From: Telmatospirillum siberiense
Lineage (GTDB): Bacteria > Pseudomonadota > Alphaproteobacteria > Rhodospirillales > Magnetospirillaceae
Direction of reading: 5' to 3'
Assembly: GCF_002845745.1 (NCBI RefSeq)
Contig: NZ_PIUM01000023.1
Coordinates: 1 to 64,000, forward strand
Length of the DNA stretch: 64,000 bases
In this document: positions 1 through 64,000 of the stretch, piece by piece
Layout: each line of letters begins with the position of its first letter
How positions within the stretch are numbered: position 1 is the stretch's first letter
Made by a program: the position numbers and the translations under genes
Notes under the pieces: generated by a model
Seen by the model: the letters and a program-made list of their open reading frames with translations, nothing else
What the model was told of the DNA's origin: nothing
Databases searched by the model: none

Positions 1-146
1 ATGACTGGCTACCTAAGCCCCGCATCCTTCATCCCTGGCCGAACCAGAGGTTCGCCGTCAAATACCCGAGGTGGGAGCCGTATGCGGGAAAGCCGCACGT
101 ACGGATCTGTGGGGGGGCGCTCAGCAATGAGCGTCCCTACCGCGAT
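1..146 (+). mobile_element. Group II intron, 3' end (domains V and VI)
   Basis: Partial group II intron cut by the left edge. Domain V is visible at about 75-107. It opens with GAGCCGTA, carrying the AGC catalytic triad at 76-78, followed by the stem TGCGG/CCGCA with a GAAAG loop and closing TACGGATC. Domain VI follows at about 115-137: stem CGCTCA/TGAGCG around a GCAA loop, with an unpaired A near 139 as the likely branch point. The 3' splice site is probably near 146, after CGCGAT. Bases 1-74 would be the end of domain IV, and no reverse transcriptase reading frame is visible. The intron lies in the same orientation as dapA. Its length and splicing competence cannot be judged from this fragment. 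Confidence 0.8.
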
Positions 147-176
147 CGCCCCGAAGCTTTAGCGGAGGAAGCCCGA

Positions 177-194
177 GGCGGACGGATGTCCGCC
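177..194 (+). terminator. Small GC hairpin between intron and dapA
   Basis: Stem GGCGGAC/GTCCGCC with loop GGAT, with no T-run after it. It may be the remains of a terminator of a gene upstream of the intron, or just a stable hairpin in the dapA leader. Confidence 0.3.
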
Positions 195-352
195 GCCCGG
201 CGCCTGAGGGGCTAAGAATTTAAACCGGGACAAGCGCGTTCAGGCGATTGCCCCGGAGACGGATGGCCGGGCTTGCGGGCGGCTCCATCGGGGGCTATGT
301 TCCTTTTCCTTTTTATGACGAAATAGCGTCGAGGCGCGCTAGGGAGACAGGC

Positions 353-1225
353 ATGTTCAAGGGTTCGATCACCGCCCTGATCACACCGTTCCGTGACGGA
401 CGGCTTGACGAGGCGGGTTTCCAATCCTTCGTGGAATGGCAGATCGCCGAGGGAACCGACGGCTTCGTGCCGTGCGGGACGACCGGCGAATCACCGACGC
501 TCAGCCATGAAGAACATCATCGGGTTGTCGAGCTTTGCGTCGAGGTGGCGAAGGGCAAGGTTCCGGTGATCGCCGGCGCCGGCTCCAATTCCACCGCCGA
601 GGCGATCGACCTGGCCCGCCATGCCAAGAAGGCGGGAGCCGACGCCGCGCTGGTGGTCACTCCTTATTACAACAAGCCGACCCAGGAAGGCCTGTACCAG
701 CATTTCAAGGCCATCAACGACGCCGTCGATATTCCGATCATCATCTACAACATTCCGGGACGCAGCGTCGTCGACATGAGTGTCGAGACGATGGCGCGCC
801 TGGCCAAACTTGCCAATATCGTCGGCGTCAAGGATGCGACCAACGACATCATCCGCCCGCTGCGGACCCGTCTGGCCATTGGCTCGCAGTTCTGCCAGTT
901 GAGCGGCGAGGACGCCAATGCCGTCGCTTTCCTGGCCCAGGGCGGGGTCGGCTGTATTTCGGTGACGTCGAATGTCGCTCCCCGGCTTTGCGCCCGTCTG
1001 CAGGACGCGTGGGCGGCCGGCGATTACGCGACCGTCTACGATCTGCGCGACAAGTTGATGCCGCTGCATGACTCGATGTTCTCCGAGACCAATCCGGCGC
1101 CGGTCAAATATGGGGTCAGTCTTCTCGGCAAGAGCGACGGCACCCTGCGCCTGCCCCTGGTCGAGATCAGCGAGGCCAACAAGCAGAAGGTGAAATCGGC
1201 GATGCAGGCCTTGGGGTTGATCTGA
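353..1225 (+). CDS. dapA: 4-hydroxy-tetrahydrodipicolinate synthase
   Basis: Condenses pyruvate with aspartate semialdehyde, the first committed step of the diaminopimelate/lysine pathway, in the cytoplasm. The 290-residue product begins [13 protein letters not shown] and is a full-length TIM barrel. It has the GTTGES motif near residue 45, the YYNKP tyrosine near 132 and the Schiff-base lysine in GVKDAT at residue 160. The reading frame is open further upstream to 248, but the ATG at 353 has AGGGAG six bases ahead of it and matches the family N-terminus. smpB starts two bases after the stop, so the two are probably co-transcribed, an order common in alphaproteobacteria. The intron fragment lies about 200 bases upstream. 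Confidence 0.97.
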
Positions 1226-1227
1226 CC

Positions 1228-1701
1228 ATGGGGCGTCCGGCCTTAATCGCGGGCAACATCGCCGTCGAGAATCGGCGGGCGCGTCATGACTACAGCATCC
1301 AGGAAACCTTGGAGGCCGGTATCATGCTGGCCGGAACCGAGGTCAAAACCCTGCGGACGGGGCGGGCCAATCTGGCGGACGCCTTCGCCGGACAGCAGGA
1401 GGGTGAACTCTATCTGTTCAACGCCTATATCCCCGAATATCAGGTGAAGACGGTCTTTACCCATGAGACGCGCCGGCCGAGGAAATTGCTGGTTCACCGG
1501 AAGGAGTTGCGCAGGCTGCTGATGGCGGTCACCCGCGAGGGGATGACCCTGGTTCCCCTGTCGATCTTCTTCAATCCGCGCGGAATCGCCAAGGTGCAAC
1601 TGGGCTTGGCCAAGGGGCGGAAGACTCACGACAAGCGCGCCGCCGAAAAGGAACGGGACTGGCAGCGCGACAAGGCGAGACTGATGCGCGACCGCGGATG
1701 A
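1228..1701 (+). CDS. smpB: SsrA-binding protein SmpB
   Basis: Binds tmRNA and carries it into stalled ribosomes for trans-translation. The 157-residue product has the usual family length. The N-terminus reads [14 protein letters not shown], the core carries [14 protein letters not shown] and [18 protein letters not shown], and a basic tail ending KARLMRDRG is typical of the part that folds in the decoding centre. The gene sits directly behind dapA and is probably read from the same transcript. The tmRNA gene itself was not found in the window. Confidence 0.97.
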
Positions 1702-1753
1702 TCCTCGCTCCCGCGCATGGTTTGCGAGGCTTTTCTCTGGAGGGAACGGCGTT

Positions 1754-2248
1754 ATGGATGATCCGCCGAGATGCGCCTGGGATTTTTCCTTCGTCGGCAT
1801 TGATGGGCAGCCGTTACCCCTGGCCCGCTATCGGGGCTCGGCCCTGCTGATCGTCAATACAGCCTCGAAATGCGGTTTTACGCCGCAATACAAAGGGTTG
1901 GAAGCTGTTTATGAGACTTATCTGGAGCGGGGCCTGACCGTTCTGGGGGTGCCCTGCGACGATTTCGGCGGACAAGAGCCGGGTGATTCGGAGGAAATCC
2001 TACAATTTTGCGAATCGACCTACCGGGTCCGTTTTCCGCTCACCGAAAAGGTCAAAGTGAAAGGTGAGGGGGCTCATCCTTTCTATCGTTGGGCGGCGCG
2101 GTCCTTCGGTCCGTGGGCGAAGCCGCGATGGAACTTTCATAAATATCTGATCGCCCCGGATGGTCGGTTGGCCGATTGGTTCTCAACCGTGACAAAACCT
2201 ACATCACCCAGGTTTATCAAGGGGATCGAAGCCGTTCTTCCTCGATAA
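1754..2248 (+). CDS. Glutathione peroxidase family protein
   Basis: Thiol peroxidase that reduces hydrogen or organic peroxides. The 164 residues cover the whole GPx domain. The peroxidatic cysteine is Cys40 in NTASKCGFT, the glutamine lies in FGGQEPG, and the tryptophan in WNFHKYLI; together these form the catalytic triad. It is a cysteine enzyme, as is usual in bacteria, with no in-frame TGA. The ATG at 1754 has GGAGGGA about ten bases upstream. It may use thioredoxin rather than glutathione as reductant; the sequence does not decide this. It could be co-transcribed with dapA-smpB or have its own promoter in the 52-base gap. Confidence 0.93.
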   Translation: MDDPPRCAWDFSFVGIDGQPLPLARYRGSALLIVNTASKCGFTPQYKGLEAVYETYLERGLTVLGVPCDDFGGQEPGDSEEILQFCESTYRVRFPLTEKVKVKGEGAHPFYRWAARSFGPWAKPRWNFHKYLIAPDGRLADWFSTVTKPTSPRFIKGIEAVLPR

Positions 2249-2268
2249 TATTAGGGTGGAACTGGCTG

Positions 2269-2673
2269 TCAGACCAGTGTCCGTAGACAGGATTTGAACG
2301 GCTGGTCATCCTCGATGATGTGCTTGATCAGCAGATTCGAAAGGAATTCCGCCTTGTCGCACGTCTGATCGTGCAGCAGCGCCCCGCTTTTATAGGGTTC
2401 GATGAACCGCTTCAATTGCTGCATCACCTGCTGATGACGGGTGGTGTGGCCGAGGCGATCCAGATAGTCGTGGCGGTCGAGAAGAGTCTCCTCGCGCTGG
2501 AAATGCGCCTCCATCTGCGCGACCACCTGATCGAGGATGATCCCCAGGGCGCGGGTGTCCACGCCGTATTCGGCCTGGGTGAAGAAGTGGTTGACGGTAT
2601 CGACCAATTTCTTGTGGTCGTCATCCAGACCGGGGATACCGATCTTGTAGGCGTCCGTCCACTCGATGACCAT
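2269..2673 (-). CDS. Bacteriohemerythrin
   Basis: Four-helix oxygen-binding protein with a di-iron site, likely cytosolic. From MVIEWTDAYKIGIPGLDDDHKKL the product is about 134 residues, the normal single-domain length. The iron ligands are recognisable: the first DDDHKKL histidine, HFQREE, the paired histidines in DRHDYLDRLGHTTRHQ, and HIIEDD near the C-terminus. A start at 2697 is possible in the same frame, but the ATG at 2673 has GGGAGAG just upstream and begins with the family sequence. It may deliver oxygen or buffer it for microaerobic metabolism. It converges with the peroxidase gene. Confidence 0.93.
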   Translation of the reverse strand: MVIEWTDAYKIGIPGLDDDHKKLVDTVNHFFTQAEYGVDTRALGIILDQVVAQMEAHFQREETLLDRHDYLDRLGHTTRHQQVMQQLKRFIEPYKSGALLHDQTCDKAEFLSNLLIKHIIEDDQPFKSCLRTLV

Positions 2674-2757
2674 GGTGTCTCTCCCACCTGTCCTCAATGT
2701 TATTTTTCTCTCAGATGGGCATTATCTGACTAATAACCAGGAGGGGGCTCGCCTTTT

Positions 2758-3399
2758 TTATTTCCGCGTTGCAGCAACGGCGCTGTCGAAGACTTGATGG
2801 AACATCGCCTCGGTCAATCGTCGTGTGTTCGTATTGAGCCGCGAGCAATGATAACTGTCGACTAAAGTAGGACCGTCCGGAAGAGGGTGTATGGCGCCAT
2901 GGGCGAAGGGGTAAGCATTTTTCTTGAGTTTGCGGGTGGTCAGGACCGCGTTGTGGGCGATGCCGCCGAGGGCGAGGATGACCCGCAGACGGGGCATGGA
3001 GGCTATTTCCTCGATAAGGAAGGGGCGGCAGGATTGTTCTTCCTCTCCGGTGGGGCGGTTGGCCGGGGGTACGCAACGGACGGCGTTGGTGATCCGGCAA
3101 TCGATTAGTTCCAGCCCGTCGTCCGGGCGCTCGTCATAGACGCCGCTGGCCCGGCCTTTGGCCAGCAGGGTGCCGTAGAGCAGATCTCCCGCCCAGTCGC
3201 CAGTGAAGGGGCGTCCGGTGGCGTTGGCTCCGCGCAGGCCGGGGCCGAGGCCGACGATCAGCAGGGATGCGTCGAGCGGGCCGAAGGAGGGGACCGGCGC
3301 ATTATGCCAGCCGGGATGTTTGATCCGCATTTCCTCGCGGAAGGCGACAAGACGGGGGCAGCGCGGGCAGTCCCGCCCGGGTTCATGATTTTGAGCCAT
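2758..3399 (-). CDS. Type-5 uracil-DNA glycosylase (UDGb family)
   Basis: Removes uracil, and in this family often hypoxanthine, from DNA in base excision repair. The 213-residue product carries an early CPRC pair, part of the four-cysteine iron-sulfur cluster, then the active-site block GLGPGLRGANATGRPFTGD typical of family 5, and later the cluster cysteine in NAVRCVPP. The second catalytic motif appears as SYHCSRLN, where HPS or HCSxxN is usual. The gene follows the NYN-domain gene with an eight-base gap on the same strand, so the two are probably one transcript. Confidence 0.9.
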   Translation of the reverse strand: MAQNHEPGRDCPRCPRLVAFREEMRIKHPGWHNAPVPSFGPLDASLLIVGLGPGLRGANATGRPFTGDWAGDLLYGTLLAKGRASGVYDERPDDGLELIDCRITNAVRCVPPANRPTGEEEQSCRPFLIEEIASMPRLRVILALGGIAHNAVLTTRKLKKNAYPFAHGAIHPLPDGPTLVDSYHCSRLNTNTRRLTEAMFHQVFDSAVAATRK

Positions 3400-3407
3400 G
3401 AGGGCCG

Positions 3408-3986
3408 TCAGTCGTCGAAATCGGGAGAGTCGGGGTCATCGCGATGGGTTTGCGCCGTCCTCGCTATGGCCGATTCCAGATCCTGCAGCTCGACGAAGGT
3501 ATCCGCCTGGCGGCGCAGTTCATCGGCGACCATCGGCGGCTGGGAGCGCACGGTGCTGACCACGGTGACGCGCACGCCCTTGCGTTGAACGGCCTCGACC
3601 AGGCGCCGGAAGTCGCCATCGCCCGAAAACAGCACGACATGGTCAAGATACTGGGCCATCTCCATCACATCGATGGCCAGCTCGATATCCATGTTGCCCT
3701 TGATCTTGCGCCGGCCCGTCGCGTCGGTGAATTCCTTGGTCGGCTTGGTGACCATGGTATAGCCGTTGTAGTCCAGCCAATCGACCAGGGGGCGGATCGG
3801 CGAATATTCCTGGTCTTCGACCAGGGCGGTGTAATAGAAAGCCCGGATCAGACGGCCCTTCGCGGCGAACAGATCAAGAAGACGTTTATAGTCGATGTCG
3901 AAGCCCAGGGCCCTGGCGGCGGCGTAAAGATTGGAGCCGTCTATGAACAAACCGATACGTTCTTGGGAATAAAAAACCATTGTCAT
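3408..3986 (-). CDS. NYN domain protein (LabA/DUF88 family)
   Basis: Predicted PIN-like, metal-dependent ribonuclease. The 192-residue product opens with GLFIDGSNLYAAARALG, whose aspartate is the first metal ligand. It continues with KGNMDIELAIDVMEMA and VVLFSGDGDFRRLVEAVQRKG, supplying the other conserved aspartates. The C-terminal tail is short and acidic (DDPDSPDFDD). In other alphaproteobacteria relatives sit near folK and rpoZ, as here, where folK is divergent. The RNA substrate is unknown. The start could also be two codons later, at the methionine before VFYSQ. Confidence 0.9.
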   Translation of the reverse strand: MTMVFYSQERIGLFIDGSNLYAAARALGFDIDYKRLLDLFAAKGRLIRAFYYTALVEDQEYSPIRPLVDWLDYNGYTMVTKPTKEFTDATGRRKIKGNMDIELAIDVMEMAQYLDHVVLFSGDGDFRRLVEAVQRKGVRVTVVSTVRSQPPMVADELRRQADTFVELQDLESAIARTAQTHRDDPDSPDFDD

Positions 3987-4099
3987 GATATCTCACTGGA
4001 TCAAAAGGCGTTCCGCAACAATGCTCTGCGGTGGTCTGGAATAATGGTTAACGTAAGCGTCAAGATCGGCCCCCGCAAGAGGAAGCCGGGAGAGTCCGC

Positions 4100-4630
4100 A
4101 TGGTGCCGATAGCCGATCAGAACCTCATTCTCATCGGCCTGGGCGCCAATCTTCCCAGTTCAGCCGGCTCGCCCCGTCAAACCCTCGAGGCGGCGCTGGA
4201 CCATCTGGCCGCCCAAGGGGTGCGCGTCACCCGCCGCTCCCGCTTCTGGCGGACCAGACCGGTGCCGATATCCGATCAGCCCTGGTTCGTCAATGCCGTC
4301 GCGGCGGTCGAAACGAATTTATCGGCTGCGGCGTTGCTCGACCTGCTGCACGCCACCGAAGCGGCGTTTGGTCGCATGCGCACGGTGGTCAACGCCGCGC
4401 GCGTGCTGGATCTTGACTTGTTGGCCTATGGGACGCAAGTCATGGATGACCAGCCGCGTCCGCTGGTTCCTCATCCAAGGATGAGTGGGCGCGCCTTCGT
4501 TCTTCTGCCCCTGCGCGATATCGCGCCCGGCTGGGTTCATCCGGTCAGCGGCGAATCGCTGGAGGCGATGATCGCCGTGCTGGAGGATGATCAATATTGT
4601 ATCGCCGAGGATGAAAGGGGGCAGGTATGA
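4100..4630 (+). CDS. folK: 2-amino-4-hydroxy-6-hydroxymethyldihydropteridine diphosphokinase
   Basis: Transfers pyrophosphate from ATP to the pterin alcohol in folate synthesis. The 176 residues show the HPPK pattern: GLGANLPS at the N-terminus, RRSRFWRTRPVPISDQPWFVNAV with substrate-binding residues, the variant block MRTVVNAARVLDLDLLAYG containing the metal-binding aspartates, then LVPHPRMSGRAFVLLPLRDIAP. GGGAGAG lies seven bases before the ATG. It stands alone, about 100 bases ahead of rpoZ, and is divergent from the NYN gene. Confidence 0.94.
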   Translation: MVPIADQNLILIGLGANLPSSAGSPRQTLEAALDHLAAQGVRVTRRSRFWRTRPVPISDQPWFVNAVAAVETNLSAAALLDLLHATEAAFGRMRTVVNAARVLDLDLLAYGTQVMDDQPRPLVPHPRMSGRAFVLLPLRDIAPGWVHPVSGESLEAMIAVLEDDQYCIAEDERGQV

Positions 4631-4729
4631 TACCGGGACATGACCGGAAGGTGACAGCGACCTTGCTTTCATTCACACGAAAAAATATATATCCTGACCA
4701 ACTGCGCCTTTGCCTGGAGAAGTAATGAG

Positions 4730-5122
4730 ATGGCCCGAGTTACGGTAGAAGATTGCGTCTTGAAGATCCCCAACCGCTTTGAACTGGTGATGCTGGCGGG
4801 GCAGCGGGCGCGCGATATTTCCTCGGGCGGGCAACTGACGGTCGATCGCGACAACGACAAGAACCCCGTGGTTGCCTTGCGCGAAATCGCCGACGAAACG
4901 GTCAATCTCGACACTCTTCGCAATTCCCTGGTGCAGGGTCTGCAAAAGCATGTCGAGGTCGACGAGCCGGAAGAGGACGAGATCGACGTCCTGGCCACCC
5001 GCGAACTGGCGCTCGACGCCGGCGCCGGGGCGATTGACGAGGACATGCTGGAAGAAGGCGGCTTGTCCATCCATGAAGATGGCGCGGATATCGAAGAGCC
5101 CGGTAATTTCGACGACGAGTGA
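4730..5122 (+). CDS. rpoZ: RNA polymerase omega subunit
   Basis: Small subunit that assists folding and assembly of the beta' subunit and contributes to ppGpp binding. The 130-residue product begins [20 protein letters not shown] and contains RARDIS and [16 protein letters not shown], the diagnostic omega core. After about residue 70 it carries an acidic tail rich in D and E, longer than in E. coli but usual for Rhodospirillales. The ribosome site GGAGAAG precedes the ATG. The neighbouring rsh, which makes ppGpp, is a conserved partner. Confidence 0.96.
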
Positions 5123-5187
5123 CGGACTGATGCCGTTGCCCAAAACCGTTGCCGGGGTGACGGCCATTGAACGTTGAGTTTCACAGG

Positions 5188-5224
5188 CAAGGCCCGAGGG
5201 TGCTTTGGCATCGGTCGGGCCTTG
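5188..5224 (+). terminator. Hairpin after rpoZ
   Basis: Ten-base arms CAAGGCCCGA (5188-5197) and TCGGGCCTTG (5215-5224) pair perfectly around a 17-base loop, followed by TGTTCT. Probable terminator or attenuator between rpoZ and rsh; the T-run is weak. Confidence 0.6.
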
Positions 5225-5272
5225 TGTTCTAAAACTGAGGATAGTCTTGTCCATCGGTGCGGGTGACCGCCA

Positions 5273-7429
5273 ATGATGCGCCAGTTCGAATTGGTCGAAC
5301 GCGTAAAGTCCTACGATCCGACGGCGGACGAGGACGCTATCAACCGCGCCTATGTTTTCGCCATGAAGCAGCACGGATCGCAGCTTCGCGCCTCGGGCGA
5401 TCCTTATTTTTCCCACCCGATCGAGGTGGCCGGCATCCTGACCAAATACAAGATGGATGCGGCCTCGATCATCACCGCGCTTTTGCATGACACCATCGAG
5501 GACACGCCGGCCACCGTGGCGGACATCACCAAGATGTTCGGGGCCGAGGTCTCGCGTCTCGTCGATGGCGTGACCAAGCTTTCGCGCATCGAACTGCAGT
5601 CGGATCAGTCGAAACAGGCCGAGAACTTCCGCAAGCTGGTCCTGGCGATGTCCGAGGACATCCGCGTGCTGCTGGTCAAGCTGGCCGACCGGCTGCACAA
5701 CATGCGCACGCTCCATTACATCCGCAATCCCGACAAGCGGCGGCGGATCGCCTTGGAAACCATGGAGATCTACGCTCCACTGGCCGAACGCATCGGCATT
5801 TCCGAGGTGAAGAACGAGCTAGAGGATCTGGCCTTCGCCGAATTGCACCCCGACGTGCGGGGGTCATTGGTGGCCCGTCTCAATTTCCTGCGGGAGAAGG
5901 GCGGCGACCTGATCAGCCGCATCCTCGACGAGCTGCGCAAGATCCTGAAGGAGGCCGACGTCGATGCCTCGGTGTCGGGCCGCGAGAAAACGCCTTATTC
6001 GATCTGGCGCAAGATGCAGCTCAAGAACGTCGCCTTCGAGCAGTTGTCGGACATCATGGCGTTTCGTGTTCTCGTGGGGTCGGTCGAGGATTGCTACCGG
6101 GCTCTCGGCGTCATCCACAGCCACTATCCGATGGTGCCGAACCGTTTCAAGGATTACATCTCGACGCCCAAGCCCAACGGCTATCGCTCGCTGCATACCG
6201 GTGTTTTCGGCCCGGAACGGCATCGAATCGAGGTGCAGATCCGCACCCAGGACATGCACGAGGTTTCCGAACTGGGCGTCGCCGCCCATTGGTCCTACAA
6301 GCAGGGCATGCGTCCGGCCGACGACGGCAAGCAATATCGCTGGCTGCGCGAATTGCTCGACATCATGGAGCATGCCTCCAATCCCGAGGAATTCCTCGAG
6401 CATACCAAGCTTGAGATGTTCCAGGACCAGGTGTTCTGTTTTACCCCGAAGGGCGATCTGATCGCCCTGCCGCGCGGCGCCTGTCCCGTCGATTTCGCCT
6501 ATGCGGTGCATTCCGCGGTGGGCGATACCTGCGTGGGCGCCAAGGTCAATGGCCGGATGATGCCGCTGCGGACGCCGCTCAACAACGGCGACCAGATCGA
6601 AATCATCACGTCGAAGGCGCAGACGCCGAACCCGACCTGGGAACGCTTCGTCGTCACCGGGCGGGCTCGGGCTCGCATCCGGCGTTTCATTCGCACCCAG
6701 CAGCGCGGCCAGTACATCGACCTGGGCCGGGCCATCCTCAATCGCGCCTTCAAGCAGGAAGGCTACGAGTTCACCGAGAAGGCCCTGGACGGGGTCTTGA
6801 AGATCTTCAAGGCGGCCTCCGTCGAGGATCTGGTGGTTAGCGTGGGCGAAGGCGGGCTGACGGGGCGCGAGGTGGTCTCGGCGGTCTATCCCGAACTGAA
6901 GACTTCGCAGCAGAAAGCCCAGCACAACCCGGACAACGTCGTCGCCCTGAAGCGCGCCAAGGCCAAGCCGCAGACGCCCGCCATGCCGATTCGCGGACTG
7001 ATGGCCGGCATGGCCATGCATTTCGCCGGCTGTTGCCATCCGCTGCCCGGAGACCGCATCGTCGGAATCGTCACCACCGGAAAAGGGGTGACCATTCATA
7101 CGATCGATTGCGACAGTCTCGAACAGTTCGCCGAGACTCCCGAGCGCTGGCTCGATCTGGCCTGGAACCAGGCTCCCGACGATGGCGAGATGCATATCGG
7201 CCGGATCAGTCTGGTGGTGGGCAACGAGGCGGGAAATCTCGGCAGCCTGTCCGTGGTGATCGCGAAGAACCTCGGGAATATCAGCAATTTGAAGGTTACC
7301 AACCGCAACGCCGATTTTTTCGAAATGATCATCGACGTCGAGGTTCGCGACGTCAAACATCTGACCAATATCATTGCGGCTTTACGGGCGACGCCCTCCA
7401 TCAATTCAGTCGAGCGGGCGCGGAATTAG
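5273..7429 (+). CDS. rsh: Bifunctional (p)ppGpp synthetase/hydrolase (Rel/SpoT homologue)
   Basis: Makes and degrades the stringent-response alarmone. The 718 residues are full length. The hydrolase HD domain is at about 20-200 with the intact LLHDTIEDT motif. The synthetase domain is at about 230-350 with [17 protein letters not shown]. Next are a TGS domain ([24 protein letters not shown]) and a C-terminal ACT domain ending [10 protein letters not shown]. Both active sites look intact, so it should be bifunctional, as expected for the single Rsh of alphaproteobacteria. ATG codons occur at 5273 and 5276; which one is used is not clear. pdxJ follows 28 bases later. Confidence 0.96.
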
Positions 7430-7457
7430 AGTTTTCCGTTTGGAAATTGGGGATAGA

Positions 7458-8192
7458 ATGACTGGTTCGCTGCGTTTGGGTGTCAATATCGACCATGTCG
7501 CCACCATTCGGAATGCCCGTGGCGGAAAACATCCCGATCCGGTGAGGGCGGCGAGTCTGGCTGCCGATTCCGGCGCCGACGGCATCACAGCCCATCTGCG
7601 TGAGGACCGCCGTCACATTTCGGACGATGATATCGACCGGTTGATGGATGCGATCAATCTGCCGCTCAATCTGGAAATGGCTGCCACGCCCGAAATGGCG
7701 GAAATCGCCCTGCGTCACAAGCCGAATGCCGTCTGCATCGTCCCTGAGCGCCGCGAGGAGCGGACCACCGAGGGCGGTCTCGACGTGATCGGTGGTCAGG
7801 CTGCCTTGCGCCCCCTGGTCGGCGCCCTGGGCGAGGCCGGGATCCGCGTTTCCCTGTTCATCGAACCGGACCTGCGGCAGATCGACGCCGCCCGCGCGGT
7901 GGGCGCGCCGGTGATCGAATTGCATACGGGAGCCTATTGCGACGCCGCTTTCGGCCCGCATCGCGAACGTGAACTGGCCCGTGTCGTCGCGGCGGCGGCC
8001 CATGCCGAGGCGGTGGGGCTCGAATGCCACGCGGGACATGGTCTCAGCTTCGAGACGGTGCTGCCGATCGCGCAGATTCCCACCATCGTCGAGCTGAATA
8101 TCGGCCATTTTCTGATCGGTGAGGCCATCTTCATCGGGTTGGAGGATGCGATCCGCCAGATGCGACAGTTGATGAACCAGGCTCGGGCCTGA
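7458..8192 (+). CDS. pdxJ: Pyridoxine 5'-phosphate synthase
   Basis: Joins 3-amino-2-oxopropyl phosphate and deoxyxylulose 5-phosphate to form pyridoxine phosphate (vitamin B6). The ATG at 7458 gives 244 residues beginning [22 protein letters not shown], the family N-terminus; the frame is open further upstream but overlaps rsh. The conserved [27 protein letters not shown] and the late [13 protein letters not shown] phosphate-binding segment are present. It lies between rsh and acpS on one strand, the standard order in this lineage. Confidence 0.96.
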
Positions 8193-8210
8193 CAACGCGG
8201 ATTTTTCCCT

Positions 8211-8624
8211 GTGATTCTCGGATTGGGCAGCGATCTCATCGATATCCGGCGCATCGAGAAGACGCTCGATCGCTTCGGCGATCGTTTCATCGCGCGCGTC
8301 TTCACCGAGCAGGAACGGGCCAAGGCGGAGCGGCGGGGCGGCACGGCGCAGGGGCGCGCCTCCACCTACGCCAAGCGTTACGCGGCCAAGGAGGCCTGTG
8401 CCAAGGCGTTGGGGACCGGTTTCCGCAGTGGAGTTTTCTGGCGCGATCTGGGGGTCGTCAATTTGCCCTCGGGCGCGCCCACCCTGACGCTGAGCGGCGG
8501 CGCGGCGGCGCGGTTGGCTCAGATGGTGCCGGCGGGAATGACCGCCAGGATCGACCTGACCATGACCGACGAATATCCGATGGCCGAGGCGGTGGTGATC
8601 ATCTCCGCCGTTCCGGCGGCGTAA
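8211..8624 (+). CDS. acpS: Holo-[acyl-carrier-protein] synthase
   Basis: Transfers 4'-phosphopantetheine from CoA to acyl carrier protein. The 137-residue product starts with GTG at 8211 and reads [25 protein letters not shown], where the GSDL and DI residues bind magnesium. The second motif [19 protein letters not shown] is intact. It follows pdxJ by 18 bases. Normally lepB, rnc and era come next; here a hairpin-rich spacer and opposite-strand genes follow, so the conserved block ends at this gene. Confidence 0.95.
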
Positions 8625-8647
8625 AGGCGACGATCCCTACACCAACT

Positions 8648-8673
8648 CTCGGTGATCGGAGCCGATCACCGAG
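8648..8673. terminator. Perfect inverted repeat after acpS
   Basis: Twelve-base arms CTCGGTGATCGG and CCGATCACCGAG separated by AG, 24 bases after the acpS stop. It could end the pdxJ-acpS transcript although no T-run follows. Confidence 0.5.
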
Positions 8674-8723
8674 CCCTCAACCGCCGGGCGGGGTGCCTCC
8701 GAAACCGTTGCTTGGCCATGCTC

Positions 8724-8802
8724 GGCCTTCGGCCCGCCTGCGGCGTCGTTTGCCCTTCGGGCTGCTAAGGCTTCGCGCCAACGCCCTGTGCGCTTCGCGC
8801 AC
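8724..8802. repeat. Three short TTC-loop hairpins in a row
   Basis: GGCC-TTC-GGCC at 8724-8734, GCCC-TTC-GGGC at 8752-8762 and GTGCGC-TTC-GCGCAC at 8788-8802. No open frame with plausible coding character runs through them. They lie between two larger perfect inverted repeats, making the acpS-to-cupin spacer unusually structured. Confidence 0.5.
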
Positions 8803-8857
8803 ATTCCCGATAATTGCCGGCAAGGCCGGCGGCGGCGCGGGCCCTCAACGGGCCAGG

Positions 8858-8892
8858 CCAAGTCTCGATGAGTCATCCTCATCGAGACTTGG
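8858..8892. repeat. Perfect 15-bp inverted repeat beside the cupin stop codon
   Basis: Arms 8858-8872 and 8878-8892 are exact reverse complements (CCAAGTCTCGATGAG and its partner) with loop TCATC. It lies just downstream of the cupin gene stop on the minus strand, so it probably forms that transcript's 3' hairpin. There is no T-run on either side. Confidence 0.6.
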
Positions 8893-8894
8893 TA

Positions 8895-9239
8895 TTAATC
8901 GACGATGAACAGCTTGGCCCCCGTCGCGGTGAACGAACGGTGGGCTTCGGCATTGTCGGCCACCTGATAGCTCATTCCGGGTTTCAGGACGAACCGCCTT
9001 CCATCGCGCAGTTCGGTATGCAGTTCGCCTTCCAGGCATAGCAGAATGTGCCCCTTCGAGCACCAATGGTCGGCGAGATAGTCCGGCGAATATTCGACCA
9101 TGCGTACGCGGATGGAACCGAATTGCCGCGTGCGCCAGAAGGCTGACCCCCGCTCGCCCCGATGTTCTGTTTTTTCAACCGCCGACCAATCGGTCGTCGC
9201 GAAGGCTATTCCCGTCATGTCCATCAAAGGCTGCTCCAC
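8895..9239 (-). CDS. Small cupin-fold protein
   Basis: Single-domain cupin of up to 114 residues. The stretch SPDYLADHWCSKGHILLCLEGEL forms the first cupin motif with DHWC in place of the common GxHxH pattern, and LKPGMSYQVADNAEAHRSF forms the second, ending TGAKLFIVD. It resembles small stand-alone cupins carrying a DHCW-type motif, whose function is not known to me. The start may be at 9239 or at the internal methionine before TGIAFATTDW (9218). It follows the small membrane-protein gene by about 70 bases and is divergent from hupUV, so a link to hydrogen metabolism is possible but unproven. Confidence 0.75.
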   Translation of the reverse strand: MEQPLMDMTGIAFATTDWSAVEKTEHRGERGSAFWRTRQFGSIRVRMVEYSPDYLADHWCSKGHILLCLEGELHTELRDGRRFVLKPGMSYQVADNAEAHRSFTATGAKLFIVD

Positions 9240-9308
9240 ACTGTCGTGGCCGCCATGATACGCGGGAAACGAAGCCGCAAACGTGAAAAACGGCGGCCGG
9301 CGTCTCGT

Positions 9309-9512
9309 TCAGCGGCCGGCCAGCGCCAATTGCTGGACAGTGGGGGAAGCGGGGGAGCCAACCAGATCATGAACATGGATGCAGGCCCCACCGGGCTGCC
9401 CGCAACCGCTGGCGGCATTCAATCCGACGAAGGCGAAGAAGCAGCCGATCGCCAGGGCGCAGGCGCCATTGGCCAAATGGCCGGTGATGGTTCTGGGATG
9501 GGGGAACAGCAT
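9309..9512 (-). CDS. Small membrane protein, function unknown
   Basis: A 67-residue product beginning MLFPHPRTITGHLANGACALAIG. The ATG at 9512 is preceded by AAGGAGG with six bases of spacing, a strong ribosome site that selects this start over the upstream in-frame one. Residues about 13-34 form one hydrophobic helix (ACALAIGCFFAFVGLNAA). It is followed by a Gly/Cys patch (GCGQPGGACIHVHD) that could bind metal or form a disulfide outside the membrane. I do not recognise the family. It is divergent from hupU and upstream of the cupin gene on the same strand. Confidence 0.6.
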   Translation of the reverse strand: MLFPHPRTITGHLANGACALAIGCFFAFVGLNAASGCGQPGGACIHVHDLVGSPASPTVQQLALAGR

Positions 9513-9560
9513 GGCATCCTCCTTGTTCATAAACAGAACATAACGTGAACATTATTTGTC
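9513..9560. promoter_or_regulatory. 11-bp phased TGTTC repeats upstream of the small membrane protein gene
   Basis: Read on the minus strand, TGTTC occurs twice eleven bases apart and is followed, eleven bases later again, by the TGAAC half. The last pair forms GTTC-N7-GAAC. Helical phasing at the promoter of the 9512 gene suggests an operator; the regulator is unknown. Confidence 0.3.
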
Positions 9561-9636
9561 GGCAAGGGGAAAACGCAAGCCCTTATCCATCATTTTGTTG
9601 TGCCGTTGGAGCCGGGCGCCCTAATGTTGCCGCGCC

Positions 9637-10650
9637 ATGCAATCCTCGACGCTTGCCCCCTTTCGAATTCTTTGGCTTCAGGCCGGTAGTTGCGGCGGCT
9701 GCACCATGTCCGCGCTGGGAGCCGAACCGGCGGGCCTGAGTGAAACCCTCGAGCGGGCGGACATATCCTTCCTCTGGCATCCTTCCTTTTCGGAGGAGGG
9801 GGGCTCCGAGGTTCTTCGCCTGCTCGAACGTTGTCGCGACGGAGGGCAGCCGATCGATGCCCTTTGCATCGAAGGCGCCTTGCTGACCGGACCGAACGGC
9901 AGCGGAAAATTTCAGATGCTGGCCGGCAGCGGCCGGTCGATGATCTGGTGGGTGCGGGAACTGGCCAAGCGTGCCAGGTTCGTGGTGGCGGTCGGCAGTT
10001 GCGCCGCTTTCGGCGCCATCCCGGCGGCGCAGACGGTACCGACCGAGGCGACGGGACTTCAATATTGCGGCGAGGAGGACGGAGGGCTGCTGGGAGAAGG
10101 GTGGCTTTCGCCCGGCGGGTTGCCGGTGATCAATGTGGCGGGATGCGCGCCGCATCCCGGCTGGCTGGTCGAAACCCTGATGGCGCTGGCATCGGGGGGG
10201 CTTCAGGCGGCCGATCTGGACGGTTTCGGCCGGCCGCGTTTCTGGGCCAATCATCTGGCCCATCATGGCTGCGCGCGGAACGAATATTACGAGTTCAAGG
10301 CCAGCGCAGCGGCGCCGTCCCATCTCGGATGCCTGATGGAGAATTTGGGATGCAAGGGGACGCAGGCGCCGGGCGATTGCAATTTCCGAATGTGGAATGG
10401 CGGTCGGGCCTGTCCCGATGCCGGCTACGCCTGCATCAACTGCACTTCGCCGGGCTTCGAAGAACCCGTCGGAGCCTTTCTGGAGACACCGAAGGTCGCC
10501 GGGATTCCCATCGGTCTGCCAGTGGATATGCCGAAGGCTTGGTTCGTCGCGCTGTCCGCCCTGTCGAAATCGGCGACGCCGGAGCGGGTGCGCAAGAACG
10601 CCCGCGAAGATCATGTGCTGGTGCCTCCGCGGCGCCGGTCGCCGTCATGA
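9637..10650 (+). CDS. hupU: H2-sensing hydrogenase small subunit HupU
   Basis: Small subunit of the cytoplasmic regulatory [NiFe] hydrogenase. The 337-residue product starts QSSTLAPFRILWLQAGSCGGCTMSALGAE. It keeps the cysteines that ligate the proximal cluster (CGGC, VGSCAAFG, NVAGCAPHP) and the later medial and distal cluster motifs (HGC, CLMENLGCKG, CINCTSPGF). It has no twin-arginine signal and no C-terminal anchor. This separates HupU/HoxB from the exported HupS/HybO type, seen here at 13132. The ribosome site is poor. hupV begins five bases after the stop. H2 binding by the HupUV pair is expected to control HupT. Confidence 0.92.
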   Translation: MQSSTLAPFRILWLQAGSCGGCTMSALGAEPAGLSETLERADISFLWHPSFSEEGGSEVLRLLERCRDGGQPIDALCIEGALLTGPNGSGKFQMLAGSGRSMIWWVRELAKRARFVVAVGSCAAFGAIPAAQTVPTEATGLQYCGEEDGGLLGEGWLSPGGLPVINVAGCAPHPGWLVETLMALASGGLQAADLDGFGRPRFWANHLAHHGCARNEYYEFKASAAAPSHLGCLMENLGCKGTQAPGDCNFRMWNGGRACPDAGYACINCTSPGFEEPVGAFLETPKVAGIPIGLPVDMPKAWFVALSALSKSATPERVRKNAREDHVLVPPRRRSPS

Positions 10651-10654
10651 GGAT

Positions 10655-12124
10655 ATGCCGGTGAGCGAGACTTCCCGCAAGCTGACCCTGGGGCCCTTCA
10701 ACCGTGTCGAGGGCGATCTTGAGGTCAAGCTGGAGATCGACGACGGTCGGGTGGCCGGCGCCTTCGTCACATCGCCGATGTACCGCGGATTCGAACAAAT
10801 CCTGGCTGGACGCCCGGCTCTCGACGCCCTGGTGATCGCCCCCAGGATCTGTGGAATCTGCTCGGTCTCGCAGTCGACCGCCGCCGCCAGGGCGCTTGGC
10901 GGGGTGATGGGGCTGGAGGCTCCGGCCAATGGCAGGGCCGTGGCCGATCTGATTCTGGCCTGCGAGAACGCCACCGACCACCTGACCCACTTTTATCTGT
11001 TCTTTCTGCCCGATTTCGCCCGCGCGGCCTATCAAGGGCGGGAGTGGTACGCCGAAGCGCTGAAGAGATTTCAGGCCCAGTCCGGAGAGGCGGCGCGGGC
11101 CGCTCAGAAGGCCAGGGTATCGTTCCTGCATGTCATCGGGATACTGGCCGGAAAATGGCCGCACAACCTCGCCTTGCAGCCCGGAGGGGTGAGCAAATCG
11201 GTCGATATGGGCGAGCGGATGCGGCTGCGTGCCGCGCTGGGCGAATTCCGGACGTTTCTCGAAACGCGGCTGTTCGCCGATTCGCTGGAACGGATCGCGG
11301 CTCTCGACGGGCCGGCCGATCTGGAGGCCTGGATCGCCGCCCGGCCGGCCGGCGAAGGAGATTTTCGCTTCTTTCTGCATATGGCCGAGGAGGTGGGGCT
11401 TGCCGAGGCCGGCCCCGGTCCGGCGCGCTTTTTAAGCTATGGCGGTTTCGCAGGAGCGGATGGCCCCCTGTTTGCCGCCGGGATGTGGCGCGATGGCGAA
11501 TCGCGGCCGCTCGAACTTTCCGGTCTGCGGGAGGATCTGAGCCATGCCTGGATGAACGGGGCCAACCTTCATCCGGAGCAGGGCATCTCGATGCCCGATA
11601 TCGACAAATACGATGCCTATAGCTGGTGCAAGGCGCCGCGCCTGGATGGCGTCAGCGCCGAGGTCGGCGCCTTTGCCCGCCAGATGGTGGCAGGACATCC
11701 GTTGATCCGCGGATTGGCCGCAAGGACCGGCGGGCGCGGCACGGTCCGCGGGCGGGTCATCGCCCGTCTGCTCGAATTGGCGCTTCTGGTGCCGGCGATG
11801 GAACGCTGGGTTCAGTCGCTGGCCGAGCCCGGCCCTTATTGCCGGGATGGCGATATTCCCGACCGGGCCGAGGGTGTCGGGCTGGTCGAGGCGGCGAGGG
11901 GCGCCCTGGGGCATTGGCTGGCGGTGGAGAAGGGGCGGCTTTCCCGTTATCAGATCGTCGCGCCGACCACCTGGAATTTCTCGCCGCGCGACGGAACCGG
12001 CGCGCCGGGCCCTCTGGAGGAGGCCCTGGTCGGCGCGGCCGTGGCGCCGGGCGAGGATTTTCCTCTGACGGTCCAGCACATCGTGAGGTCCTTCGACCCT
12101 TGCATGAATTGCACGGTGCACTGA
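10655..12124 (+). CDS. hupV: H2-sensing hydrogenase large subunit HupV
   Basis: Large subunit of the regulatory hydrogenase, carrying the NiFe site. From the ATG at 10655 it has 489 residues. Ligands are present in the N-terminal motif PRICGICSVSQS and the C-terminal FDPCMNCTVH, where the protein ends exactly. There is thus no C-terminal peptide to cleave, as in other HupV/HoxC proteins, so no maturation protease is needed. A GTG at 10661 with GAGGAT six to seven bases upstream is an alternative start. It is paired with hupU; hupT and hupR lie 12-15 kb downstream on the same strand. Confidence 0.93.
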   Translation: MPVSETSRKLTLGPFNRVEGDLEVKLEIDDGRVAGAFVTSPMYRGFEQILAGRPALDALVIAPRICGICSVSQSTAAARALGGVMGLEAPANGRAVADLILACENATDHLTHFYLFFLPDFARAAYQGREWYAEALKRFQAQSGEAARAAQKARVSFLHVIGILAGKWPHNLALQPGGVSKSVDMGERMRLRAALGEFRTFLETRLFADSLERIAALDGPADLEAWIAARPAGEGDFRFFLHMAEEVGLAEAGPGPARFLSYGGFAGADGPLFAAGMWRDGESRPLELSGLREDLSHAWMNGANLHPEQGISMPDIDKYDAYSWCKAPRLDGVSAEVGAFARQMVAGHPLIRGLAARTGGRGTVRGRVIARLLELALLVPAMERWVQSLAEPGPYCRDGDIPDRAEGVGLVEAARGALGHWLAVEKGRLSRYQIVAPTTWNFSPRDGTGAPGPLEEALVGAAVAPGEDFPLTVQHIVRSFDPCMNCTVH

Positions 12125-12162
12125 AAATTTATCGTTTAAAATAAGTATGTTGTCTTGAGATC

Positions 12163-12179
12163 TTCGGAAAGTTTCCGAA
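12163..12179. repeat. 17-bp palindrome after hupV
   Basis: TTCGGAAA-G-TTTCCGAA, about 40 bases past the hupV stop. It could be a weak transcript end or a protein-binding dyad; nothing decides between them. Confidence 0.35.
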
Positions 12180-12192
12180 ATTCACGCCGGCC

Positions 12193-12417
12193 TCACCGAT
12201 GAGCCACCTCACCCCGATCACCGGTCGCCCTGAGCGGGTCGACCTCATCGGCCGCGTCGATCGCCCTTTGAGCGTCCGCCAGCCAGAAGTGTTTCTTGTC
12301 GGACCGTGCCCACCGGCCCCCCGGATTGGCATGCTTGTAGAGGGCCATTGCTGCGGCCAGAACACGCTGATCGACCGTGTCTTCATCCGGCAGGCGGAGG
12401 GAATCTTTTTTGGCCAT
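12193..12417 (-). CDS. Small hypothetical protein
   Basis: A possible 74-residue product beginning MAKKDSLRLPDEDTVDQRVL and ending GEVAHR. It is charged and soluble with two likely helices (around VDQRVLAAAMALYKHAN and HFWLADAQRAIDAADEVD). An AGGAAG lies upstream on the minus strand with long spacing. The amino-acid composition is protein-like. I do not recognise it. It lies between hupV and the hyb promoter on the opposite strand. Confidence 0.45.
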   Translation of the reverse strand: MAKKDSLRLPDEDTVDQRVLAAAMALYKHANPGGRWARSDKKHFWLADAQRAIDAADEVDPLRATGDRGEVAHR

Positions 12418-12429
12418 CTCTCGACATCT

Positions 12430-12770
12430 TCCTTAATCAAGCCCTATTCGGCAATTTGCCATTTTCAACGTACCGTGGACCCGATGAATTCCATGGCGCG
12501 CCCATCATCTCACCGGCCGGGGAGGGTGGCAATGGGAACGGTCGCAACTCCTTTGGTAAAACTGTCCTATAATCTATTGATGTTGTTGTATTAATTTCCG
12601 TTTTCATCGCCATATCCCGCCGATGATCCCGGTTCTCCGCCATTCCCGGGACCAGACGACGGTGCCGTCGCCCGTCAGCGGGCACCTGCGGGTTTCCAGT
12701 GGGGGGAATTTTCTTTCCACCCCGCACCATCGCCCTGGACTTACGATAGCAAAGTAACTTTCCATAAGTG
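12430..12770. other. Non-coding stretch upstream of the hyb promoter
   Basis: About 340 bases between the small minus-strand ORF and the promoter region. Short reading frames exist but none has a convincing start or family resemblance. I see no recognisable element apart from falling GC content toward 12750. Confidence 0.4.
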
Positions 12771-12775
12771 GTATA

Positions 12776-12797
12776 AACCCTTCCATACCGAAGGGTT
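12776..12797. promoter_or_regulatory. Inverted repeat, candidate activator site for the hyb promoter
   Basis: AACCCTTC-CATACC-GAAGGGTT, eight-base perfect arms centred about 113 bases before the expected transcription start of hybO. That distance suits an enhancer used by an NtrC-type activator such as HupR. It is not the TTG-N5-CAA sequence I associate with HupR in Rhodobacter, so assignment is tentative. Confidence 0.4.
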
Positions 12798-12830
12798 ATT
12801 TGCTTTCAATAATTATCTTAAGATGATATA

Positions 12831-12843
12831 TAACTCATTGAAT
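12831..12843 (-). promoter_or_regulatory. Possible IHF site between enhancer and -24 box
   Basis: TAACTCATTGAAT matches the reverse IHF consensus YAANNNNTTGATW at all but one conserved position, in an A/T-rich stretch. IHF bending between enhancer and promoter is usual for sigma-54 systems. Confidence 0.35.
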
Positions 12844-12872
12844 AAAATTACATAAGCTCTCCCAGCCGAAAC

Positions 12873-12888
12873 TGGCCCAGCTCTTGCG
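12873..12888 (+). promoter_or_regulatory. Sigma-54 (-24/-12) promoter for hybOABC
   Basis: TGGCCCAGCTCTTGCG has GG and GC exactly twelve bases apart, in good agreement with TGGCAC-N5-TTGC. The start of transcription would be near 12899, leaving a leader of about 230 bases before hybO. The cluster encodes its own sigma-54 activator (24539-26017, with GAFTGA), which strengthens the call. Confidence 0.7.
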
Positions 12889-13131
12889 TATGGATGGGTG
12901 GTTCGTGAGACCGTCGCGGTCCGCAGTCGGGAGGTTCGGGTTTGTCTGGCTACTTTCTTATCAGCACCATGCCGGCGCGCCGTTCCATGGGGACGATGCC
13001 CGAAGCCTGTCCCGGCGACGTCGCGTCCGCATCGGAACGGACCTTATCTGTCAGTTTTGACCATTTTCCCGCCGACGGTACGCGCCGGGGCGGTGAATCG
13101 TTCTTCGCGTGAGTAGAGAGAGGTTGGGAAT

Positions 13132-14256
13132 ATGAACGACGACATCTTGAACGCGATCGAGACGAGGCTGGGGCTTTCACGCCGTAGTTTCATGCAGTTC
13201 TGTGCGGCCATGGCAGCCACGATGGGCTTGCCGAAGGGCGCTGACGCAGCGATCGCCAACGCCATTGCTTCCTCCACGCGCCCGCCGGTGATCTGGCTGC
13301 ATTTCCAGGAATGCACGGGCTGCACCGAATCGATGCTGCGTGCCGAACATCCCGCCCTCGATAAGCTGATTCTCGAGATCATCTCCCTCGATTATCACGA
13401 GACGCTGTTCGCCGGCGCCGGCCACCAGGCCGAAGCCGCGCGCAAGGCGTCGATGGCCGCCAACAAGGGCAAGTATGTCCTGGTCGTCGAGGGTGCCATT
13501 CCGATGAAGGATGGCGGCATCTACTGTAAGGTCGGCGGCCATACGGCGCTCGATCTGGTGAAGGAATGCGCGGCCGACGCCGCCGCCGTCATCGCCATCG
13601 GCTCCTGCGCCGCCTGGGGCGGCATGCCGTCCTCGGCCCCCAATCCGACCGGCGCCGTCGGTGTCGACGAGATCATCAAGGACAAGCCGGTGGTCAATAT
13701 CCCCGGTTGCCCGCCCAGCCCCTACAACTTCCTTTCGACCGTCGTGCATTACCTGACCTTCGGCAAGCTGCCCGAACTCGACGGCAAGGGACGGCCGAAG
13801 TTCGCCTATGGCCGGATCATCCACGAGAACTGCGAACGCCGCCCGCATTTCGATGCCGGCCGCTTCGCCCAGGAATTCGGCGACGAAGGCCATCGTCTGG
13901 GCTATTGTCTCTACAAGCTGGGCTGCAAGGGCCCCGAGACTTTCGCCAACTGTCCTTCGATTCTCTTCAACGACATCGGTAGCGGGAGCTGGCCGGTTGG
14001 GACCGGCCATCCCTGCATCGGCTGTTCGGAGAAGGGCATCGGCTTCACCAAGCCGATCCATTCCCTGGCCGAGCCGGTTTACATCACGCCGCCCGAATCC
14101 TACGCGCGGATCGTCGAGGAACAAGGTCAAGGGATCACCCTGGCGTCCGGTGCGACCATGGCCGTCATCGGTGGCCTGGCTGTGGGGGCCGGTGCGAAAT
14201 TCGCCGCCAACCTCGGCAAGAAAAAGCCGGAAGACTCGTCGATTGGGAAGGAATGA
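13132..14256 (+). CDS. hybO: Membrane-bound uptake [NiFe] hydrogenase small subunit (HybO type)
   Basis: Carries electrons from the NiFe site through iron-sulfur clusters. The 374-residue precursor has a twin-arginine signal (SRRSFMQF at about 16-23) followed by a hydrophobic stretch, so the folded heterodimer is exported. Proximal-cluster cysteines lie in QECTGCTES, IGSCAAWGG and IPGCPPSP; the distal and medial cluster residues in CLYKLGCKGPETFANC and HPCIGCSEKG. Near the C-terminus GATMAVIGGLAVGAGAKFAA forms a membrane anchor. It heads a hybOABC block in the same order as E. coli Hyd-2. The ribosome site GGTTGGGA is modest. Confidence 0.93.
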   Translation: MNDDILNAIETRLGLSRRSFMQFCAAMAATMGLPKGADAAIANAIASSTRPPVIWLHFQECTGCTESMLRAEHPALDKLILEIISLDYHETLFAGAGHQAEAARKASMAANKGKYVLVVEGAIPMKDGGIYCKVGGHTALDLVKECAADAAAVIAIGSCAAWGGMPSSAPNPTGAVGVDEIIKDKPVVNIPGCPPSPYNFLSTVVHYLTFGKLPELDGKGRPKFAYGRIIHENCERRPHFDAGRFAQEFGDEGHRLGYCLYKLGCKGPETFANCPSILFNDIGSGSWPVGTGHPCIGCSEKGIGFTKPIHSLAEPVYITPPESYARIVEEQGQGITLASGATMAVIGGLAVGAGAKFAANLGKKKPEDSSIGKE

Positions 14257-14260
14257 TCCC

Positions 14261-15232
14261 ATGGCTTTCTCCAGACGAAATTTTCTCAAGGGAGCGGCCG
14301 CTGGCAGTGCCGCCGCGGCTTGCGCCGCGGCCACGACCACACCGGCCGAGGCCCGCGAGAACCTGACCATGCCGCCAAAGGCGGTCGGTCTGCTCTACGA
14401 TTCGACCATTTGCGTCGGATGCAAGGCCTGCGTCGTCGCCTGTCGCGACGCCAACGACACCCATCCGGAGTTCTCCACCGAGGAGAAGCTCTGGGACAAT
14501 CCGCTCGACATCTCGGGAAAGACCATCACGGTCATCAAGATGTATTCGGAAGGGACCGGGCAGCACAAGGACCAGGAGAAGGACGGCTTCGCCTTCATGA
14601 AGCGATCCTGCCTGCATTGCGTCGATCCGTCCTGCGTGTCGGTTTGCCCGGTCACCGCCATGACCAAGGATCCGGTGACCGGCATCGTCAGCCACGAACC
14701 GGCCGATTGCATCGGTTGCCGCTATTGCATCGTGGCCTGTCCGTTCGCCGTGCCGCAGTTCGAGTTCGACAAGGCCTTCCCGAAGCTCCTGAAGTGCCAG
14801 TTGTGCAAGCATCGGCAGGCCGAGGGCAAGATTCCGGCCTGCGCCGAGGTGTGCCCGACCGGCGCGACGCTGTTCGGTCCGGTGACCGCCTTGAAGGAAG
14901 AGGCCGATCGTCGTCTCGCCGTGCCGGCGGGCAAGCCGAACACCTTCGCCCGCAAGACCGTCGGTTCGCCCGACGTGCATGAGCATCCGAACGCCGCTTA
15001 CGTCCAGCATGCCTACGGGACGACCGAGATGGGCGGCACCCAGATGTTGCTGCTGTCCGGCGTGCCCTTCGAAAAGATGGGCTATCCGAAGCTGCGCGAG
15101 CGGTCCTACGCCTCCGAGGCGGAGACCATTCAGGAAGGGATCTATCACGACCTGATAGCCCCGGTGGCCTTGTTTGCCGGCCTGCTCTACGTCGCCCGCA
15201 AGAACACCAAAAACCATGATGAGGAGGAATAA
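14261..15232 (+). CDS. hybA: Hydrogenase iron-sulfur subunit HybA
   Basis: Periplasmic ferredoxin-like subunit that passes electrons from the small subunit to HybB. From the ATG at 14261 the product has 323 residues, with a twin-arginine signal (SRRNFLKG) and a Cys-rich middle. Its four cluster-binding groups are CVGCKACVVAC, CLHCVDPSCVSVC, CIGCRYCIVAC, and CQLC with CAEVC. A hydrophobic segment near residue 300 (APVALFAGLLYVA) anchors the C-terminus. The start is four bases past the hybO stop. Together with HybB, this marks the enzyme as Hyd-2-like rather than a HupSLC enzyme with cytochrome b. Confidence 0.93.
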   Translation: MAFSRRNFLKGAAAGSAAAACAAATTTPAEARENLTMPPKAVGLLYDSTICVGCKACVVACRDANDTHPEFSTEEKLWDNPLDISGKTITVIKMYSEGTGQHKDQEKDGFAFMKRSCLHCVDPSCVSVCPVTAMTKDPVTGIVSHEPADCIGCRYCIVACPFAVPQFEFDKAFPKLLKCQLCKHRQAEGKIPACAEVCPTGATLFGPVTALKEEADRRLAVPAGKPNTFARKTVGSPDVHEHPNAAYVQHAYGTTEMGGTQMLLLSGVPFEKMGYPKLRERSYASEAETIQEGIYHDLIAPVALFAGLLYVARKNTKNHDEEE

Positions 15233-15234
15233 CC

Positions 15235-16428
15235 ATGTCCAAGGCTGCTCCTCTCGGCGGGTCCTATATCACCAAGACGACGGTGATCACCGCCATCCTC
15301 ACGGTCATCATGGGCGCTTTGTTGCTCTACCGCCTCGTTTTCGGTCTGGGCGCGGTGACCAACCTGTCCAACGGCTACGGTTTCGGCCTGTGGATCGCCT
15401 ATGACGTGTTCATCAGCACCGCCTTCGCCTGCGGCGGCTATTCCATGGCGATCCTGGTCTATATCTTCAATCGGGGCGAATACCATCCGCTGGTCCGTCC
15501 CGCTCTGATCGCCAGCGCCTTCGGCTACAGCCTGGGCGGCATGTCGATCATGTTCGACGTCGGCCGTTACTGGAACGCCTGGCATCTGTTCCTGCCGGGA
15601 TGGGCCAATCCCACCTCGATCATGTTCGAGGTCGCCTGCTGCATCGCCGCCTACTGCATGGTGTTGTGGGTCGAGTTCGCTCCGGCGATCGCCGAAAGAT
15701 TTGCGCCGCCGAAGGTGGTGGCCATCTTGAAGAAGACCGCCTTCATTCCGATCGCCATCGGCTGCCTGTTGCCGACCATGCATCAGTCCTCCCTGGGCTC
15801 GCTGCTGATCCCGGCCGGCTATCTGGTCCACCCCCTGTGGCAGAGCAATCTTCTGCCGGTGATGGCGCTTTCGTCGGCCATCTGCATGGGCTACTCCATC
15901 GTCATCTTCGAAGGCAGCCTGGTCACCGAAGCCTACAATCGTCCCAGCGAGGCCCATATGCTGGGCAAGATCTCGCGCCTCATCTCCGGACTGCTGATTT
16001 TTTATCTGGTGGTCCGCTGGGGCAATCTTGCCTACGCCGGCAAGCTGGGCCTGGTCCTGACCTCGGGCAAATATTCGTTCTTCTTCATCCTGGAGAACCT
16101 GCTGTTCGTCCTGCCGGTCATCCTGCTGGCTACGCAGAAGAACCGGGTCAATCCGCAGCTTCTGTTCATCGCGGCGGTTTCCATGCTGCTGGCGGGCGCC
16201 CTTTATCGCCTCGATCTGGTTCTGATCGCCTATGGCCGCGAGGGATGGCATTATTTCCCGTCGGTGGGCGAGATCCTGATCACCGTTGGCTTCGTGGCCC
16301 TGGAGATTTTGGGCTATATCGTCTGCGTGAAGCTGTTCCCTGTTCTGTCCAGTCATCACCCTGCCCATGGCAAGGGTTCCCACACCGTTCTGCGTGCCCC
16401 TAGCGCGGCCGCGACGACCAACGAGTAA
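15235..16428 (+). CDS. hybB: Hydrogenase membrane subunit HybB (NrfD/PsrC family)
   Basis: Integral membrane quinone-reactive subunit. The 397 residues contain about ten hydrophobic helices, the NrfD-family pattern. Examples are VITAILTVIMGALLLYRLVF near the start and FSSITV-type segments through ILITVGFVALEILGYIVCVKLF near the end. No haem ligands are expected in this family. It begins two bases after hybA, indicating tight translational coupling. It should link H2 oxidation to the quinone pool; in E. coli the same type of complex can also work in reverse, making H2 with help from the proton gradient. Confidence 0.92.
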   Translation: MSKAAPLGGSYITKTTVITAILTVIMGALLLYRLVFGLGAVTNLSNGYGFGLWIAYDVFISTAFACGGYSMAILVYIFNRGEYHPLVRPALIASAFGYSLGGMSIMFDVGRYWNAWHLFLPGWANPTSIMFEVACCIAAYCMVLWVEFAPAIAERFAPPKVVAILKKTAFIPIAIGCLLPTMHQSSLGSLLIPAGYLVHPLWQSNLLPVMALSSAICMGYSIVIFEGSLVTEAYNRPSEAHMLGKISRLISGLLIFYLVVRWGNLAYAGKLGLVLTSGKYSFFFILENLLFVLPVILLATQKNRVNPQLLFIAAVSMLLAGALYRLDLVLIAYGREGWHYFPSVGEILITVGFVALEILGYIVCVKLFPVLSSHHPAHGKGSHTVLRAPSAAATTNE

Positions 16429-16442
16429 AGAGGAGAGTTGCC

Positions 16443-18152
16443 GTGGCGACGAGAATTACCATCGACCCCATCACCCGTATCGAAGGACATCTGCGCGTCG
16501 ACGTGAATGTCGAGAACGGGAAGGTCAACCGGGCCTGGTCTTCGGGCCAGATGTGGCGGGGCATCGAGCAGATCGTGCTGGGTCGCGATCCGCGTGACGC
16601 CTGGACCATCGTGCAGCGTATCTGCGGCGTGTGCACCACCGTGCATGCGATGGCCTCGGTGCGTTCGGTCGAGGACGCCCTGAAGCTTGAGGTTCCGCTC
16701 AACGCGCAGTACATCCGCAACATGATCATGAACGCGCACTCCATTCATGATCACATCGTTCACTTCTATCACCTGTCGGCCCTCGACTGGGTGGACGTGG
16801 TCTCGGCCTTGAAGGCCGATCCGGCCAAGGCCGCGCAGCTGGCCGAAAGCCTGTCGGACTGGGAAGGCAACAGCCGCCATGTCATGGCCGACGTGCAGAA
16901 CCGCCTGAAGACCTTCGTCGGTTCCGGCCAGTTGGGCGTGTTCACCAACGGTTATTGGGGCCATCCGGCGATGAAGCTGCCGCCGGAAGTCAACCTGATG
17001 GCGGTGGCGCACTATCTGCAGGCGCTTGAAGTCCAGCGTTACGCCAACAAGATCGTGGCGACCCTGGGATCGAAGACCCCGCACATCCAGAACCTGGCCG
17101 TCGGCGGCGTGTCCAACCCGATTTCCACGGACAGCCAGTCGGTGCTCACCGTCGAGCGCCTGCTGCTGATCAAGGAGATGATGGACAAGCTGGGCTCGTT
17201 CATCCGCAACTGTTATCAGGTGGATGTGGCCGCGGTCGGCGCCTTCTATTCCGATTGGACGGCCATCGGCGCCGGCGTCACCGATTATCTGTCGGTGCCC
17301 GATATGCCGATCGACACCAAATGCACCAAGTTCATGACGCCGGGCGGCTTCATCAAGGGCGGCGATCTGTCGACCTACAAGCCGATCACCTCCTATGCCG
17401 ACAGCTATTTCCGGGACGGCGTGGCCGAATCGGTCAAGCATTCCTGGTACAAGTATTCGGCCGGCGCCGGTGCGCTTCATCCGTGGAAGGGCGAGACCAC
17501 TCCCGCCTACACCGACTTCCAGGACGACGGCAAATATTCCTGGGTCAAGTCGCCGACCTTCTACGGCAAGCCGGCCCAGGTCGGTCCGCTGGCCAATGTG
17601 CTGTGCGGCGTCGCCGCCGGACATCAGCCGACCATCAGCCATCTGAACCGGATGATCGACACGGTCAGCCAGTTGTCGGGAACCAAGCTTCCGATCTCGG
17701 CCCTGCATTCGACCATCGGCCGTCATGCCGCCCGCGCCGTACGCTGCGGCGTGGTCTATGAAAGCCTGCAGGCCAACTGGCAGGCCCTGATGGAGAACAT
17801 CGCCAAGGGTGACGTGGCGACCTTCAACAAGCCGGTCTTCCCGAAGGGCGAGATCATGGGTGTCGGTCTGCACGAAGCGCCGCGCGGCGTGTTGTCGCAT
17901 TGGTCGGTGATCAAGGACGGCAAGATCGCCAACTATCAGGCGGTCGTGCCCACCACCTGGTTGGCGGCGCCCCGCGGCGAGGACGAGGCGGTCGGCCCCT
18001 ACGAAGCCTCTCTGCTGAACACGCCGGTGGCCGATCCCGAACGTCCGCTCGAGGTTCTGCGTACCGTTCACTCGTTCGACCCCTGTCTTGCCTGCGCCGT
18101 CCATCTGACGGACAAGGAGAACAAGACGGTCGTGCAGGTGAAAGCGCTTTAA
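16443..18152 (+). CDS. hybC: Membrane-bound [NiFe] hydrogenase large subunit (HybC type)
   Basis: Catalytic subunit for H2 oxidation. The 569-residue precursor starts with GTG at 16443 behind AGAGGAGAG. The N-terminal nickel-ligand motif is QRICGVCTTVHA, and the C-terminal motif is FDPCLACAVH. Beyond that histidine lies a 15-residue tail, LTDKENKTVVQVKAL, the same length as in E. coli HybC, to be removed by HybD after nickel insertion. It has no export signal and travels with HybO. A terminator follows before hybD. Confidence 0.95.
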   Translation: MATRITIDPITRIEGHLRVDVNVENGKVNRAWSSGQMWRGIEQIVLGRDPRDAWTIVQRICGVCTTVHAMASVRSVEDALKLEVPLNAQYIRNMIMNAHSIHDHIVHFYHLSALDWVDVVSALKADPAKAAQLAESLSDWEGNSRHVMADVQNRLKTFVGSGQLGVFTNGYWGHPAMKLPPEVNLMAVAHYLQALEVQRYANKIVATLGSKTPHIQNLAVGGVSNPISTDSQSVLTVERLLLIKEMMDKLGSFIRNCYQVDVAAVGAFYSDWTAIGAGVTDYLSVPDMPIDTKCTKFMTPGGFIKGGDLSTYKPITSYADSYFRDGVAESVKHSWYKYSAGAGALHPWKGETTPAYTDFQDDGKYSWVKSPTFYGKPAQVGPLANVLCGVAAGHQPTISHLNRMIDTVSQLSGTKLPISALHSTIGRHAARAVRCGVVYESLQANWQALMENIAKGDVATFNKPVFPKGEIMGVGLHEAPRGVLSHWSVIKDGKIANYQAVVPTTWLAAPRGEDEAVGPYEASLLNTPVADPERPLEVLRTVHSFDPCLACAVHLTDKENKTVVQVKAL

Positions 18153-18185
18153 CCAGGGCGATCGTTTGAGATAGTCTTGCACAAG

Positions 18186-18228
18186 GCTCGCGGTCGCCCG
18201 CCCAACGTGGTGACCGCGAGCTTTTTTT
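18186..18228 (+). terminator. Rho-independent terminator between hybC and hybD
   Basis: Ten-base arms GCTCGCGGTC (18186-18195) and GACCGCGAGC (18212-18221) followed by seven T. It begins 33 bases after the hybC stop and ends 15 bases before the hybD start. It should reduce expression of the maturation genes relative to the structural ones. Confidence 0.85.
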
Positions 18229-18242
18229 CGGGTGAGAGAAAC

Positions 18243-18722
18243 ATGCGCGTGGTGATTCTGGGAATCGGTAACATCCTGATGTCGGACGAGGGCATCGGTG
18301 TCCACGCCGTCGAGGCGTTGCAACAGCGCTTTCTGCTGCCCGACAATGTCGAGGTGGTCGACGGCGGCACCACGGGAATGGAATTGCTGCCGGATCTGCA
18401 AGGCGCGCACGATCTGATCGTTATCGACGCGGTCAGGGTCGGCGCGGCGCCGGGCAGCGTCGTCCGCCTGGAGGGCGAGGAGGTGCCGGCCTTCTTCAAG
18501 ACCAAGCTGTCGCCCCATCAGGTGGGGCTCTGCGATGTGCTGGCGGCCCTGCGTTTTTCAGGCGGTGCGCCGGAAAGGGTGGTTCTGATCGGCGTCCAGC
18601 CGGTGTCGCTGGAGATGGCGATGGAACTGTCCCCCGATGTGGCGGCGAAGATGGACCGGGTGCTGGAACTGGTGACCGAGGAATTGGCCGCCATTGGATC
18701 GCCGGCGCGGGCAAGGGTGTGA
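18243..18722 (+). CDS. hybD: Hydrogenase maturation protease HybD
   Basis: Endopeptidase that cuts the C-terminal tail of the large subunit once nickel is in place. The 159-residue product begins MRVVILGIGNILMSDEGIGVHAVE, where the glutamate of SDEG is a nickel-sensing ligand. Others follow in VVDGGTTG (Asp) and KLSPHQVGL (His). The ATG at 18243 is preferred over the upstream in-frame start because it matches the family and follows GGTGAGAG. Its natural substrate is probably HybC; HupV has no tail. Confidence 0.93.
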   Translation: MRVVILGIGNILMSDEGIGVHAVEALQQRFLLPDNVEVVDGGTTGMELLPDLQGAHDLIVIDAVRVGAAPGSVVRLEGEEVPAFFKTKLSPHQVGLCDVLAALRFSGGAPERVVLIGVQPVSLEMAMELSPDVAAKMDRVLELVTEELAAIGSPARARV

Positions 18723-18728
18723 AGACGG

Positions 18729-18983
18729 ATGTGTACCGCAATCCCCTCTCGCGTTCTTTCCATTGACGGCGATATGGCCCGGGTGGAATGTTTCGGGGTC
18801 GAGCGTTCGGTCAGCCTGATGCTGATGAACGAACCCGTCGCGATCGGGGATTTCCTGACTATTCAAGCGGGCACTTTCGCCGTCGAGCGGGTGCCCGAGG
18901 AATTCGCGCGGGAGGCTTTGGCCTATTTCGCTCAAGCCATCGACGACGCGGAAACAAATACGGTTTTAACCCCTTCCTCGTGA
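18729..18983 (+). CDS. hypC: Hydrogenase assembly chaperone HypC/HybG, first copy
   Basis: Small chaperone that, with HypD, carries the Fe(CN)2CO group to the large subunit. The 84-residue product starts MCTAIPSRVLSIDGDMARVECFG; the cysteine directly after the initiator methionine is the functional residue. GDFLTIQAGTF and AREALAYFAQ are typical of the family. It differs clearly from the second copy at 21594, so the two may serve different partners, this one probably HybC by its position next to hybD. Confidence 0.92.
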   Translation: MCTAIPSRVLSIDGDMARVECFGVERSVSLMLMNEPVAIGDFLTIQAGTFAVERVPEEFAREALAYFAQAIDDAETNTVLTPSS

Positions 18984-18996
18984 CGGGAAGGGTTTA
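18969..18996 (+). terminator. Weak hairpin at the hypC end
   Basis: AACCCCTTCC pairs with GGGAAGGGTT (one bulge) across the hypC stop codon. Only three T follow. Its arms resemble the inverted repeat at 12776-12797 upstream of hybO. Confidence 0.4.
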
Positions 18997-19011
18997 TCGA
19001 GACGTCCTTGC

Positions 19012-20163
19012 ATGCCCGTTGAAGGTGCCATCCATATCGATCTCGCCGTTGCGGATGGATCGTTTTCCCATGTCGGGATCCGCAATCGGAGGCTGTTGAC
19101 CGCCACCCGGCCGCTGGTCGGCCGGGTGGCCGACGATGTCCCCGGATTGATCTCCCGCCTGTTCTCCATTTGTCGCATGGCCCAGGGGTTGGCTGCGGCG
19201 GAAGCCGTCGAACGGGCCAGAGGGCTCGTTCCCACGCCCGCGCAGGAAGCGGCGCGGCTTTTTCTGATCGCCGGGGAAACGGTGCTGGAGCACGCCGGCC
19301 GCGCCTGTCTCGATTGGGCGCAGTTGCTCGGAGAACCGCCGGCCATTGCCGTTCTGAAATCCTTGCGCGGGACCCTGGTCGATCTGCATCGGCTGGTCTA
19401 TCCCCAAGGCGATTGGGCAAGGCCGGGGGGCGGCATCCTGCGGATCGACGAGGAGGCGTTGCGGCAGGCCATGGCGAGCGTCGCCGCCGGGCTGGGCGAG
19501 GTCGTCTTCGGGACGTCCGTACCGGAGACCGGTGCCGCCTGGGTTTCCTGGTCGGCCGCCGGCGAGACCGTCGCGGCCCGTCTGGCGGCCCGTCTGCTCA
19601 CCGATGGCTTGGCGGGATTCGGGGCGGCCGAGGTGCCGGCGTTGCCCGTTCTCGATCGTGACCGCCTGAATATCCGTCTGGAGAACGACCATACGGGCGA
19701 GTTCATCTGTCAGCCGGATTGGGACGGGCGTCTGTTTCACACCGGTCCCTTGGCCAGGCGGGCCGATCATCCGTTGGTGGCGGATATCGTCGCCGGTTTC
19801 GGTCCAGGCCTTTTGGCCCAGATCGCCGCCAGGGTTGCCGAATTGAGCGTTCTTTTGCGTGAAATGCAGGACTTTGGTCATGGTCTGTGCAATGATAGCA
19901 GCTCGCAGTCGATGCCTCCGGCGGTGAGCGGCTTGGCCGTGGTGGAGGCGGCCCGTGGGCGCCTGGTCCATCGGGTGGAAGCCGGTGGAGATATCGTCAC
20001 GCGCTATCAGATCCTGGCGCCCACCGAGTGGAATTTCCATCCTCGGGGAGCGTTCGTGCAGGGATTGCAAGGCCGGCCCGCCGGTCCTGATCCGAAAGCG
20101 CGGGCGGCCTTGCTGGTCGCGGCCCTGGACCCCTGCGTCGCTTGTCAAATCGAGGGGCCGTGA
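19012..20163 (+). CDS. hupK: Hydrogenase assembly protein HupK
   Basis: A 383-residue relative of the hydrogenase large subunit without catalytic capacity. The C-terminal motif survives as LDPCVACQIEGP, but the N-terminal CxxC is reduced to SICRMAQ, so nickel cannot be bound in the usual way. Between them, TRYQILAPTEWNFHPRG matches the large-subunit segment also seen in HupV (SRYQIVAPTTWNFSPRD). HupK-type proteins are thought to act as a scaffold during Fe(CN)2CO transfer. It overlaps hypA at TGATG. HupK usually accompanies HupSL systems, making its company with hybOABC notable. Confidence 0.85.
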   Translation: MPVEGAIHIDLAVADGSFSHVGIRNRRLLTATRPLVGRVADDVPGLISRLFSICRMAQGLAAAEAVERARGLVPTPAQEAARLFLIAGETVLEHAGRACLDWAQLLGEPPAIAVLKSLRGTLVDLHRLVYPQGDWARPGGGILRIDEEALRQAMASVAAGLGEVVFGTSVPETGAAWVSWSAAGETVAARLAARLLTDGLAGFGAAEVPALPVLDRDRLNIRLENDHTGEFICQPDWDGRLFHTGPLARRADHPLVADIVAGFGPGLLAQIAARVAELSVLLREMQDFGHGLCNDSSSQSMPPAVSGLAVVEAARGRLVHRVEAGGDIVTRYQILAPTEWNFHPRGAFVQGLQGRPAGPDPKARAALLVAALDPCVACQIEGP

Positions 20164-20504
20164 TGCATGAAATGTCGCTGACCGAGGGTGTGCTCAGGGT
20201 CCTTGAGGAACAGGCGGTGGCGCAGAGCTTCAGCCGGGTCAAGATTCTGTGGCTGGAAATCGGGGAATTGTCGACAGTCGACCCGGAGGCGCTGCAATTC
20301 TGTTTCGAGGCGATCCGCGTCGGAACCCTGGCCGAGGACGCAAGGATGGAAATCATCCGTATTCCCGGCCAAGCCCTTTGCATGGACTGCGGCAAGCAGG
20401 TACATCTGAGCGAACGTTACGCGTCCTGTCCCGAATGCGGCGGTGAAAAGCTGCAGGTCAGTGGAGGCGACGAGATGCGAATCAAGGAATTGGAGGTGGA
20501 GTGA
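20163..20504 (+). CDS. hypA: Nickel metallochaperone HypA
   Basis: Delivers nickel, with HypB, to the large subunit. The 113-residue product begins [18 protein letters not shown]; the MHE nickel-binding start is intact. The zinc finger appears as [22 protein letters not shown]. The ATG overlaps the hupK stop and the end overlaps the hypB start, each as TGATG, so hupK-hypA-hypB are translationally coupled. Confidence 0.95.
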
Positions 20505-21469
20505 TGTGCACGGTGTGTGGCTGCGGCAGCCAGACGGACCAGCAGGCCGATCACCACCATCATGATCATGGTCATGATCACCCGCACGCGCATGGCCATC
20601 ATCATGACCATGACGACGGCCATCATCATGATCACGATCATGGTCATACGCATACTCATGACCATGACCATGACCATGTGCGGGAGGAGGGGGCCGACCT
20701 GCATTTCGGTCACGGCCCGGCCGGAGCCCATGTGCCCGGCCTGAGCCAGGCCCGCATGGTCAAGATCGAACAGGACATCCTGGGCTACAACAACGGTTAT
20801 GCGGCGCGCAACCGGGCGGCTTTCGCCGAGGCCGGCATTCTCGCCCTCAATCTCGTCTCCAGCCCCGGATCGGGAAAGACGACGCTCTTGTGCCGGACGG
20901 TCAGCGACGTCAAGTCGCGCTATCCCGTGGCGGTCATCGAGGGCGACCAGCAGACCAGCAACGATGCCGACCGCATCCGCGCCACCGGCGCACCGGCCTT
21001 GCAGGTCAATACTGGCAAGGGTTGTCATCTGGATGCCCATATGATCGGCCGGGCCGCCGAAAAGCTGGGGGTGCCTGAGGATTCGACGTTGTTCATCGAG
21101 AACGTCGGCAATCTCGTCTGTCCCGCCGGCTTCGATCTGGGCGAGGCGGCCAAGGTGGTGATCCTGTCCGTCACCGAGGGCGAGGACAAGCCGCTCAAAT
21201 ATCCCGACATGTTCGCCGCCGCCGAGGTGATGCTTCTGAACAAGGTCGATCTGCTGCCCTATCTCACTTTCGATGTCGAGCGCTGTATCTCATTCGCCCG
21301 CAAGATCAATCCCGAGATCGCGGTGCTCAAGGTCTCGGCGACCACCGGCGAGGGGCTGGAGGAGTGGTATCGGTGGATCGACGGCAAGCGTCAGGTCGTG
21401 TTGGCCAATCGGGTCGCCGCGCTGGAGGCCAAGCTGGCCGACGTGCGCAATCAACTCGCGGCGAAGTGA
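20504..21469 (+). CDS. hypB: Nickel-binding GTPase HypB with long His-rich region
   Basis: GTPase that supplies nickel for the active site. The 321-residue product opens MCTVCGCGS, the high-affinity nickel motif. About residues 16-60 contain some 24 histidines in His/Asp/Gly repeats, a nickel-storage segment like that of rhizobial HypB. The G domain follows with Walker [23 protein letters not shown], the metal motif [18 protein letters not shown] and NKVDLLP. The His codons make a CAT/GAC-rich stretch at about 20550-20680. It overlaps hypA by TGATG. Confidence 0.96.
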
Positions 21470-21478
21470 ACGGTTTCA

Positions 21479-21550
21479 GTGGCACCGGCGTCCCCGCCGG
21501 TGATGCGGCGAAGCCGGACAGGCAAACACCGGCAGGGACGCCGGTGCCAC
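21479..21550. repeat. 24-bp inverted repeat between hypB and hypC
   Basis: Arms 21479-21502 and 21527-21550 match at 23 of 24 positions, beginning GTGGCACCGGCGTCCC, around a 24-base spacer. It may be an intergenic palindromic repeat element. On RNA it would be a very stable hairpin inside the hyp operon. Confidence 0.7.
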
Positions 21551-21593
21551 CGATTTCTCAATGCGGGAACCGAAAAGAAAAGGAAAGACTTCC

Positions 21594-21818
21594 ATGTGTT
21601 TGGCTTTACCCGCTCTGATCAAGGAAATGCTGCCCGATGACCTGGCCGTGGTCGAATTGGGCGGTGTGAACAAGGAGATTTCGCTCGCCCTGGTGGAAGG
21701 CGTTTCCGTCGGCGACTACGTGATCGTCCATGTCGGCTACGCCCTGTCCAAGGTCGATCCGGAAGAGGCCGCGAAGACCCTGGCCCTGTTCGCCGAAATG
21801 TCGGCGGCCGCGCAATGA
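21594..21818 (+). CDS. hypC: Hydrogenase assembly chaperone HypC, second copy
   Basis: A 74-residue product beginning MCLALPALIKEMLPDDLAVVELGG, with the essential cysteine at position 2 and the core GDYVIVHVGYALSKVDPEEAAKTL. It is preceded by AGGAAAG and overlaps hypD at ATGA. Being placed in hypBCDE, it is the likely general partner of HypD, possibly serving HupV as well. It is shorter than the copy at 18729 and differs in the first residues. Confidence 0.94.
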   Translation: MCLALPALIKEMLPDDLAVVELGGVNKEISLALVEGVSVGDYVIVHVGYALSKVDPEEAAKTLALFAEMSAAAQ

Positions 21819-22942
21819 AATACATCGACGAATTCCGCGACGGACATCTGGCCCGCAAAATCGCCGCCACCATCGGCGCCGAGGCCTCATCCGACCGCAG
21901 CTACTCCCTGATGGAGTTCTGCGGAGGGCACACCCATGCGATTTCGCGCTACGGCATCGAGGATCTGCTTCCCGCCAACGTGCGCATGATCCATGGGCCG
22001 GGGTGTCCCGTCTGCGTATTGCCCATCGGACGGGTCGACGACGCCATCGGCATTGCCCGCAGGCCGGATGTCATTCTTTGCATCTACGGCGATCTCCTGC
22101 GCGTTCCCGGCTCGAACCGTCTCAGTCTGATGAAGGTCAAGGCCGAGGGCGCCGACGTCCGCATGGTCTATTCCGCGGCCGACAGTCTTGTCGTCGCCAG
22201 GGAAAATCCGGGCAAGCAGGTTGTCTTCTTCGCCATCGGTTTCGAAACCACGACGCCGCCCACCGCCCTGGTGATCCAGCAGGCCAAGGCGATGGGACTG
22301 GCCAACTATTCGGTATTCAGCAATCACGTTCTAACGCCGTCGGCGATCGCCACCATCCTGGAAAGCCCGGAGGTGAGCCGACTGGGAACGGTGCCGCTGG
22401 ACGGTTTCATCGGCCCGGCCCACGTCTCGACGGTCATCGGCAGCCGTCCCTACGAACCCTTCGCCGAAACCTATCGCAAGCCGGTCGTCATCGCCGGTTT
22501 CGAACCGCTCGATGTTCTCCAGGCCATCCTGATGCTGGTGCGTCAGCTGAACGATGGGCGCGCGGAGGTGGAAAACGAATTCAGCCGGGCGGTCACCAGG
22601 GACGGAAATCTGAAGGCCCAGGCCATCGTCGCCGACGTCTTCGAGTTGCGCCCGACATTCGAATGGCGCGGTTTGGGATACGTGGACAACAGTGCCCTGG
22701 CCATCAGGGAAGCCTACGCCGACTTCGACGCCGAGCGCCGGTTCTCCATTGAAACCCGGTCGGTGCCCGACAACCGGGCCTGTGAATGCGGCACCATTCT
22801 GCGCGGCCTCAAGAAACCGGCCGACTGCAAGCTGTTCGGCACGGTCTGCACTCCGGAAAGTCCTATGGGGTCCTGCATGGTCTCCGCAGAAGGGGCCTGC
22901 GCCGCCCACTGGACCTATGGCCGCTTCCGTCAGGCCAGCTAA
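21815..22942 (+). CDS. hypD: Hydrogenase maturation factor HypD
   Basis: Iron-sulfur scaffold on which the Fe(CN)2CO unit is assembled with HypC and HypE. The 375-residue product has the three hallmark cysteine regions: MEFCGGHTHAI near residue 33, GPGCPVCVLPIG near 65, and a C-terminal set of cluster ligands (ECGTILRG, CKLFGTVCTPESPMGSCMVS, GACAAHW). GFETTTPPTA is also intact. The start overlaps the hypC stop by ATGA. A hairpin at its end separates it from hypE. Confidence 0.96.
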   Translation: MKYIDEFRDGHLARKIAATIGAEASSDRSYSLMEFCGGHTHAISRYGIEDLLPANVRMIHGPGCPVCVLPIGRVDDAIGIARRPDVILCIYGDLLRVPGSNRLSLMKVKAEGADVRMVYSAADSLVVARENPGKQVVFFAIGFETTTPPTALVIQQAKAMGLANYSVFSNHVLTPSAIATILESPEVSRLGTVPLDGFIGPAHVSTVIGSRPYEPFAETYRKPVVIAGFEPLDVLQAILMLVRQLNDGRAEVENEFSRAVTRDGNLKAQAIVADVFELRPTFEWRGLGYVDNSALAIREAYADFDAERRFSIETRSVPDNRACECGTILRGLKKPADCKLFGTVCTPESPMGSCMVSAEGACAAHWTYGRFRQAS

Positions 22943-22968
22943 GGGCCTGTTGGAATCGACAGGCCCTT
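22941..22968 (+). terminator. Hairpin directly after hypD
   Basis: Perfect ten-base arms AAGGGCCTGT and ACAGGCCCTT around TGGAATCG; the left arm covers the last bases of the hypD stop. T-run of two only. Probable attenuator or mRNA-stabilising hairpin in the operon. Confidence 0.55.
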
Positions 22969-23028
22969 AAGCCCGAGCGGCGCTTCCCGCCCGCCCTTAG
23001 GGTTTGGAGCGAAGCCCCAATTGGAAAT

Positions 23029-23115
23029 ATTTGAACCACCAGGGCGCCAAGAAGAGATGAATGCCGCCAAAGCCTTCGCTTGGGGCCTTGGTGATCTGGT
23101 GGTCAACCTTCAAAT
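23029..23115. repeat. Imperfect inverted repeat between hypD and hypE
   Basis: ATTTGAACCACCAG at the left pairs with CTGGTGGT and TTCAAAT at the right, with GCCAAG/CTTGG inside. It looks like a decayed intergenic repeat element rather than a promoter. The stretch just before it (22970-22983) shares AAGCCCGAGCGGCGC with 40130-40144. Confidence 0.45.
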
Positions 23116-23127
23116 AACGAGTATCGA

Positions 23128-24174
23128 ATGACGACTCTTCAGCGCAAAGGACCTTCCCTCGATTTCAAGAACGGCCGCGTCGATCTTACCCATGGGGGCG
23201 GGGGACGGGCGATGGCGCAACTCGTCGAGGAGTTGTTCATCGAATGCTTCGATAATGACGCGTTGCGACAGCGTAACGATCAGGCTTGCCTGGCGGTCGA
23301 GGCGGGGCGAGTGGTGATGACCACCGACGGCTATGTCATATCGCCGCTGTTTTTTCCCGGCGGCGATATCGGCTCGTTGTCGGTCCACGGTACGATCAAC
23401 GACGTCGCCATGGCCGGCGCCGTGCCGCTGGCCTTGTCGGCCTCCTTCATCATCGAGGAGGGATTGCCGCTCGCCGACTTGAAGCGGATCGTCATCTCGA
23501 TGGCCGCGGCCAGCAAGGCGGCGGGTGTTCCGGTGGTGACCGGCGACACCAAGGTGGTTGAAAAGGGCAAGGGAGATGGTCTGTTTATCGCCACCACCGG
23601 CATCGGGCAGGTTCCCGAGGGGGTGCGCATTTCCGGCGATTTGGCGCGGCCGGGCGATGCCATTCTGATCAGCGGCACCATGGGCGATCATGGCGTCGCG
23701 GTGATGAGCCTGCGTGAAAGTTTGGGTTTCGAAACGACATTGCATTCCGATTCGGCCGCGCTGCACGGCCTGGTCGCGGACATGGTGGCCGCGGTGCCCG
23801 CCATTCATTGCCTGCGCGATCCGACGCGCGGCGGTTTGGCTTCGACCCTGAACGAACTGGCATCCCAGTCGGGCGTCGGCATGCGGATCCGGGAGGCCGA
23901 TATCCCGATTCGCCAGGAGGTGAGGGGGGCCTGCGAACTGCTGGGGCTCGATCCGCTTTACGTGGCGAACGAAGGAAAGCTGATCGCCATCGTGCCCGGC
24001 GAGACGGCCGAGCGCCTGCTTTCGGTGATGCGGTCCCATCCCCTGGGCAAGGACAGCGCGATAATCGGCACCGTGGTCGAAGATTCCCACCACTTCGTCC
24101 AGATGGAAACCAGCTTTGGCGGCAATCGCGTCGTCGACTGGCTGGCCGGCGAACAATTGCCGAGGATTTGTTGA
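23128..24174 (+). CDS. hypE: Carbamoyl dehydratase HypE
   Basis: Converts the carbamoyl group received from HypF into the thiocyanate that donates CN to iron. The 348-residue product has the GxGG-type start DLTHGGGGRAMAQLVEELF. The ATP-binding AIRS/PurM-like folds contain VTGDTKVVEKGKGDG and DPTRGGLASTLNELA. It ends in PRIC, with the C-terminal cysteine that is the catalytic carrier. hypF, its partner, is not in the window. Confidence 0.96.
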   Translation: MTTLQRKGPSLDFKNGRVDLTHGGGGRAMAQLVEELFIECFDNDALRQRNDQACLAVEAGRVVMTTDGYVISPLFFPGGDIGSLSVHGTINDVAMAGAVPLALSASFIIEEGLPLADLKRIVISMAAASKAAGVPVVTGDTKVVEKGKGDGLFIATTGIGQVPEGVRISGDLARPGDAILISGTMGDHGVAVMSLRESLGFETTLHSDSAALHGLVADMVAAVPAIHCLRDPTRGGLASTLNELASQSGVGMRIREADIPIRQEVRGACELLGLDPLYVANEGKLIAIVPGETAERLLSVMRSHPLGKDSAIIGTVVEDSHHFVQMETSFGGNRVVDWLAGEQLPRIC

Positions 24175-24538
24175 GGGCGGTGGTCCTCGCGGAATTTCAT
24201 CCGCCATGGCGGAAGCGTCCGGAAATGACGCGGTTATTTCCGGACGGCCCCGCCAGCGAAAATTACTTTCATTAAAAATCAATGGATTGGCAGAACAAAC
24301 CGGGCACGATCCGCGCTTTCCCGACCGATTGATCGGGAGGGCGCCCGACGGGAACAATACGAGAAAATCGAGGACGTTGGAGACCCCGGCGGGAGCGGCG
24401 CGGCAAGGGATGCGATACCATTTTTATGGATTCGATCCAACTTGCGGCGCGGCACGCTATAATCCCAGCCAAGAGATACCGAAAGGCGTGGGCGTCGCCG
24501 TTCCAGGCGGCGCAGCGTAGAAAGCCGGTGAAACATTC

Positions 24539-26017
24539 ATGACCAAATTGCCCATTGTTCTGGTAATCGATGACGAGGTGCGCTCCCAGGAATCCCTCCG
24601 GCGCGTGCTTGCCGACGAGTTCGAAGTGTTGTGCGCCTCCTCGGCCAGCGAGGCGGAGGCGTTGCTTGAGGTCGAGATGGTTCATGCCATCCTGTGCGAC
24701 CAGAAGATGCCCGACCGCACCGGCGTCGATTTTCTGAAGACCGTGCGTCATCGCTGGCCCGATCCGGTCCGCATGATCATTTCCGGCTTCACCGATTCGG
24801 AAGACATCATTGCCGGCCTGAACGAGGCGGGGATCTATCAATACATCACCAAGCCATGGGATCCGGTCGAACTGATCCAGACGGTCAAGGGGGCCGTCCG
24901 CGCCTTTCAGCTTCAACGCGAGAACCAGAACGCCAGCATCGAAATCCGCGTGGCCACGCAGACGCTGCAACAGATCGTCGCGGTGAAACGCGGCGTGCTG
25001 AAAAGTCGCTATGGCTTCGAGCGCATCGTGCGCGCGCCGAACAGTCCGATGGCCGATGCCATCCGGACGGCTGAAAAGATCGCCGGCTATGACATCTCCG
25101 TATTGATCACCGGCGAATCGGGAACCGGCAAGGAATTGCTGGCCCGGGCGCTACATTACAATTCACCGCGCGCCGACAAGCCCTTCATCATCGAAAACTG
25201 TGCGGCGCTTCCCGATCAATTGCTCGAATCCGAGCTGTTCGGCTCGAAGAAGGGGGCCTTCACGGGGGCTTACGAGGACCGCATCGGCCTCTTCGAACAA
25301 GCCGACGGCGGCACCATTTTTCTAGACGAAATCGGCGAGACCTCTCCGGCTTTTCAGGTCAAGCTGCTGCGCGTTCTGCAGGAGGGTGAAATTCGTCCCC
25401 TGGGTGCCCGGCTGACCCGCAAGGTGGATGTGCGTGTCATCTCGGCGACCAACCGCAATCTTGAGGCGGAAGTCCAGGCCGATCGTTTCCGTCGCGATCT
25501 TTACTACCGCCTGGCCGCCTTCCGCTTGCATCTGCCGGCGTTGCGCGACCGGCCGATGGACGTTCCGTTGCTGGCCGAATTATTGTTGGACGAGACCACC
25601 AAGGCGTTCGGCAAGGTCATTAGTGGTTTTTCCGACGAAGTGCAGAACCGGCTCAAGACCTATGATTGGCCGGGCAATGTGCGCGAGTTGCAAAACGAGA
25701 TCCAGAGGATGGTGGCGCTGGCCGAGCATCCGGTGATTTCGGCCCATCTGCTGAGCCCGGCCCTGCAACGTTCGCAGACCAATTGGGAAGACAAGCCTTC
25801 CTCCGACGGTCCCGTGGAAATCACGGCCGGCGAGCGCTTGAACGGGGGGGCGGGCAATACGCTGCGCGAGCGGGTGGAGACCCTGGAAGAGGAAATCATT
25901 CGTGACGCCTTGAACCGCCATCGTTGGAATATCAGCCGGGTGGCCGACGAACTGGGGTTGTCGCGCGTCGGGCTCAGGGCCAAATTGCAGCGCTACGGGC
26001 TGGAAAGGATGAATTGA
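24539..26017 (+). CDS. hupR: Hydrogenase transcriptional activator HupR (NtrC family)
   Basis: Response regulator acting on sigma-54 RNA polymerase. The 492-residue product has a receiver domain (IDDE at 10-13, phospho-acceptor Asp54 in CDQKMP, ITKPW lysine near 103). The AAA+ domain at about 165-400 has Walker A GESGTGKE and the sigma-54 contact loop GAFTGA. A Fis-type helix-turn-helix follows (NISRVADELGLSRVGLRAKL). It resembles HupR/HoxA of purple bacteria, where the unphosphorylated form activates; that point is by analogy. Its likely target is the -24/-12 promoter at 12873. It runs into hupT with a four-base gap. Confidence 0.92.
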   Translation: MTKLPIVLVIDDEVRSQESLRRVLADEFEVLCASSASEAEALLEVEMVHAILCDQKMPDRTGVDFLKTVRHRWPDPVRMIISGFTDSEDIIAGLNEAGIYQYITKPWDPVELIQTVKGAVRAFQLQRENQNASIEIRVATQTLQQIVAVKRGVLKSRYGFERIVRAPNSPMADAIRTAEKIAGYDISVLITGESGTGKELLARALHYNSPRADKPFIIENCAALPDQLLESELFGSKKGAFTGAYEDRIGLFEQADGGTIFLDEIGETSPAFQVKLLRVLQEGEIRPLGARLTRKVDVRVISATNRNLEAEVQADRFRRDLYYRLAAFRLHLPALRDRPMDVPLLAELLLDETTKAFGKVISGFSDEVQNRLKTYDWPGNVRELQNEIQRMVALAEHPVISAHLLSPALQRSQTNWEDKPSSDGPVEITAGERLNGGAGNTLRERVETLEEEIIRDALNRHRWNISRVADELGLSRVGLRAKLQRYGLERMN

Positions 26018-26021
26018 TGTC

Positions 26022-27362
26022 ATGGGTGAGCCGTCCCAGCCTCCCGCCGACGGCCTAAGGGCCGGGAGCGGAATAGAAGCTTCCGATCCTGAGACCAGCG
26101 CGGCCGAGGCCGCCTGGATCGAGGTGATCCGCAAGATGGACGAGGTCTATTCCGACCTCATCCGTTACGAGGTCGACCTCGAACAGAAAAATGCCGCGCT
26201 GGAGCATGCTCAGCAGTTTATCGGCAGCGTCATGGCCTCGATGTCCGACATTCTGGTGGTTTGCGACCAGAAGGGACGCATCCTGCAGGTCAACCCGGCG
26301 CTGCTGAGCCTGACCGAATTCACTTTCGACGACCTTTTCAACCAGCCGCTGACCGCACTGCTGGCCGAAGAGGATGCCCAGGTCTTCCGGCCCGGCGGCA
26401 TCGTCTCCGAGCATGAGGCGCGGCTGAAAAGCAAAAGCGGCGGTTATACCGATCTTGTGGCGATGAATTGCTCGCCGCGTCTGGAGCGCCAACGCGGGAT
26501 GCCCGGCATGGTCATCGTCGGTCGGCCGGTCGGCGAACTGCGGCGGGCCTACCAGGGGCTGCACGACGCCCATCTCGACCTGAAGCGGGCCCAGCTTCAG
26601 CTGGTGCAGGCGGAAAAGATGGCCTCGCTCGGCCGTCTGGTCGCCGGGGTCGCCCACGAACTCAACAATCCGGTGAGCTTCGTCTACAGCAACGTCTATA
26701 CGCTGTCGCGCTATCGCGAAAAGCTGGTGCGCTATATCGACGCCGTGCATGGCGGGATGGATCATGCGGAGCGCGAGGATCTGCGCGAGCAATTGAAGAT
26801 CGATCAGTTACTGAAAGATTTCGATCCGCTGATCGAGGGCACGCTGGAAGGGGCGCTGCGGATCACCGAGATCGTCAAGAACCTGCGACGGCTGTCTTTC
26901 GTCGATCCGACCGAGAACCAGAAGGTCAATATCGCCGAAGTCGCCCGCAACGCCATGCAATGGGTCCGCCGCTCGGGCAAGCAGGTGATCGCCCTGGAGG
27001 ACAATCTTCCCACGGAGCTGCTTGTCGAGGGGATCGAAGGACCCCTGCATCAGGTTTTCGTCAATCTGATGCAGAACTCCGTCGATGCGATGAAGAACGT
27101 GCCCCATCCCAAGATCGCCTTGTCCGGCCGGCGTCTGGGATTGCAGGTGCTGGTGGTCATGCGCGACAACGGCCCCGGCATCGCCGCGGAAAATCTTTCG
27201 AAGATCTTCGAGCCGTTCTTCACCACCAAGGGCGTGGGAGGCGGCACCGGTCTCGGCCTTTGGGTCACCTGGAGCATCATCCGCGATCACGGCGGCAAGA
27301 TCGAGGTGTCCAACAGCCCGGACGGCGGTGCCGCCTTCACCATCATCCTGCCGGCGGGATGA
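26022..27362 (+). CDS. hupT: Hydrogen-signalling histidine kinase HupT
   Basis: Soluble sensor kinase of the H2 circuit. The 446-residue product has no membrane segment. After an N-terminal coiled region it has a PAS domain at about 60-170 ([22 protein letters not shown]). Next come the phospho-acceptor His212 in [14 protein letters not shown] and a HATPase domain with [16 protein letters not shown] and [12 protein letters not shown]. In Rhodobacter the PAS region contacts HupUV and H2 changes kinase output; the same is inferred here. It is downstream of hupR, while hupUV lies far upstream, unlike the hupTUV arrangement. Confidence 0.92.
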
Positions 27363-27374
27363 GCTGTCCGCCAA

Positions 27375-27998
27375 TCAGACCGCGAAGCCGAGGTCCTGCA
27401 ATTCCGAGCGCAGCTTCGTCGCCGAAAGAAACCGAATGGCGTGGAAGCCCAAGGTGGCGGCGGAGGCGATATTCTCCGCATTGTCGTCGATGAAGACGGC
27501 ATGGTGGGGCGCCGCGATGTCATATCGTTTCAGCAGACGGTGAAAGATTTCGGGATCGGGTTTGCGGAGCCGTTCCCGGCCCGAGACGACGATGCCGCGA
27601 AAATAGTTCAGGAACGGAAAGCGGCTTTTGGTCAGTTCGAAGGTATCCTCCGACCAGTTGGTCAGAGCATAGAGCGGCGTGCCCTTCCGGTGAAGGGTCT
27701 CCAGGATCCCCACCGTCTCATCGATGGTGCCGCCCAGCATCTCCGGCCATCTTCCCCGGAAGGCACGGATGTTCTCTGCCTGTTCGGGGTGGCGGGCGAC
27801 CAGTTCGTCGATCGCTTCCGACCAGCTGCGGCCGGCGTCCATCTGGTCATTCCATCCGGGGGTGCAGACGTCCGCGAGGAAACGTTCCATCTCCTGTTCG
27901 TCGTCGAACAGCTTTCTGTACAGATATCTCGGATTCCAGTCGATCAGAACGCCTCCGATATCGAAAATGATCGAAGACGGCGTAATGTTCGGGGACAA
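27375..27998 (-). CDS. HAD family hydrolase (YihX-like phosphatase)
   Basis: A 207-residue haloacid-dehalogenase-type phosphatase. Motif I is IIFDIGGVLIDW, with the nucleophilic first aspartate. Motif II is YALTNWSEDTF, the lysine region is GRERLRKPDPEIF, and motif IV is AVFIDDNAENI. The helical cap (CTPGWNDQMDAGRSW) resembles YihX, an alpha-glucose-1-phosphatase in E. coli, and related epoxide-hydrolase N-terminal domains. Substrate is not assignable. It converges on hupT with a 12-base gap. Confidence 0.88.
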   Translation of the reverse strand: MSPNITPSSIIFDIGGVLIDWNPRYLYRKLFDDEQEMERFLADVCTPGWNDQMDAGRSWSEAIDELVARHPEQAENIRAFRGRWPEMLGGTIDETVGILETLHRKGTPLYALTNWSEDTFELTKSRFPFLNYFRGIVVSGRERLRKPDPEIFHRLLKRYDIAAPHHAVFIDDNAENIASAATLGFHAIRFLSATKLRSELQDLGFAV

Positions 27999-28149
27999 AT
28001 CGCTCTCCTCTTTCCATTATTTTTAGCGGTTCCCCGTTTTTCCGGGGATGTCGACTAAAACACCTGAAGTGTGGCTTTTCCAGGATATCTTGGCGCGAGA
28101 GACTCCCGTTCCCGATTGACGGGACGGTTCCATTGTTCATACTAAGTGG

Positions 28150-28210
28150 ACATTCGATGGGAATGGGGTCTCCCGAAACCGCCGAAAGGCTGATGACTCC
28201 TACTGCGTAG
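28150..28210 (+). ncRNA. Fluoride riboswitch (crcB RNA)
   Basis: The leader contains GGCTGATGACTCCTAC at 28188-28203, the most conserved block of the fluoride riboswitch. It is preceded by GGGAATGGGGTCTCCC at 28159-28174, which forms the typical ATGG-containing stem-loop, and by AAACCGCC. It lies about 100 bases ahead of crcB, the classic target. Fluoride binding should turn on crcB; whether by transcription or translation is not clear, although no terminator with a T-run is visible. Confidence 0.9.
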
Positions 28211-28309
28211 TTACCGCGCGGTGGGGAGTTGTGCCAACCTGCCGCCATCCATCACGATGGGGCTGGTGTTTTCATGCCTGCACGTCATTCGGCACCACGA
28301 GGACTATGA

Positions 28310-28693
28310 ATGACTTATCTTCTCGTCGCGGTCGGGGGGGCGATCGGATCCGTCCTCCGTTATTGGCTATCCAGCCTGATCGCCAACTGGTTCGGACAAA
28401 CCTTTCCATGGGGTACGCTGGTGATCAATATCACCGGTTCGTTCGCCATCGTCTTCTTCGCCACGCTGACCGCGCCGGGCGCCCGCTTGTTCGTACCGGG
28501 CGAATGGCGGCAATTCTTCATGGTCGGCATCTGCGGCGGCTACACCACATTCTCGTCGTTCAGCATGCAGACGTTGGTTCTGGCCCAGGGCGGCGAGTGG
28601 TTTCATGCCAGCATGAACATCGTGTTGTCGGTGGTTCTTTGCCTCGTCGGCGCATGGCTGGGGGCCGTCGCCGCGAACCTCGTGACCGGCTAA
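28310..28693 (+). CDS. crcB: Fluoride exporter CrcB/Fluc
   Basis: Small dual-topology membrane channel that lets fluoride leave the cell. The 127 residues hold four hydrophobic helices. They carry the family motifs GGAIGSVLRYW, FPWGTLVINITGSF with the pore asparagine, and GICGGYTTFSSFSMQT with the phenylalanine-box region. GAGGA stands six bases before the ATG. It is preceded by the riboswitch and followed by a DUF190 gene with a ribosome site overlapping its end. Confidence 0.96.
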   Translation: MTYLLVAVGGAIGSVLRYWLSSLIANWFGQTFPWGTLVINITGSFAIVFFATLTAPGARLFVPGEWRQFFMVGICGGYTTFSSFSMQTLVLAQGGEWFHASMNIVLSVVLCLVGAWLGAVAANLVTG

Positions 28694-28707
28694 TGGAGGA
28701 CTCGTCC

Positions 28708-29058
28708 ATGACACTGCCCAATGCCGCCCTGCTGCTCAGGATTTATCTTGGGGAAAGCGAGCGATGCGGTTCCAGTCCGTTGTATGAAACGCTGGTCATG
28801 AAAGCCAGGGAGCTTGGTTTGGCGGGGGCGACCGTATTGCGTGGCCCGATGGGCTACGGTCATTCGGGCAAGATGCACACGACGAAGATTCTCGACCTGT
28901 CCAGCAATTTGCCCCTGGTCCTGGAGATCGTCGATACCCGTCCAAAGATCGAAGCCTATCTGGAAGCGGTCAAGGATCTGCTGGTCAGCACTCTGGTGAC
29001 CCTGGAGAAGGTTCGCATCGTGCAATACGGAGAAACGAAGCACAAGATCGACATCTGA
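28708..29058 (+). CDS. DUF190 family protein
   Basis: A 116-residue soluble protein beginning MTLPNAALLLRIYLGESERC, with GATVLRGPMGYG and a late VRIVQYG segment, the PII-like ferredoxin fold pattern of DUF190. This family often sits beside crcB and is thought to assist or regulate fluoride export; its mechanism is unknown to me. GGAGGA stands before the chosen ATG. An alternative ATG at 28693 overlaps the crcB stop. Confidence 0.9.
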   Translation: MTLPNAALLLRIYLGESERCGSSPLYETLVMKARELGLAGATVLRGPMGYGHSGKMHTTKILDLSSNLPLVLEIVDTRPKIEAYLEAVKDLLVSTLVTLEKVRIVQYGETKHKIDI

Positions 29059-29091
29059 TACCGGCGGGCGCCTCATGCGCCATACCGATAA

Positions 29092-30057
29092 CTACACGGG
29101 ATCGAGGGGAGGGCGTCCGGCCAACACGGCGGCCACATTGTCGAGCGCCGTGAAACCCATCTGGTTGCGGGCATCCGTCGTCGCACTGCCCATGTGCGGG
29201 GCGAGGAAGACATTCGGCAGTTTCGCCAGGCGCAGATCGAAATTCGGCTCCTGCCGATAGACGTCGAGACCGGCGGCGAACAGATGCCCCGATTCAAGTG
29301 CTTCGATCAGGGCGTCTTCGTCGACCAGGGAGCCCCGGGCGGCATTGACGAAGACCGCGCCGCGCGGCAGCCGGTTGAAGGCCTCCCTCGTCATCAGCGT
29401 TTTCCCGCCGGCGGGCAGATGCAGCGAGAGGATGTCGCAGCGCGGCAGCATGTCGGCGAGATCGCTCACATATTCGGCGCCGTCTTCGAGCTCGGGAGGA
29501 AGGCGGGTACGGTTGTGATAGAGGATGGGCATGTTGAAGCCCCGCGCACGCCTGGCGACGGCTCGGCCGATCCGGCCCATGCCGACGATACCCAGCGTCT
29601 GGCCGTTGACCCGCTTGCCCAGCATGTCGGGCATGCCGAACGACCGGCGCCAGCCTTTCCGCATGATTTGGTCGTATTCGGAGGCGCGGCGGCAGGCGGC
29701 CAGGATCAGCATGAAGGAGAAGTCGGCGGTACATTCGGTCAATGCGTCGGGCGCGTTGGTGACGATGATGCCGCGAGCATGGGCCGCTTCCACATCCATG
29801 TGGTCGTAGCCGGCGGTCGGGTTGGCGATGATGCGAATGGTTTCGGGCAACTGGGCGATGTCGGCTGCCGAAAAACCGGATTTCTTGCCGATTATCACCG
29901 CCGGATTGCCCAGTTTCCGACAGAGGCCGAGGACCGCCGGCACGTCCATATCGTCTTCGGCGATGACGGCGTTGAATTCCCGGCGGGCACGTTCCTCGAC
30001 GGCATCCGGCATGCGCCGCGCGACCAAAAGTCCGACCTTGTCCGGCTTCGCATTCAT
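29092..30057 (-). CDS. D-isomer-specific 2-hydroxyacid dehydrogenase (glyoxylate/hydroxypyruvate reductase type)
   Basis: NAD(P)H-dependent reductase of glyoxylate, hydroxypyruvate or a related 2-oxo acid. From the methionine before NAKPDKVGLLVARRM the product has 321 residues. It has the dinucleotide motif GIVGMGRIGRAVARR, the catalytic arginine in NAARGSLVDE, the glutamate near VYRQEP and the histidine in LAPHMGSAT. The frame opens further upstream to 30144, but that extension lacks family character. It may feed the D-glycerate chemistry implied by the operon at 48513, though it is 18 kb away. Confidence 0.92.
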   Translation of the reverse strand: MNAKPDKVGLLVARRMPDAVEERARREFNAVIAEDDMDVPAVLGLCRKLGNPAVIIGKKSGFSAADIAQLPETIRIIANPTAGYDHMDVEAAHARGIIVTNAPDALTECTADFSFMLILAACRRASEYDQIMRKGWRRSFGMPDMLGKRVNGQTLGIVGMGRIGRAVARRARGFNMPILYHNRTRLPPELEDGAEYVSDLADMLPRCDILSLHLPAGGKTLMTREAFNRLPRGAVFVNAARGSLVDEDALIEALESGHLFAAGLDVYRQEPNFDLRLAKLPNVFLAPHMGSATTDARNQMGFTALDNVAAVLAGRPPLDPV

Positions 30058-30305
30058 GGAGATCTGTCTTCCCTGGGCAGTCGTTGGTTCCGCGGGGATG
30101 GGGAACACCGGCTGGCATTCTGGAGAGACGGTGGGGAGAGTCAATGTCGGTCGATGCTGTTGACTATGAATGACTATGGAAATTTACTCGGGAAGGATCA
30201 TCGGTATCCATTAAAACGGAACCCATCCATCTATGATTTCGGATGCGGGGTGCCGTTTGTCCCCGCATCACCTCAGTCTTGTTGGTCGCGATATTCCCGG
30301 CAGGC

Positions 30306-32288
30306 CTATTCCAGGCGTTTCAAAAGGGCGACCTCCTCGTCCAGTTTGCCGAGCGCGCTCATCTGTTGGGCGACGGCGTGGCTCAATCCGGACAGGGTGC
30401 CTTCGATCTTGCCCGTCAGCGAGACGATGGAGTGGACCTGGGTGATCGCCTCGTCATAGCGGATTTCCGACTGGGTGAAACGGCTGCGTGCCGTTTCGAT
30501 GGTTTTTCCCAATCCGGACAAGGCCTCTTCCATGCCATTGATCGACGACTGGGTTCTGCTCAGGGAGGCCTTGGTGTCATTGGCCAGCTTCTTCACCTCA
30601 TGGGCGACCACGGCGAACCCTTTGCCGGCGTCACCGGCCCGGGCCGCCTCGATGGTGGCGTTCAGGGCCAGAAGGTTGGTTTGTCCCGCGATGTTGTCGA
30701 TGATCTTCATGACGTCTCGCAGTCCTGCGGTATAGCCGCCCAGCGCGGTGAAGCTGCTGCTCAAGGCCTCGGAATTCATGCTTTCGTTCACTTTACCGCC
30801 GGAAGCGACGTTTCCCATGACGCCTTCTATGGTCTGGCGGATATCCACCACTTGGGTGAGCACGCCGTCGATTTCGCGGGTGAGATTGGAACTGTTTCGC
30901 AGATGCTCGACCAGACGTTGGATCATGCCGCTGCGGAGGCGATTGAGCATCTGCATGCCGTTAAAGCGGCTGCGCAGGAAATATTCGTTGAAGCGTGCGT
31001 AATGTACCGTGAAGTCGTCGATGAAGGCGTCTTGGAAGTCCGCCTCGCGGGCATCGAAGAACACCACCGCCGACAGGGTTTGGTTGATGTTGATTCCGAA
31101 CAACTCGCCGAAGGTGGAGAAACCGGCGGCGGGGACGGACCAGGCGCCGTTCAGGCCGGCGAGATCACGTCCATTGTTCAGACGCCGCAGGATGCAATCG
31201 TTGAGAATGGCCCCCACCGCCTTCGGCTTGCCGCGCAGAAAGGCGTCGATGTCGCGCTTGGTCTGATCAACGAAGCCGGTGGCCTCCAGCAGGAGGAGTT
31301 CGTCGCCTGCTGAGAGATCGCAGAAGAAGGACATGCTGCCGGCTGCTGCATCGATGCCGGCGACCGAACGCACGTACAATTCTCCGTTCAATTCGATGCC
31401 GAAGGTGTGACCGGCCAACCTGTCGGCCAGTTTGGCGGCGGGGACCTGCAAAATGCGGCTCCAGGCTTCGGTGATCGGAATTACCTGATTGGAGTTGCCG
31501 TCCAAAACACCGGTAACGAGACGGCGGTCGGGATCTGCGTCAACCACCACCACCGATTTTCCGGTCTTGCGGAAATTCTGGCTTTTCAGGGCGCCGTAAC
31601 GCATGCCGGGCGCCAGTTTGATGAAGCCGATCACCGCATGGTTTTCCAGGACCCGCTGTCCGTCGTAGAGATAGGTGTGCTTGAAATCGAAGGTGCCGCC
31701 CGCCGATCCGCCGATGAACAGGCAGGGGAAACGGCCGGTCAGATAAACCGCCTCCATGAAATAGTTTTCGCAAGCCGACAGTCCGTCGATGAACGTCAGG
31801 GCCAGGGTATCCGGCGCGGTGATGCGGAAGCCGGGCGATACCGAGGACAGGGATTGCGCGATGCGGGCGACGCGATCTTCCCGGGACAGATCGGGTGTGC
31901 CTCGGCGGATGTCATCGTTGTGCAGGGGCACGGCATGAATGCTGGTCTGGGCGATCAGCGATGGGGAAAACACCTGCACGACCACGGTTTCCCATCGATC
32001 TCCCGCCGGCTTATAGAGGCATTGGTTTTGTGCGCTCAATTCGCCGGACGTCGAGACGCACATCAGCGGTGTCCGGCCTGCCAGCCGGGTCAGGGCCGTC
32101 GTGACGGAGCGAAAATCCACATGTGGCGAGATGAAGGCGAGGGCCAGGCTTGCCTGGTCCGCGCCGAAACGAAAGGATTCCGGGGTGATGCCGGAGAGCG
32201 ATCCATCACTTTCGAGTACTCGGGTGACCTCGGTCGATGCCGTTTCCATGGAAAGCTCCATCTCCAGTTTCCTTTTTTCCTCTGTCAC
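30306..32288 (-). CDS. Soluble chemoreceptor with FIST sensor domains
   Basis: A 660-residue methyl-accepting protein without membrane helices. The N-terminal half (about 35-400) is a FIST_N plus FIST_C pair, a proposed small-ligand sensor ([35 protein letters not shown]). The C-terminal part has the receptor signalling tip ([40 protein letters not shown]). It should signal to a CheA from the cytoplasm. The ligand is unknown; amino acids have been proposed for FIST. The start may be at MELSMETAS, nine codons downstream of the one given. Confidence 0.9.
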
Positions 32289-32458
32289 GGGAGTCCGGTT
32301 TTCTGCGGCCGGCCGTGGTGCCGTTCCGTTTTTAACCTGTGGTTGAAGATATGATTATCATGGAGTGGACGCGAGAGGGCAGTCCCCGTTTGAGGACAAA
32401 AGCGTTTCCTGAAAGTGAAGGTATTGGTCCCTCGGCGCAGTCGCCGTTTTATCGCGCT

Positions 32459-32504
32459 AGTGCATTGACACAAAAAGAAGATCCAACAATTTCGTCAATG
32501 CACT
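32459..32504. repeat. Inverted repeat AGTGCATTGAC/GTCAATGCACT
   Basis: Eleven-base perfect arms (32459-32469 and 32494-32504). The arm sequence TAGTGCATTGA recurs in the longer palindrome at 32561-32600. Confidence 0.6.
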
Positions 32505-32522
32505 CCAGTCGGCGCGGCGCTT

Positions 32523-32552
32523 GAGCGATGAAAAAGCGGATCTTTTTCGCTC
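32523..32552 (-). terminator. Hairpin with A/T tracts downstream of the patatin gene
   Basis: GAGCG-ATG-AAAAAG pairs with CTTTTT-CGCTC around CGGAT. Read from the patatin gene it comes about 35 bases after the stop. Plausible terminator. Confidence 0.45.
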
Positions 32553-32560
32553 TTGCAGAG

Positions 32561-32600
32561 TCTAGTGCATTGAATCATCTGAATGATTCAATGCACTAGA
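32561..32600. repeat. 18-bp perfect palindrome covering the end of the patatin gene
   Basis: Arms 32561-32578 and 32583-32600 are exact reverse complements (core CTAGTGCATTGAATCAT) with loop CTGA. The patatin stop codon and its last three codons (Leu-Val-His) lie inside the right arm. Confidence 0.75.
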
Positions 32601-33502
32601 AGCTCGTTCAGGGCGGCTTCGGCCTCCTCGACGGCGGCGGTCCCCGCCGCGATTACTTCTGCGGCGCGGTCGAACTGCAGCATGCCGATCCCACCCAACT
32701 GAGGGGTCAGTTTGACGTCGGGCGGGTCACTGGCCAGGCGAATGCGGCTGGTACGGTTCTGGATGATGTCCAGCGAGCGGGCCATGACGCCCAGGACGCT
32801 CGGCTCGTGGTTCTGGTGGCGGAACAGATGGCGGATGAAATCGGCACCGGGCAGGGACTTGATCCGCCCGACGATCGCTTTTTCGTCGGTATCGCCGATT
32901 TCCGTGGTGGTCCGCTGCCATCCAGCTTCGAAAACGTCGGTGTTGAGATCGACGGCGATGACGATGTGCGCGCCTAGTGCCCGGCAGACCGAGACGGGGA
33001 TGGGATTGACCAGGGCGCCGTCGATCAGCCGGCGGCCGTCGAAACGCACCGGCGGCAGAATGCCGGGCACCGCCGAGGAGGCGCGGACCGCCTCGATCAA
33101 GGGGCCATCCTGGATCCAGACCTCGTGACCGGTGTCGAGATCCGTGGAGACGCAGGCAAAACGGAGAGGCAGATCCTCAATGCGGATCTCGGGGAGTTCC
33201 TCCTCGAAGATCTGCATCATCTTGCGTCCGGCAATCAATCCGCCATGGGCGAATTGCACATCGAACAGGCGGGAAAGACTGAACTTCTTCAGATCGCGGG
33301 CCCAGGTTTCCAGCGCGTCCAGGCGGCCGGCGGCATAGGCGCCGCCGACGAAGGCGCCGACCGAGGTGCCACAGACGATGTCGGGGACGATTCCACGACT
33401 TTCCAAAGCCCGCAGAATGCCGATATGCGCCCAGCCACGGGCGATGCCACTTCCCAGAGCGATGCCGATGCGCGGTGTCTTGCTGCTCATCATGGGCCAC
33501 AC
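32588..33502 (-). CDS. Patatin-like phospholipase (RssA type)
   Basis: Predicted lipid hydrolase with a Ser-Asp dyad. The 304-residue product has the oxyanion glycine loop GSGIARGWAHIGIL, the nucleophile elbow GTSVG, and the aspartate in RLIDGALVNPIPV. After about residue 215 there is a tail with LDIIQNRTSRIRLA and a C-terminal helix. It resembles bacterial NTE/RssA proteins, whose substrates are uncertain. The first residues MWPM may not be used; the methionine before SSKTPRIG is likely. Its last codons are supplied by a palindrome. Confidence 0.88.
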   Translation of the reverse strand: MWPMMSSKTPRIGIALGSGIARGWAHIGILRALESRGIVPDIVCGTSVGAFVGGAYAAGRLDALETWARDLKKFSLSRLFDVQFAHGGLIAGRKMMQIFEEELPEIRIEDLPLRFACVSTDLDTGHEVWIQDGPLIEAVRASSAVPGILPPVRFDGRRLIDGALVNPIPVSVCRALGAHIVIAVDLNTDVFEAGWQRTTTEIGDTDEKAIVGRIKSLPGADFIRHLFRHQNHEPSVLGVMARSLDIIQNRTSRIRLASDPPDVKLTPQLGGIGMLQFDRAAEVIAAGTAAVEEAEAALNELLVH

Positions 33503-33768
33503 GCCGCCGAAAGGGATTGTTTTCCCACTTTACCGGTTTTGTGCGTCGCCACCAAACGATCCTTGTTCCGGTCCGGAGGCCACGGCCGGAGAGCGCTAAT
33601 GATAATGTGAATAATAGCCTGCGATTCTTGAATCTTATTCGTAATAATAATGTAAAATCAGATAATTATATCTCATGATATTCGTGATATGGTTTATGGC
33701 ATAAAGTTTACATAAAATAAAAAATATAAAACCTTGAGTGTAAAAATCAGAGATCGAGAGAGTTCGGA

Positions 33769-35451
33769 ATGAGAGCGTTTTCCATACGGCAGCAGATTCT
33801 GCTAATACCAGTCCTTTCCGCTATGGTTGTTTCCTTGGTTGGGATTTTTGCCGCCACAACCGTCCATGAAAAAATCGACAATACCCATCGGTTGCAAATC
33901 AAGAGCGTGACCGAGGCGGCCGTCAAAGTGGTGGCTTCATTTCAGGCCGAGGCCAAGGCCGGCCACCTGAGCGGGGAGCAGGCCCAGACGATGGCGAGGA
34001 ACGCCGTCAGGGCCATTCGTTATTCCGGAAACGAGTATTTCTATATCTATGCCTATGACGGCAAGTTGCTGGCCCATCCGTTCCTGACGGATCAGGAAGG
34101 CTCTTACGACGTTGCCAAGAAAATGATCGATGCCGGTGGGCACCACACGATCGACGAGTTGATCGCGCAGGCGCGCCGGGGAGGCGGCTTTGTCCCCTTT
34201 CAATGGCCAAAGCCGGGTGAGACCGAGGCTGCTGCCAAACTGGGATATGCCGAAGGATTCGAACCCTGGGGATGGATGGTCGGCACGGGCGTCTATGTCG
34301 ACGACGTCGAGGTGGAAACCCGTCGCGCCTTGCTGGAAATCGCCATCGCCGGTGTCGGCGCCCTGTTGGTCGTTGGACTGATCGGCGTCGTCGTGGCCCG
34401 CAATATCGGCCGGCGTGTCAAATCGCAGGCCGATCATATGCGGAAATTGGCCGATGGCGATTATGAGAGCGAGGTCTCCGTCGATCGTGGCCGGGACGAG
34501 ATCGCCGCCATGGCGGGGACATTGGAAGTCTTCCGTGTGCGAATGATCGAGAATCGCAATATGGCGGCGGCGCGCGAGGCGGATCAGCTTCGCCGTGCCA
34601 AGGAGGCGGAACGCATCGGCGCCTTGGCAAAGGAGTTCGATAACGCGGTTTCGACGGTGCTGGCCGCCCTTACCGGGGAGGCGGAGGCGCTGGAACGCGA
34701 TGCCGCCGGCATGTCCTCTGCCGCCGAGGTGACCTCCACCCGCTCGATGACGGTTGCTTCCGCCGCCGAGCAGGCTTCCACCAACGTCCAGACGGTGGCC
34801 GCCGCGACCGAGCAGTTGACGGCGTCGATCGGCGAAATCAGCCAGCGGGTTACCACGTCGGCGGAGGTCGCCGGACAGGCCGTCGCCGAGGCCGACAAAA
34901 CCAATGCGCATGTCCGTGGTCTGGCCGAGGCGGCCCAGCGGATCGGCACGGTGGTCAGTCTGATCAATGATATCGCCAGCCAGACCAATCTTCTGGCCTT
35001 GAACGCCACCATCGAGGCGGCCAGGGCCGGAGATGCCGGCAAGGGCTTCGCCGTGGTCGCCAACGAAGTGAAAAGCCTGGCCAACCAGACCGCCAGGGCG
35101 ACCGACGAGATCAGTGAGCAGGTCTCGGCCATTCAACAGGCGACTGACGTTGCCGTCGGTGCCATCGATGGGATTTCCGGTATCATCGGCACCATCCGCG
35201 ATTCCACCTCGGCGATCGCCACTGCCGTCGATGAGCAAGGTGGCGCGACGCAGGAAATCACCCGCAACGTCCATGAGGCGTCGGCGGGAACCACCCAGGT
35301 CAGCGAGGCCATCGCCGAGGTGACGACGGCGGTGACCCAGACGCGCGGGCTTTCGGCGAATGTGCTGGAAGCCGCCGGGAAACTGCGGCGCGAGTGCGAC
35401 ACGCTGCATGGTCAGGTTCGGCGTTTCCTCGCCGATGTGCGGGGGGATTGA
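33769..35451 (+). CDS. Methyl-accepting chemotaxis protein with single Cache domain
   Basis: Transmembrane chemoreceptor of 560 residues. TM1 is at about 8-30 ([20 protein letters not shown]), and a periplasmic sCache domain follows at about 35-185 ([36 protein letters not shown]). TM2 is near 188-210, then HAMP and a signalling tip ([36 protein letters not shown]). This single Cache type often binds small carboxylates, but the ligand is not decided by sequence. The 260 bases upstream are A/T-rich with no gene. Confidence 0.93.
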
Positions 35452-35503
35452 GTAAAAGCGCCGCGGTGGCCGGCGTTTCCGCCCGTCACCGCGCGTCCCC
35501 GTT

Positions 35504-37531
35504 CTAATTCAATCCGCGTTTCTCCAGCAGTGGCTCGACGTGGGGCGGACGCCCCCGGAAAGCGACGTAAAGCGCCATCGGATCGTGGGTGTCTCCGGCG
35601 GAGTAGATGTCCTTCAGGCGGGCGGCCAGGGATGGCTCGAAGGGATCCTTCGCCTCGGTGAAGGCGGCGAAGCCGTCGGCATCCAGGACTTCCGCCCAAA
35701 GATAGGCGTAATAGCCGGCGGCATAGCCGCTGCCGGCGAACAGATGCTGGAAATGCGCCGGCCGATGGCGCACGCCGATCTCCGCCGGCATGCCGATGCG
35801 TTCCAGCAGGTCCTTTTCGAAGGCGTCGACATCGCTGTCCGTCATGGGCGCGCTATGGAAGGCGAGGTCGAGGAGGGCTGCCGCCGTATATTCCACCGTG
35901 GCGAAGCCCTGATTGAAGGTGCGGGTGGCCAGCAGTCGCCGGAGCAGGGCCTCGGGGATCGGTTCCCCCGTTCGATGATGCAGGGCGTAGCGCCGCAAGG
36001 TCCGGGGCTCGGACAGCCAATGTTCGAAGACCTGCGAGGGGAATTCGACGAAATCGCGGCGGACCGCGGTGCCTGACTGCGACGGGTAGCGCACTTTGCT
36101 CAGCAGGCCGTGCAGGGCGTGACCGAATTCATGGAACAAGGTGGTGGCGTCGTCAAAACTGAGCAGGGTGGGGCTGGCCTTGGCCACGTTGTTGTTGTTG
36201 ACGACGATGGGCAGCACCTCGCCGTCCAGGTCGGATTGGTCCCGGTAGCTGCTCATCCAGGCGCCCGAACGCTTGGCCGCCCGCGCGAAATTGTCTTGAA
36301 GGAACAATCCGATCGGCTTTCCGCCGGCATCCGTCACCTCATAGGCCCGCACGTCGGGGTGATAGACCGGCAGGTCTGCGCGTTCGGCGAAATTGAGGCC
36401 GAACAGCCGCTTGGCCGTATCGAAGGCGGCCTTCACCATGTTGTCGAGCACGAAATAGGGCTTCACCTCGGTTTCGTCGAGGTCATAGCGGGCCTTGCGG
36501 ACCTTCTCGGCGTAATAGCGCCAGTCCCATGGCGCGATGGGCTCGTTCATGCCCTCGGACCTGGCCTCGCTTTCCAGCAGGGCGCGTTCCTCGGCGGCCT
36601 TTCGTTTGGCCGGTATCCAGACCTGGTCGAGCAACCCATGGGCGGCGGAGACGGTTTGGGCCATGGAATCGTCCAGCTTGAAGGCGGCATAGCTGTCGTA
36701 GCCAAGAAGCCGCGCCTGCTCGGCCCGCAAGGCGACGATTTCGCGGATCAATGGCCGGTTGTCGTGATCGCCGGGCCTGCCGCCCCGCCTGCTCCAGGAC
36801 TGGTAGGCTTCCCGGCGCAGGTCGCGGCGCGCAGAGAAGGTGAGAAACGGTTCGACCGATGAGCGAGCCAGGGTGATCACCCAGCCGCCCTTCAATCCCC
36901 GCTCTTCCGCAGCCTGCCTGGCGGCATTGCGCAATGCCTCGGGGAGGCCGTCGAGATCGTTTTCGGTCAGGCTCAGATGCCAGTCCTTTTCGTCGAAAAG
37001 GACGTTTTGGCCGAATGTGGTGTGCAGCGTGGCCAGCCGTTCGGAAATGGCCGCCATGCGGATTTTCGCCTCGCCGGAAAGGCCGGCGCCGCTGCGGATG
37101 AAATCGAGGTGACGGCGCTCCAGCAGACGCATCTGGTCCTCGCTCAATCCCAACGCGCGGCGCTTTTCATGGAGTTCGGCGATGCGGGCGAACAGATGCG
37201 GGTTGAGGCTGATGCGCATCTGATGCTGGGCGAGTTTCGGCGCATAGTCGCGTTCGACGGCGTCCAACGCATCGGTGGTGTCGCTGGAGGTCAGGTTGAA
37301 GAAGACGTTGGCGACGCGTTCCAGCAGGCGGCCGCTGCGCTCCAGGGCTTCGATGGTGTTGGCGAAGTCGGGTGACCGGATGTCGCCGGCAATGGCTTCG
37401 ATTTCCGCCAGATGGTCAGCCATGCCTCGATCGAAAGCGGGGGGAAAATGCTCCGGACGGATGCGCTCGAAGGGAGGCATCTGGTAAGGCGTGGTCCAGG
37501 TTTCGAAAAAGGGATTGTCTCTCATGCGCAT
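35504..37531 (-). CDS. dcp: M3 family oligopeptidase (peptidyl-dipeptidase Dcp type)
   Basis: Zinc metallopeptidase that degrades short peptides in the cytoplasm. The start near MRMRDNPFFETW, preceded by AAGGACG, gives about 675 residues, normal for Dcp/OpdA. The zinc site is FHEFGHALHGLLSKV, with the distal glutamate supplied further on in FPSQVFEHWL. C-terminal substrate-binding tyrosines occur in AGSGYAAGYYAYLW. The reading frame runs upstream to 37678 without family similarity, so the longer start is rejected. Confidence 0.93.
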   Translation of the reverse strand: MRMRDNPFFETWTTPYQMPPFERIRPEHFPPAFDRGMADHLAEIEAIAGDIRSPDFANTIEALERSGRLLERVANVFFNLTSSDTTDALDAVERDYAPKLAQHQMRISLNPHLFARIAELHEKRRALGLSEDQMRLLERRHLDFIRSGAGLSGEAKIRMAAISERLATLHTTFGQNVLFDEKDWHLSLTENDLDGLPEALRNAARQAAEERGLKGGWVITLARSSVEPFLTFSARRDLRREAYQSWSRRGGRPGDHDNRPLIREIVALRAEQARLLGYDSYAAFKLDDSMAQTVSAAHGLLDQVWIPAKRKAAEERALLESEARSEGMNEPIAPWDWRYYAEKVRKARYDLDETEVKPYFVLDNMVKAAFDTAKRLFGLNFAERADLPVYHPDVRAYEVTDAGGKPIGLFLQDNFARAAKRSGAWMSSYRDQSDLDGEVLPIVVNNNNVAKASPTLLSFDDATTLFHEFGHALHGLLSKVRYPSQSGTAVRRDFVEFPSQVFEHWLSEPRTLRRYALHHRTGEPIPEALLRRLLATRTFNQGFATVEYTAAALLDLAFHSAPMTDSDVDAFEKDLLERIGMPAEIGVRHRPAHFQHLFAGSGYAAGYYAYLWAEVLDADGFAAFTEAKDPFEPSLAARLKDIYSAGDTHDPMALYVAFRGRPPHVEPLLEKRGLN

Positions 37532-37947
37532 TTCGTCCTTCGCACTTTTTCGTGCATTTCGATGGAGGTGCCTATCCGTAGATATAGGCTTCGGGCGGCG
37601 TAAGGGAATCCGAAAATCATCCCAACCTTCCCGCATCCGGTGCGGATTTGCGTCTTGACCTTCGCGATGAGCGGGCATATTGAAGCCTCATCGCCGGGTG
37701 ACTTCGTGCATTCGGCGATATCTCGCAACAACTCAGAGTGACTTTATGACCCCGCGACCGAGCAGTTCGTCCGCGGAGCCTCCCAGTCGGCGTTTTTCGT
37801 CGATTGCGTGGATTCCGGATTTTATTGCCCAGGATTGTTCCGGGACTGATCTGAGACGGCGCCCCGCCATGCGGTGAGCCCCGGATCCGTCAGTCGTGGC
37901 ACCTCCTGGGATGACATCGTCAACCCGCTTCTTAAGAGGAGGTGCTC
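37532..37947. other. Intergenic region between dcp and a small ORF
   Basis: About 415 bases with divergent genes on either side. It must contain the dcp promoter. I see no convincing promoter match, repeat or RNA in it; short frames such as the one from 37747 lack a ribosome site. Confidence 0.4.
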
Positions 37948-38151
37948 ATGGCTTTCGCATCGGCCATCGCTTCGCCCATTGATTTTTTCGTCACGACCAC
38001 TGTCGCGCGAGGCGCGGCATTGGTGAAAAAGCCGCGTCGTCTGGTCCGTCGCTGGACCGTCGATTCCGCGACCGGCCGGCTCGTCTGCGCCTGGGAGTCC
38101 GATCCGGACTCCCGAAGACCCATTCCGCATCTCCGACTCGTCCGGATCTGA
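37948..38151 (+). CDS. Small hypothetical protein
   Basis: A 67-residue product starting MAFASAIASPIDFFVTTTVARG, then a basic middle (KKPRRLVRRWTVDSATGRL) and ending PHLRLVRI. A strong AGGAGG lies five bases ahead of the ATG, the best argument that it is real. I do not recognise the family. A large palindrome begins at its stop codon. It could be a small nucleic-acid or membrane-associated protein; nothing in the sequence decides. Confidence 0.6.
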   Translation: MAFASAIASPIDFFVTTTVARGAALVKKPRRLVRRWTVDSATGRLVCAWESDPDSRRPIPHLRLVRI

Positions 38152-38184
38152 TGGTCATCGGTGCCGGCCGGCACCGATGACCAT
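38151..38184 (+). terminator. 34-bp palindrome directly after the small ORF
   Basis: ATGGTCATCGGTGCCGG and its exact reverse complement run back to back, beginning at the last base of the stop codon. No T-run. Probable terminator hairpin. Confidence 0.6.
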
Positions 38185-38320
38185 CATGGATGGAACGTGG
38201 GTATCCCGGGATTTCCGGGCGGCGTGATCCGCGCCTGCCTCAGGAATAGGGCTATCTCATTAAAAATACAGTGAATTTCAGTATCGCCTGACGGCGGGCG
38301 AAGCCAAAGGGATCGCAAGT

Positions 38321-39973
38321 ATGAGCCATATTGAACTCGAAATCGTGCCGCAGGGGGCCGTCCTCGACGAGGCGCATGTCGGACATATTCGCGGCGCGCT
38401 GGGCACCATCAGACAGGGCGATGCGGCGCCCCGCACGAGCTGGATGGCGCGTTTCAAGACGTTGCTCGCCATCCTCGGCCCTGGACTGATCGTCATGGTG
38501 GGCGACAATGACGCCGGTGCGTTCGGCACCTATACGCAGGCCGGGCAGAATTACGGAACGGCCCTGCTGTGGACCCTGCTGTTGCTGGTTCCCGTTCTCT
38601 ACGTCAATCAGGAAATGGTGCTGCGGTTGGGTGTCGTCGCCCGCGTCGGCCATGCGCGCCTCATCCTCGAACGATTCGGCAAGTTCTGGGGCGCGTTCAG
38701 TGTGATCGATCTGTTCTTGCTGAACGCCCTGACCATTGTCACCGAATTCATCGGAATCAGTCTGGCGCTCGATTATCTGGGCGTTTCCAGGGAGATCGGC
38801 GTCGCCGCCGCGGCCCTGTTGATCATGCTGGCGGCAGGAACGGGGGATTTCCGTCGTTTCGAGCGTTTTTCCCTGATCCTGTGCGCCGGCAGTCTGCTGC
38901 TGGTGCCGGTCTTCCTTTGGGTTCATCCGCCCTTCGCGCAGGTGGCGCGCGACATGGTCGTGCCGCAATTGCCGGAAGGCGCCAGGTTGAGTGACGTGAT
39001 GCTGCTGATCATCGCCATCGTCGGAACCACGGTGGCGCCGTGGCAACTGTTCTTTCAGCAGAGCTATATCATCGACAAGCGCATCACGCCCCGTTTCATG
39101 CGTTACGAGCGGGTCGACCTGTGGCTCGGCATCGTGCTGGTGATCATCGGCGCGGTGGCCATGATGGCTTTTACCGCCGCCACCTTCGGCGGCCATTCCG
39201 AATTCGGTAATTTCTCCGATGCCGGCGCCGTCGCCGCCGGGCTTGAGACTTATGTCGGGCGGACCCCCGGCGTGCTGTTCGCCATAGCTCTGATCGATGC
39301 CAGCATCATCGGTGCCTCGGCGGTGTCTCTTTCCACCGCCTACGCCATCGGCGATGTGCTGTCGCTCAAGCATTCGCTGCACCGCAAACCGTCGGATGCC
39401 AAGGTTTTCTATCTGGTCTATTGCGGTCTCATCGCTCTGGCGGCGGCATTGGTGCTGACCCCCGGGACTCCGCTCGGTCTGCTGACCAACGCGGTGCAGA
39501 CCCTGGCCGGCGTTCTGCTTCCCAGCGCCACGGTATTCCTGCTGTTGCTCTGCAACGACAAGGCGGTCTTGGGGCCATGGGTCAACTCCCGGCTTCTCAA
39601 TTATTTCACCGGCGCCGTCATCGCCGTGCTGGTCATGCTCTCGATGATCCTGACGGCTTCGGTTCTTTGGCCGGACTTGAGCGAGCAGGTCATCTTCCTC
39701 GTCTTAATCGGCGGCGGCTTGACGGCGGCGGTCGTCGCCCTGGCGTTCGTTGTGTGGGGGCATGGCCGTCCTCCGTCGCCGGCGATGGGGAACGGGGGGA
39801 ATGCGGGGGAGGTGAAGGCCACTTGGATGATGCCGCCTCTCAAGACTTTGCCGCCGGCCCGCCTGTCCCCCGCAAGTCGCCTGTGGATGGGACTGTTGCG
39901 CGGCTATCTGGTCATCGCCGGTGGGCTTGTGCTTGTCCGGATCGTGCAGTTGGCGATCGGTACCGCCGGTTAG
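38321..39973 (+). CDS. NRAMP-related divalent cation transporter with altered metal site
   Basis: A 550-residue membrane protein with about eleven to twelve helices, clearly of the NRAMP fold (LGPGLIVMVGDNDAGAFGTYTQAGQNYG as helix 1). The helix-1 DPGN signature reads DAGA here, keeping the aspartate but losing the asparagine. The helix-6 segment that normally reads MPHN reads APWQ (TTVAPWQLFFQQS), losing the metal-coordinating methionine. Such changes occur in NRAMP-related proteins that do not follow the Mn/Fe rule, for example magnesium transporters. The substrate is therefore open. A FetAB-type exporter follows. Confidence 0.85.
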   Translation: MSHIELEIVPQGAVLDEAHVGHIRGALGTIRQGDAAPRTSWMARFKTLLAILGPGLIVMVGDNDAGAFGTYTQAGQNYGTALLWTLLLLVPVLYVNQEMVLRLGVVARVGHARLILERFGKFWGAFSVIDLFLLNALTIVTEFIGISLALDYLGVSREIGVAAAALLIMLAAGTGDFRRFERFSLILCAGSLLLVPVFLWVHPPFAQVARDMVVPQLPEGARLSDVMLLIIAIVGTTVAPWQLFFQQSYIIDKRITPRFMRYERVDLWLGIVLVIIGAVAMMAFTAATFGGHSEFGNFSDAGAVAAGLETYVGRTPGVLFAIALIDASIIGASAVSLSTAYAIGDVLSLKHSLHRKPSDAKVFYLVYCGLIALAAALVLTPGTPLGLLTNAVQTLAGVLLPSATVFLLLLCNDKAVLGPWVNSRLLNYFTGAVIAVLVMLSMILTASVLWPDLSEQVIFLVLIGGGLTAAVVALAFVVWGHGRPPSPAMGNGGNAGEVKATWMMPPLKTLPPARLSPASRLWMGLLRGYLVIAGGLVLVRIVQLAIGTAG

Positions 39974-40045
39974 CCGGGGTGGGGGGCATCCGCGATGCCA
40001 TCAACCGTTTACAAAGCGTGGTGGGCCAACTGATTGAATTGTTAT

Positions 40046-40087
40046 GAAAGTCCGACGGATGGCGGCGGCGCCGTCCGTCGGACTTTC
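40046..40087 (+). terminator. Hairpin after the NRAMP-related gene
   Basis: Fourteen-base perfect arms GAAAGTCCGACGGA and TCCGTCGGACTTTC around a GC-rich loop. Likely terminator although it lacks a long T-run. Confidence 0.6.
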
Positions 40088-40095
40088 ACCACTCG

Positions 40096-40126
40096 TGGCG
40101 CGTTTCATCTTAAATGAAAGGTGCCA
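40096..40126. repeat. Imperfect inverted repeat TGGCGCGTTTCAT/ATGAAAGGTGCCA
   Basis: Imperfect thirteen-base arms around CTTA. It is followed by AAGCCCGAGCGGCGC, which also occurs after hypD. Confidence 0.4.
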
Positions 40127-40183
40127 CCAAGCCCGAGCGGCGCCTGAGCATCGCCGAAGCCGGAGGCGAAGGCTTCACAAAAA

Positions 40184-40226
40184 GCCTAGTCGAACATGTC
40201 ATTTCAAATGACATGTTCGACTAGGC
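40184..40226. repeat. 43-bp perfect palindrome upstream of fetA
   Basis: Arms 40184-40204 and 40206-40226 are exact reverse complements (starting GCCTAGTCGAACATG) with a single central C. It ends 32 bases before fetA. It could be an operator, a cruciform, or the last hairpin of the upstream spacer. Confidence 0.7.
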
Positions 40227-40257
40227 CGCAATGAAGGTTCATGGTTAAATCCCTGCC

Positions 40258-40854
40258 ATGCTTGTCATTTCCCAATTGAGCCGGTCTGGTCTGGCGCCCG
40301 CTTCCTTTTCGTTGGATTACGGCGAATGCGTCGCCGTTCGTGGTCCGTCGGGGGCCGGAAAATCCCTATTGTTGCGTTCTATCGTCGATTTGGATCCCAA
40401 CAGCGGCGAGGTCAGTCTCGACGGTGTGGCGCGGGAGGCGATGGACGGTCCGGCCTGGCGACGGCTGGTCGGCTATCTGCCGGCCGAGCCCGGTTGGTGG
40501 GATGATCGCGTCGGCCGGCATTTTTCAGATTGGGCGACGGCCTTGCCCCTGGTCGAGCGGCTGGGGTTGCCGGCCGATGCCGGGGACTGGCCATTGACCC
40601 GGCCCTCGACCGGCGAGCGCATGCGCCTCGCCCTGGTGCGGGCCCTGACGCAGAGTCCGAAGGTGCTCCTTCTCGACGAACCGACGGCGGCCTTGGACGC
40701 GGCGTCGGTGTCGGTGGTGGAGGCGATGATCGCCGAGCGCGTCCGGGATGGGTTGGCGGTGCTGTGGGTCACCCATGATGCCGCTCAGGGCGAGCGGGTG
40801 GCCAGGCGTTTTCTGCGGGTCGAAGCCGGACAGGTGCGGGAGGAGGCGGCATGA
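40258..40854 (+). CDS. fetA: ABC transporter ATP-binding protein (FetA type)
   Basis: ATPase partner of the permease at 40851. The 198-residue product is short for an ABC ATPase. It has Walker A GPSGAGKS, a signature altered to RPSTGERMRLALVRAL (TGE in place of SGG-Q), Walker B VLLLDEPTAALD, and the switch histidine in VTHD. This small size and partner fit FetA/YbbL, linked in E. coli to iron export and peroxide resistance. It overlaps fetB by ATGA. Confidence 0.85.
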   Translation: MLVISQLSRSGLAPASFSLDYGECVAVRGPSGAGKSLLLRSIVDLDPNSGEVSLDGVAREAMDGPAWRRLVGYLPAEPGWWDDRVGRHFSDWATALPLVERLGLPADAGDWPLTRPSTGERMRLALVRALTQSPKVLLLDEPTAALDAASVSVVEAMIAERVRDGLAVLWVTHDAAQGERVARRFLRVEAGQVREEAA

Positions 40855-41660
40855 ACGGCTATATCGCTCTTTCCGCCACCGATCTGGCTTTGGGCAGCCT
40901 GCTGGTGCTGGCCAATGCCGCCCTTTCCCTGGCCCTGCATCTGGGGGTTCACCGGCGTCTGTTGATCGCCGCCGTTCGCATGGTGGTGCAGCTTTCGCTG
41001 ATGGGTTTGGTCCTGGCCACGCTGTTTTCCCATGTCTCACCCTGGTGGACGGGGCTGGCGGCGCTGGTCATGGTCCTGTTCGCCGGACGTGAGGCGACGG
41101 CGCGTCAGGATCGTCCCCTGGCGGGATGGTGGTCGTTCGGCCTTGGCACCTCCTGCATGAGCATGGCGGCCTGCCTGGTGACCATTTTCGCCCTGACGAC
41201 CGCCCTGCGTCCAGATCCCTGGTACGATCCGCGCTACGCCATTCCGCTTCTGGGGATGATTCTCGGTAACACCATGACCGGGGTTTCCCTTGGCTTGAAC
41301 ACCCTGACCAACGGTCTGGCGCAGCGCCGTTCGGGCGTCGAGGCTCGGCTGATGCTGGGGGCGCCACGTTTCGAGGCTTTGGGGCCGGTCATCCGCGATG
41401 CCCTGCGTAACGCCTTGATGCCGACCATCAACAGCATGTCGGCCACCGGGGTCGTTTCCCTGCCCGGGATGATGACCGGTCAGATCCTGGGCGGTGTCGC
41501 GCCGATGGAAGCGGTCAAATATCAGATCCTCATCATGTTCCTGATCGCCGGCGGTACCGGCATCGGCGCCGTCGGCGCGGTGATGGGGGGTGTTTTCCGC
41601 CTGACCGATGCCCGCCATCGCCTGCGGTTGGATCGGTTGCGGCCGTTGAGCGGGGAATGA
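40851..41660 (+). CDS. fetB: ABC transporter permease (FetB type)
   Basis: A 269-residue permease with about six or seven helices (LALGSLLVLANAALSLALHLGV, then LLGMILGNTMTGVSLGLN and GVVSLPGMMTGQILGG), which is the UPF0014/FetB family pattern. It starts within the fetA stop, so the pair is translated together. In E. coli FetAB exports iron; the NRAMP-related gene next door suggests metal homeostasis here too. The substrate remains an inference. Confidence 0.88.
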   Translation: MNGYIALSATDLALGSLLVLANAALSLALHLGVHRRLLIAAVRMVVQLSLMGLVLATLFSHVSPWWTGLAALVMVLFAGREATARQDRPLAGWWSFGLGTSCMSMAACLVTIFALTTALRPDPWYDPRYAIPLLGMILGNTMTGVSLGLNTLTNGLAQRRSGVEARLMLGAPRFEALGPVIRDALRNALMPTINSMSATGVVSLPGMMTGQILGGVAPMEAVKYQILIMFLIAGGTGIGAVGAVMGGVFRLTDARHRLRLDRLRPLSGE

Positions 41661-41713
41661 CGAAGGGTGCCGGGCATGGTAATAACAACGAGGGACATCT
41701 CCGGAGGATGAAG

Positions 41714-42229
41714 ATGAAAGCTGGCGCGGCCTCCATCGGCCTGGTCGTTCTCCTGGGTCTCGCGGCCTGTTCCGGAAATGCCCTGGCACCCAGTTCGGCG
41801 CGATCCGATGGTTCGCCGGCGGCTCCCAGCTTCAGCCAGTTTTCCGATATCCCGATCCCGGCCAAGGCCAGGATGGACGTTGACCAGTCGCTTCTGCTCG
41901 GCCATGGGGAAAGCTGGGTGGGGCGGCTCGTCTATACGACCGGGGGCGGAACGGGCCCCATCTACGACCTCTATAAGTCGGACATGCCCGGGTTCGGCTG
42001 GCAGGAAATCACCTCGGTGCGCGCCAGTATCAGCATCCAGACCTGGCAGCGCGCCGATCGCATCGCCACCGTGCAGATCCGGGACACCACTTTCGGCGTC
42101 GAAACCATCATCACCGTGGCTCCCGCCATCGGCGCGGGGACCGGAGGCGGCGGAGGCGGCTCTTACGCCACTCCACCGGCCCCGGCGGCCGCTCCGCAGC
42201 CCAGCGTTTCACGTCAGCCGCTTCGGTAA
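41714..42229 (+). CDS. Conserved lipoprotein, function unknown
   Basis: A 171-residue product with a lipoprotein signal: basic start MKAGAASIGLVVLLGLAACSGN and lipobox LAAC, giving a lipid-modified cysteine near residue 20. The mature part has FSQFSDIPIPAKARMDVDQSLLLG, LYKSDMPGFGWQEITSV and IATVQIRD, a compact alpha/beta domain. It ends in a Gly/Pro/Ala-rich tail. The pattern looks conserved in related alphaproteobacteria, but no role is known to me. GGAGG stands six bases before the chosen ATG. Confidence 0.8.
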   Translation: MKAGAASIGLVVLLGLAACSGNALAPSSARSDGSPAAPSFSQFSDIPIPAKARMDVDQSLLLGHGESWVGRLVYTTGGGTGPIYDLYKSDMPGFGWQEITSVRASISIQTWQRADRIATVQIRDTTFGVETIITVAPAIGAGTGGGGGGSYATPPAPAAAPQPSVSRQPLR

Positions 42230-42266
42230 GCCGGTCCCGGCGTGAGGCGCCGCTTCGGAAAACCAC

Positions 42267-43580
42267 TCAGCGGTTGACCACCCGTCCCGGAATGCGCAGC
42301 ACCAGGACGACGCCCAGCAGCATCAGCGCGGCCAGGATGTAGAGCGCCAGATCCGTGCTGTGCGTGGTGTCCTTGATCCAGCCGACGAGATAGGGGCTCA
42401 AGAAGCCGGCGCATTGGCCCAGCGAATTGATCAATGCCAAGCCGCCGGCCGCGGCCGAGGCGGTGAGGAAGCCGCCGGACAGCGGCCAGAACATGGGCAG
42501 CCCGGTCAGCGCCCCCATGGTCGCCAATGTCAATCCGATGGTGGCCACGGTCGTGCTGGAGGCGAAATTCGCGGCGATCAGCAATCCCACGACCCCCATC
42601 AGCATCGGCACCGCAAGATGCCAGCGACGCTCGCGTTTGGCATCGGCCGAACGGCCGACGATCACCATGAAGATGCTGGCCGCGAGATAGGGAATGGCGC
42701 TCAACCAGCCGATGGTCATCGGATTGGCGATGCCGCTTGATTTGATGATGGTCGGCAGCCAGAAGTTGATCGAATAGACGCCGCATTGAATGCAGAAATA
42801 GATGATCCCGAGAACCCAGACGCTGGGATTGCGCAGGACCCGCGCGAAGGAGTCCGAAACCGTGGCCGGGCGGTTCTTTTCATCGTCGATCAGGGCTTGC
42901 TTCAGGGCGTGGCGCTCGTTCTCGTTCAGCCATTTGGCCTGGTCGATGCCGTCGTTCAGCAGGAAGAACAGTCCGATGCCCAGCAGGATGGTCGGCAGTC
43001 CCTGCAGCAGATAAAGCCATTGCCATCCGGCCAATCCCCCCATGCCGGAGGCGAAGCTTTTCAGAATCCAGCCGGAGAACGGGCTGCCGATCAGGCCGGA
43101 AATGGGGATGGCCGACATGAACAGGGCGATGATCCGGCCCCGTTCGGCGGAGGGAAACCAAAGGGTGAAGTAAAGAATGATGCCGGGGAAGAAACCCGCC
43201 TCGGAAGCACCGGTGAGCAGGCGCAGGACGTAAAAGGACGTCGCCGAGGTGACGAACAGCAGGCAGGTCGAAAAGATGCCCCACAGGATCATGGTGACCG
43301 TCAGCCAGCGCCGCGCCCCCACCTTGTAGAGGGTAAGATTGCTGGGCACCCCGCAGAGGACATAGCCGATGAAAAAGATGCCGGCTCCCAGGCCGTAGAC
43401 GGTTTCGCTCAGGTGGAGATCATCGAGCATCTGCAGCTTGGCGAAGCCGACATTCACCCGGTCGAGGTAATTGAAGAGATAGCAGATGAATAGAAACGGC
43501 AGCAGGTGAAGCGCGACTTTTTTATATGTTTTTCTCAGATCGACGGGATTTTCTGGCTCCAAAACCGTGGTGGCCGTCAT
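42267..43580 (-). CDS. MFS transporter, anion:cation symporter type
   Basis: A 437-residue carrier with twelve helices. The helix-1 region FLFICYLFNYLDRVNVGFAKL is the hallmark of the anion:cation symporter branch (phthalate, tartrate, hexuronate carriers), followed by GAGIFFIGYVLCGVPSNL. The start at MTATTVLEPENP has AAGGAGG with good spacing, in preference to the upstream in-frame methionine. The substrate is probably an organic acid. A dyad sits in its upstream region. The aldo/keto reductase at 43733 is on the same strand and upstream of it. Confidence 0.9.
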   Translation of the reverse strand: MTATTVLEPENPVDLRKTYKKVALHLLPFLFICYLFNYLDRVNVGFAKLQMLDDLHLSETVYGLGAGIFFIGYVLCGVPSNLTLYKVGARRWLTVTMILWGIFSTCLLFVTSATSFYVLRLLTGASEAGFFPGIILYFTLWFPSAERGRIIALFMSAIPISGLIGSPFSGWILKSFASGMGGLAGWQWLYLLQGLPTILLGIGLFFLLNDGIDQAKWLNENERHALKQALIDDEKNRPATVSDSFARVLRNPSVWVLGIIYFCIQCGVYSINFWLPTIIKSSGIANPMTIGWLSAIPYLAASIFMVIVGRSADAKRERRWHLAVPMLMGVVGLLIAANFASSTTVATIGLTLATMGALTGLPMFWPLSGGFLTASAAAGGLALINSLGQCAGFLSPYLVGWIKDTTHSTDLALYILAALMLLGVVLVLRIPGRVVNR

Positions 43581-43636
43581 TGTTTCCTCCTTCGCATCTT
43601 CCGGTATGCCTGCGGGATTCATTTATTATTGATCCC

Positions 43637-43659
43637 GGTATAGTGCATCGCGATATACC
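43637..43659. promoter_or_regulatory. Dyad in the MFS promoter region
   Basis: GGTATA-N11-TATACC, with GCATCGCGA inside the spacer, about 60 bases ahead of the MFS start. Candidate operator; the regulator is unknown. Confidence 0.4.
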
Positions 43660-43732
43660 ATTACGGTTTTATCCCGCTTTTGGTATGGGCACAATCGGCG
43701 TGTCCCGGAATGGAACGCGTGGAGGGAATCGA

Positions 43733-44716
43733 TCAGAGATTGAGCGCCTGCATGCCTTGCGGCAGGTAGCGATCGCCCGCGGTGGCGCCGCGTGGAAAGG
43801 CTTCGTCGAGGCGTTGCAGATCATCCTCTGAAAGGGTGATGGACAAGGCGCCCAGATTTTCCTCCAACAGGGCGACCTGTTTGGTTCCCGGAATGGGGAC
43901 GATATCCTTGCCTTGCGCCAGCACCCAGGCCAGGGCCAGTTGCGCGGCGGTGCAGCGGTGTTCCTTCGCCATGCTCCGCACGGTTTCGGCCAGACGCAGA
44001 TTATGCGCGAAATTTTCCCCGGAAAAACGGGGATGATGGCGGCGCCAGTCGTTTTCCGGAATATCCTCGGGCCGGCGGAAACGTCCGGTGAGAAAACCGC
44101 GTCCGAGCGGGCTATAGGCTACGAATCCGATACCGAGTTCGCGGCAGGTGGAAAGGATTTCCGTTTCCGGATCGCGGCTCCACAGGGAATACTCGGTTTG
44201 CAGCGCGGCGATGGGATGGGTGGCCGCCGCCCGTCTGATCGTCGCCGGAGCCGCCTCGGACAGGCCGAGATGACGCACCTTGCCCTGACGGACCAGATCG
44301 GCCATGGCGCCGACGGTGTCCTCGATCGGCGTCTTGGGATCGACCCGATGCTGGTAGTAGAGATCGATGACGTCGATCCCCAGCCGCTGGAGGCTGGCGT
44401 CGCAGGCCTTGCGGACATAGTCCGGACGACCGTCAATCCCCAGGAATTCACCGTTGGGACCACGCACATTGCCGAATTTGGTGGCCAGCACCACCTGATC
44501 GCGGCGTCCCTTCAGGGCCCGTCCGACCAGGCGTTCGTTGTGGCCCCATCCGTACATATCGGCGGTGTCGAGCAGGGTGACGCCCAGATCGAGGGCACGA
44601 TGGATGGTGGCGATGGATTGCTCCTCGCTGCCGCCGGCATAGAATTCCGACATCCCCATGCAACCAAGGCCCAGCGCCGAGACGGAAAGATCGGGAGCGA
44701 GGAGACGGTTGCGCAA
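43733..44716 (-). CDS. Aldo/keto reductase
   Basis: NADPH-dependent reductase of aldehydes or ketones, TIM-barrel fold. The reading frame extends to 44812, but the family N-terminus begins [26 protein letters not shown] at 44716 with GGAG eight bases upstream is the best start, giving about 327 residues. The catalytic tetrad is visible: the aspartate and tyrosine in [11 protein letters not shown], the lysine in LATKFG and the histidine in YYQHRVDP. The late cofactor segment is VPIPGTKQ. Substrate unknown; it may act on the solute carried by the neighbouring MFS protein. Confidence 0.9.
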
Positions 44717-44928
44717 GATGATGCTCCTTCTCGAATAAGGACTGGAGGCGAAAGTGGCGCCGGTTTGAGACGTCGCACCGTTCCGGCCCGTCTTCTGAAA
44801 TGAAGCGGCCACTATGGCATATTTTTCGGCGTTTCGTTATCGGCCATGGGTCAGGGGCCGGGCAACGAATTCAGGGTAACAATCGTTTGGCGCCGCCAAT
44901 TTCATTTGCCGGCACGACTCTCAAGAGT

Positions 44929-45197
44929 CGTCATGCCCGTGCCTGACACACGGCTGTCCGGCACAGATTTTGCCCTCAATATTTAGGAAAAATTGGGCCG
45001 AGTTTAACCACCAAAGGTCGTCATGCCCGTGCTTGAGACGGGCATCCACGTGCCCACTTCAAATGATGTCGGTCGATCTATGCAACCATGGATTGCCGGA
45101 TCAAGTCCGGCAATGACGGTTTTTAGGTGTGATTACCACTCAAATAGAGGCCAGCACGATCCGTGCCGGACAGCCGTATGTTGCGCACGGCCATGAC
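44929..45197. repeat. Nested intergenic inverted repeats
   Basis: The outer pair is CGTCATGCCCGTGC with CACACGGCTGTCCGGCAC on the left and GTGCCGGACAGCCGTATG with GCACGGCCATGACG on the right. Inside it, at about 45019-45118, lies a second element of the same kind, with CGTCATGCCCGTGCTTGAGACGG on the left and CCGGATCAAGTCCGGCAATGACG on the right. Such GTCATxCC-type palindromic elements are common between genes in alphaproteobacteria. No coding capacity seen. Confidence 0.7.
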
Positions 45198-45260
45198 GCC
45201 GATGTCAAAGAAATCGAAACCTGAGTTCGGAGCCCCGGCCGCCTGTAGCGCTTCGATCCG

Positions 45261-45418
45261 CATCTGTGTTCATCGGTGTTTATCGGTTCTGATCTGTGTT
45301 TCCTTATGATCGATTCCGGCGAGTTATCCCGGGGCTAATCGGGCTGCTCCCGAAGGCTCGGTCCGGGGACCGGGCCTTGTCAAAATGGAGCACAGATGAA
45401 CACCGATGAACACAGATA
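45261..45418. repeat. Inverted repeat with CATCTGTGTTCATCGGTGTT arms
   Basis: The left arm at 45261-45285 is repeated in reverse complement at 45391-45418; part of it (GATCTGTGTT) also recurs at 45291. Between them is a GC-rich stretch with no gene. A second class of intergenic repeat, distinct from the one at 44929-45197. Confidence 0.65.
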
Positions 45419-45601
45419 GGTGCAGATGTGGAGTGCACCCCATCCTGAGACAAGAAACTACAGACAGGGTTGATCTTGAGCCGCGGTGGTCTGGTGCCGG
45501 GGTAGTCGGTGACCCTGCTTTTCCTTGTTTCAAATTCAAGTGCCGCCGCCCCGGGCGGACATTCGTCCGCCCGGGGTTCTTCCTCTGACGCTTCGCCGCG
45601 C

Positions 45602-47086
45602 TTATCGCGCCAGGACCTGGGCGGCTTCCTTGGTTTTGGTCACCGCCTGGCTGACCTGTTGGATGGCCGCGGAAATTTCGTTGATGCTTCCGCTGATGGT
45701 GTCCACCGCCACCGACGTGCCCTGCATGCTCGACGACATGCTGCGGGTCACCGCGCTTTGTTCCTCGACCGCCCCGGCGGTGCCGGTGACATATTCGCGC
45801 ACCGTGGCGATGGAGTGACGGATGTCGGTAAGCACCGAGACCACGTCGACGGAAGCCGCCTGCACCTTTTCGATTTCCTCGGAAATCTGTTCGGTGGCGC
45901 GGGCCGCCTGATTGGCCAGATGCTTGACTTCGTTGGCGACCACGGCAAATCCCTTGCCGGCCTCGCCGGCCCGGGCCGATTCGATGGTGGCGTTCAATGC
46001 CAGCAGATTGATCTGACCGGCGATGGTCTGGATCAACACCACCACGCCGCCCATGGCGGTCGCCGCGTCCTGGAGGCGCGAGGCCGACTGATCGGCCACC
46101 GAGGTCTGCTCGAAAACATGGTCCGTGGCGCCTTTGGACTTCGCCATGCTTTCCGAGATTTCCTTGATGGAGGCGTCAAGTTCCTCGGCGCTCGACGCCA
46201 GCATCTGGACATTGCCCGAAGTTTCGGACGCGGCGCGGACGGCTTCCGACGTCTGGTTGGATGAGCGGCCGAGAGCGCCGTCGATTTCTCCGAAATTGAC
46301 GTCGATCAGCGTTTTCAGGCTGTCCAGCAGGGCGATCTGCCGGGTGATGTCGGTGGCGTATTTCACCACCTTGTACGGCTTGCCGTTGAGATCGAGGATG
46401 GGGTTGTAGGAGGCTTCGATCCACACCTCGCGGCCGCCCTTGCCGATGCGTTTGTATTGCGCGGCCTGATATTGCCCGCTGCGCAGTTTTTCCCAAAATT
46501 GCTTGTATTCGGCGCTGTTGCGATAGGCCGGCTCGACGAACATGGAGTGATGTTTGCCCTGGATTTCCGGTAGAGAATAGCCGAGCGCGTTCAGAAAGTT
46601 CTGGTTGGCCGTGATCACCGTGCCGTCGAGCTTGAATTCGATGACGGCCTGAGCCTTGCCGATGGCCTGGATCTGGCCCAGAAGGTCGGCGTATTTCAAT
46701 TTATCCTCGGTGACGTCCGTGGCGTATTTCACCACTTTGAACGGCTTGCCGTCGGAGCCCATGATCGGATTGTAGGCGCCTTCGATCCACACCTCGCGGC
46801 CGCCCTTGGCGATGCGCTTGAATTGCGCCTTCTGGAATTGGCCACTACGCAACTTTTCCCAGAATTGCTTGTATTCTGGGCTGTCGCGGTAAGCCTGTTC
46901 GACGAACATCGAATGATGCTTGCCGCGGATTTCTTCCTGCCGGTAGCCCATCAGGGTCAGGAAATTGTCATTGGCGCGGATGATGGTGCCATCCATCTGA
47001 AATTCAATGACGGCCTGTGTCTTTTCCAAAGCCGCCAGCGTGCCTTCCATTTCGGAACAGCGGGCACCGGAAATAATTTTGAGCAT
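45602..47086 (-). CDS. Soluble chemoreceptor with tandem PAS domains
   Basis: A 494-residue cytoplasmic methyl-accepting protein. Two PAS domains at about 15-130 and 137-255 are near copies: [24 protein letters not shown] against [24 protein letters not shown], each followed by REVWIE and a YNPI loop. The signalling part has [37 protein letters not shown]. This layout is like Aer2/BdlA-type sensors of redox state or oxygen, possibly through flavin or haem, but no ligand-binding residue can be named. The similarity of the two PAS units suggests recent duplication. Confidence 0.92.
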
Positions 47087-47274
47087 CGAAAATACCTCAA
47101 TGTCTGCGTCAAATTCGATTTCAGCCGGATGGCTTGATTCGCATACTGAGATATTCTGCCATGAATATAATGGCGTGCTATCCCCATTTTAGGACGTCTC
47201 TAATTTTTCGAGCCCTATGGCGTGATGCTGACGGCGGAGTGGATTACGTCGCAATCAATGCTTATATTGGATCG

Positions 47275-48183
47275 ATGTTCGAGTTCAGCCATCTGCGCTG
47301 TTTCATTGTCCTGGCCGAGGAGCTGCACTTCCATCGCGCGGCCCAGCGGCTGAACATGACCCAGCCTCCGCTAAGCCGGCAGATCCAGCTTCTCGAACAT
47401 GAGTTGGGAGTTTGTCTGCTGAGGCGTTCGAGCCGGCTGGTCGAACTTACCCCGGCCGGCAAGGCGTTTTATTTGGAAGCGCGCCGGCTGCTGCATATCG
47501 CCGAAAACGCCAAGGTCATCGCCCAGAGGATGGCGCGCGGCGAATCGGGGTTGGTCACCTTGGGTTTCACCGCGGCGTCGAGTTATGCCTTCCTGCCCCG
47601 GCTGGTCGCGCTGGCCAAGGAAAAGCTGCCCGAGATCGATCTGGTCTTGCGCGAAATGGTAACCCTTGACCAGATCGAGGCTCTGAACTCCGGACGGATC
47701 GATCTCGGTTTCTTGCGTCCGCCGCTCAATCGCTATGGAATTTCGGGGAAACGGATTCTGCGGGAACCATTGCTGCTCGCCGTGCCGCGCGATCATCCGC
47801 TGGCGGCGTGCGAGCAGCTTCGTCTCACCGATCTCGACCGTCAGCCGTTCATTACCTATTCCCCGGTCGAGGGGCGTTATTTCCACGATCTCCTGGCCGG
47901 ACTGTTCCAGACCGCCGGCGTCGCCCCCAATTACGTCCAATACGCCATTCAGACACACTCCATCCTGGCGCTGGTCAATGCCGGCATCGGCCTCGCCGTG
48001 GTGCCGGAATCGGCCCGCAACCTGCATCCGGATGGCGTCGTTCTGCGCGATTTTCCGTCTGAGGCGAAGGCTTCCACCGAGCTTTTCCTGGCTTGGCGGG
48101 ATGGCAATGAAAATCCCGCCGCTTCGGTACTGAGCGAACTCATCCTGCGGGAATTCGGCGGGGGCGGATCCTCCGCGAAATGA
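47275..48183 (+). CDS. LysR family transcriptional regulator
   Basis: A 302-residue LysR regulator. The N-terminal winged helix (FSHLRCFIVLAEELHFHRAAQRLNMTQPPLSRQIQLLEHELG) is textbook for the family, and the effector domain begins near residue 90. From its place just ahead of the sugar-acid operon on the same strand, it probably controls that operon in response to a pathway acid. Upstream ATG codons from 47134 are in frame but outside the family pattern, so 47275 is chosen. Confidence 0.93.
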   Translation: MFEFSHLRCFIVLAEELHFHRAAQRLNMTQPPLSRQIQLLEHELGVCLLRRSSRLVELTPAGKAFYLEARRLLHIAENAKVIAQRMARGESGLVTLGFTAASSYAFLPRLVALAKEKLPEIDLVLREMVTLDQIEALNSGRIDLGFLRPPLNRYGISGKRILREPLLLAVPRDHPLAACEQLRLTDLDRQPFITYSPVEGRYFHDLLAGLFQTAGVAPNYVQYAIQTHSILALVNAGIGLAVVPESARNLHPDGVVLRDFPSEAKASTELFLAWRDGNENPAASVLSELILREFGGGGSSAK

Positions 48184-48512
48184 GAGCCGTTCGGTTCTCG
48201 CGTCAGCGATACCGAAAATGCATCGAACGATGCTTCCGACGACATGGACCTTGAGGCTTCCCAAAATTACCGTGGTGGCGGAATCAAGAATTCGACCAAG
48301 TCGAGTGGAAGCGTCATGACCGAAAAACCACACCCCGGAGTTGGTGCGTCGTCCGTCCACTGAGCCGAGAAAAGCTCGTGCGGCGGCGCCATGGCCTCAT
48401 GTCCGGTCGGCGGGAGCGCCGGGCGGAGATCAAAGTGCGGTGTCGGCTTTTGCGTTGAAACCTTTCCACCACCCCGTCACGTCGTTTCAACAAGCTTTCG
48501 AAAGAGGACGCC
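48184..48512. promoter_or_regulatory. Leader of the sugar-acid operon
   Basis: About 330 bases with no convincing gene. It holds a hyphenated dyad GCATCG-AA-CGATGC at 48220-48233, a possible LysR-regulator operator. Otherwise I see nothing recognisable. Confidence 0.4.
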
Positions 48513-49403
48513 ATGAGCAAGGTTGGTTTTATCGGATTAGGCATCATGGGCACGCCGATGGCGGGTCACTTGCTGGCGGGCGGCCATGAATTGTTCGTCC
48601 ATACGATCGGTCCGGTACCGGACATATTGGTCAAGGGTGGAGCCAAGGCCTGCGCCGACGGCAAGTCCGTGGCCGAGCAGGCCGAGATCGTGATCGTCAT
48701 GGTCCCCGACACGCCGGACGTCGAGAAGGTCCTGTTCGGGGCGAAGGGGGTCGCCGAGGGACTGTCGAAGGGCAAGCTGGTGATCGACATGAGCTCGATC
48801 TCGCCGATCGAGACCAAGCAGTTCGCCGAGAAGATCAAGGCGCTGGGCGCCGACTATCTCGACGCGCCGGTGTCGGGCGGCGAGGTGGGCGCCAAGGCGG
48901 CGTCCCTGACCATCATGGTGGGCGGCAGCGACGCCGCCTTCGAACGGGCCCGTCCGCTTTTCGACCTGATGGGCAAGAACATCACCCTGGTCGGCGGCAA
49001 CGGCGACGGTCAGACCTGCAAGGTCGCCAACCAGATCATCGTGGCGCTCACCATCGAGGCGGTCGGCGAAGCGCTGCTGCTGGCCGCCAAGGCTGGGGCC
49101 GATCCGGCCAAGGTGCGCCAGGCCCTGATGGGCGGCTTCGCTTCGTCGCGCATCCTGGAAGTGCATGGCGAACGCATGGTCAAACGGAATTTCGATCCCG
49201 GCTTCCGGATCGAACTGCATCAGAAGGATCTCAATCTGGCTTTGTCGACGGCCCGCAAGATCGGCCTGTCGCTTCCCAACACGGCGACCTGTCAGGAGCT
49301 TTTCAACGCCTGTTCCTCGCACGGCGGAAAGGCCTGGGATCATTCCGGCATGGTCCGAGCCCTGGAGATCATGGCCAACTTCGAGATCGGGCAGAAAGCC
49401 TGA
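48513..49403 (+). CDS. garR: 2-hydroxy-3-oxopropionate (tartronate semialdehyde) reductase
   Basis: Reduces tartronate semialdehyde to D-glycerate with NAD(P)H. The 296-residue product has the dinucleotide site KVGFIGLGIMGTPMAGHL, the substrate motif DAPVSGGEVGAKAASLTIMVGG and the catalytic lysine in GQTCKVANQI, the pattern of the beta-hydroxyacid dehydrogenase family. KDLNLAL near the end is also typical. GAGGA precedes the ATG. It leads the operon; the aldolase behind it produces its expected substrate. Confidence 0.92.
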   Translation: MSKVGFIGLGIMGTPMAGHLLAGGHELFVHTIGPVPDILVKGGAKACADGKSVAEQAEIVIVMVPDTPDVEKVLFGAKGVAEGLSKGKLVIDMSSISPIETKQFAEKIKALGADYLDAPVSGGEVGAKAASLTIMVGGSDAAFERARPLFDLMGKNITLVGGNGDGQTCKVANQIIVALTIEAVGEALLLAAKAGADPAKVRQALMGGFASSRILEVHGERMVKRNFDPGFRIELHQKDLNLALSTARKIGLSLPNTATCQELFNACSSHGGKAWDHSGMVRALEIMANFEIGQKA

Positions 49404-49424
49404 AAGCAGGATGGACACGCGAAA

Positions 49425-50195
49425 ATGAACACGACCTTACCCGTGAACCATTTCAAGCATGCGATCAAGAGCGGCCGGCTGCAAATCGGTCTGTGGTCAA
49501 TCCTGTCGAACCATATGACGGTCGAGGTGATCGCCGGTGCCGGCTTCGATTGGCTGGTCCTCGACACCGAGCATGCTCCGAACGAGCTTCCCATGGTCAT
49601 GTCGCAATTGCAGGCGGCGCAGGGGGGCACCGCCCATCCGGTGGTGCGCATTCCCTGGAACGACACGGTGGATATCAAGCGCTATCTCGATATCGGGGTG
49701 CAGACCCTGCTGATTCCGACCATCGAATCGGCGGCGGAGGCGAGGGCGGCGGTGGCCGCCACCCGCTATCCGCCGAAGGGTGTGCGCGGCTATTCGGCGG
49801 CGCCGCGCGCCGCGCTCTATGGCCGGGTGAAGAACTATCCGCAGATCTGCGAGGAGGAGATTTGCGTCCTTTTGCAGGTCGAGACCCGCAAGGGGCTCGA
49901 CAACCTCGAGGAAATCGCCGCCGTCGAGGGTGTCGACGGCCTGTTCATCGGGCCCGGCGATCTCTCCGCCGCCTTGGGTCACGCCGGTAATCCGAAACAT
50001 CCCGAGGTTCTGACCATTATTGACCAGACCATCGGGCGTATCCAGGCGGCCGGCCTGCCTGCCGGCATTCTGACCCCCGACGAGGCCCTGGCCCGTCATT
50101 ATATCGAACTGGGATGCCTGTTCACCGCCGTCGGATCCGACCTCGGCTTGCTCGCTCGCGGTTCCGAGCAGTTGGTCCAGAAGTTCAAGAGCTGA
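49425..50195 (+). CDS. HpaI/GarL family class II aldolase
   Basis: Metal-dependent aldolase that splits 2-keto-3-deoxy sugar acids into pyruvate and an aldehyde. The 256-residue product has GLWSILSNHMTVEVIAGAGFDWLVLDTEHAPN with the catalytic histidine region, VRIPWND, the metal glutamate in LLQVETRKGLDN and the aspartate in DGLFIGPGDLSAALG. With a tartronate semialdehyde reductase next door, cleavage of 5-keto-4-deoxyglucarate (GarL) fits best. HpaI- or RhmA-type activity cannot be excluded by sequence. Confidence 0.9.
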   Translation: MNTTLPVNHFKHAIKSGRLQIGLWSILSNHMTVEVIAGAGFDWLVLDTEHAPNELPMVMSQLQAAQGGTAHPVVRIPWNDTVDIKRYLDIGVQTLLIPTIESAAEARAAVAATRYPPKGVRGYSAAPRAALYGRVKNYPQICEEEICVLLQVETRKGLDNLEEIAAVEGVDGLFIGPGDLSAALGHAGNPKHPEVLTIIDQTIGRIQAAGLPAGILTPDEALARHYIELGCLFTAVGSDLGLLARGSEQLVQKFKS

Positions 50196-50300
50196 AAGGA
50201 ACCTTCAAATCGCCCCGGCATTGGTCCGCCGGGGCGTCGGCGGCCGCTGAAGCGGCCGCTCGTAAAATAAAAGGACCTTGGGATATCAGGAGGAAACATC

Positions 50301-51461
50301 GTGAAGACATCCAGGCTTGCGCTGGGTGCAGCTTGCCTTGCGGCTGCGCTTTTAGGCATGGGCGGACAGGTGCCGGCCATGGCTAAAACCTTCGTCTACG
50401 TTTCCAATGCCGAGGACGGCGACATCGACGGTTTCCTCTTGGACAAGGAAACCGGATCGCTTTCCTCCCTCGGTAAGACCTCGGCGGGCAAGGCGGTGAT
50501 GCCGATGACCGTCAGCCCGGACAAGAAATTCCTTTATGCCTCCGTTCGGTCGAAACCGTTCAACGTGGTGACCTATGCCATCGATCCGTCGAGCGGCGCG
50601 CTCAGTCAAAAGGCGAGCGCGCCATTGCCCGACAGCATGGCCTACATTTCGATCGACGCTACGGGGCGGTTTCTTTTCACGGCGTCCTACGGCGGGGACA
50701 AGATCGCCGTAAACCCGATTGATGAAGCCGGACTTGCCCGCGCCGAGGCCATTCAGGTCGTTCCGACCGGCCACAACGCACATAGCATTCGTATCGACGC
50801 GTCCAATAAATTCGTCTATGCGACAAATCTCGGCAGCGACCAAATCCTGCAATTCCGTTTCGACGCGAAGACGGGAAAATTGTCGGAGAACAAGCCCGCC
50901 CTCATAAAAGAGCCCGAGGAAAACGGTCCTCGGCATATTATTTTTTCTCCGGATCAAAAAAACATCTATGTCAGCAATGAGCTGAGTGGAAATGTCTTTC
51001 AATTTTCCGTCAATAAAGCCAAGGGAACATTGAAAGCTGTCGGTGATACCGCCAGCATGCCCGCCGGGTCCGGCCTCGTTCCCGGGCTCTATCCCCAAGT
51101 GGCGGCAGCCAATGCCAAGTCCGGCATCAAGGACGACAAATCGCGGGTTTGGTCCGCCGATTTGAAGATCACGCCCAATGGCCGCTTTCTCTATGTGAGC
51201 GAAAGAACGAGAAGCAAGATCTCGTTACTCTCCGTGGCACCCGGAACGGGGCGGCTCACCTATGTGACCGAGTATCCGACGGAAACGCAGCCACGGGGGA
51301 TCGGCATCGATCCAACCGGGACTTTTTTGATCGCATCCGGCGAGAAATCGGATCGCCTGGCGGTTTATCGGATCAATCAGACTACAGGGGAATTGACCCT
51401 GCTCGACCGCTATCCAGCCGGCAAGGGCGCCAACTGGGTCGAAATCGTCGATTTGCCGTAA
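50301..51461 (+). CDS. Exported lactonase-type beta-propeller protein
   Basis: A 386-residue seven-bladed propeller of the 6-phosphogluconolactonase (YbhE/Pgl) family. It starts with GTG behind AGGAGG and carries an N-terminal signal peptide (SRLALGAACLAAALLGMGGQVPAMA), so it acts in the periplasm, unlike cytosolic Pgl. Repeats such as FVYVSNAEDGDID, FLYASVRSKPFNVVTYAID and FVYATNLGSDQILQFRFD mark the blades. It may open aldono- or aldarolactones before uptake by the MFS carrier encoded next; the substrate is inferred. Confidence 0.85.
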   Translation: MKTSRLALGAACLAAALLGMGGQVPAMAKTFVYVSNAEDGDIDGFLLDKETGSLSSLGKTSAGKAVMPMTVSPDKKFLYASVRSKPFNVVTYAIDPSSGALSQKASAPLPDSMAYISIDATGRFLFTASYGGDKIAVNPIDEAGLARAEAIQVVPTGHNAHSIRIDASNKFVYATNLGSDQILQFRFDAKTGKLSENKPALIKEPEENGPRHIIFSPDQKNIYVSNELSGNVFQFSVNKAKGTLKAVGDTASMPAGSGLVPGLYPQVAAANAKSGIKDDKSRVWSADLKITPNGRFLYVSERTRSKISLLSVAPGTGRLTYVTEYPTETQPRGIGIDPTGTFLIASGEKSDRLAVYRINQTTGELTLLDRYPAGKGANWVEIVDLP

Positions 51462-51628
51462 CTCGGAGCATGTTTCCGGCCGTCGTTCTCAAGGACGGCG
51501 GCCGGAAAACGGTTGTTTGCGGATAGCCCATCGGCCGGATTCATCCGGCTTGAGCTTTGATTCATGACATGCCACGCGCCTTAAAAGCGGGCCGGTGATC
51601 CGGCTCAATCTTCGGGGAGGACAGGTCC

Positions 51629-52963
51629 ATGGACGTCACGCCGGGGTCAACACAGGAAAAGCGGACACATTTCCGCTATTACATCGTTCTTCTTCTCTTC
51701 GTCCTGACGGCCATCAATTATGCCGATCGGGCCACACTGGCCATCGCGGGACCCGTCGTTTCGAAGGATCTGGGGCTCGACGCGGCGCAGATGGGCATCA
51801 TCTTTTCGGCCTTCGGCTGGGCCTATGTCATCGGGCAATTACCGGGCGGATGGCTGCTCGATCGTTTCGGCTCGAAAAACGTTTACGCTTTCAGCATTTT
51901 CCTCTGGTCGCTGTTCACCCTGTGCCAGGGAGCCGTCGGCTTTTTCACCGGCGGAGCGGCGATCGCCCTGTTGTTCGGCCTGCGTTTCCTGGTGGGACTG
52001 GCCGAAGCCCCGTCATTTCCCGGAAACAGCCGCGTCGTCGCCGCCTGGTTTCCCGGAAACGAACGGGCGACGGCATCGGCCATCTTCAATTCGGCACAGT
52101 ATTTCGCCACGGTGATTTTCGCGCCCCTGATGGGCTGGATCACCCATGCCTTCGGCTGGCCCTGGGTTTTCGGCGTCATGGGGGGGCTGGGCATCGTCAT
52201 GACCTTCGTCTGGCTGAAGATCATGCGAAGCCCGGTAAATCATCCGCGGGCCAACCAGGCCGAGGTCGATTACATCGCCGGCGGCGGCGGACTGGTCAAT
52301 CTCGACCAGGGAAGGAAGGAAAAGGCGGCGGACGGCGGCCCGAAATGGGACTATATCCGCCAGCTTTTCGCCAGCCGCATGATGTCGGGCATCTTTCTCG
52401 GCCAATTCTGTATCAACGCCATTACCTATTTTTTCATCACCTGGTTTCCGGTCTACCTGGTCCAGGCTCGCGGCATGTCGATCCTGAAGGCCGGTTTCGT
52501 CGCTTCGCTGCCGGCGGTCTGTGGTTTCGCGGGCGGAATCCTGGGGGGCATCATGTCGGACTACATGCTGCGCCGGGGCTATTCCCTGTCCGCGGCGCGC
52601 AAGACTCCCATCGTCGCCGGCATGGTCCTGTCGATGACGATGATCGCCTGCAATTACACTGACCTTCAATGGCTGGTCGTCGCCCTGATGGCCCTGGCCT
52701 TTTTCGGCAAGGGGGTCGGCGCCCTGGGCTGGGCGGTCCTGTCCGATACGGCGCCCAAGCAGATCACCGGCCTTTCCGGCGGCGTCTTCAACATGTGCGG
52801 CAATCTGTCGTCGATTTCGACACCGATCATCATCGGCTTCATCATTCAGGAAACGGGATCCTTCAACGGCGCGCTGGTCTTCGTCGGCGCCAATGCCCTG
52901 GTCGCCGCTCTCAGCTATCTGGTGATCGTGGGCGAGGTCAAACGTATGGAACTGAAGGAATAG
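51629..52963 (+). CDS. MFS transporter, sugar-acid (GudP/hexuronate) type
   Basis: A 444-residue twelve-helix carrier. The start region YYIVLLLFVLTAINYADRATLAIAGPVVSKDLGL is characteristic of D-glucarate/D-galactonate/hexuronate carriers, as is FGWAYVIGQLPGGWLLDRFGSK. GGGGAGG precedes the ATG. Its position between lactonase and the UxuA-like gene supports uptake of a hexaric or aldonic acid. It differs from the MFS carrier at 42267, with a separate N-terminal motif. Confidence 0.92.
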   Translation: MDVTPGSTQEKRTHFRYYIVLLLFVLTAINYADRATLAIAGPVVSKDLGLDAAQMGIIFSAFGWAYVIGQLPGGWLLDRFGSKNVYAFSIFLWSLFTLCQGAVGFFTGGAAIALLFGLRFLVGLAEAPSFPGNSRVVAAWFPGNERATASAIFNSAQYFATVIFAPLMGWITHAFGWPWVFGVMGGLGIVMTFVWLKIMRSPVNHPRANQAEVDYIAGGGGLVNLDQGRKEKAADGGPKWDYIRQLFASRMMSGIFLGQFCINAITYFFITWFPVYLVQARGMSILKAGFVASLPAVCGFAGGILGGIMSDYMLRRGYSLSAARKTPIVAGMVLSMTMIACNYTDLQWLVVALMALAFFGKGVGALGWAVLSDTAPKQITGLSGGVFNMCGNLSSISTPIIIGFIIQETGSFNGALVFVGANALVAALSYLVIVGEVKRMELKE

Positions 52964-52979
52964 GCAGGGGAGGTCATTC

Positions 52980-54077
52980 ATGTATCTCGGAGAACAACTG
53001 ATCAGTCCCACCGACGAGAGGATGCGTCTGTCGGCGCAGCTCGGCGTTTCGGGAATTGTCATCGATACCCGGCCCAATTTCGCCATCCAGGGCGATGACG
53101 GCGCCTGGGACGCCGGCAAGGTCGCCGCCCTGCGGCGCTGGGTCGAGGGATTCGGCATGCGGCTTGAGGTCATGGCGCTCGATGTCGGGTCCGTCCTGCT
53201 CGACAGCCTGCGCCAGCCCGACCGTGCCCAGGCCATCGTCCGCAGATTGCGCAAAGACATCCAGGCCGCCGCGGACGGCGGTGTCGACACCTTGAAATAT
53301 ACCGTCGCCATGGTGGGCATCACCCGGACCGGCGTCACCGAGGGACGCGGCGGCATGAAATGCAGCACCTTCCGGGCCGCCGATTACAAGGCGGAGGCCG
53401 ATGCCCGTTTTTCCTATTGGGGTGTCGTTCTTCCCGAGGATGGAACGAAGGGGGCGCAATCGCCCGTCGAGGCGAAGGGCGCCCCGGAAACCTGCGGCCA
53501 GGTGATGGCGTCGGAGGCCGGCGGCATCAGCGAGGCCGAAGGGTGGAAGGCCATCGAATATCTGGTCGGGGAACTGCTGCCTACGGCGGAAAAGGCCGGC
53601 GTGCGCCTGGCCTGCCATCCCCACGATCCGGCTTATCCGCCGGGCGGATTGAACGGCGTCCATCACGTTTTGGGATCGATCGGCGGCATGCGTCGCTTCA
53701 TCGCCCTGGCGCCGGAAAGCAGGTCGCATGGCTTCAATTTCTGCCAGGGAACGGTGGCGGAAATGTCACCCAACCCCACGGAGGCGGTGCTTGAGGCGAT
53801 CGGCGCCTTTGGTCCCGCCAGTGGCATCAACCGGATCTTCATGGTGCATTTCCGCAATATCAAGGGCGGCTACCTCGATTTTCGCGAAGCCATGCCGGAC
53901 GAGGGGTCGGTCGACATGTTGAAATGCATCGCGGCTTATCGGGATGCCGGCTACGCCGGTATCCTTTGCCCCGATCACGTTCCCCTATCCGATGTCGATC
54001 CCGGCCGGGAACGCTTTTTCTCATTTTGTCTGGGCTATACCCGGGGACTGTTACAAGCGGCGGGGGTAAGGTCATAA
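52980..54077 (+). CDS. Mannonate dehydratase-like TIM-barrel protein (UxuA related)
   Basis: A 365-residue product with metal-binding features of the UxuA/sugar isomerase barrels: RLACHPHDPAYPPG and HGFNFCQGTVAEM, then IFMVHFRNIKGG and LCPDHVP with probable ligands. In UxuA the related motifs bind manganese next to mannonate. Here neighbours belong to aldarate breakdown, not mannonate breakdown (no kduD or uxuB partner). It may dehydrate another sugar acid, supplying the aldolase, but that is inference. A GGGGAGG ribosome site precedes the ATG. Confidence 0.82.
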   Translation: MYLGEQLISPTDERMRLSAQLGVSGIVIDTRPNFAIQGDDGAWDAGKVAALRRWVEGFGMRLEVMALDVGSVLLDSLRQPDRAQAIVRRLRKDIQAAADGGVDTLKYTVAMVGITRTGVTEGRGGMKCSTFRAADYKAEADARFSYWGVVLPEDGTKGAQSPVEAKGAPETCGQVMASEAGGISEAEGWKAIEYLVGELLPTAEKAGVRLACHPHDPAYPPGGLNGVHHVLGSIGGMRRFIALAPESRSHGFNFCQGTVAEMSPNPTEAVLEAIGAFGPASGINRIFMVHFRNIKGGYLDFREAMPDEGSVDMLKCIAAYRDAGYAGILCPDHVPLSDVDPGRERFFSFCLGYTRGLLQAAGVRS

Positions 54078-54262
54078 AAGTAAAGCGTTATTCGAGAATA
54101 TCCTTCAACGAGAACTGAGCGGTGAATGGTGTATTTCTTATTGGTATCTGGCGGTGAAACTAGACATGAGCCGCTTGTCTTCGCTGAAGGTCATGAGGGT
54201 TTGTTTGGGAATGGCATAGTGATTTTCGATCGTATTCGGAAATAGTCGAGGGGGAGACAAAC

Positions 54263-56329
54263 ATGAATGTGCGGGCCAAGATCTTGACGGGAAATCTGGC
54301 TATTGCCGTTCTTGCGGTCGGTGTTTCCATCTTCATCGCCTGGAGCGCCGTCTCCGATCTTCGTCAGCAGAATGCCGCGACCCGTTCCCTTAAGACGTTC
54401 GAATTATGTCTCCAGATCGGTGGTCTTTTGGCCTCGGAGCGGAGCGCCTGGGGCGGTGCGCTGGACAATGCCGCGCCCATGTCGGGCGATGTGGCGGCTG
54501 CGGTCGACAAGGCCGTGGCCACCACCGACGCGACTTTGACGGCGGCGCGGGAGGCGGCGTTGATCGCCGGTTTGTCGACGGCATCCATCGATTCCGCCAT
54601 CTCGGTCTTCAAAAGCACGCGCGATCAGACCCGTCTGGATTTGCGGAAACCGAAGGCGGAGCGCTCCGCCAACGCCCTGGCGGCATCGGTCGATGGTATC
54701 TCGCGGGGGTTGGCCTTCATCGATACGGCGGTCGACGAATCCTTTCGCAGCACGACAAATGCCGGCCCCAATCTCTCCGGGCCGGCCAATCTGGCCCGGT
54801 TGGCCCAGGAATCCCGGAATGTAAACGGTGGCCGTTCGGCCTTGCTTGGCCTGTTCGTGCGCGGTCAGGCGTTTTCGCCCGACCGCGTCGTCGTTTCGAC
54901 TGAACTGTCGGGCAAGGTGGCGCTGATTTGGCAAATGCAGATGCAGGCGGTGGCCAATCTCGGCAATCCCCCCAAGCTGGCCAAGGCGCTGGATCATGTC
55001 CGCAACACGGTGATGACCGAAGGCGAACAGCGGTATCGCGCGATTCTCGAGGCGGCGCGCAATGGACAGCCGTCGCCGATGCCCGACAGCGAATGGCGGA
55101 CCTGGACGACGCCGATGTTGAACAACGGTTTGGTGATGCGCGACGCCGCGATCGCCACCGCCTACGACATCAACGGCGCCGCCATCGAAAATGCCTGGAT
55201 TCGTCTTGGCGGTTCGTTGGCGGTCCTGTCGATGGTTTGTGTCGTCACGGCCAGCGTGATCATCGTTCTGCTTCGTCAGGTGATCCTCCGTCTGGGGCGG
55301 TTGACCGAGGCCGTGACCCGTTTGGCCGCCGATGATCTGGAGGTGGAGATCGACCGCTCCGAACGCGCCGACGAGGTCGAGGCGATGGCCAAGGCGTTGA
55401 TCGTTTTGCGCGACAATGCCCGCCACATGCGCCAGGTGGCCGCCGAGGCGAGGCAGGCCCAGGAGCAGCGGTTGACGAGGGCCGAACGTCTGTCCGGCGA
55501 GGTGAGGCAATTCGAAACGGAAGCCGGCAAGGCGCTGGATGAGGTGTCAACCGGCGTCGAGGCCATGTGCGGAACCACGCAAAGCATGACGACCAGCGCA
55601 TCGTCCACGATGGCGGATGCTCATGGCGTGGCCGAGGCGGCCAACAATGTCGGCATGGAAGTGCAGGCGCTGGCCGGAACTGCGGTGGAGCTCTCGGCTT
55701 CGATTGGGGAAATCGCCAGCCGCGTCGGCGACACGGCCGATCAGTCCCTCAGCGCTTCGGAAAATGTGAAACGCAGTTCCGAGCAGTTCGCCCTGCTGGC
55801 GGACTATGCCGCCAAGATCGGCGACGTGGTGGACCTGATCCGCGAGATCGCGGGGCAGACCAATCTTTTGGCCCTGAACGCCACCATCGAGGCGGCGCGC
55901 GCCGGCGAAGCGGGACAGGGGTTTTCGGTGGTGGCCGGCGAGGTGAAGGCGCTGGCCGTGCGGACCACTCAGGCGACCAAGGACGTTGGAGAGCAGATCG
56001 AGGCCATTCGTTTGGCCTCGGACAATGCCGTCGTTTCGATGGGAGAGATTGATGGCAGCATTTCCCGCATCACCACGCTGGCCGGCGACGTGGCGGCCTC
56101 GATCGAGCAGCAGCATGCGGCAACCGAGGAAATCAGCCGGCGCGTGCAATTCGCCGCCGACGGGGCGGAAAAAGGCGCCAAATTGGCTAAAAAATTGGCT
56201 GAAGCGGCCGCCCAGGCGAAAGACGAGGCCGCTCATGTGCAAACCTCCGCGCAAGCCATGGCCGGTGAGGTTCGTCAGTTTCACGATAAGGTGAACGCTT
56301 TCCTGGGGCAGGTGGCCACGCTGACGTGA
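54263..56329 (+). CDS. Methyl-accepting chemotaxis protein with large periplasmic domain
   Basis: A 688-residue transmembrane receptor. TM1 is at about 10-30 (LAIAVLAVGVSIFIAWSAV), then a mainly helical periplasmic domain of about 280 residues that I cannot assign to a family, though it recalls nitrate-sensing (NIT) helical sensors. TM2 is at about 316-338 (LAVLSMVCVVTASVIIVLL), followed by HAMP (LAADDLEVEIDRSERADEVEAMAKAL) and a signalling tip ([37 protein letters not shown]). A strong GGGGGAG site precedes the ATG. It is separate from the operon before it. Confidence 0.9.
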   Translation: MNVRAKILTGNLAIAVLAVGVSIFIAWSAVSDLRQQNAATRSLKTFELCLQIGGLLASERSAWGGALDNAAPMSGDVAAAVDKAVATTDATLTAAREAALIAGLSTASIDSAISVFKSTRDQTRLDLRKPKAERSANALAASVDGISRGLAFIDTAVDESFRSTTNAGPNLSGPANLARLAQESRNVNGGRSALLGLFVRGQAFSPDRVVVSTELSGKVALIWQMQMQAVANLGNPPKLAKALDHVRNTVMTEGEQRYRAILEAARNGQPSPMPDSEWRTWTTPMLNNGLVMRDAAIATAYDINGAAIENAWIRLGGSLAVLSMVCVVTASVIIVLLRQVILRLGRLTEAVTRLAADDLEVEIDRSERADEVEAMAKALIVLRDNARHMRQVAAEARQAQEQRLTRAERLSGEVRQFETEAGKALDEVSTGVEAMCGTTQSMTTSASSTMADAHGVAEAANNVGMEVQALAGTAVELSASIGEIASRVGDTADQSLSASENVKRSSEQFALLADYAAKIGDVVDLIREIAGQTNLLALNATIEAARAGEAGQGFSVVAGEVKALAVRTTQATKDVGEQIEAIRLASDNAVVSMGEIDGSISRITTLAGDVAASIEQQHAATEEISRRVQFAADGAEKGAKLAKKLAEAAAQAKDEAAHVQTSAQAMAGEVRQFHDKVNAFLGQVATLT

Positions 56330-56405
56330 TGTGGCGGGCTCGGAATTGACCGTTTAAGGCGATTATGTTAGTGTGTACTCACTTACTTAATCGTGCGAGG
56401 CGGTC

Positions 56406-57017
56406 ATGCGTTTGCGCAAAAGCGCGTTGGAGCGGCGCGAGGAGATCGTCGGGGCGGCTCTTGCCCTGATCGACCGGGGAGGGCCATCGGCGGCGACGAC
56501 GACGGCCATCGCTGAGATCGTCGGGGTGAGCCAGGCCGCGATTTTCCGCCATTTTCCCAAGAGGGAGGAGATCCTTTTGGCGGTGGTCGATTGGATCGCC
56601 GGCCATGTGGCGCCGCGCCTGCGGGCCGCCGCCGATACCGCCGACACTCCGCTCGGCCGCCTGAACGCCGTACTCGACGTTCAGTTGCGCATCGTGCGCG
56701 ATACCCCGGCCATGCCGGCGCTGCTGTTTTCCCGTGAGTTGCACAAGGACAACGAACGTCTGCGAAGCGCAGTCTATGGGCATATCGGGCGGATTCACGA
56801 TCTTCTCGCCGAAATTCTGCGGGCCGGCACGGTGAGCGGGGTTTTCCGCGCCGGGCTCGACGTCGACCGCGCCGCTTTCATGATCATCGGTTTGCTACAG
56901 GGACTCGTGGTGCGCTGGTCCTTGACCGGTCGCCGCCTCGATTTGCTGGAGGAGGGGCACGCCATGTTCGAGATGTTGCTGAACGGCCTGCTGGCCGGCA
57001 AGGGGGAACCCCGATGA
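56406..57017 (+). CDS. TetR family repressor
   Basis: A 203-residue regulator. The DNA-binding part reads RREEIVGAALALIDRGGPSAATTTAIAEIVGVSQAAIFRHFPKREEIL, typical of TetR/AcrR, with the remainder a helical ligand pocket. Its stop overlaps the HlyD-type gene start at ATGA, so it is the first gene of the exporter operon and likely an autorepressor that responds to the exported compound. This placement matches ybiH (CecR) beside ybhGFSR in E. coli. Confidence 0.92.
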   Translation: MRLRKSALERREEIVGAALALIDRGGPSAATTTAIAEIVGVSQAAIFRHFPKREEILLAVVDWIAGHVAPRLRAAADTADTPLGRLNAVLDVQLRIVRDTPAMPALLFSRELHKDNERLRSAVYGHIGRIHDLLAEILRAGTVSGVFRAGLDVDRAAFMIIGLLQGLVVRWSLTGRRLDLLEEGHAMFEMLLNGLLAGKGEPR

Positions 57018-57997
57018 ACCGGCCTTTCATATTCGTTGGCATGATTCTGGCGGTATCGGCGGCGGGCGCCTGGATCTGGCTGCATGACGCCAAGAGAACG
57101 GCCCCGCTGGTTTTGCAGGGCAATGTCGATGTGCGGCAGGCCGATCTGGCCTTCAAGGTAAGCGGGCGTATTCACCGTCTCGCGGTGGAGGAGGGGGATA
57201 AGGTGACGGCCGGCCAAGTCCTGGCCGAGTTGGAAACCGCCGACTTCGAGGCGGATCTCGCCCAGGTGCGGGGACAACTCGCCGTCGCCGAGGCCAATCT
57301 GGCCGAGTTGCTGCACGGCTCCCGGCCGGAGGAGATCGATCAGGCCCGCGCCCAGGTGAATGAAGGCGAATCGGCCCTCGTCAATGCCCGGCTGACCTTC
57401 CGGCGCCAGCAGGACCTTCTGAGAACGGGCAATACGCCACAGTCCGGTTATGATCAGGCCCTGGCGCAGCAGCAGCAGGCGGAGGCCCGCCTGGCCGGCG
57501 CCAAGGCGGCCCTGGCCCTGGCTATCCAGGGGCCGCGGACGGAGCGGATCGAGGCGGCGCGCGGGCAGGTGGCGCAAAGCCGCGCCGCTGTTGCCCTGGC
57601 CGAGCAGCATCTTTCCGATACGCGTCTGCTCGCGCCGGAGGATGGGGTGATCCTCTCGCGTGTGCGCGAACCAGGCACCATCGCCGCCGCCGGCGATGTG
57701 GTCTTCACCTCGGTTCTCACCCATCCCACCTGGATAAGAGCCTATGTCGCCGAACCCAGTCTGGAGCGGATTCACCCCGGCATGGCCGCCGCGGTAAGGA
57801 CCGACGGGGGGAAGACCTTCAATGGACGGGTCGGCTATATCTCGCCCCTGGCCGAGTTCACTCCGAAAACCGTGCAGACGCCCGAACAGCGCGCCGAGTT
57901 GGTCTATCGGCTGCGCGTCGTCGTCGATCAGGCCGACGAGTCCCTGCGCCAGGGCATGCCGGTCAGCGTGTCTTTTCCCGAAACGGCCGGTAAATAG
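57014..57997 (+). CDS. HlyD-family membrane fusion protein (YbhG/YhiI type)
   Basis: A 327-residue periplasmic adaptor with one N-terminal anchor (FIFVGMILAVSAAGAWIWL). The lipoyl-like motif is VSGRIHRLAVEEGDKVTAGQVLAELE, followed by a long coiled coil (QVRGQLAVAEANLAELLHG through IEAARGQVAQSRAAVALAEQ) and the returning barrel LLAPEDGVILSRVREPGTIAAAG. It should bridge the inner-membrane ABC permeases to an outer-membrane TolC-type channel, which is not encoded here. It overlaps the TetR gene. Confidence 0.92.
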   Translation: MNRPFIFVGMILAVSAAGAWIWLHDAKRTAPLVLQGNVDVRQADLAFKVSGRIHRLAVEEGDKVTAGQVLAELETADFEADLAQVRGQLAVAEANLAELLHGSRPEEIDQARAQVNEGESALVNARLTFRRQQDLLRTGNTPQSGYDQALAQQQQAEARLAGAKAALALAIQGPRTERIEAARGQVAQSRAAVALAEQHLSDTRLLAPEDGVILSRVREPGTIAAAGDVVFTSVLTHPTWIRAYVAEPSLERIHPGMAAAVRTDGGKTFNGRVGYISPLAEFTPKTVQTPEQRAELVYRLRVVVDQADESLRQGMPVSVSFPETAGK

Positions 57998-58008
57998 GGG
58001 CGTCGGCG

Positions 58009-59736
58009 ATGGAACCGCTCATCCACATTGATGGGGTGAGCAAGGTCTTCGGCGCTCAGCCGGCGATCGACAGCCTGTCCGTCGTCTTCGAGGCGGGGCG
58101 GCTGAACGGGTTGGTCGGGCCGGACGGTGCCGGAAAAACCACCCTGATTCGTCTTTTGGCCGGGCTGCTGAAGCCCTCGGCCGGGCGATTGCGGGTCGCC
58201 GGTTTCGATCCGGTCGCCGAACCCGCCGGCCTGCGCGACGTCGTCGCTTATATGCCGCAGCGCTTCGGTCTTTATGAAGACCTGACGGTGATGGAGAACC
58301 TGGTCCTCTATGCCGATATCCGGGGTGTCGTCGGTACCGAACGGCGCCAAACCTTCGAACGCCTGTTGTCCTTCACTGATCTGGCCCGTTTCAGCGAACG
58401 CCTGGCCGGACGTCTGTCCGGCGGGATGAAACAGAAATTGGGCCTGGCCTGCGCCCTGGTGAAGGTGCCCAAGGTTCTGCTGCTCGACGAGCCCAGCGTC
58501 GGCGTCGATCCCATTTCGCGGCGCGAGCTGTGGCGAATGGCCGCCGATCTGGTCGGGCAGGGCATCGGGGTGATCTGGAGCACGGCCTATCTGGACGAGG
58601 CCGAACGCTGCGACCATGTCCTGCTGCTCAATCAGGGGAAGTCGCTGTTTTCCGGTCCGCCAGGGGACCTGACCGCCGAAATTTCCGGCCGCAGCTTTCT
58701 GGTGCGGGGCCTGGGTTCCGAACGGCGTCAGGTGCTTCAACGGGCGCTCAAACATCCCTCGGTGATCGACGGGATCGTTCAGGGCGCCAATTTGCGGCTG
58801 GTTCTGGCGGAAGGGGCGCCTCCACCCACTCCCGCCGAACTGGGGGCGCCGCCGACGGCATCGCTGGATCCGACGCCGCCTCGTTTCGAAGATGCCTTCG
58901 TCGCCCGTTTGGGAAAGAGGCAAACCGGCGATTCGCCCTATGCCGCACGCGAAGCGCTGGGCACCGCCGGCGAGGTGACCGTCGAGGCCAAGGGCCTGAC
59001 CAAACGGTTCGGGTCTTTCACCGCCGCCTCGGAGATCAGTTTCGCCATCAAGGGCGGCGAGATTTTCGGTCTTTTGGGACCGAATGGCGCCGGCAAATCG
59101 ACCACCTTCAAAATGCTTTGCGGTCTGCTGAAGCCGTCCGGCGGAATCGCCCGCGTCTCGGGCTTCGATCTGATGAGCGCCGCGTCGCAGGCGCGCGGCC
59201 GGATCGGCTACATGGCCCAGAAATTTTCGCTCTACGGCGATCTGTCGGTGCGCCAGAATCTTGACTTTTTCGCGGGAATCTACGGCTTGGCGAAAGGGGG
59301 CGTCCCGGTGATCGCGAAGATGGTCGAGGCTTTCGGCCTTGGCCCCTATATCGAGGTCAATGCCGGCGCCTTGCCGCTCGGCTTCAAGCAGCGCCTGGCG
59401 CTGGCCTGCGCCACCATGCACGATCCGGCGGTGCTGTTCCTGGACGAGCCGACCTCGGGCGTCGATCCGCTGACGCGGCGCGAATTCTGGGGCCATATCA
59501 ACGCCCTGGTCGGTCGCGGCGTGACCGTCGTGGTGACCACCCATTTCATGGACGAGGCGGAATATTGCGATCGCATCGGTCTGGTCTATCAGGGCCGGCT
59601 GATCGCCGAAGGCTCACCGGATCGTTTGAAGGCCCGGAGCAGGACGGGGGCCTGTCCCGATCCGACGCTGGAGGATGCTTTCATCGGCCTGGTCGAAAGC
59701 GTGGAGCGCAATGGGAGGGGGCATGACGCCACGTGA
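58009..59736 (+). CDS. ABC transporter ATPase with two fused nucleotide-binding domains (YbhF type)
   Basis: A 575-residue ATPase made of two ABC domains. The first (about 5-235) has GPDGAGKTT, signature LSGGMKQKLG and VLLLDEPSVGVDP. The second (about 325-560) has GPNGAGKST, a modified signature LPLGFKQRLALA and VLFLDEPTSGVDP. It lies between the adaptor and two permeases. The second signature lacks the usual SGG, which may mean one ATP site is weak; this is common in the family. Substrates of YbhFSR-type exporters include drugs and sodium, but none can be named here. Confidence 0.93.
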   Translation: MEPLIHIDGVSKVFGAQPAIDSLSVVFEAGRLNGLVGPDGAGKTTLIRLLAGLLKPSAGRLRVAGFDPVAEPAGLRDVVAYMPQRFGLYEDLTVMENLVLYADIRGVVGTERRQTFERLLSFTDLARFSERLAGRLSGGMKQKLGLACALVKVPKVLLLDEPSVGVDPISRRELWRMAADLVGQGIGVIWSTAYLDEAERCDHVLLLNQGKSLFSGPPGDLTAEISGRSFLVRGLGSERRQVLQRALKHPSVIDGIVQGANLRLVLAEGAPPPTPAELGAPPTASLDPTPPRFEDAFVARLGKRQTGDSPYAAREALGTAGEVTVEAKGLTKRFGSFTAASEISFAIKGGEIFGLLGPNGAGKSTTFKMLCGLLKPSGGIARVSGFDLMSAASQARGRIGYMAQKFSLYGDLSVRQNLDFFAGIYGLAKGGVPVIAKMVEAFGLGPYIEVNAGALPLGFKQRLALACATMHDPAVLFLDEPTSGVDPLTRREFWGHINALVGRGVTVVVTTHFMDEAEYCDRIGLVYQGRLIAEGSPDRLKARSRTGACPDPTLEDAFIGLVESVERNGRGHDAT

Positions 59737-60853
59737 CCGCCTGCGCCGTTTGACGGCGCTGGTCAGAAAGGAAACCTTGCAGATCGGACGCGATCCCAGC
59801 AGCTTGTTGATCGCCGTGGTGCTGCCTTTGCTGCTGCTGTTCCTGTTCGGCTATGGGGTGAGTTTCGATCTGCGCCGATCGCCGATCTGTCTGGTGGTCG
59901 AACAGCAGAGCGCGGCGGCCTCGGAGCTTACGGCCTCTTTTCTGGCATCCCGGTTTTTCAGCGTGCAGGGCGCCGTGACGACCAGGGACTGTCAGGAGGA
60001 TCTGGTCGCCGGACGGGTCAATGCGGTGGTGGTCATTCCGTCGGATTTCGCCAACCGCCTCTATGCCCGCGATCCGGCGCCGATGCAAATTCTGGTCGAC
60101 GGCAGCGATCCCAATACGGCGGGCCTGATGGCCAATTACATCAGCGGCACCTGGCAGACCTGGCAGGCCATCGAGGCCGACAGTCGCGGGCGCGGCGTCG
60201 CCCCCAGGCTGGGGGTGACGGCCCGCTATCGCTACAATCCGGAAAAGGAAAGCCGGAACTTCCTCTTGCCGGGTCTGGTCGCGGTGATCATGACCCTGAT
60301 CGGCACCATGCTGACCGCCCTGGTGGTCTCGCGCGAATGGGAGCGCGGTACCATGGAGGCGATGATGGCGACGCCGCTTTCGGTGTTCGAACTGCTGCTG
60401 GGCAAGCTGATCCCCTATTATCTGCTGGGGATGGCGGCGCTTGGCGTGACCACCACCATCGCCGTCTGGCTGTTCGACGTGCCCTTCCGGGGATCCGTTC
60501 TCGTTCTCGTCGCCGTCAGCACGGTGTTTCTGCTGACCACGCTGGGCCAGGGCTTGTTGATCTCCACTCTCGCCAAGAATCAGTTCGTCGCCACCCAGGC
60601 GGCGCTGTTTTCGGCTTTTCTTCCCGGTTTCCTGCTCTCCGGCCTGGTTTACGAGATCCCCAGCATGCCCTGGCCGATCCGTCTGTTCACCTATGTGGTT
60701 CCGGCCCGCTATTTTGTTCCCAGCATGCAGACCATGTTCCTGGCCGGCGACGTGCCGGGCGTGCTGGTGCCCAACAGTCTGGCCCTGCTGGTCATCGCGA
60801 CGGTGCTGTTTGCCGTCGTCGCCAAAAAGACGCCGAAACGGCTGGATGGGTAG
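59723..60853 (+). CDS. ABC-2 type permease (YbhS type)
   Basis: A 376-residue inner-membrane permease of the ABC-2 family. A first helix (LLIAVVLPLLLLFLFGYGVSF) is followed by a large periplasmic part (about 45-175), then five helices (FLLPGLVAVIMTLIGTMLTALVV onward). EWERGTMEAMMATPLSVFELLLGK is the typical cytoplasmic coupling motif. The start overlaps the end of the ATPase gene and has GGGAGGGGG just upstream; in-frame ATG codons further upstream lie inside that gene. Pairs with the next permease as heterodimer. Confidence 0.93.
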   Translation: MTPRDRLRRLTALVRKETLQIGRDPSSLLIAVVLPLLLLFLFGYGVSFDLRRSPICLVVEQQSAAASELTASFLASRFFSVQGAVTTRDCQEDLVAGRVNAVVVIPSDFANRLYARDPAPMQILVDGSDPNTAGLMANYISGTWQTWQAIEADSRGRGVAPRLGVTARYRYNPEKESRNFLLPGLVAVIMTLIGTMLTALVVSREWERGTMEAMMATPLSVFELLLGKLIPYYLLGMAALGVTTTIAVWLFDVPFRGSVLVLVAVSTVFLLTTLGQGLLISTLAKNQFVATQAALFSAFLPGFLLSGLVYEIPSMPWPIRLFTYVVPARYFVPSMQTMFLAGDVPGVLVPNSLALLVIATVLFAVVAKKTPKRLDG

Positions 60854-60859
60854 TCGGAC

Positions 60860-61966
60860 ATGTGGCAACGCATCAGAAGCCTGATCATCAAGGAACTGTG
60901 GGCGGTGTGGCGCGACCCCAAAGGCCGGGCCATGCTGATCATTCCGCCGATCATCCAGATGGTGCTGTTCAGCTTTGCCGCCACGCTGGAAGTGAAAAAC
61001 GTCGAGATCGCCGTGCTCAACCGCGACATGGGGGGGCATTCGATCGAATTGATGCAGCGATTGGCCGGCGCCAAGGATTTGGTGAGGCGGGTCGTGGTGA
61101 TGCATGACGAAGAGGAGGCCACGGCCGCTCTGGCGGCCCAGGACGTGCTGATGGTGGTGCGGTTCGGTGCCGATTTTTCCCGCGATATCGGCGCGCGACG
61201 GCCGGCATCGGTGGACATCCTGCTCGACGGACGGCGTTCCAACGCCGCGCAAATTCTGGAGGGTTACGTCGAATCGATCGTCGATCAATATCAGGGCGAA
61301 CTGCCCGGCGCCGCCCGAGGTCAGCAGCCGACCCTGGTGACGCGCGCTTTCTTCAATCCCAATCTTGAAAGTGCCTGGAACACGGTGCCCTGCCTGACAG
61401 CCATCCTGACCATGCTGGTCGGTCTGGTGGTCACCGGGCTTTCCGTGGCCCGCGAACGGGAACTCGGCACCTTCGAACAGCTGCTGGTCTCACCGGCGCG
61501 TCCGGGCGAGATCATCGTCGGCAAGACGGTGCCCGGCCTGCTGATCGGTCTCATCGAGGGCAGTCTGATCATCGGTTTCGCCCACTTCGTTTTCGCCGTG
61601 CCGCTGGGGGGATCCCTCTGGCTGCTCTATCTCAGCATGACGGTTTATCTGGCGGCGGTGATCGGTGTCGGATTGTTCATCTCCTCGCTGGTCGCCACCC
61701 AGCAGCAGGCCATGTTGGGCGCCTTCACCTTCGTCGCCCCCGCCATCCTGTTGTCGGGATTCGCCACGCCGATCGCCAACATGCCCGATTGGCTGCAACT
61801 GGTGACGCTGATCGATCCGGCCCGCTATTTCATCGTCATCATCCGGGGGGTGTTCCTCAAGGATATGCCGGCCGGATTGGTGCTCGACAATCTTTGGCCG
61901 ATGGTCGTTATCGCCGTTTTCACCCTGGCTACCGCATCCTGGCTGTTTCGTCGCCGGTTGCAATAA
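60860..61966 (+). CDS. ABC-2 type permease (YbhR type)
   Basis: A 368-residue permease, sister of the preceding one. The first helix region is LIIPPIIQMVLFSFAATLEV, then a periplasmic domain and helices beginning CLTAILTMLVGLVVTGLSVAR. The motif ERELGTFEQLLVSPARPGEIIVGK matches the coupling motif of its partner. It starts six bases after the YbhS-type stop and closes the operon. The following 200 bases are A/T-rich and hold the next gene's leader. Confidence 0.93.
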   Translation: MWQRIRSLIIKELWAVWRDPKGRAMLIIPPIIQMVLFSFAATLEVKNVEIAVLNRDMGGHSIELMQRLAGAKDLVRRVVVMHDEEEATAALAAQDVLMVVRFGADFSRDIGARRPASVDILLDGRRSNAAQILEGYVESIVDQYQGELPGAARGQQPTLVTRAFFNPNLESAWNTVPCLTAILTMLVGLVVTGLSVARERELGTFEQLLVSPARPGEIIVGKTVPGLLIGLIEGSLIIGFAHFVFAVPLGGSLWLLYLSMTVYLAAVIGVGLFISSLVATQQQAMLGAFTFVAPAILLSGFATPIANMPDWLQLVTLIDPARYFIVIIRGVFLKDMPAGLVLDNLWPMVVIAVFTLATASWLFRRRLQ

Positions 61967-62184
61967 AATGCTGATATTCCATAAATTTTAAGATCATTTA
62001 CATCTCTGGTCGGATGCTGTTCGGAAAATTGTCTACTACTCACGGAAAATACCTACGTAATAAATTAATATCATGTGACATGTATTTTATTAAATAAGTA
62101 TTTACCGATGCTATGAAAAATATTTAATAAATTATAATGTGGAAATCGAGATATTTTATTATCTCACAATTTAAGGGAATGCAC
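61967..62184. promoter_or_regulatory. A/T-rich leader upstream of the lipoprotein gene
   Basis: About 218 bases with markedly lower GC than the surrounding genes, with runs such as TTATTAAATAAG. It probably contains the lipoprotein promoter; no exact box can be named. Confidence 0.4.
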
Positions 62185-62652
62185 ATGATGCGTCTAAATA
62201 ATTCCTCTCTCATGAGTGGGGCGCCCACCGTTTTCGAACGGTTTCGCCTCTGCTCTCTGGCTATCGGTTTTGCCGGTGCCTCCCTCCTGACCGCTTGCGC
62301 CAGCGACAATTCGTTACTCCAAGGCGCGGATGCTCGGTCGGCCGCCAATAAGGGGAACTGGGCTTCGGAGGTCAGTAACGCCGAGAAAGCCTCGGCGACC
62401 AATCCAACCGTCGTGAACCAGTTCAATCTCGCCACGGGCTATCAAAATACGGGCCAGAATGACAAGGCGATAGCTCTCTATCAGGACCTCGTCACCAAGG
62501 GGCAATATACCTCGGTGAATCCGGGCCGGAACGACGATGGTACCCCGGTAGCCGCCGCCGACAGAAATATTGCGGACGAATCGGCCCGCCGTATAGAGCT
62601 GATCATGGGGCGTCCGTCCGATGTCGTTGAATACCCTGAAATGGACCGGTAA
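62185..62652 (+). CDS. Lipoprotein with TPR-like repeats
   Basis: A 155-residue product. The signal ends in SLLTAC, giving a lipidated cysteine near residue 38. A helical part follows with FNLATGYQNTGQNDKAIALYQDLV, a tetratricopeptide-like unit. It ends EYPEMDR. ATG codons at 62179, 62185 and 62188 are possible; AAGGGA six bases before 62185 favours it. It is likely anchored in the outer membrane and binds a partner protein. It converges on the protease gene. Confidence 0.75.
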   Translation: MMRLNNSSLMSGAPTVFERFRLCSLAIGFAGASLLTACASDNSLLQGADARSAANKGNWASEVSNAEKASATNPTVVNQFNLATGYQNTGQNDKAIALYQDLVTKGQYTSVNPGRNDDGTPVAAADRNIADESARRIELIMGRPSDVVEYPEMDR

Positions 62653-62820
62653 TGAGTGCGAAACGCGAACCGATTGGCCAATCTTGCCATTATTGACCGT
62701 CCGATTGGGCGCGACCGGAGCGTTGCATCGGAAGAGAGTATCGTCGTCCGCCGATCGTAAGCCGTTGACGCCTTCCGTTTCGCCATTGCCTGGAAATAGT
62801 TCTGGGAAGGAAACAGAAGG

Positions 62821-62845
62821 CACATTTTGATAAAATCAAAATGTG
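62821..62845. terminator. Hairpin between convergent lipoprotein and protease genes
   Basis: Perfect eleven-base arms CACATTTTGAT and ATCAAAATGTG with an AAA loop, followed on the plus strand by five A and preceded on the minus strand side by T. It may end transcription from either side. The core TTGAT-N3-ATCAA resembles an FNR site with one base too few, so I favour a terminator. Confidence 0.6.
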
Positions 62846-62852
62846 AAAAACG

Positions 62853-64000
62853 TTAGCGGCATTCGATCCGGACGGTGAATTTTTGTGCTTTATCGGCGAT
62901 ATCGGGTGTCGATATCCGGCGTGTAGCCACGTTCCTCTCATAGCCAATCTCATTGGCGGAGAGGAATGGCAAGATCACTTCGGCCTTGATCGCGAAATTC
63001 ACGTTCTGCGGCAAGGGGGCGCCGAGGGCGGCGTCGACGGCTTCAGGGTTGAGCGTGCGGGATATGATGCCGACGGCGGCACCGGTCTCATCGAGCAGGG
63101 GGCCACCGCTATTTCCCGGTTGCACCGGTGCGCTTATTTGCACCATGCGAGTGTCGTTGTGCAGACCTTTGAGCGAGGTGACCGATCCGGACGTGATCGA
63201 CATGTCCGAGCTCAGCAAGCTAGGCAGAGGAAAACCGGTGACGATCACATCCTCGCCAGCGCGGAGGGCGGCGCCGTTTCGGAAGGTCACGGCGGCCCGT
63301 GGCGTGGCCATGGGCAATTTGAGCAGGGCGAGATCGTTCACCGTGTCGCGCCCGACCACGACGGCTTCGACGTCGTGATTCCCATTGAAGACATGAATGC
63401 TGCGACACGCCGGCACGACATGGTCGTTCGTCACCACATGGCCCCGTTCATCGACGATTACGCCGGAACCGCTGGTCTTTATCATCGCGGACGTCGCCAA
63501 CGGATTCGCTCCGGACATTGTCTTGCCGCCGAGGTTTAGCGCGGCTTGGCGTATGTTTTTCAGGAAGGAGGCGTAAGCGGCCGTACTCAGCGGCCGCGTG
63601 CCGGCATCGAATCCAACAGGCTGGATTGCAGGGCTGCTGACGCGCCGTACCAGCCAACGTCCCGTCCAGGCATCGCTCGTCGAATATGGCTGTGGAGCGA
63701 TCTGAAACCAAAGGACAAAATCGGCATCGCCGGAGTCCGGGTCGAGCGTGTCGTTGATCTGGATCGTTTCCGAGTGCTGAAAGGCATGAGTCCGGATCAA
63801 CGCCTCGGCATCGATATGCATCACAAGGTCACCGTCACTGACAAGGTAGCGGATCTCGACCGGCGTGCGTCGGCTCTGATCGGATAGCCGCGATGCCGCA
63901 TATGGACGTAGGCGATCTTGATCGGGAATGACGATACGCAGTTTGCCGAGTACGGGATCCGTTTCGGTCGGTAATGACGCGAGTGAGATTTCCGCTTCGG
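62853..64000 (-). CDS. Trypsin-like serine protease, N-terminus cut by the window edge
   Basis: The frame stays open to the right edge with no stop, so the gene is partial at its 5' end; at least 382 residues are visible. The protease domain covers the C-terminal 210 or so residues. It has catalytic His in VVTNDHVV, Asp in VNDLALLKL and Ser in QPGNSGGPLL, as in DegP/HtrA-type or secreted trypsin-like enzymes. No PDZ domain follows. Upstream of the protease is a domain of unknown type (VLWFQIAPQPYSTSD, LSTAAYASFLKNIRQAAL). The window starts or ends no recognisable signal peptide, so location is open. Confidence 0.85.
   Translation of the reverse strand, partial: EAEISLASLPTETDPVLGKLRIVIPDQDRLRPYAASRLSDQSRRTPVEIRYLVSDGDLVMHIDAEALIRTHAFQHSETIQINDTLDPDSGDADFVLWFQIAPQPYSTSDAWTGRWLVRRVSSPAIQPVGFDAGTRPLSTAAYASFLKNIRQAALNLGGKTMSGANPLATSAMIKTSGSGVIVDERGHVVTNDHVVPACRSIHVFNGNHDVEAVVVGRDTVNDLALLKLPMATPRAAVTFRNGAALRAGEDVIVTGFPLPSLLSSDMSITSGSVTSLKGLHNDTRMVQISAPVQPGNSGGPLLDETGAAVGIISRTLNPEAVDAALGAPLPQNVNFAIKAEVILPFLSANEIGYERNVATRRISTPDIADKAQKFTVRIECR

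Follow-up and report, generated by a model that had tools for sequence, protein, structure and literature searches.

The palindrome and its setting

Within the window, by which the whole stretch of 64,000 nucleotides analysed here is meant, a perfect palindrome of 43 bp stands in front of a gene for an ABC ATPase, and the question raised by this locus is whether it is a regulatory site, a transcript end or part of a repeat. The preliminary description of the locus had considered a metal-regulator operator, a cruciform and a repeat element, and had suspected a general habit of building terminators in this style; only the repeat element is borne out by the results below. The palindrome, hereafter H2, occupies positions 40184-40226 and consists of two 21-nt arms (40184-40204 and 40206-40226) that are 100% complementary around a 1-nt centre. 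It was rightly called rare, with about 4e-7 such palindromes (perfect, arms of at least 21, loop of at most 8) expected in 64 kb from base composition. The wider search for perfect inverted repeats that had been proposed was performed with arms of at least 13 and loops of at most 8 on four stretches of the host genome (G000; 6,200,830 bases in 81 contigs), 1,215,728 bases in all. It returned 50 palindromes, against 0 in the control, for which C11 and C22, two of the four stretches, were each simulated twice with a first-order Markov model to give about 1.59 Mb in total.

H2 is preceded by an Nramp gene (38321-39973) and followed by the ABC ATPase gene (40258-40854) and then by a UPF0014 gene. 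The name fetA proposed for the ABC gene is fair, as an ABC_tran protein is followed by a UPF0014 membrane protein behind the Nramp gene; UPF0014 is taken here to be FetB, and the two genes form a FetAB-like pair. H2 does lie before the start codon of fetA, at a distance of 31 bases when counted again and not of 32.

Anatomy of the composite repeat

H2 is not a stand-alone feature. It is the right hairpin of a composite repeat of about 131 bp, which runs from a left hairpin (H1) through a 20-bp core and a small stem to H2. The repeat begins 119 bp behind the Nramp gene and, by the gene calls, ends 30 bp before fetA, in a tandem gap whose two neighbour genes are both on the plus strand. The features of the locus are listed below, together with those of a sister class of repeat discussed further on.

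40045..40088, plus strand: distinct palindromic repeat TGAAAGTCCGACGGATGGC..., just ahead of the composite repeat
40093..40226, plus strand: whole composite repeat, about 131 bp from the TA-equivalent to the TA at 40222-40223
40095..40127, plus strand: H1, left hairpin GTGGCGCGTTTCAT...AATGAAAGGTGCCAC
40130..40149, plus strand: 20-bp core AGCCCGAGCGGCGCCTGAGC, common to other hairpin classes
40153..40173, plus strand: small, imperfectly paired stem GCCGAAGCCGGAGGCGAAGGC lying between the core and H2
40184..40226, plus strand: H2, right end, 43-bp perfect palindrome; conserved part CTAG...CTAG at 40186-40224
40243..40250, plus strand: possible -10 element of fetAB, GGTTAAAT, 16 bases behind H2, also present before fetA of the congener G001
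32457..32599, plus strand: sister class built on the same hairpin-core-hairpin plan, whose ends CTAGTGCATTGAC are of IS630 type and whose H2 is the palindrome 32561-32600

The window copy displays TC at 40093-40094 where other copies have the left TA. The stems of H1 and H2 take in their own end bases, and the RNA fold of the composite repeat is much more stable than those of shuffled sequences (z = -8.2).

Copies in the host genome and in relatives

When the 29-base middle of the palindrome is used as the query (at most 3 mismatches), H2 is found at five places in the host genome, and a half-site search adds one further place (C11:249205); H1 is found at nine places. The repeat is therefore dispersed, with H2 as one part of it. 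The whole unit is kept in the window, C16, C18 and C11:249108 copies, the middle part of the C33 copy is longer and altered, and the right part alone is kept in the C27 copy. Further H1 copies of the host genome have no H2 of the same class. Copies of the same plan thus exist elsewhere in the host genome and also in two congeners. A looser H1 pattern is matched in 3 of 61 genomes, with 9 matches in the host, 12 in G001 and 15 in G002, and the exact H2 pattern in 1 of 41 genomes, the host itself. Identical copies were seen by eye in contigs of G001 and of the Telmatospirillum MAG_CA127, and likewise in contigs of G002 and of the Rhodospirillales bin_346. A search for plasmid records resembling the palindrome locus found none.

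Presence, absence and insertion junctions

The order of the Nramp and fetA genes is kept in the congeners G001 and G004, both without the repeat: the distance between the two genes is 284 bp in the host genome with the repeat, and 133 bp (G001) and 100 bp (G004) without it. No close fetA was found in G002 and G003. At this locus the intergenic sequences of the congeners have diverged too far for a target duplication to be recognised. The sequence GGTTAAAT that precedes fetA in G001 is retained in the window behind H2, and the repeat would therefore lie just upstream of a possible -10 element; a promoter scan gave no sigma-70 consensus site.

Of the 13 complete copies, 11 carry the TA on the left and 12 carry it on the right, as scored by eye. 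Terminal inverted repeats are present in the G001 and G002 copies, where TAGTGG... is found at both ends of the unit; in the host genome the ends are only about 14/20 alike (left end of the C18 copy against right end of the window copy, by eye). One G002 copy, truncated on its right side, has its left junction exactly at the TAG stop of a gene, and the host orthologue of this gene has the stop and no repeat. The remaining piece of the C27 copy begins at the queF stop, and the orthologue at locus L203 lacks it.

Concerted changes of the arms

The arms were compared in an alignment of 16 copies (A2), six from the host genome, five of G001 type and five of G002 type, 13 of them complete; copies without H2 were left out. 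An earlier alignment of 13 rows (A1), whose partial rows L150 and L220 are dropped in A2, is in agreement on the covariation of the arms; all rows of both were picked by eye. Standard pairs are observed in 96.9% of 552 cells, against just 30-42% of cells when the structure is slid. Changes on both sides of a pair are seen in 13 of 37 pairs (11/19 in H2, 2/12 in H1), and the covariation score of the 16 copies was matched by 0 of 500 shuffles, although the events are not independent because related rows are counted several times. When the 15 other rows are set against the window copy, 44 cells of H2 carry another Watson-Crick pair, 12 a wobble and 12 a broken pair.

Proposed origin of the repeat

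The explanation preferred here, with a probability of roughly two in three, is that H2 is the terminal hairpin of a non-autonomous repeat of about 131 bp, which entered the gap between the Nramp gene and fetAB in this lineage and moves, or moved, in trans by means of a transposase of the IS630/Tc1-mariner type. Such a transposase would recognise the inverted ends TAGTGG.../...CCACTA and insert the repeat at TA, often within CTAG or within a stop codon, which would allow insertions at gene ends to be tolerated. The symmetry of the arms would be kept at the DNA level, either through recognition by the transposase or through template switching in which one arm serves as the template for the other. 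If the repeat affects fetAB at all, this would be incidental. A striking perfect palindrome is thereby explained without a regulator.

The transposase type is suggested by the sister class. This repeat begins CTAGTGCATTGACACAAAAAGAAGATCCAAC, and seven contig ends of the host genome begin CTAGTGCATTGACTCAAACAGAAGATACAAC and stop some 110 bases later, the pattern seen where a multi-copy insertion sequence breaks an assembly. These contig ends read into a C-terminus, EHNKNSKPFVWTKPADVILAKLQRLPVVSSV, that is matched by 20 plasmid records, the annotation 'IS630 family transposase' standing under 5 of 12 among the matches listed. An IS630 element of Azospirillum (L303) carries CTAGTGCACTGAC at both ends. 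By these sequence matches, the sister class carries the true ends of an IS630-family insertion sequence of the host genome. Formal membership of the H1/H2 class among the IS630 MITEs is putative, because ends common to a transposase gene were shown for the sister class only. Across the five genomes of the genus the DDE_3 domain has 9 matches, a single one being in the host genome, and none of the 8 DDE_3 loci inspected is part of an insertion sequence with paired TAGTGG ends. The search has little power, since these draft assemblies lack multi-copy insertion sequences; even the class IV IS630 is visible at contig ends only.

The core and its wider family

The 20-bp core has 109 matches in the host genome (at most 3 mismatches), against 0 for the reversed pattern, and the genome thus carries a modular repeat system enriched at gene ends. 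The core is flanked by several hairpin classes without evident likeness, namely TAAGGGCTTGGGGCG..., TAAGGGCCTGTTGATAAATT..., CTAGAGC..., CTAGTGCATTGA... and the TAGTGG class of H1 and H2, and neighbouring cores lie about 90 bp apart at several places. When a strict hairpin score is applied to 102 cores, H1 is found beside 44, H2 beside 58 and both beside 25; the flanking hairpins of the cores that fail are degenerate, truncated or missed.

Placement was determined with a small home-made gene caller, many of the pieces being of 1.6-3 kb and selected for holding a core. With this selection, 58 of the 102 cores lie between convergent genes, 27 between tandem and 4 between divergent genes, 4 within a called gene and 9 at the edge of a piece; counted as distinct loci the numbers are 50, 24, 3, 4 and 9. 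The convergent bias is weaker in the four unselected long stretches, where the gaps of at least 100 bp that hold a core are convergent in 10 of 22 cases, against 64 of 399 for those without (p = 0.0017). For 36 cores an H1 was found together with a left-hand gene that points at it, and in 13 of these the stop codon of the gene coincides with the initial bases of H1.

The core also extends well beyond the host. With at most 2 mismatches it is found in 31 of 61 genomes, the host included, and the reversed control gave 4 matches in all. Among named genomes it occurs in at least 106 stretches, many of the matches listed belonging to Telmatospirillum, Magnetospirillum and Rhodospirillales and a minority to remote taxa. 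In other taxa a strong hairpin ends at most 6 nt upstream of the core in 25 of the 108 matches listed and lies downstream in 3 of the 108; among random 52-mers, 3 of 318 hold a strong hairpin anywhere. As far as sequence can tell, the core behind a strong hairpin, seen also in remote taxa (Aureimonas and Lachnospiraceae among them), could represent a wider, unnamed structural element. At 20 core loci from other taxa, Rfam matched neither the core nor the repeat. The idea that the core marks an OMEGA/HEARO RNA in the remote taxa found no Rfam match at gathering score.

Two groups of these loci were noted separately. At L154, L157, L158, L162, L171, L184 and L193 the core lies in mutually similar surroundings that look non-coding by eye; these are MAGs labelled Pseudomonadales, Gammaproteobacteria and Alphaproteobacteria, and Rfam returned no match at L154, L157, L158 and L171. 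In Lachnospiraceae MAGs (L172, L173, L194, L208 and L214) the core follows a short hairpin, e.g. GTCACGATTC...GAATCGTGAC, and in L173 core and hairpin are found close behind a tRNA gene.

Alternative explanations

A more novel reading, of rather low probability, is that these are modular elements made of a fixed 20-bp core (AGCCCGAGCGGCGNNTGAGC) and interchangeable hairpin ends, in which several transposases, IS630-type and others, would mobilise a shared inner module and symmetry would be renewed by arm copying. Among the titles and abstract beginnings listed, none was found to describe a single core combined with exchangeable hairpin ends. If such a plan is confirmed, it would offer a natural system for testing how new ends are acquired by non-autonomous elements, and whether selection or the copying of one arm onto the other keeps a palindrome perfect.

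Also of low probability is an element of REP/REPIN type mobilised by the single Y1_Tnp (RAYT-type) transposase gene of the host genome (C16:100778-100957, 31.4 bits). REP, REPIN and BIME repeats are described, in the part of PMC3733652 available, as palindromic, placed at gene ends between convergent or tandem genes and able to supply stop codons from their ends; palindromes, placement and stop codons are alike here. The palindrome that flanks the Y1_Tnp gene begins TTAGTGGCAC / TTAGTGGCACCGG / TTAGTGGC and has TAGTGGC in common with H1, and the RAYT therefore stays a candidate mobiliser. This only Y1_Tnp gene is nevertheless flanked by what is otherwise another palindrome family (13 matches in 1.2 Mb, including window positions 21481 and 21527). 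A unit of about 131 bp with two hairpins and a core is likewise unlike a REP, and the constant GTAG/CGTC tag outside the hairpin is absent in the 16 aligned copies, GTAG being present in some only. A member of this family was also seen as the inverted repeat GGCACCGGCNTCCNTGCCGGTG at window 21476-21553, the reversed pattern giving 0 matches.

A selected bidirectional terminator or stabiliser of mRNA ends is improbable. It would agree with the enrichment of cores between convergent genes, with the very stable RNA fold and with a T-run that follows H2 on the minus strand (TTTTTG), where the site was scored terminator-like; the scan gave 3 such sites, each of them on the minus strand, and shuffled sequences gave 0.5. 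The window copy, however, lies between two plus-strand genes, and the scan gave no plus-strand terminator around H2 and no T-run there, so that termination of their transcripts is a weak reading. Moreover, the A-run that gives the minus-strand T-run is not kept in the G001 and G002 copies, and a convergent bias would also result from tolerated insertions, as argued for pneumococcal repeats in the accessible text of PMC3049150.

That H2 serves fetAB as the operator of a Fur/Mur/MntR-type metal regulator, for which a perfect dyad so close to fetA and the adjoining Nramp gene would speak, is very improbable and is not supported, because other copies adjoin unrelated genes (acetate kinase, PRC-barrel, GGDEF-EAL, DNA polymerase III alpha, QueF, a lysine-decarboxylase-like protein and a YchJ-like protein) and the fetAB locus of two congeners is free of the repeat, while complete copies bring H1, core and stem along with H2 and its exact pattern has no match in 40 relatives.

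Comparison with known repeats

By analogy, the insertion-derived repeat preferred here would work like RUP, BOX or REP in its placement and use of stop codons, as far as the consulted parts of PMC3049150, PMC2229807 and PMC3733652 describe them. The RUP is an intergenic repeat of 107 bp with about 100 copies, has ends like those of IS630-Spn1 and inserts at TA (PMC2229807, in part), and is over-represented between convergent genes (PMC3049150, in part). On these descriptions the likeness extends to small size, intergenic position and convergent bias, and probably to IS630-like ends and insertion at TA. Unlike in the RUP, both ends are here palindromes themselves, the core is common to classes with unrelated hairpin ends and, in draft assemblies, no insertion sequence with the TAGTGG ends of the H1/H2 class was found. 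BOX repeats, in the excerpted account of PMC3049150, are modular and over-represented between convergent genes and often encode the stop codon of the preceding gene, and are thus similar in build, bias and stop-codon use. They differ in host group and modules, and the swapping of terminal-hairpin classes seen here is absent from that excerpted account. The Correia/NEMIS elements, compared by their description in the seen portion of PMC2229807, are alike in their small size, terminal inverted repeats and TA ends, and belong to another host group. A description of the composite repeat itself was found in none of the titles and abstract beginnings listed.

Other repeats and features of the window

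Three further palindromes had been reported, at 8858-8892, 32561-32600 and 38151-38184. The first two are placed correctly and the third extends two bases further on each side (38149-38186); their arms are indeed unrelated to one another. To call them terminators of one style misdescribes the group, because they belong in part to other repeat families. The half-site of 8858-8892 has 27 matches in 1.2 Mb (at most 2 mismatches) and the reversed pattern 0, which defines a dispersed family, and 32561-32600 is the right end of the IS630-type repeat. The half-site of 38149-38186 has four other matches, each with 3/19 mismatches, and the reversed pattern 0, so that no clear second copy is seen.

The first bases of the perfect 38-bp palindrome at 38149-38186 are the TGA stop of a short reading frame that precedes the Nramp gene. 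Another composite repeat occupies 8641-8892, with a left hairpin ACCAACTCTCGGTGATCGGAGCCGATCACCGAG at 8641-8673 and the palindrome 8858-8892 at its far end. The separate repeat TGAAAGTCCGACGGATGGC... at 40045-40088, whose right arm is four bases (40089-40092) from the start of the composite repeat, recurs at 46988; it has 9 half-site matches in 1.2 Mb, against 0 for the reversed pattern, and relatives that differ in their arm letters lie at C11:123636 and C22:336305. Rfam gave no match at gathering score at the palindrome and two elsewhere in the window, a fluoride riboswitch at 28150-28209 (54.7 bits) and a piece of group II intron RNA at 73-146 (51.2 bits).
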